Positions 1 through 20,179 of a stretch of DNA of 20,179 nucleotides are shown one piece after another; the first letter of the stretch is position 1; each line of letters opens with the position of its first letter. The notes under the pieces were generated by a model. It made no database searches, had not been told where the DNA came from, and saw only the letters and a list, made by a program, of their open reading frames with translations. Both the position numbers and the translations under genes were made by a program. The stretch is from the NCBI GenBank assembly GCA_022562375.1, contig JADFPK010000002.1, positions 1-20,179 of the forward strand, written 5' to 3'. This stretch comes from Pseudomonadota bacterium (GTDB lineage Bacteria; Pseudomonadota; Alphaproteobacteria; SMXQ01).

Positions 1-120
1 GAATGTCCCCTTGGGGTCATGAGCAGAAGTGCCGATGACCCTCGCCCATGTCCGCCGTTGGGCGTAAAGCTGACATGATCCGCTAAAAAGCGGACGTGGG
101 GCGCCTGCTTCGGCAGGATT
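1..120. repeat. Cluster of four short inverted repeats upstream of hldE
   Basis: Four perfect short inverted repeats follow one another: GGGTCAT/ATGACCC at 14-20 and 35-41; CATGTC/GACATG at 47-52 and 72-77, with CGCC/GGCG nested at 53-56 and 61-64; TCCGCT/AGCGGA at 79-84 and 89-94 around an AAAA loop; and CCTGC/GCAGG at 104-108 and 113-117 around a TTCG tetraloop. The last is followed by ATTTC and could be a weak terminator for a gene left of the window. The density suggests an intergenic palindromic repeat element or a structured 3' untranslated region. Which of these it is cannot be told from one copy. Confidence 0.45.
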
Positions 121-153
121 TCAAACCGAGACACCACCCAGCATCGCCGGCAT

Positions 154-182
154 TTGGCTTGGGACCGCCGTCATGGTAGATT
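154..182 (+). promoter_or_regulatory. Candidate sigma-70-type promoter of hldE
   Basis: TTGGCT at 154-159 and TAGATT at 177-182 each match four of six bases of the -35 and -10 consensus and are separated by exactly 17 bases. Transcription would begin near 189, only about two bases before the hldE ATG at 191, so the mRNA would be leaderless or nearly so. No Shine-Dalgarno sequence precedes the ATG, which agrees with that. This is a motif-based inference. Confidence 0.35.
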
Positions 183-190
183 AGCCGGCG

Positions 191-1660
191 ATGACCGATC
201 ATTCCGCCCTTGCCGCCGAAGTCGAGGCCTTCTCAGGCGTCCGCGTGCTCTGCGTCGGCGACGTCATGCTCGACCGCTTCGCCTATGGCGAGGTCGAACG
301 CATCTCACCGGAAGCGCCGATACCGGTCTTCCGCCACCGGCACGAAGCCACCATGGCGGGGGGCGCGGGCAATGTGTTGCGCAATCTCTCGACGCTTGGG
401 GTCGCGGCGCGGATCGTCGCGGTGATCGGTGACGACGCCGCCGGGTCCGAGTTACGCGCCCTGATCGAGGCGGAGGAGGGGGCGCAAGCCCGGTTGTTCG
501 TGGCCAAGGGCCGCGAGACGACGATCAAGACCCGCTATATCGCCGGCAGCCAGCAGCTGCTTCGCGCCGACCGGGAAACCACCACCGACATCGAGCCCGC
601 GATCGCCGAGAAGATCGTCGCCGCCGTCGCCGCCGCCCTCGCCGATGCCGCCGAGATCGATGCCATCGTGCTTTCGGACTACGGTAAGGGGGTGCTGACG
701 CCGGAGGTGACGGGGCGGATTATCGAGGCCGCGCGCAAGGCCGGCAAACCGGTGGTGGTCGACCCCAAGGGGCCGGATATGAGCCACTATCGCGGCGCTT
801 CGGTGGTCACCCCCAACCGAAGGGAGCTGGCCGAGGCCGCGGGACTAGCGGTCTCCGACGATGGCGAAATCATCATCGCGGCCGAAAAGCTGATCGCCGG
901 ATGCGGTATCGAGGCGGTGCTGGTGACCCGCGCCAAGGACGGCATGACCCTGGTCACGAATGCCGGCGCCGAACATCTAGGGGCGATGAAGCGCGAGGTG
1001 TTCGACGTTTCCGGCGCCGGCGACACGGTGGTGGCGACGCTTGCGGCGGCCATCGGGGCGGGCGTGGCGCTCGCCGCCGCCGCCGCCATCGCCAACGCCG
1101 CCGCCGGCGTCGTCGTCGGCAAGGTCGGCACCGCCGTGGTCGAGAAATCGGAACTGATCGACGCCCTCCATGGCCGCGACCGGTCGGGCGCCGGATCCAA
1201 ACTGGCGTCTTTCGAGGCGGCGCTCGAGCACATCGCGCGCTGGCGGCGGAAGGGATTGAGGATCGGTTTCACCAATGGCTGCTTCGATCTCCTCCATCCC
1301 GGTCATGTATCCCTGTTCGAACAGGCGCGCGGCGCCTGCGACCGGCTCGTGGTCGGCCTCAACTCCGATGCTTCCGTCACCCGCTTCAAGGGCGAGGGCC
1401 GGCCGATACAGGACGCGGCCGCCCGCGCCGCCGTGCTCGGCTCCGTCGCCAGCGTCGATCTGGTGGTGGTGTTCGCCGACGACACGCCGGTGAAACTGAT
1501 CGAGGCCATCCGCCCCGACATTTTGATCAAGGGCGCCGATTGGGCTATCGAGGAGGTCGTCGGCGCCGATTTCGTGCGAAGTTACGGCGGCAGGGTGCTG
1601 TTGGTGGAGATCGCGCCGGGCCACGGCACCACCCAGACCATCGCCAGGATGGTGAAATAG
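191..1660 (+). CDS. hldE: Bifunctional heptose-7-phosphate kinase / heptose-1-phosphate adenylyltransferase HldE
   Basis: Cytoplasmic enzyme of ADP-heptose synthesis for the LPS inner core. The N-terminal domain phosphorylates D-glycero-beta-D-manno-heptose 7-phosphate at C1, and the C-terminal domain adenylylates the resulting heptose 1-phosphate. At 489 aa it has the usual full length of the fused form. The ribokinase (PfkB) domain covers about residues 15-320, with GGAGN at 57-61 and the catalytic GAGD at 275-278 (D278 the expected base). The nucleotidyltransferase domain covers about 355-489, with TNGCFDLLHPGH ending in the HxGH motif at 369-372, then GLNSD near 389 and KGADW near 427. 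The start codon lacks a Shine-Dalgarno sequence, but the protein begins at the normal place for the family. A VOC-fold gene follows 35 bases downstream and is probably cotranscribed. The family call is very secure; the start is fairly secure. Confidence 0.96.
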   Translation: MTDHSALAAEVEAFSGVRVLCVGDVMLDRFAYGEVERISPEAPIPVFRHRHEATMAGGAGNVLRNLSTLGVAARIVAVIGDDAAGSELRALIEAEEGAQARLFVAKGRETTIKTRYIAGSQQLLRADRETTTDIEPAIAEKIVAAVAAALADAAEIDAIVLSDYGKGVLTPEVTGRIIEAARKAGKPVVVDPKGPDMSHYRGASVVTPNRRELAEAAGLAVSDDGEIIIAAEKLIAGCGIEAVLVTRAKDGMTLVTNAGAEHLGAMKREVFDVSGAGDTVVATLAAAIGAGVALAAAAAIANAAAGVVVGKVGTAVVEKSELIDALHGRDRSGAGSKLASFEAALEHIARWRRKGLRIGFTNGCFDLLHPGHVSLFEQARGACDRLVVGLNSDASVTRFKGEGRPIQDAAARAAVLGSVASVDLVVVFADDTPVKLIEAIRPDILIKGADWAIEEVVGADFVRSYGGRVLLVEIAPGHGTTQTIARMVK

Positions 1661-1695
1661 GCGCCCGCCCGCCCTAGATTTGACGGAGACGATCG

Positions 1696-2082
1696 ATGCC
1701 CGAGACCACGCTCCGAACCACCGGCATAGATCACGTGGTGCTCTATGTCAGCGATATCCAGCGATCCAAGAAATTCTACCTCGATGTCCTCGGCATGAGC
1801 GTCGCCGATGAATCGCCCCGCCACCTCTTCCTCAGCTGCGGCGGCCAGGGATTGGCGTTGTTCGAGCCGAGGGACGGCGCGGCGCTCGAGACCGGGCGTG
1901 AGCTCAATCACCTCGCCTTCAGGATCGACGCCGGGACCTACGAGGAGATCAAGGCGCGTCTCGAAGCCCACGGGCTGGAGGTCACCGGCCGGCGCGAGGA
2001 GGATCGTTGCATCTATTTCCGCGACCCCGACGGTCACCGCCTCCAGCTGGTGGTGCCGGATCAGCGCCGGGGAGATGGGTGA
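1696..2082 (+). CDS. VOC (glyoxalase/dioxygenase-fold) family protein
   Basis: A 128-aa single-domain member of the vicinal oxygen chelate superfamily, which includes glyoxalase I, extradiol dioxygenases and fosfomycin-resistance proteins. The two beta-alpha-beta-beta-beta modules are visible: IDHVVLYVSDI at the N-terminus and LNHLAFRID at the middle. The usual metal ligands would be H13, E57 and H72, and the fourth, normally Glu in a DPDGHxLEL motif, is Gln here (Q117 in DPDGHRLQL). This may alter metal binding. GGAGA lies 8 bases before the ATG and supports the start. It follows hldE by 35 bases, and a strong hairpin begins just past its stop. The substrate cannot be named; members of this family cannot be assigned a reaction from sequence alone. 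Confidence 0.85.
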   Translation: MPETTLRTTGIDHVVLYVSDIQRSKKFYLDVLGMSVADESPRHLFLSCGGQGLALFEPRDGAALETGRELNHLAFRIDAGTYEEIKARLEAHGLEVTGRREEDRCIYFRDPDGHRLQLVVPDQRRGDG

Positions 2083-2122
2083 AAAAAAGAGCGGGTTGGG
2101 CCGACGTCCGGTCCCAACCCGC
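2082..2122 (-). terminator. Strong rho-independent terminator of the repeat-protein gene
   Basis: A perfect 10-bp inverted repeat, GCGGGTTGGG at 2091-2100 and CCCAACCCGC at 2113-2122, with a 12-base loop. Read on the minus strand it is followed by TCTTTTTTTC, a classic T tract. It sits 38 bases past the stop of the minus-strand gene at 2160. On the plus strand the stem is followed only by GCGAATTTCC-like sequence, so termination of hldE-VOC transcripts there would be weaker but possible. Confidence 0.85.
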
Positions 2123-2159
2123 GAATTTCCGCCTCGGGTTCAAAGGCGGTTGCGGTCCG

Positions 2160-2879
2160 TTAAACGGTTTCCGTGGTGTCCGTGGTAAGCGCGTCGATCA
2201 GCTCGGCGTCGGTGACGACGGGCTCGTCGACGGTGACGACCGGCTCATCGATGACGACGGGTTCGTCGACGGTGACGACCGGCTCATCGATGACGACGGG
2301 TTCCTCGGCGGTAACGACCGGCTCATCGACGACGACGGGCTCGTCGACGGTAACGACCGGCTCATCGACGACGACGGGTTCGTCGACGGTAACGACCGGC
2401 TCATCGACGACGATGACGGGTTCCTCGGCGACGGGTTCATCGACGGTGACGATGGGTTCATCGATGACGACCGGCGCATCGGTGGTGGCGCCATCGTCGA
2501 TCGGCGCGGTGGAACCGGTCTCGTCGATCACCGGATCGGCGCCGTCGGCGGCCGGCTCATCGCCGGTGGACCCGGAACTACCGGGAAGGATGCCGTGGGC
2601 GATCCGCGAAACCATCTGGCCGAAGTTCTTGAATTCCTCCGTTCCCGAAAGGGACGTGAAGTAATTTTGCGCCTGATGGGCCGGGGAGTTGGCCGAATTG
2701 CCCTTGCCGGCCGCGATGACGCCCTGGGCGCCGGGGCTGAGGTCGACATTGACGGCGGGATCGGTCGAGGTGGTTCCGCCGGTGGTGGTGGTGTCCCCCG
2801 TACCCGCCGGGGCGGAGCCTTTTGGCCCGCCGTGGCTGTCACGGGGGGGAATCTGGGGGGCTGGGTGAATGATTTTCAT
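2160..2879 (-). CDS. Acidic tandem-repeat protein (DEPVV repeats), function unknown
   Basis: A 239-aa protein with no signal peptide or membrane segment. Residues 1-45 are Pro/Gly/Thr-rich. About 46-100 is the only globular-looking part and contains VDLSPGAQGVIAAGKGN and AQNYFTSLSGTEEFKNFGQ. From about 135 to 228 it alternates DEPVVTV and DEPVVV/I, a 13-residue unit encoded by a 39-bp tandem repeat. The tail is DAELIDALTTDTTETV. The minus strand is chosen because AGAGG lies 6 bases before the ATG, a strong T-tailed terminator follows the stop, and the N-terminal part looks like normal protein; other frames stay open only because of the repeat. I do not recognise the family. The negatively charged, Pro-Val-rich region would be an extended, probably disordered linker or rod, which is inference. 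Confidence 0.72.
   Translation of the reverse strand: MKIIHPAPQIPPRDSHGGPKGSAPAGTGDTTTTGGTTSTDPAVNVDLSPGAQGVIAAGKGNSANSPAHQAQNYFTSLSGTEEFKNFGQMVSRIAHGILPGSSGSTGDEPAADGADPVIDETGSTAPIDDGATTDAPVVIDEPIVTVDEPVAEEPVIVVDEPVVTVDEPVVVDEPVVTVDEPVVVDEPVVTAEEPVVIDEPVVTVDEPVVIDEPVVTVDEPVVTDAELIDALTTDTTETV
2214..2480. repeat. 39-bp tandem repeat within the acidic protein gene
   Basis: Units begin at 2214, 2253, 2292, 2331, 2370 and 2409, exactly 39 bases apart, each starting with GACGACGGG or a close variant. The sixth unit carries a three-base insertion (GACGATGACGGG), and copies after it are degenerate. All length changes are multiples of three, so the reading frame of the minus-strand gene is kept. Repeats of this purity usually vary in copy number between strains. 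Confidence 0.9.
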
Positions 2880-2894
2880 GGCTAGCCTCTTGGT

Positions 2895-2904
2895 TGAATA
2901 TTCA
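2895..2904. promoter_or_regulatory. Palindrome TGAATATTCA in the leader of the repeat-protein gene
   Basis: A perfect 10-bp palindrome just upstream of the Shine-Dalgarno sequence of the minus-strand repeat-protein gene. It stands out in very GC-rich surroundings and could be a small operator. No known regulator can be assigned with confidence. Confidence 0.25.
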
Positions 2905-2958
2905 GGCGTCTCTCTTGCAAGCGGCGAGCCACGCGGGCGCTTTCGTTAACGCGTTGGC

Positions 2959-2966
2959 ATGGTTAA
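2959..2966 (-). promoter_or_regulatory. CtrA-like half-site upstream of the repeat-protein gene
   Basis: TTAACCAT on the minus strand matches the half-site described for the alphaproteobacterial cell-cycle regulator CtrA. It lies 80 bases before the start codon at 2879, and a second GTTAAC follows at 2945-2950. The spacing is not the classical TTAA-N7-TTAA. The same 8-mer occurs upstream of the fatty-acid operon at 13728-13735. Confidence 0.35.
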
Positions 2967-3065
2967 TTTTTTCGTCGGCGGCGGGTCCGGGGCCAGGGAT
3001 TCCGGGCGCTTGGCAGCAATTCCTTCACGGCTGGCGGCAATTTCTGCCTAGCCGCGGGTGGTGGC

Positions 3066-3497
3066 TCAGGCCGGCCCCAAGGTGGCGAGCAGCACCAGGA
3101 CGACGATCAGCGCGATCATCTGGGCGAGGTTGATCGACACGCTTAGGCGATGGAGCCGGGCGAACCGCGCCGTCGCCGCTTGGTCCCCCGCCGCCCTTCC
3201 TTCCTTGGCCTCATTGATCCGTGGCACCAGGATCTGGCGCACGCCCGCGAACGCCAAGGCGACGAATAGGAGCAAGCCGCCCGGGATCGCGCCGACCGGC
3301 AACGACAGTCCCGCCGAGATCAGCGCGCAGACGGTCCCCCAAAGGTAATAGCGGGGGAAAACGCCGCGCAGATACTGGCCCGCCACGTCGGAGGGCAGGA
3401 ACTTGAAGACGGCGGGCGCGGTGACGGCGGCGAAGAAGATCATGCTTCCCAACAGGAAGCTCGCGGCGATGACGGGCAGGATCGGCGGGACCGACAT
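3066..3497 (-). CDS. DUF4149 (TMEM205-like) inner-membrane protein
   Basis: A 143-aa integral membrane protein with about four hydrophobic segments, near residues 6-28, 50-68, 72-88 and 119-140. Family-typical features are visible: VPRINEA after the third segment and FARLHRLSVSINLAQM leading into the fourth. The biochemical role of DUF4149 proteins is unknown. AAGG lies about 10 bases before the ATG. The gene lies 35 bases past the stop of the FadE-type gene on the same strand, so it is probably the last gene of the fatty-acid operon. No hairpin with a T tract follows, so where the transcript ends is unclear. Confidence 0.85.
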   Translation of the reverse strand: MSVPPILPVIAASFLLGSMIFFAAVTAPAVFKFLPSDVAGQYLRGVFPRYYLWGTVCALISAGLSLPVGAIPGGLLLFVALAFAGVRQILVPRINEAKEGRAAGDQAATARFARLHRLSVSINLAQMIALIVVLVLLATLGPA

Positions 3498-3532
3498 TAT
3501 CTCAGACCTTTGCCATTATCATCCGCGCCCGC

Positions 3533-5953
3533 TTAGCCCTTGAGCGAATCATAGGTGTCGGTGTCGTAGGCGCTGACCTGGATGACCGCGTCGCGCGCCT
3601 CCTCGGCCGCCTCGTCGCGCCGGCGCTCGTCCGCCGTGATGATGCCCTTGGCCCCGGCGCGTTCGGCGAGGGTGTCCGCCGGCCCGGCCTCGAGATCGCC
3701 GGCGCGAACCGCGTCGCGGATCTTTATTCGCACGCCTCGCGCCGCGAGGACGAGTTCAAGCGCCGCCTCGAGCTTACCCAGGCCGTCCTCATCCGCGCCG
3801 GGAACGAAGATGTCGGCGCTGAGTCGCACGCGTGCTTCATTGCCGTCGAGCAGGCCCCGCGCCACCTCGGCGCCGAGATCGTCTGCCGGCGGCCTCGCGC
3901 GGGAGCCCAGGGGAAAGGCGAGAAGACGCACCAGCGCCGCCGCCGGGCGGTTGGGCAGGTTGTCCAGCACGCCCCGAAGGGCGTCTTCGATCTTGTAAAG
4001 GGCCAGATCGCAGGACCATCTGAGGAACGGAAGATCGCTCCCCGGGCGGCCGTCATCGACGAAGCGCTTGAGCGCGGCGGAGGCGAGATACATCCACGCC
4101 AGGGCGTCGGCGAGGCGCCCGCTGATCTTCTCGCGCCGCTTGAGCGCCCCGCCCATGGTGCCGAGCGCGGTGTCGGTGATCAGCGCGAAGGCGGCGCTCA
4201 AGCGCGTCAAGGCGCGGAAATAGGGGGCGGTCGAGCTTCCCTCCGGTACCTTTGCCAGGCGGCCCCGGGTGATGGCCAGCCCGAACGCCCTGACGGCGTT
4301 CGAGAATACGAACCCCAGATGGCCGAAGAAGGCGGCATCGAAGCGGCCAAGGTCGTCCTCCGCGATCGCCTGCATCTCGTCCTGGACGAAGGGATGGCAG
4401 CGGATCGACCCCTGGCCGAAGATGATCAGCGACCGGGTCAGGATGTTGGCGCCCTCGACGGTGATGCCGATGGGGACGGCGGTGTAGATCCTCGAGAGGT
4501 TGTTGCCGGGCCCCCGGCAGACGGCGGCGCCGGCGAGGATGTCCATGGCGTCGGCGACGCACGCGCGCATGCTTTCGGTGAGGTAGGCCTTGACGATGGC
4601 CGAGGGAACCGCCGGTTTCTCGCCGGCGTCGACGGCGCCGCAGGTCAGCACCCGGGCGGCGTTCATCATATAGGCGTGGCCGCCGATGCGGGCCAGCGCC
4701 TCCTCGATGCCCTCGAAGCGGCCGATCGGCATGGAGAACTGCTCGCGGACGGTGGCGTAGGCGCCGGTGGTGCGCGCCGCCAGCTCGATCGCCGCCACCG
4801 ACAGCGCCGGCAGCGAAATCGCCCGGCCCACCGCCAGGCAGTCCATCAGCATGCGCCAGCCCTGGCCGACGCCGTCGACCCCGCCGATGATGAAATCGAG
4901 CGGCACGAAGACGTCCGTCCCGGTGATCGGCCCGTTCTGGAACGCCACCCCCATGGGGTCGTGCCGATCGCCGATGCCGATGCCGGGAATGTCGCGGGGG
5001 ATCAGGGCGCAGGTGATGCCGCGGTCCTCCTCGCCGCCCAAAAGCCCGTCCGGGTCGAGCAGACGGAAGGAGAGGCCGATGACGGTGGCCACCGGGGCGA
5101 GGGTGATGTAGCGCTTCTGCCAGTTGAGCCGTATGCCGGTCACTTCCTTGCCGTCGAAGGTGCCCAGGCCGACGACGCCGGTCGCCCGCCCCGACGCCGC
5201 GTCGGAACCGGCGTGGGGTTCGGTGAGGGCGAAGCAGGGGACCTCCTCGCCCTTCGCCAGGCGCGGCAGGTAGTGATCCTTCTGCGCCTCGGTGCCGTAA
5301 TGCAAAATCAGTTCCGCCGGGCCGAGCGAGTTCGGGACCATCACGGTGCAGCCGGCGGCGACGCTGCGGCTCGAGACCTTGGTGACGACGGCGGAGTTGG
5401 CGATGGCCGAGAAGCCGAGACCGCCATATTCCTCGGGCACGATCATGCCGAAGAAACGCTCGCGCTTCATGAACTCCCAGGCCTCGGGGGAAAGATCGCG
5501 GGCTTGGGCGATGTCCCAGTCGTCGATCATCCGGCAGAGCTCCTCCACCGGCCCGTCGAGGAAGGCCTGTTCGCGTTCGGACAAGGGCCGCGGTTTGAAG
5601 TCGAGGAGCCACCGCCAGTCGGGGTTGCCCGAGAACAACTCGCCGTCCCACCACACCGTCCCGGCCTCCAGCGCGATGCGCTCGGTCTCGCCGATGCGCG
5701 GCAGGAAGGAACGCACCAGCCCCATGACCGGCGCCGCGAACAGGCGCCGGCGGATCGCCGGGACGCCGAACGATATGGCGAGGGCGAAGGCCGCGATCGC
5801 CGCCACGGCGAAGGCCACCGGCGTTTCGACGCCGGTGAGCGCCCAGGCGCCGAGCCCGACGACCAGGACCGAGACCCAGGCCCAATAGCCGTGTCCCATA
5901 TAGAGAAAACCTACGAACAGGACGGCGGCGAGGATCAGGAAGATCGGCGTCAT
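3533..5953 (-). CDS. fadE: FadE-type acyl-CoA dehydrogenase
   Basis: FAD-dependent enzyme for the first step of beta-oxidation, acyl-CoA to trans-2-enoyl-CoA. At 806 aa it has the long FadE architecture (E. coli FadE is of similar size) rather than the 380-aa short form. Residues 1-65 form two or three hydrophobic segments, so it should be anchored in the inner membrane and pass electrons toward the quinone pool. The central dehydrogenase domain shows PEEYGGLGFSA near 173, FALTEPHAGSD near 241 and TVEGANILTRSLI with the probable catalytic base E500. About 300 further residues match the FadE C-terminal extension. The ATG lies three bases past the stop of the upstream FadN-type gene, so translation is likely coupled. 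The assignment is secure; chain-length preference is not visible. Confidence 0.95.
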   Translation of the reverse strand: MTPIFLILAAVLFVGFLYMGHGYWAWVSVLVVGLGAWALTGVETPVAFAVAAIAAFALAISFGVPAIRRRLFAAPVMGLVRSFLPRIGETERIALEAGTVWWDGELFSGNPDWRWLLDFKPRPLSEREQAFLDGPVEELCRMIDDWDIAQARDLSPEAWEFMKRERFFGMIVPEEYGGLGFSAIANSAVVTKVSSRSVAAGCTVMVPNSLGPAELILHYGTEAQKDHYLPRLAKGEEVPCFALTEPHAGSDAASGRATGVVGLGTFDGKEVTGIRLNWQKRYITLAPVATVIGLSFRLLDPDGLLGGEEDRGITCALIPRDIPGIGIGDRHDPMGVAFQNGPITGTDVFVPLDFIIGGVDGVGQGWRMLMDCLAVGRAISLPALSVAAIELAARTTGAYATVREQFSMPIGRFEGIEEALARIGGHAYMMNAARVLTCGAVDAGEKPAVPSAIVKAYLTESMRACVADAMDILAGAAVCRGPGNNLSRIYTAVPIGITVEGANILTRSLIIFGQGSIRCHPFVQDEMQAIAEDDLGRFDAAFFGHLGFVFSNAVRAFGLAITRGRLAKVPEGSSTAPYFRALTRLSAAFALITDTALGTMGGALKRREKISGRLADALAWMYLASAALKRFVDDGRPGSDLPFLRWSCDLALYKIEDALRGVLDNLPNRPAAALVRLLAFPLGSRARPPADDLGAEVARGLLDGNEARVRLSADIFVPGADEDGLGKLEAALELVLAARGVRIKIRDAVRAGDLEAGPADTLAERAGAKGIITADERRRDEAAEEARDAVIQVSAYDTDTYDSLKG

Positions 5954-5956
5954 CGC

Positions 5957-8284
5957 TCAGTTCCGCAAGGGTTTGCCGTTCTTGATCATGTGGGCGACGC
6001 GGGCGATGGAAGCGGGGTGATGCGCTAGCGCGATCAAGGCCTTGCGCTCGAGCGCCAGGAGATCGTCCTCGCCGATGGGTGCGAGGAAATCGGTGTCGCC
6101 GCCGGAAAGCACGCCGGCCAGGGCCTTGCCGATGGTGGCGTCATGCGCCGTCGCCTTGCCGCTAAGGCTGAGCCCGTCGAGGGCCATCGACATCGCCGCC
6201 AGCGCCGTCGGGCCGGGCAGCGACACCTCGGGCGCCTCGGGCGGCGTGTAATCCTCGGCCAGGGCCAGGGCCTTGGCCTTGGCGTCGGCTAACAGCCGGT
6301 CCCGGTTCATGGTGATGCCATCGGCCGGACGCAGCACCAGAAGATCCCGCGCTTGGGCCGCCGATTTCGCCACCACCGCCATGCCGATGGTCTCGAAGAC
6401 CTTGATCACCGGCGGCATCGGCCCGCCCGGGCGGTCGGGATTGGCGGTCCAGCGGATCAGCATCTCCTTGCATCCGCCCCAGGCGGGAACGATGCCGACG
6501 CCGACCTCGACCAGGCCGGTGTAGGTTTCGGCGTGGGCCTGCACGGCGTCGCAATGAAGCAGGACTTCGCAGCCGCCGCCGAGCGCCAGGCCCGACGGCG
6601 CGCCAACCACCGGGAAGGGGGCGTATTTGAGCGCCTTGTAGGCGTTCTGGCCGCGGCGTATCAGATAGTCGAGGGCGAACCAAAGCCTGAGCTTCATGGC
6701 GATGAGCAACAGGCCGATATTGGCGCCGGCCGAGAAGTTGGAGCCCTCGTTGTAGATGACCAGCGCCCGGTAGTTGCCCGGTATCAGCCGCACCGCCTTG
6801 TCGATCATGCCGAGCGAGAAGGGGTTGAGCGTGTTCATCTTGCTGTGGAACTCGAGGCAAAGGACGCCGTCGCCGATGTCCCAAAGACTGGCCGAGCGGT
6901 TCGCCGCCACCGGCTTCTGGCGGCGCTTGATGTCGGCCAGCAACAACACGCCGTCGGCGCGCCTGACGTCGGCATAATCGCCAAGGGCGGTCATGTATTG
7001 GAGCCGGCCGGCCTCGGTGCGGTAGAACGGACGCCCCGCCGCCACCTCCAGCAGCCGGGGCACGGGCCGGCCCTCGGCCTTGAGCCTATCGGCGAACCAA
7101 CCGCCGCCGAGCTTGTCGATCAGCTCGAACGGGCCGTAGCGCCAGGCGTAGCCGAGGCGCATGGCCTGATCGACGGCGACGATGTCATCGGCGATCTCGG
7201 GCACCAGATCGGCGGCGTAGGCGAGGGTGGCGGACAGCACCCGCCAGGCGTAGCGCCCGCCCTTGTCGGCGTGGGCGAGCAGCGCCCGCGGCCCGCCCTT
7301 GCGCGCCGCCCGGACGCTTTCGAGGTCCGGTTTCCCCGCCGCGCGGTATTCGCCGGTCGCCAGATCGCGCGCCTCCTTGATCCTTTCCGCCGTCTCGGGC
7401 TTGAGCCGGTAGAACCCGCCCTTGCCCTTGCGCCCGGTATAACCCTCCTCGATCATCCCGGCGATCAGCTTGGTTTCGCCCGAGACCTCATGGAAGGGGT
7501 CGTCCGCCGCCAGGGCCCCTTCCATGCTGGCGAGGATGTGGGGCATCAGATCGAGGCCGACCATGTCGAGCAGCCCGAACACCCCGGTCTTGGGGATGCC
7601 CACCGGCCGGCCCATCACGGCGTCCGCTTCCTCGACCGAGATGCCGTCCTCGATCGCCGCGATGACGGCGGATTGCAGCCAATAGATGCCGATCCGGTTG
7701 GCGATGAAGCCGGGCGTGTCCTTGGCGTCGACCACGCCCTTGCCCAGGCGGATATCGGCGAACCGGCGCACCGCCGCGACCTTTTGCGGGTCCGTTCGGG
7801 CGCCGGCGACGATCTCGATGAGGCGCATGTAGCGGGGCGGGTTGAAGAAATGGGTGATCAGGAAGTCGGCGGCGAAGCTCTCCGCCAGGCCCTCGGTCAG
7901 TACCGCCAGCGGCAGCGTCGAGGTGTTCGAAGAGACGATGGATGACGGCTTGCGGACGGCGTCGATCTTATGGTAGAGCGCGCGCTTGGGCTCGGCGCGC
8001 TCGATGATCGCCTCGACGATCCAATCGCAATCGGCGAGCAGGCCGATATCGTCCTCGATGTTGCCGGTGGTGACGCGGCCGGCGTTTCGCTTATGCATGA
8101 AGGGTGCGGGGTCGGCCTTGAGCATCCTCTCGACGGCGCCTTCGGCGATGGCGCTGCGGTTCGCGCCGTCCCGGGCGGCGATGTCGAGAAGCACCACCGG
8201 CACCCCGGCGTTGGCGATATGGGCGGCGATACCGGCGCCCATGACGCCGGCGCCGATCACCGCCGCCTTGCGGATTTCGCTCAT
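5957..8284 (-). CDS. fadN: 3-hydroxyacyl-CoA dehydrogenase / enoyl-CoA hydratase, FadN-type
   Basis: Bifunctional beta-oxidation enzyme of 775 aa. The NAD-binding hydroxyacyl-CoA dehydrogenase comes first (IGAGVMGAG at 10-18; catalytic HFFNPP with H145; SSNTST at 118-123) and the crotonase-type hydratase comes last. The hydratase has the oxyanion-hole region GLALGGGCE with E573 and the second catalytic Glu E593 in LVEVGVGIVPAWGG. This order is the reverse of FadB/FadJ and matches Bacillus FadN. The start is placed at the ATG at 8284, which overlaps the thiolase stop as ATGA and begins exactly at the Rossmann fold; an open frame further upstream adds only an Arg-rich nonsense leader. It hydrates enoyl-CoA and oxidises the 3-hydroxyacyl-CoA to 3-ketoacyl-CoA, the thiolase's substrate. 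Confidence 0.94.
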   Translation of the reverse strand: MSEIRKAAVIGAGVMGAGIAAHIANAGVPVVLLDIAARDGANRSAIAEGAVERMLKADPAPFMHKRNAGRVTTGNIEDDIGLLADCDWIVEAIIERAEPKRALYHKIDAVRKPSSIVSSNTSTLPLAVLTEGLAESFAADFLITHFFNPPRYMRLIEIVAGARTDPQKVAAVRRFADIRLGKGVVDAKDTPGFIANRIGIYWLQSAVIAAIEDGISVEEADAVMGRPVGIPKTGVFGLLDMVGLDLMPHILASMEGALAADDPFHEVSGETKLIAGMIEEGYTGRKGKGGFYRLKPETAERIKEARDLATGEYRAAGKPDLESVRAARKGGPRALLAHADKGGRYAWRVLSATLAYAADLVPEIADDIVAVDQAMRLGYAWRYGPFELIDKLGGGWFADRLKAEGRPVPRLLEVAAGRPFYRTEAGRLQYMTALGDYADVRRADGVLLLADIKRRQKPVAANRSASLWDIGDGVLCLEFHSKMNTLNPFSLGMIDKAVRLIPGNYRALVIYNEGSNFSAGANIGLLLIAMKLRLWFALDYLIRRGQNAYKALKYAPFPVVGAPSGLALGGGCEVLLHCDAVQAHAETYTGLVEVGVGIVPAWGGCKEMLIRWTANPDRPGGPMPPVIKVFETIGMAVVAKSAAQARDLLVLRPADGITMNRDRLLADAKAKALALAEDYTPPEAPEVSLPGPTALAAMSMALDGLSLSGKATAHDATIGKALAGVLSGGDTDFLAPIGEDDLLALERKALIALAHHPASIARVAHMIKNGKPLRN

Positions 8285-9420
8285 CCGGCGGCCTCGAGCA
8301 CGGTGGCGATCCCCTGGCCGCCGCCGATGCACTGGGTGGCCAGCGCGAAGGTACCGCCCTCGCGCCCGAGCAGCATCGCCGCCTTGCCGGTGATGCGCGC
8401 GCCGGTGGCGCCGAGCGGATGGCCGAGCGCGATGGCGCCGCCGTCGATATTGACCCGCGCGTGATCGAGTTCGAGGTCGCGAAGGCAGGCCAGGGACTGG
8501 GACGCGAAGGCCTCGTTGACCTCGGCGACGTCGATGTCGGCGATGGTCAAACCGGCGCGCTCCAGCGCCTTCCTCGACGCCGGCACCGGGCCGATGCCCA
8601 TGATCTCGGGCGCGCAGCCGGCGACGGCGATGCTCTTGATCCGGGCCAAGGGCGCCAGCCCGTTCGCCTTGGCGTAGTCCTCGCTGCAGACCAGTGTCGC
8701 CGCCGCCCCGTCGGTGAGCGGCGAGGACGTGCCGGCGGTGACGGTGCCGGCCTCATCGAAGGCCGGCTTCAGATCGGCCAGGCCCTGGGGCGTGGTGTCG
8801 GGCCTGAGGCAGCCGTCGGTATCGACCGTGGCGCCGTCCTTGGAGATCGCCACGATCTCGTCGGCGAGGCGGCCGGCGGCCTGGGCCTTGGCGGCGCGGG
8901 ACTGGGATTCGACGGCGAAGGCTTCCTGTTCCTCGCGGGTGATCTGATACTTCCTGGCGACGTTTTCGGCGGTCTCTCCCATCGAGATGTAGGCCTGGGG
9001 GTAGGATTCGTAGAGTTCGGGATGGGGCATCGGGTTATAGCCCATCATCGGCACCCTCGACATCGACTCGACGCCGGCACAGATGAAGGCGTTCCCGGCG
9101 TCCATTCGAATGGCGCCGGCGGCGATGTGGATGGCGTACATCGACGATCCGCAGAACCGGTTGACGGTGACGCCGGCGACGCTTTGCGGCAAGCGTGCGC
9201 GAAAGACCACGAGCCGCGCCATGTTCAGGCCCTGCTCGGCCTCAGGGAAGGCGCAGCCGAGGATCAGATCCTCGATATCGTCGGCATCGACGCCGGTCTT
9301 CGCCATCAGGCCCTTGACCACCTGGGCGGCAAGCTCGTCGGGCCGCACGTCTTTCAGCGCGCCTTTCTCGGCTGGTGTGAACGGAGACCGGGCATAGCCG
9401 GCGATCACGACGTTCTTCAT
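8281..9420 (-). CDS. fadA: Acetyl-CoA acyltransferase (thiolase), FadA-type
   Basis: Thiolytic cleavage of 3-ketoacyl-CoA to acetyl-CoA and a shortened acyl-CoA, the last beta-oxidation step. The 379-aa protein has the full thiolase length. The nucleophile C90 is in NRFCGSS, H334 in GGAIALGHPLGATGAR and C364 in ATQCIGGGQG. The start is the ATG at 9420, supported by GGAGGA eight bases upstream and by the normal N-terminus MKNVVIAGYARSPF; an upstream in-frame extension of 25 residues is unlike thiolases. It lies 22 bases after the ligase gene and overlaps the dehydrogenase/hydratase gene by four bases, so the two are probably translationally coupled subunits of one complex. Confidence 0.95.
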   Translation of the reverse strand: MKNVVIAGYARSPFTPAEKGALKDVRPDELAAQVVKGLMAKTGVDADDIEDLILGCAFPEAEQGLNMARLVVFRARLPQSVAGVTVNRFCGSSMYAIHIAAGAIRMDAGNAFICAGVESMSRVPMMGYNPMPHPELYESYPQAYISMGETAENVARKYQITREEQEAFAVESQSRAAKAQAAGRLADEIVAISKDGATVDTDGCLRPDTTPQGLADLKPAFDEAGTVTAGTSSPLTDGAAATLVCSEDYAKANGLAPLARIKSIAVAGCAPEIMGIGPVPASRKALERAGLTIADIDVAEVNEAFASQSLACLRDLELDHARVNIDGGAIALGHPLGATGARITGKAAMLLGREGGTFALATQCIGGGQGIATVLEAAG

Positions 9421-9442
9421 ATCCGAATCCTCCGTTGCGGCC

Positions 9443-11242
9443 TCATGTTTCGGCGGTCGGCGCCGGCTCGGGCTCCGCTTCGCTGGGGGTGTCACCGGCG
9501 ATCAATTCCTTCTTCGATATCTTGCCGATCAGGGTCATCGGCAGGGAGTCGCGGAACTCGATCTTGCGGGGCATCTGGAACGGCGCCAGCTTGTCCTTGA
9601 GGAAAACGCGCAAATCCCCGGCCGTCAACTCCTCGCCGTCACCGAGTTTGACGAAGGCCTTGACGATCTCTCCCCGGTGCCGGTCGGCAACACCGCAGAC
9701 CGCGACCTCCTCGACCGCCGGGTGCAGGTGGATCACCTCCTCGACCATGCGCGGGTAGACGTTGAAACCGCCCGACAGGATCAAGTCCTTGATCCGGTCG
9801 ACGACGAAAAGATAGCCGTCATCGTCGAGATAGCCGATATCGCCGGTGTGCAGGCGGCCGCCGCGAAAGACGTCGATGTTCTCCTTCGCCCGGTTGGCGT
9901 AGCCGGCCATCACCTGCGGGCCGCTGACGCAGACCTCGCCGCGATCGCCCAGCCCCAACACGCAGTCGGGGTTGTCCAGCGCGGTGATCTCGATCACCGT
10001 CGCCGGCAGGGGCAGGCCGGCCGAACCCGGTCTGCGCTCATCATTGATCGGGTTGACGGTGCAGACCGGACCGGTCTCGCTGAGCCCATAGCCCTCGACC
10101 AGGATGCAGCCGGTCCGTTCCTCGAACCGGCGATGGATTTCGACCGCCAACGGCGCGCCGCCGGAGATGCAGAAGACGAGGCTCGAGAGGTCGTAATCGG
10201 CGATGTCGCGGGCGGCGTTGAGGGCCGAAAACATGGTCGGCACGCCGATGAAGATGGTCGGCTTCTCGCGGTCGATGGCTTGGAGGACTTCGGCCGGCTT
10301 GAAATGCGGCAGCAGGATCAATTCGGCGCCGATGCCGAGACCCAAATTCATCACCGCGGTCATGCCGAAGGCGTGGAAGAGCGGCAACACGCCGAGGATC
10401 TTCTCCTCGCCCGGCCTGATGTCCGTCGCCCACATCTCGAGCTGCTTGGCGTTGGCGTAGAGGTTCGCGTGGGTGAGCCGGACGGCCTTGGGGAACCCGG
10501 TGGTGCCGCCGGTATATTGGAGCACGGCGACGTCGGTCTCGGGATCGATGGCGGCGACGTCGAGGACGCCGTCATTGTCGATCAGCTTGTCGAACGGCAG
10601 GTGGCGGTCGTCCTTGGGGATGGCGGCGACCTCGCGGCGTTTCAGGAGGTCGAACAGCACCTTCTCGGGGAACCGCAGCACGTCGCTCATCGAGCACACC
10701 ACGATCCGCTCCAGCCCTTCATCATTTTGGACCCTGGCCGCCACCTTGCGGTAGAGCCGCTTCATATTCAGGGTCACCAGGATGCAAAGCCCGGAATCGG
10801 CGATCTGGCGCTCGATCTCGCGTTCGGCGTAGAGCGGGTTGATGTTGACGACGGTGCCGCCGGCCTTGAGCACGGCGTAGAAACAAATCACCGCGTAAGG
10901 GGTGTTGGGCAGCATCAGGCCGACCTTGATGCCCTTGCGGACGCCGAGCGCCCGAAAGCCTTTCGCCGCGCGATCGACCATCCGGGCGACGTCGCGGTAG
11001 CGGGTGCGCCGGCCGCGGAAGCTGAGGCAGAAATTGTCGGGATAGGCGGCAACCGCGTCGTCGAGGAGCCGGGTCAGCGGCCTGGCCTCGAACGCCGCCG
11101 GCCATTCGACCCCCGCGGGATAGGATTTCTCCCACGGATAGGGCCGTTCCATGGGGGCGCTTTCGACGGCGCGCAGACGCCTGAACGGGGCGAGGACGGC
11201 GCGGACGGACCGGACGATGGCAGAGGTGAGGGGCATCAGCAT
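9443..11242 (-). CDS. fadD: Long-chain fatty acid-CoA ligase (FadD-like)
   Basis: ANL-superfamily ligase that activates free fatty acids to acyl-CoA through an acyl-AMP intermediate. With the 599-residue reading, the P-loop YTGGTTGFPK is at 243-252, GYGLSETGP at 384-392, TGD at 466-468, the hinge region DRIKDLILSGGFNVYP ends near 497, and the catalytic lysine is likely K574 in LIGKISKKEL. The start is uncertain. The ATG at 11242 adds an Arg-rich amphipathic stretch of 30 residues, whereas an internal ATG at 11152 begins MERPYPWEKSYP, the usual FadD N-terminus. Neither has a convincing Shine-Dalgarno sequence. The gene follows the acyltransferase-hydrolase fusion on the same strand with a gap of 37 bases (or 127 with the short start). 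Confidence 0.92.
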   Translation of the reverse strand: MLMPLTSAIVRSVRAVLAPFRRLRAVESAPMERPYPWEKSYPAGVEWPAAFEARPLTRLLDDAVAAYPDNFCLSFRGRRTRYRDVARMVDRAAKGFRALGVRKGIKVGLMLPNTPYAVICFYAVLKAGGTVVNINPLYAEREIERQIADSGLCILVTLNMKRLYRKVAARVQNDEGLERIVVCSMSDVLRFPEKVLFDLLKRREVAAIPKDDRHLPFDKLIDNDGVLDVAAIDPETDVAVLQYTGGTTGFPKAVRLTHANLYANAKQLEMWATDIRPGEEKILGVLPLFHAFGMTAVMNLGLGIGAELILLPHFKPAEVLQAIDREKPTIFIGVPTMFSALNAARDIADYDLSSLVFCISGGAPLAVEIHRRFEERTGCILVEGYGLSETGPVCTVNPINDERRPGSAGLPLPATVIEITALDNPDCVLGLGDRGEVCVSGPQVMAGYANRAKENIDVFRGGRLHTGDIGYLDDDGYLFVVDRIKDLILSGGFNVYPRMVEEVIHLHPAVEEVAVCGVADRHRGEIVKAFVKLGDGEELTAGDLRVFLKDKLAPFQMPRKIEFRDSLPMTLIGKISKKELIAGDTPSEAEPEPAPTAET

Positions 11243-11279
11243 TCAGCTTCGACCCCGTCGTCCGCCGATCGGACACCTC

Positions 11280-13652
11280 TCAGACGGCGGTTCGAACATC
11301 GGTCTCTCCCGGCGCCACCTTCGCTTCCTCGGGCGCTTCCTCGGGCGCGTCCTCGGGCGGCGAAGCGGGGTCGGTAACTTGGGACGCCAGATTGGTGAGG
11401 AACGAGATCAGCAATTCCTGGGTGCCGCCGGTGTCATCGGCCAGGATCCCGTGGCGTTTCGACGGGATCATGTGCAAGCGCTTGTCCTCGCATCCCAGCT
11501 TGTCGAAGACGATCTCGGCGCTCTTGGCGTCGACGATCTCATCCTCGGTGCCCTGGACGAGCCGGACCGGGCAGGTGACGTCGGGCAGGCGTTTGGTCAG
11601 CTCGTCGACCAGCCGGCGCAACTCGAACAGCCCGCGTATGGGTATATGGCGGTAATTGACCTCGGGGTTTTCGGAATCGTTGGGCCGGAACGGCATCAGA
11701 CCCTCGAGCGAGGACACCCATCGGGTCAGCTTGTTGACGCCGTGGAGGACCGGCACGAAGACGATGTTGCGGTTGCGGAACTTGACCGGGACGGCGACGG
11801 CGCCGACGCCGATCAGCTTCCGGGGCCGCTCCGCCGCGAACCGCAAGGCCAGCGCGCCGCCGGTCGAGAACCCGGCGAGGAAAATGCGGTCCGCCAGCCC
11901 CGACATGATCTCGTAACCCCGCCGGACCGATCCCAGCCAGTCCTCCCAGCTTCGGCCGCGAAGGTCCCAGGGCGAAGTCCCGTGACCGCTGAGGCGGACG
12001 CCGATGACGGCGAACCCGAGGGCCTCCAGCTTTTCGCCGAAGGCCCTGAGCTCGGCCGGAGAGGCGAGAAAGCCGTGCACCAGCACGACGCCGGTCCCGT
12101 TCGCGGTCTCGGGCATCAGCAGATAGGGCTCGCCGCTTTTGGTCGCCGTCTCCCGGTCGTTGATCTTGGCATGCCGGGGCCGTGAATAGTGCTCCTGGCA
12201 CCAGGCGAAGGCGCGGATCTCGTCGTCGAACCGGAGCCGCGCCAGCGCCGCCCCGTCCATCGCCGGGGCAGACTCGACGGCCTGCTCGACGGCCCGGCGC
12301 GCGGCTTTCACCGGCGCCACCTCGTTGGCGTAGACGGTCACCAGGTTCTCGAGCCGGACCTCGTGATGGGCATGTTCCTCCAGCAGCTTGGGCAGGAAAC
12401 GGTAGCGCTTCTCGGTGATCTCGATCAGGCCGATGCGGGTGGTGGTGTGCAGGAACTGCTCGAAGCCGCCGGTGCCGTCCCTCAGGATGCCGCCATAGAC
12501 CTCCGGGTTGGTCAGGCCCCGGTGCAGGTGAATGGAGGGTTCCCGCTGGGCGTTCTTGATCGCCAGATAAAGCAACCGGTGAAAGCGGTCGTGATCGATC
12601 TCCGTCAACCCGGCGTCGAGCAGCTTGAGGATCAGCCGCGAGGCCAGGTGAGAGAGGTTGACGGTGACGTTGGCGTACATCTCGTGCATGTAGCGGTCGC
12701 GCAGCCGCGCCGTTTCGCGTCCCATCGCCTTCGACACCATGCGCTCGACCCAGCGCCCCTGATCCGGCTTCAGGGCGAACAATTCGGACAAGCTGTCGAT
12801 TCTCTCGAACACCCGGTTGAGCACCGCCCGTTCGAACCAGTTCCAGGCGATACCCGGGGCGATCGGGTGGCCGAACCGGATGTCCATGTCGGTGCGCTTC
12901 AACAAGATGTTGCCCTCGATCAGCAACTCGTCCTTGACACTGTCGGGGATGCCGCCGCCGAACATCTCGGCCGCCTTGCGCAGGATGTTGTCGTCGGTGC
13001 GCACCGGCCAGAAGGTGATGTTGGCGGGCACGATCAGCGTCGGTTTCCGGGCGGCGGCGATCAGCGCGTCGATGTCGTCCATGCCCAGCGCGTCGACCCA
13101 TCGCCTCAGCCTCTCGGTCCCTTGGGCCTCATGCACCGAGAGAATGCGTTTCTTGAAGATCTCGAGCGTCAACGCCATCGCCGCCGCCCCCTTGTGGTGC
13201 TTGCGCCGGATGCGGTCGATCTGCGAAAAGATCGAGAACCGGCCCTCCTCGTCCAGCACCCGGCGGTCCTTGACCATGCCGCCCTCGGGAAAGAAGATCA
13301 CCTTGCGTCCGCGCAATATCTCGGCGGCGAGGAAGGGCAACAGGCCCGGGTGATCGGTGGGCACGGCGCCGACGCTCCACAGGAACTTGGCGAAGGTCTC
13401 GTTGCCCTCGAACAGGTCCGCCGAGGCGACGCAGCGGCAGTAGGCGCCGGTCGCCTGATGGATGAGGTATTGCGGGATAATGGTTTCGAAGCGGGCGAAG
13501 TGGTTGAACAGGAAAATCTGGCCGGCCTCGATGTGGCCGTCGTCGTCGTGGACCTTGATGTTGATCTTGAGGCGGTCGTGCAGGAACGAGAACGCGCGCA
13601 CGCACCATTGATAGGTGGTCTCGTTGATGTCGAACGCGGGGTCGTCGCTCAT
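11280..13652 (-). CDS. Acyltransferase (PlsB/PlsC-like) fused to an alpha/beta hydrolase
   Basis: A 790-aa two-part protein heading the fatty-acid operon. Numbering here is from a TTG 15 bases upstream; subtract 5 for the ATG used. The N-terminal half carries glycerolphosphate-acyltransferase motifs: NHFARFE with H56 and E61 (HX4E where the family normally has HX4D), FFPEGG at 125-130 followed by MVKDRR, and IVPANITFWPVR near 212. A helical stretch of about 200 residues without recognised motifs follows. The C-terminal part (about 510-765) is a serine hydrolase with HGF at 531-533, nucleophile S601 in GFSTGG, D709 (or D713) in GTEDEIVD and H739 in KRHG. The tail is Glu/Pro-rich. The ATG at 13652 has GAAAGA about 8 bases upstream. 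The likely activity is transfer and/or release of acyl chains on membrane lipids; the actual substrates are unknown. Confidence 0.85.
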   Translation of the reverse strand: MSDDPAFDINETTYQWCVRAFSFLHDRLKINIKVHDDDGHIEAGQIFLFNHFARFETIIPQYLIHQATGAYCRCVASADLFEGNETFAKFLWSVGAVPTDHPGLLPFLAAEILRGRKVIFFPEGGMVKDRRVLDEEGRFSIFSQIDRIRRKHHKGAAAMALTLEIFKKRILSVHEAQGTERLRRWVDALGMDDIDALIAAARKPTLIVPANITFWPVRTDDNILRKAAEMFGGGIPDSVKDELLIEGNILLKRTDMDIRFGHPIAPGIAWNWFERAVLNRVFERIDSLSELFALKPDQGRWVERMVSKAMGRETARLRDRYMHEMYANVTVNLSHLASRLILKLLDAGLTEIDHDRFHRLLYLAIKNAQREPSIHLHRGLTNPEVYGGILRDGTGGFEQFLHTTTRIGLIEITEKRYRFLPKLLEEHAHHEVRLENLVTVYANEVAPVKAARRAVEQAVESAPAMDGAALARLRFDDEIRAFAWCQEHYSRPRHAKINDRETATKSGEPYLLMPETANGTGVVLVHGFLASPAELRAFGEKLEALGFAVIGVRLSGHGTSPWDLRGRSWEDWLGSVRRGYEIMSGLADRIFLAGFSTGGALALRFAAERPRKLIGVGAVAVPVKFRNRNIVFVPVLHGVNKLTRWVSSLEGLMPFRPNDSENPEVNYRHIPIRGLFELRRLVDELTKRLPDVTCPVRLVQGTEDEIVDAKSAEIVFDKLGCEDKRLHMIPSKRHGILADDTGGTQELLISFLTNLASQVTDPASPPEDAPEEAPEEAKVAPGETDVRTAV

Positions 13653-13709
13653 CGGCCGATCTTTCAACCGCGGCCGGTTCTCCCTCCACCTTGGCCCGGT
13701 GGTTCAGTC

Positions 13710-13741
13710 TCCTATAAATAGGATAGTATGGTTAAATACAA
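13710..13741 (-). promoter_or_regulatory. Candidate promoter and palindromic operator of the fatty-acid operon
   Basis: On the minus strand TTGTAT (13741-13736) is followed after 15 bases by TATTTA (13720-13715), an AT-rich promoter-like pair 60-90 bases before the operon's first ATG. The palindrome TCCTATAAATAGGA occupies 13710-13723 and covers the presumed -10, a good position for a repressor. A CtrA-like half-site TTAACCAT lies at 13728-13735 between the two hexamers. The spacer is shorter than ideal, so the exact promoter is uncertain, but this is the only AT-rich patch in the upstream region. Confidence 0.45.
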
Positions 13742-13843
13742 TACCGGTCTCGCGGGTTCCGCCGCCCGTGCCGTCGGCGGCGCACCCATGACCGACCGGG
13801 ACGCCCGAGCACAATCCGTAAAATTCCCTAACTCATCGAAAAT

Positions 13844-13890
13844 TGGCGCAACCGGCGGGATTCGAACCCGCGGCCGCTGCCACCGGCGGA
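13844..13890 (-). pseudogene. Degraded 3' part of a tRNA-Arg-like gene
   Basis: On the minus strand the 3' part of a tRNA is present: the 3' side of the anticodon stem (GGCAG), variable loop, an intact T arm with stem GCGGG/CCCGC around TTCGAAT, the acceptor 3' strand CGGTTGC, discriminator G and encoded CCA. Bases 13844-13886 match 38 of 43 bases of the intact tRNA-Arg at 16822-16864, and the T-stem differences are compensatory. No 5' acceptor strand GCAACCG and no D arm follow; similarity fades at the anticodon loop, where CCG is still recognisable. It cannot be a working tRNA. Either a decayed tRNA gene or the duplicated 3' end left by an integrative element. Confidence 0.65.
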
Positions 13891-13909
13891 TTGTGCTAAT
13901 AACCGTTCC

Positions 13910-15799
13910 ATGCTGCGGATCGACGACCTGACCTGCCGGATCGGCGGGCGGACCCTGATGGAGGGCGCCCGGCTGTCGGTGCCGGGGGGCGCCAAGGTCG
14001 GGCTGGTGGGGCGCAACGGCGCCGGCAAGACCACCCTTCTGCGCCTCATCGCCGGAGAGCTGCAGCCCGATGCGGGCCATATCGACGTTCCGGCCAGGAC
14101 CCGCATCGCGGTCATGTCCCAGCAGGCGCCCGATGGGCCTGAAAGCCTGCTCGACGCGGTGCTCGCCGCCGATGGGGAACGCACCCGGCTGCTGGCGGCA
14201 GCCCAATCGGCGGCCGACCCCCACCATATGGGCGAGATCCACGCCCGTCTCGCCGACATGGACGCCCATGGGGCGCCGGCCCGCGCCGCCACCATCCTGG
14301 CCGGGCTGGGCTTCCCCGAGGCGGCGCAGTCGGGGTCTTGCTCGGCGCTGTCGGGCGGCCTTCGCATGCGCATCGCGCTGGCCCGGGTGCTGTTCGCCGA
14401 ATCGGATCTGTTGCTGCTGGACGAGCCCAGCAACCATCTGGATCTGGAGAGCACCGGGTGGCTGGAAACATACCTGGCGTCCCATTCCGGCACCCTGATT
14501 CTGGTCAGCCACGACCGCCGGCTGCTCGACCGGGTGACCCGGCGCACCGTGCACCTGACAGGCGGACGGCTGGACTCCTACCGCGGCGGCTATTCCACCT
14601 TCGAGCGCACGCTCCGGGAGCGCCGCCAAAGCCAGCGCCGCGCCGCCGCCCGGCTGGCCGGACAACGCCGCCGCATGACCGCCTTCATCGAACGCTTCCG
14701 CGCCAAGGCGACGAAGGCGCGCCAGGCGCAAAGCCGGATCAAGATGCTGGAGCGTCTCGAGCCCGCCGTGCCGGTCATCATCGAGACGCCGGTGAATTTC
14801 GATTTCCCCGAACCGGAGGCACTGCCGCCGCCGGTGCTGACGCTCGACCGTGCCGCGGTCGGTTACGGCGATGGGCCGGCGGTCCTCACCGGCCTCGATC
14901 TCCGCATCGACATGGACGACCGCATGGCGCTGGTGGGGCGCAACGGCAACGGCAAGTCGACCCTGGCGCGGCTCCTGGCGGGCCGGCTGGACGCCTCGGC
15001 CGGCACGGTGCGCCGGGCGCGCAAGCTACGCATCGGCTATTTCGCCCAGCACCAGACCGAGGAGCTGGATCTGGCCGCCAGCGGTTACCGGCATCTGGCA
15101 CGGCTCGAGCCCGACACGGGGGAGCCGAGGCTGCGCGCCCACCTCGGCCGCTTCGGGTTCTCGGGCGATGGCGCCGATGTCCCGGCCGGCCGGCTTTCCG
15201 GCGGCGAGAAAGCGTGCCTCCTGCTGGCGCTCATGAGCCGCGCCGCGCCCCATATGCTGATCCTCGACGAGCCCACCAACCATCTCGACATCGAGGCGCG
15301 GGAGGCCTTCGCGGCGGCGCTCAACGCCTTTTCGGGGGCGGTGGTGCTGATCACCCACGACGCCCATCTGATCGCCCTCTGTGCCGAGCGGCTCTACCTG
15401 GTGGCGGACGGCACCTGCCGGCCCTTCGACGGCGATATCGACGCCTATATGGCGTGGTCGCTGACGACGGAGGCAAAGCCCAAGGCCGCGCCCCACGCCA
15501 GCGGCCGGCAAAAGGAATCCCGCCGCGACGTCCGCCGCCGGGCGGCCAAGGCGCGCGCCGGGCTGACACGGCTGAGACGCGAAATCGGCGATGCCGAAGC
15601 CGGCCTCGAAGCGGTCGGCGCCGAGAAGGCGGAGATCGAGAGACGCCTGGCCGATCCGGCGGTCTATGACGGCCCCGCGGACGCGCTCGGCGAACTCCTC
15701 AAACGCCAAGGCGAGATCGCCAGGCGTTTCGCCGAGGCCGAAGCCCGATGGCTCGCCGCCCAGGAGGCGTTGGAAGCGGCCCGCATTTCAACAAGTTAG
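13910..15799 (+). CDS. ABC-F family ATPase (YheS/Uup-like)
   Basis: A 629-aa soluble protein with two ATP-binding cassettes and no membrane segments. Domain 1 has Walker A GRNGAGKTT at 34-42, signature LSGG at 147-150 and Walker B ending DEPSNHLD at 171-178. Domain 2 has GRNGNGKST at 343-351, LSGGE at 429-433 and DEPTNHLD at 453-460. An Arg-rich linker joins them (about 228-290), and a charged C-terminal coiled coil covers about 530-625. This is the YheS-like layout. ABC-F proteins bind the ribosomal E site and relieve stalled translation; some confer antibiotic resistance, but nothing here points to resistance. The ATG has no Shine-Dalgarno sequence and sits 20 bases past a tRNA remnant. A weak AGCCG/CGGCT hairpin overlaps the stop codon. 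Confidence 0.93.
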   Translation: MLRIDDLTCRIGGRTLMEGARLSVPGGAKVGLVGRNGAGKTTLLRLIAGELQPDAGHIDVPARTRIAVMSQQAPDGPESLLDAVLAADGERTRLLAAAQSAADPHHMGEIHARLADMDAHGAPARAATILAGLGFPEAAQSGSCSALSGGLRMRIALARVLFAESDLLLLDEPSNHLDLESTGWLETYLASHSGTLILVSHDRRLLDRVTRRTVHLTGGRLDSYRGGYSTFERTLRERRQSQRRAAARLAGQRRRMTAFIERFRAKATKARQAQSRIKMLERLEPAVPVIIETPVNFDFPEPEALPPPVLTLDRAAVGYGDGPAVLTGLDLRIDMDDRMALVGRNGNGKSTLARLLAGRLDASAGTVRRARKLRIGYFAQHQTEELDLAASGYRHLARLEPDTGEPRLRAHLGRFGFSGDGADVPAGRLSGGEKACLLLALMSRAAPHMLILDEPTNHLDIEAREAFAAALNAFSGAVVLITHDAHLIALCAERLYLVADGTCRPFDGDIDAYMAWSLTTEAKPKAAPHASGRQKESRRDVRRRAAKARAGLTRLRREIGDAEAGLEAVGAEKAEIERRLADPAVYDGPADALGELLKRQGEIARRFAEAEARWLAAQEALEAARISTS

Positions 15800-15975
15800 C
15801 CGTATCCCGGCTGTTTCAGGGTCATTCAGGGTGAATCTCGGGCCCGAGGCGCCGGGGCTCGGCCATCTATACGGAAAAGATATGATCGCCGTATGTACGA
15901 CCGAACCGATCTTCGGTCCGGACCGGGTTTAGGGGCGCGTTTGCAGCCTCGATCGCTTCGGCAAAACCAATAGCA

Positions 15976-16018
15976 CAAAGCCCCTCGACCGTTACGCTGG
16001 ACGATCCGAGGGGCTTTG
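15976..16018 (-). terminator. Rho-independent terminator after the HU gene
   Basis: A perfect 12-bp inverted repeat, CAAAGCCCCTCG at 15976-15987 and CGAGGGGCTTTG at 16007-16018, with a 19-base loop, 20 bases past the HU stop. On the minus strand the stem ends in GGGGCTTTG and continues TGCTATTGGTTTTG, so the T tract is modest. Converging ABC-F transcripts could also stop here, although no T run follows on the plus strand. Confidence 0.7.
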
Positions 16019-16037
16019 AAACGCGTTCCGGGATCTG

Positions 16038-16313
16038 CTACCCGTTCACTGCATTCTTCAACTGCTTTCCGGCCTTGAACTTCGGCTGCCTAGATGCGGG
16101 TATATTGATCGGCGCGCCAGTGCGAGGGTTCCTGCCCATGCGGGCCGCTCGGTTGGCAACACTGAACCTGCCAAAACCGGTAAGGCGGACTTCCTCGCCC
16201 CGGCTGAGGGCATCGGTGATTGCATTGCACCAAGCATCGACGACCCTGTCGGCATCACCCTTGCTGGTGCCGCTGGTCGAGGTGACGGCAGAAACCAATT
16301 CACTTTTGTTCAT
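16038..16313 (-). CDS. hupB: HU-family DNA-binding protein
   Basis: A 91-aa histone-like protein of exactly the HU/IHF size; it binds and bends DNA and helps organise the nucleoid. The N-terminus MNKSELVSAV is typical of HU. The dimerisation helices are followed by EVRLTGFGRFSV and the DNA-binding arm GRNPRTGAPINIPASRQPKF, with the Pro at the arm tip expected to intercalate. The start is decided by the ribosome binding site: AGGGAGG lies 8 bases before the ATG at 16313 but only 2 bases before the in-frame ATG at 16319. The frame stays open about 80 codons further upstream, but that part reads as non-protein. Paralog (HU versus HU-beta) cannot be separated here. Confidence 0.95.
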   Translation of the reverse strand: MNKSELVSAVTSTSGTSKGDADRVVDAWCNAITDALSRGEEVRLTGFGRFSVANRAARMGRNPRTGAPINIPASRQPKFKAGKQLKNAVNG

Positions 16314-16470
16314 GTCCATAGCCTCCCTTGAATGTCGGAACAGGAACCGAGCTAACACTAATGAGGACCTTTCGTCCAGTCGTCGGGTGTAAATAAATTG
16401 ACCTCGCCGAGGTGAAACCGTGTGAGCCGTACCGAAAACCAGGGTGTTGCGTACATCCCTGATTTGCCCC

Positions 16471-16498
16471 TGAAGAGAAAGTCCCGCCCAAGCGGGGC
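16471..16498 (-). terminator. Candidate rho-independent terminator in the HU upstream region
   Basis: On the minus strand a perfect 5-bp GC stem with TTGG loop is followed by ACTTTCTCTT. It lies about 160 bases before the HU start and points toward it, so it would end a transcript begun upstream (from tRNA-Arg or from the FNR box) before HU. Confidence 0.4.
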
Positions 16499-16571
16499 GA
16501 GTTAGGCTGTTTATCGGTGACGTTAGAGCCAGCCGGGTGGGCATAAGATGAGGTGCCAACTTCCCGGCTGA
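16471..16571 (-). ncRNA. Candidate small RNA ending in a terminator hairpin
   Basis: Read on the minus strand from about 16571, an 8-bp stem CAGCCGGG/CCCGGCTG (16570-16563 with 16537-16530) encloses an inner GGCA/TGCC stem. A single-stranded stretch follows, then a CCCGC-TTGG-GCGGG hairpin (16496-16483) with the tail ACTTTCTCTT, which looks like a rho-independent terminator. An FNR-type box lies about 40 bases before the presumed 5' end. No coding frame explains it. The -10 region is poor (TAGCTG), so this is a hypothesis built on structure and position. Confidence 0.28.
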
Positions 16572-16606
16572 CAGCTAGGCCTTGCCACGGTGGCCCGCCG
16601 CCGGCG

Positions 16607-16620
16607 TTGATCTGGATCAA
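16607..16620. promoter_or_regulatory. Perfect FNR/FixK-type binding site
   Basis: TTGATCTGGATCAA matches the TTGAT-N4-ATCAA consensus of the FNR/CRP family (FNR, Anr, FixK, FnrN) in all ten defined positions. It lies in the gene-free stretch, 294 bases upstream of the HU start. No classical target gene is adjacent on either strand; the nearest downstream feature on the minus strand is the structured candidate RNA. Confidence 0.65.
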
Positions 16621-16821
16621 GGAAGACAGGCCCGGCTCGCGGACGGACGGGTGTACGGAAAACCAGTGAAGCTGTTTTTGGTATAGGCGCTCGCCACATC
16701 CGAAACCGGCCACGCCGTTGGCGGCAAAATCGGCGATTTGAGGGGGGGTTCCGTCTACCCCGATATCACCGTGTGTCTCAAACCGGTTTGGCCATGCGGG
16801 CATTCTATTTCTTGGGAAAGT

Positions 16822-16898
<77 letters not shown>

Positions 16899-16995
16899 GT
16901 CGCGCGGGCCTAGAACATTGGGCCGAAAACGCCGGAACATTACGCCAATCGGGACGCGCGCGCAAACGCTCCGGTCCGTCTTCACCGCCGGCCGG

Positions 16996-17979
16996 TCATT
17001 TGACGGCGAGGCGCTCGCGCGCCCGTTCGTCGGCGCCCGACGGCAGCGGCCGGGCGGCGTCCTCGATCCAGGCGATGATGTCGGCAAGCACGGCATCCGC
17101 CTGCAAATCGCGGAGCAGCATGTGAAAGCCCTCCTCGTACATGGCGACGCGCTGGCGCGCCCTGGCGGCGGCCGGCAGGCGGCGGATCATCTCCACCGTC
17201 GGGTCTTTGGGCACCACCTCGTCGTTGGCGCCATAAAGGATCAGCGCCCGCCCCGTCAGCTTCGGCGCCGCGTCGAAGGCCGCGTCCATCAGGTTGGCGA
17301 GGCCCCAGATGGTGTCGATCCGGGTCTCCTTGATCACCAGTGGGTCGCGCCCGAGCGCGCGGAGCATCTCGGTATTGTCCGACGGCTTGATGCCGAGCCC
17401 CCTGCCGGTGAGCCGCAACCACGGCACCGTGTGGGCCGAAAGCCACAGCGCCGCCCGCTGGAAGACGTTCATGTGCCGCCGCCCCCAGACGGCGGGCGCC
17501 GCCAGGACGACGCCCTCGGCCTCGGGCGGGTCGGCGCCGGTCAGCGCCACCATGGCGACCGCGCCCCCCATGCTGATGCCGACGAGATAGAACGGGATGC
17601 CGGCGTGCCGGGCCCGGACCAGGCGGCTCACCGCCCTGAGGTCATTGGCCATGGCCCCGATGCCGGGCCATTCGCCCCGGTGTTCTGTCGCCCCGAAGCC
17701 GCGTTGATCGTAGGCGTAGGTGGCGATCCCCTTCTGCGCCCAGAAGGCGGCGGGCGCCTCGAAGGCGTTGGAATAATCGTTGAAGCCATGGAGCGCCACC
17801 AGGACCGCCTTGGGCCGGCCTTCGGGCAGCCACACCCGCAGCGGCAGCCGGGCGCCGTCGGCGGCGATGTAGGCGTCCTCGGTCAGCCGCGGCGGCGCCA
17901 CCGGCTCTCCCGGCAACCGCAGCCGGGGCTGGCAGGCGGCGAGCGAGAGGACCAGCAGCGCGATCAGCACCCGCGCCAT
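16996..17979 (-). CDS. Alpha/beta-hydrolase lipoprotein (monoacylglycerol lipase/lysophospholipase-like)
   Basis: A 327-aa serine hydrolase of the Hydrolase_4 group, which includes monoacylglycerol lipases and lysophospholipase L2. The N-terminus MARVLIALLVLSLAAC is a lipoprotein signal with lipobox LAAC (C16), so it should be lipidated and held at the cell envelope. The oxyanion region HGFND is at 64-68, the nucleophile S136 in GISMGG, D243 in YGANDEVVP and H276 in EGFHMLL. The ATG at 17979 is preferred; an in-frame TTG two codons upstream makes little difference. The stop lies 97 bases from the tRNA-Arg 5' end. Likely role: hydrolysis of glycerides or lysophospholipids, releasing fatty acids; the real substrate is not visible. 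Confidence 0.9.
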   Translation of the reverse strand: MARVLIALLVLSLAACQPRLRLPGEPVAPPRLTEDAYIAADGARLPLRVWLPEGRPKAVLVALHGFNDYSNAFEAPAAFWAQKGIATYAYDQRGFGATEHRGEWPGIGAMANDLRAVSRLVRARHAGIPFYLVGISMGGAVAMVALTGADPPEAEGVVLAAPAVWGRRHMNVFQRAALWLSAHTVPWLRLTGRGLGIKPSDNTEMLRALGRDPLVIKETRIDTIWGLANLMDAAFDAAPKLTGRALILYGANDEVVPKDPTVEMIRRLPAAARARQRVAMYEEGFHMLLRDLQADAVLADIIAWIEDAARPLPSGADERARERLAVK

Positions 17980-18091
17980 GCTCAATCGCCCCCGCCCGGT
18001 TCGGTGGATGATTTTTCGACGGACATGGGGTGCGGTTGAGGTGGCATTACGCTTGACGCTTCGGGCATCCGGCCGGGCCGTTTCGCCCCGG

Positions 18092-18119
18092 TTGATTGTG
18101 CCGCGGCAATGGGTATCAT
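18092..18119 (+). promoter_or_regulatory. Candidate sigma-70 promoter for the zinc-finger gene and polA
   Basis: TTGATT at 18092-18097 and TATCAT at 18114-18119 are separated by 16 bases, each matching four or five of six consensus positions. Transcription would start near 18126, leaving a leader of about 47 bases before the ATG at 18173. It is the best promoter-like pair in the gap between the divergent genes. Confidence 0.45.
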
Positions 18120-18172
18120 CCGCCTGACATTGTCGTCAATGGCCGGCTCGGGGACAAGGATTGGAACGGATC

Positions 18173-18364
18173 ATGGCGGTGGAAGACGCAACCGAAATCG
18201 AGACCATCACCGTCGCCCGCAAAGGCGTCGACTGCGACGGCGGCGGCGGCGTGCTCGGGCACCCCAAGGTCTACCTCAATCTCGGCGAGGATGGCGAGAC
18301 CGCCTGCCCCTATTGCGGGCGCCGCTTTGTGTTTAGAGACGATGGCATGAGTGGTGGAGGATAG
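18173..18364 (+). CDS. CHCC-type zinc-finger protein (NDUFS6-like)
   Basis: A 63-aa protein with the Cys-His-Cys-Cys pattern of zf-CHCC: Cys in VDCDG, His in LGHPKVYLNL, and the pair CPYCG near the C-terminus. This domain is shared with the NDUFS6 (13-kDa) subunit of mitochondrial complex I, and free-standing copies are common in alphaproteobacteria. A role in complex I or in general metal/protein binding is inference. The ATG at 18173 is preferred over a TTG four codons upstream, but the ribosome binding site is weak. The stop TAG directly abuts the GTG of polA, and the end of this gene supplies polA's Shine-Dalgarno sequence, so the two form an operon. Confidence 0.88.
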   Translation: MAVEDATEIETITVARKGVDCDGGGGVLGHPKVYLNLGEDGETACPYCGRRFVFRDDGMSGGG

Positions 18365-20179
18365 GTGAGCGCGCTCAAGGCCAGGGAGGGGACCGGGAGG
18401 CCGGCGCGGGTCTTCCTGGTCGACGGATCGGGCTACATTTTCCGCGCCTATCATGCATTGCCGCCGATGAACCGGCGCGACGGCACGCCGACCAACGCGG
18501 TGTTCGGCTTCTGCAACATGCTGATGAAGCTGTTGGAGGACACCGAGGCCGATTACCTCGCCGTCATTTTCGACGCCGCGCGGCGGAATTTCCGCAACGA
18601 CATCTATCCCGATTACAAGGCCAACCGGCCCGACGCGCCCGAGGATCTGGTGCCCCAGTTCGAACTCATCCGCGAGGCGACGCGCGCCTTCAACGTGCCG
18701 TGCCTGGAGATGGAGGGGTACGAGGCCGACGATCTGATCGCCACCTACGCGCGGGAAGCCGAGGCCGAGGGCGCCGAGGTCACCATCTTGTCGTCGGACA
18801 AGGATATGATGCAGCTGGTGACGGACGCCATCACCATGATGGACCCGATGCGCAACCGCCGCATCGGCGCCGGGGAAGTGCGCGAGAAGTTCGGCGTCGG
18901 GCCGGACAAGGTGATCGATGTCCAGGCGCTGGCGGGGGATTCGACCGACAACGTGCCGGGCGTCCCGGGGATCGGGGTCAAGACCGCGGCGGAGTTGATC
19001 AACACCTACGGCGATCTCGATCAGGTGTTGGCCAGGGCTTCGGAGATCAAGCAGCCCAAGCGCCGCGAGAACCTCATCGCCTTCGCCGATCAGGCGCGCA
19101 TTTCCAGGGACCTGGTGCGGCTCAAGGACGACGTGCCGGTGACCGAGCCGCTCAGCTCCTTCGGCCTGCGCCCGCCCGACCCGGAAACCCTGGTGGGGTT
19201 CCTCCGCGCCCAGGATTTCGTCCGCCTCACGGCGCGCATCGAAAGCAAGCTCGCCGCCGAGGGGGTGACGCTCGAAGGCGCGATTGGCGGCGCCGACGCC
19301 GCCGAACCGGCGCCCGAGGCGAAATCCTACGAACCGGTCCAGGAGGTGGGGGCGCTGAAGGAGTGGATCGCCCGCGCGCACGCCGCCGGCACCGTCGCCG
19401 TCGATACCGAAACCACCTCGCTCGACGCCATGCGCGCCGATCTCGTCGGCGTGTCGCTGTCGGTCAGCGCCGGCAAGGCGTGCTACATCCCGCTGGGCCA
19501 CCGCCAGGCCCCGGCGCAGGGCGACCTCGACCTCGGTGACGGCGGGTCTTCGCCACGCCGAAGCGGCTCCGGCCGCGCAGGCGGGCAGGCGAAGGAGGTG
19601 AAGGGCGCGAACGGCCAAGGCGCGCCGAAGCAGGTGCCCTTCGATCGGGCGCTCGCGCTCCTCAAGCCCCTGTTCGAGGACGCTTCCGTGCTCAAGGTCG
19701 GGCACAACATCAAATACGACGCCCAGGTGCTGGCGCGTTACGGCATCGCCCTGCGGCCGGTCGATGACACCATGGTGCTGTCCTACGTGCTCGAGGGCGG
19801 CCTGCACCGCCATGGCCTCGATGAGTTGGCCGCCCTTCATCTTGGCCACCAGACGATCAAATACGCCGACGTCGCAGGATCCGGCAGGAAACAGGTGAGC
19901 TTCGAATACGTGCCGCTGGCGGCCGCCGTCGATTACGCCGCCGAGGACGCCGACATCACCGGCCGGCTTCACCGGCTGCTCAAGCCCCGTCTCGCCAAGG
20001 AATGCATGGTCACGGTCTACGAGACCCTGGAGCGGCCGTTGATCGCGGTGCTGAGGGAGATGGAGCGCGCCGGCATCAAGGTCGACAAGGCCGAGCTCGA
20101 GGCGTTGAGCGAGGACTTCGCCGGCCGGCTGGTGGTGCTGGAGAAGGAGATCCATGGACTCGCCGGGCGCCCGTTCAAC
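18365..20179 (+). CDS. polA: DNA polymerase I (3' end beyond the window)
   Basis: The first 605 codons of a protein that should be over 900 aa; the frame is open to the last base. The 5'-nuclease (FEN) domain covers 1-300, with VFLVDGSGYIFRAYHA from 16, ADDL at 121-124, SSDKD at 143-147 and GDSTDN at 191-196. The 3'-5' exonuclease domain keeps its metal-binding residues: DTET (D347, E349), GHNIKYD (D452) and DYAAED (Y524, D528), so proofreading should be active. The polymerase domain begins near 545. A Gly/Ser/Arg-rich stretch at about 382-421 makes the exonuclease loop some 20 residues longer than usual. The GTG start touches the preceding stop and has GGAGG about 4 bases upstream. The function is replication and repair gap filling. 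Confidence 0.97.
   Translation, partial: MSALKAREGTGRPARVFLVDGSGYIFRAYHALPPMNRRDGTPTNAVFGFCNMLMKLLEDTEADYLAVIFDAARRNFRNDIYPDYKANRPDAPEDLVPQFELIREATRAFNVPCLEMEGYEADDLIATYAREAEAEGAEVTILSSDKDMMQLVTDAITMMDPMRNRRIGAGEVREKFGVGPDKVIDVQALAGDSTDNVPGVPGIGVKTAAELINTYGDLDQVLARASEIKQPKRRENLIAFADQARISRDLVRLKDDVPVTEPLSSFGLRPPDPETLVGFLRAQDFVRLTARIESKLAAEGVTLEGAIGGADAAEPAPEAKSYEPVQEVGALKEWIARAHAAGTVAVDTETTSLDAMRADLVGVSLSVSAGKACYIPLGHRQAPAQGDLDLGDGGSSPRRSGSGRAGGQAKEVKGANGQGAPKQVPFDRALALLKPLFEDASVLKVGHNIKYDAQVLARYGIALRPVDDTMVLSYVLEGGLHRHGLDELAALHLGHQTIKYADVAGSGRKQVSFEYVPLAAAVDYAAEDADITGRLHRLLKPRLAKECMVTVYETLERPLIAVLREMERAGIKVDKAELEALSEDFAGRLVVLEKEIHGLAGRPFN

Follow-up and report, generated by a model that had tools for sequence, protein, structure and literature searches.

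A conserved acyltransferase-hydrolase fusion with an HX4E motif at the head of a beta-oxidation operon

The first gene of a beta-oxidation operon in an alphaproteobacterial genome encodes a single polypeptide, here called AH, in which a predicted acyltransferase is joined to a serine hydrolase of lipase type; AH is a real and conserved protein, apparently unstudied. Acyltransferase and hydrolase have already been described together in differently built proteins (plant ELT/PES, ABHD16A and ABHD5), as have acyltransferase-ligase fusions (Aas), and no paper on a fusion of the AH type was found among the matches listed from open PMC papers. The domains of AH, its predicted folds, motif conservation, gene order, ligase fusions and lineages devoid of the hydrolase serine are observed here, and from them we infer every activity, acceptor and direction of flux attributed to AH below. 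Our preferred reading, held tentatively and with slightly less than even confidence, is that AH works as an acyltransferase with acyl-CoA as its substrate, fused to a domain of the monoacylglycerol-lipase type and serving as an esterify-or-burn branch point or as a salvage step.

The window, i.e. the whole stretch of DNA that was analysed, comprises 20,179 nucleotides, and AH occupies positions 11280..13652 of its minus strand as the first gene of a co-directional run. The reading frame extends from ATG to stop and encodes 790 amino acids; the list of open reading frames starts it at a TTG 5 codons upstream (795 aa), and most of the remaining 31 homologue rows have starts that coincide with the ATG in the alignment. 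The triad residues in the preliminary description of this DNA (S601, D709 or D713, H739) were counted from the upstream TTG and are therefore numbered 5 too high; counted from the ATG they are S596, D704, D708 and H734. The domain search proposed there, for PF01553 and Hydrolase_4, matched both domains and thus confirmed that acyltransferase and serine hydrolase are present on one polypeptide. The PF01553 (Acyltransferase) match covers residues 32-163 (13164..13559, minus strand; E 1.8e-5, 25.0 bits vs a cut-off of 23), the Hydrolase_4 (PF12146) match, bacterial monoacylglycerol-lipase-like, covers residues 522-739 (11436..12089, minus strand; E 2.2e-23), and a mostly helical region at residues about 301-463 (12264..12752, minus strand) occupies a position resembling that of the GPAT1 C-terminal part.

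Of 7,999 scored candidates, 1,917 database proteins matched AH at E <= 1e-3 (the 120 listed are 668-1,371 aa long), and 31 aligned homologues are 55-91% identical, which places the fusion beyond chance. A genome scan gave 261 confirmed stretches, the best 80 of which were kept and, together with L081-L085, make up 85 loci; these encode 84 different proteins, L001 and L081 sharing the same one. The best 80 belong to alpha-, gamma- and betaproteobacteria and to a few assemblies labelled Acidobacteria or Nitrospinota, which may be mis-binned. Homologues usually found as two separate genes, with the fusion explained by a sequencing error, had been named in advance as evidence against a true fusion. 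Such an error, like a chance fusion, was rejected: the frame stays open for 700 aa or more in 83/85 loci, the other two (L054 and L077) stopping at a contig end, and among the 120 listed relatives of the N-terminal half only P0124 (462 aa) and P0135 (479 aa) are N-terminal halves of stand-alone length that are not marked as partial, these two being either genuine splits or broken gene calls.

The AH gene is widespread but patchy. The AH model was matched in 157 of the 398 Pseudomonadota genomes drawn; five of the matches listed span most of the model (G001, G248, G358, G362 and G163) and the others listed cover the hydrolase half only. At E <= 1e-40 AH was present in 3/61 relatives of the nearest genome, namely in both genus members, in 0/9 other family members and in one more distant genome. 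Plasmid records gave 163 matches, none with 80% coverage of the query; those listed, ten in number, correspond to the hydrolase part only. A FadN gene was detected at E <= 1e-100 in 4/21 relatives, three of which also carry AH (in G415 the two genes lie on different contigs), and we make no claim of co-inheritance since these carriers are too few; in G409, a relative without AH, FadA-FadN is present and the 15 kb of sequence covered contains no match to AH or FadD.

The preliminary description had placed an acyl-CoA ligase and then the whole beta-oxidation set behind AH, and this arrangement was borne out, the full set being co-directional downstream on the minus strand. A FadD-type acyl-CoA ligase of 599 aa (9443..11242) starts 37 bases past the AH stop and resembles E. 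coli FadD (35%, E 5.9e-104, 315 bits) more closely than it does Aas (28% over part, 7e-30, 113 bits). It is followed by FadA thiolase (8281..9495; TIGR01930, 439 bits, above the cut-off), the listed start of which is probably too far upstream, by a FadN-type 3-hydroxyacyl-CoA dehydrogenase/enoyl-CoA hydratase (5957..8332), for which the best model, NF052272, gave 468.6 bits vs 999, below the NCBIfam cut-offs, and by a FadE acyl-CoA dehydrogenase of the ACDH_C type (3533..5953; NF007000, 1059 bits, above the cut-off). A DUF4149 protein (3066..3497), 35 bases after FadE, is the probable last gene of the run. A scan of positions 13600-13960 found no promoter or terminator.

Gene context was compared in the 69 loci whose downstream sequence extends for 1,500 bases or more, a ligase being counted as adjacent when it lay within 400 bases with over 30% identity. 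A ligase directly follows AH in 21/69 loci and is fused to it in frame in 9/69, so that the linkage of AH to a ligase is supported; a thiolase directly follows in 1/69. The remaining 38/69 have neither directly downstream (L057 and L063, which belong to at least six loci where the tblastn match overruns the stop codon, the others being L006, L024, L026 and L053, are counted here and not as ligase fusions), and by record title they comprise 23 gamma, 4 beta, 4 labelled Acidobacteria, 3 alpha, 3 'Proteobacteria' and 1 other. No fad neighbour was found directly downstream in 27/29 gamma/beta loci with 1.5 kb of sequence, the exceptions being two Methylococcaceae (L039 and L047) with a ligase next to AH at 34-35% identity. 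The nine three-part frames (acyltransferase-hydrolase-ligase) are 1,313-1,384 aa long with no internal stop, eight of them titled as alphaproteobacterial and one only as 'Proteobacteria', and three-part proteins also came from the protein searches (P0061, P0080, P0119-P0121 and P0176). On the 84-row tree the fused-to-ligase state needs 4 changes, 3 of them forced by starred branches, gains and losses of the fusion being indistinguishable there. This recurrent joining or splitting is fair evidence that AH and the ligase act on one acyl chain.

The nearest structures of the hydrolase half are monoacylglycerol lipases, the fold is that of MGL-type alpha/beta hydrolases, and the assignment of this half to a lipase-type enzyme is supported. 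AH differs from the bacterial monoacylglycerol lipases (Geobacillus 5xks, Bacillus H257 3rm3) in being fused behind an acyltransferase and in lacking the Ser in some lineages. Judged from its residues, the window copy has the complete triad ascribed to it earlier: the putative nucleophile S596 in GFSTG (11865..11867), the acid D704 (11541..11543) and the base H734 (11451..11453), all on the minus strand. Among the rows with a letter (window plus 85 loci), Ser is kept in 81/85 and D704 and H734 each in 84/84, whereas D708 is Asp in only 50/84; of the two acids offered by the preliminary description, D704 is therefore the likely one.

In all four Kiloniella loci S596 is replaced by Ala (GFATG), D704, H734 and HX4E are kept, and FadD, FadA, FadN and FadE lie behind AH. 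Across the protein set Ser is absent, with Ala or Gly instead, in 13/173 tree rows, which consist of the Kiloniella group together with a row labelled Dongshaea marina, of P0088 and P0121, and of a four-member group containing one near-identical pair. P0139, by appearance misaligned or broken at this site, was left out of the count. On the 173-row tree (FastTree, which warns of joined long branches) the Ser-less label needs 4 changes, 3 of them forced by starred branches, i.e. Ser was lost three or four times if regain is excluded. The 31 listed pairs among the Ser-less rows show faster divergence of the hydrolase half than of the N-terminal half (ratio 1.07-1.59 in 27 and 2.1-2.6 in 3, the remaining pair being identical), compared with a median of 1.01 in the background (5-95% range 0.73-1.42, n = 1,110 pairs); taken singly, most of the 31 pairs fall inside this background range, and they are non-independent. 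D704 and H734 are kept in all 13 Ser-less rows, which argues that the domain is not simply decaying. ABHD5, in which Asn replaces the Ser nucleophile, is a lipase co-activator (PMC8850477, PMC4706320 and PMC9725753); by this analogy a non-catalytic role of the Ser-less domain is plausible.

These data bear on the reading closest to the preliminary description, that fatty acids released by the hydrolase from mono-acyl or lyso lipids are activated by FadD and then burned through the operon, with a secondary part for the acyltransferase. Its complete triad in the window copy and the Ser kept in most rows, its monoacylglycerol-lipase relatives, its direction shared with ligase, thiolase, hydratase/dehydrogenase and acyl-CoA dehydrogenase, and the three-part fusions with a ligase all agree with such a route, but in the four Kiloniella loci the operon persists although the Ser is gone, neither ligase nor thiolase directly follows in more than half of the loci compared, and the HX4E motif of the acyltransferase half is better conserved than the Ser. 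A dedicated pipe from lipase to oxidation misfits a general role, as there are operons without the Ser (Kiloniella) and triads without the adjacent operon (27/29 gamma/beta loci), and we consider this reading unlikely. Release of fatty acids straight into degradation is thus not supported as the general function, and the other possibility raised with it, a valve balancing acyl-CoA against lipid, fits better.

The predicted model of the N-terminal half matches acyltransferase folds, 8e4y being aligned over model residues 1..463, and appears to have the PlsB/GPAT1 fold, acyltransferase plus C-terminal part; a poor structural match of this half, which had been named as evidence against the fusion, was not found. 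At the lax limit of E <= 1 PF01553 matched 39/44 N-terminal halves (best 5.9e-9), and it failed to pick up AH itself in 3/5 genomes. Membership in PlsB by sequence was rejected: hhalign against 15 PlsB proteins gave no significant profile match (probability 0.4%, E 0.14). The GPAT_C domain (PF19277) matched 1/44 members, at E 0.074 only, and hhalign against four GPAT_C-bearing proteins of the same class gave a probability of 0.7%. No PDB sequence was matched by the N-half profile at E <= 1. Neither PF03279 (LpxL/LpxM) nor the DAGAT (DGAT2-like) domain matched AH at E <= 0.001 or any of the 44 members at E <= 1. The lipid A acyltransferases LpxL and LpxM share HX4E with AH, and they are not known to carry a hydrolase half. 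A role as housekeeping GPAT/LPAAT is unlikely for AH, since PlsY and further PF01553 proteins occur in 5/5 genomes.

The signature of this half is NHFARFE at residues 50-56, an HX4E motif from H51 to E56 (13485..13502, minus strand) with the Glu in place of the standard Asp, as had been noticed beforehand. HX4E stands instead of the HX4D that forms motif I of PF01553 acyltransferases in 86/86 rows (window plus 85 loci) and in 174/174 rows with a letter in the 175-row alignment from the protein searches, which contains the window twice (WIN and P0001); P0075, with its N-terminus missing, was left out of the row counts. The motif II region reads GAVPTDH, and the reported lack of the usual Arg holds: none of the 175 rows has Arg at positions 95-102, Lys occurs there only twice (both at 100), and Arg is found at 103 in 32/175 rows, the window AH not among them. 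A motif III-like FPEGG (residues 121-125; 13278..13292, minus strand) is followed by M126 and K128; E123 is invariant in 86/86 rows and K128 in 175/175, position 125 is Arg in 13 rows, and residue 126, three after the motif III Glu, is Met in 163/175 rows and Arg in none. Compared with human GPAT1 and E. coli PlsB, AH thus has HX4E for HX4D, no motif II Arg and Met for the motif III Arg.

In human AGPAT1 (PMC4280512), activity was abolished when Glu replaced the motif I Asp, motifs II and III function in acceptor binding and each needs an Arg, and the motif III Arg is essential and not replaceable even by Lys. These results are the reason why the N-terminal half of AH could be inactive, and the missing Args suggest, from sequence, an acceptor other than glycerol-3-phosphate or lysophosphatidate. 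HX4E is not a new motif, a notion we rejected, because LpxL and LpxM already have it; in LpxL, H132A and E137A lower activity 1000- and 3000-fold, respectively, and in the LpxM structure the bonding partner of the His is an Asp, with the Glu 7.6 A away from that His (PMC6286764). Together with a block-3 acid proposed for HtrB/MsbB in the PatA paper (PMC4792965), this means that H51 may have a direct partner other than E56. HX4E is therefore unusual within GPAT/AGPAT and not across the wider fold, and alone it is a sign neither of inactivity nor of novelty. A dead acyltransferase half, turned into an acyl-CoA- or membrane-lipid-binding platform that regulates the hydrolase or ligase, would agree with the AGPAT1 mutants and with Met at the motif III Arg position, but the LpxL mutants speak against it, and HX4E stays constant across all rows even as the hydrolase Ser varies, unlike what is expected of a dead site; we regard this explanation as quite unlikely.

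The preferred reading, an acyl-CoA-using acyltransferase that competes with beta-oxidation within the fad operon, is favoured by the invariant acyltransferase motif together with the ligase fusions. The N-terminal half, with its predicted GPAT1-like fold and HX4E, would use acyl-CoA made by FadD, next door or fused on, and would put the acyl chain on a lipid acceptor, probably neither glycerol-3-phosphate nor lysophosphatidic acid, with H51 as the presumed base and E56 or another conserved acid as its partner. Where Ser is present, the C-terminal half would take acyl chains off a mono-acyl lipid; the lipase domain may thus be accessory, trimming, editing or, when Ser-less, only binding. GPAT1 competes with mitochondrial oxidation for acyl-CoA, and by analogy AH heading the fad operon could be an esterify-or-burn branch point for acyl-CoA; alternatively, AH might act as a salvage step, as Aas does for lysophospholipid. 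In the window copy both sites are complete and both reactions may run. A branch point towards oxidation is lineage-specific at best, given the 38 loci without an adjacent ligase or thiolase. If the proposal holds, one fad-operon enzyme would let some proteobacteria choose, at the first step in using fatty acids, between burning acyl-CoA and returning it to lipid; the natural Ser-less copies would separate the roles of the two halves without design work, and the HX4E site would probe how far the GPAT catalytic motif may change. A wider claim, which we consider doubtful, is that AH represents an undescribed family of acyl-CoA partitioning enzymes, GPAT1-like, with an invariant His-Glu motif and a non-phosphate acceptor, FadD-coupled, in which the lipase has repeatedly become a Ser-less pseudo-hydrolase that binds or regulates like ABHD5.

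Among known systems Aas (E. coli 2-acylglycerophosphoethanolamine acyltransferase/acyl-ACP synthetase) has acyltransferase and ligase in one chain, as do the nine three-part relatives of AH, and its logic, activate then re-esterify, fits AH plus ligase. AH differs from it in carrying a lipase domain, in the FadD-like character of the window ligase, and in that acyltransferase and ligase are separate genes in the window and fused in 9/85 loci, with the hydrolase between; no transporter of the LplT kind was found among the ten window proteins scanned. In plant ELT/phytyl ester synthases, the model for a transacylase scheme, the hydrolase domain comes first. The acyltransferase of ELT/PES1, PES2 and the cyanobacterial MFAT slr2103 is DGAT2-related, unlike that of AH. 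A one-polypeptide transacylase, in which the hydrolase would strip acyl chains from one lipid for delivery by the acyltransferase to another acceptor, resembles the ELT proteins, which like AH unite an esterase/lipase/thioesterase-family hydrolase with an acyltransferase domain and, with related MFATs, make neutral esters (PMC12048435), but is highly improbable for AH, whose acyltransferase is of a different family with no DAGAT match, whose Ser-less lineages keep the rest and whose ligase link points to an acyl-CoA donor. ABHD5/CGI-58 and ABHD16A are likewise alpha/beta hydrolase proteins with an acyltransferase motif (PMC8850477, PMC4706320 and PMC9725753), and the Asn-for-Ser of ABHD5 parallels the Ser-less AH, but their HX4D is a short motif inside the hydrolase protein whereas AH has a separate GPAT-like domain.

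Genes at the loci were called as greedy longest open reading frames, some of them antisense, as in L026 and L067. In the gamma/beta loci the immediate neighbours scanned are unrelated; the scan covered ten neighbours from six loci (DUF294/CBS, RNase_T, acetyl-CoA-synthetase-like, NYN, PilZ, Rce1-like, GGDEF, CoA_binding_2, QueG and one unmatched). In L020 and L025 an AMP-ligase lies 1.5-2.3 kb downstream of AH. Seven Sedimenticola loci (L048, L052, L055, L056, L058, L072 and L076) have an AMP-ligase upstream of AH with 24-25% identity to the window FadD, and that of L048 looks like an acetyl-CoA synthetase because it carries ACAS_N.

In the tree, a single protein-search row, P0148 (source name Dongshaea marina), is nested within the Kiloniella group of acyltransferase-hydrolase fusion (AH) copies that lack the hydrolase nucleophile. 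Since Dongshaea marina is a gammaproteobacterium, the placement of P0148 inside this group would suggest horizontal transfer. Locus L085 from the Pseudomonadota genome G163 is a very remote relative, with identity of about 24-30% and a branch of 6.8. Despite this low identity L085 retains the acyltransferase motif NHFTRME and the hydrolase motif GFSAG.

Four proteins of about 480-520 amino acids (L122, L123, L124 and L126), whose source genomes belong to the same class as the Pseudomonadota genome G001, carry a partial GPAT_C domain (PF19277), the standard motif I HX4D (NHRSNMD) and a motif III without RSR. They represent a further divergent GPAT-like group of stand-alone proteins.

In seven Sedimenticola loci (L048, L052, L055, L056, L058, L072 and L076) an AMP-ligase is encoded immediately 5′ of AH on the same strand; it is acetyl-CoA-synthetase-like according to a domain check covering L048 alone. 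In the window, the intergenic DNA that separates AH from the divergent ABC-F gene includes a segment (13841-13890) similar to a tRNA 3′ half, with a T-arm-like stretch on the minus strand. ARAGORN called no tRNA at these positions, and the segment may be what is left of a tRNA or the trace of an attachment site. A gene for tRNA-Arg (anticodon ccg) lies at 16822-16898 on the minus strand.

The gene run headed by AH probably ends with a DUF4149 protein gene (3066-3497). Such a gene also follows FadE in the related loci L001 and L002, and in none of the remaining loci compared, many of which stop earlier. The long minus-strand ORF at 18116-20155 (679 amino acids) had no match in Pfam or NCBIfam at E ≤ 0.001; L001 holds a stretch 84% identical to it, approximately 3 kb from its own AH.
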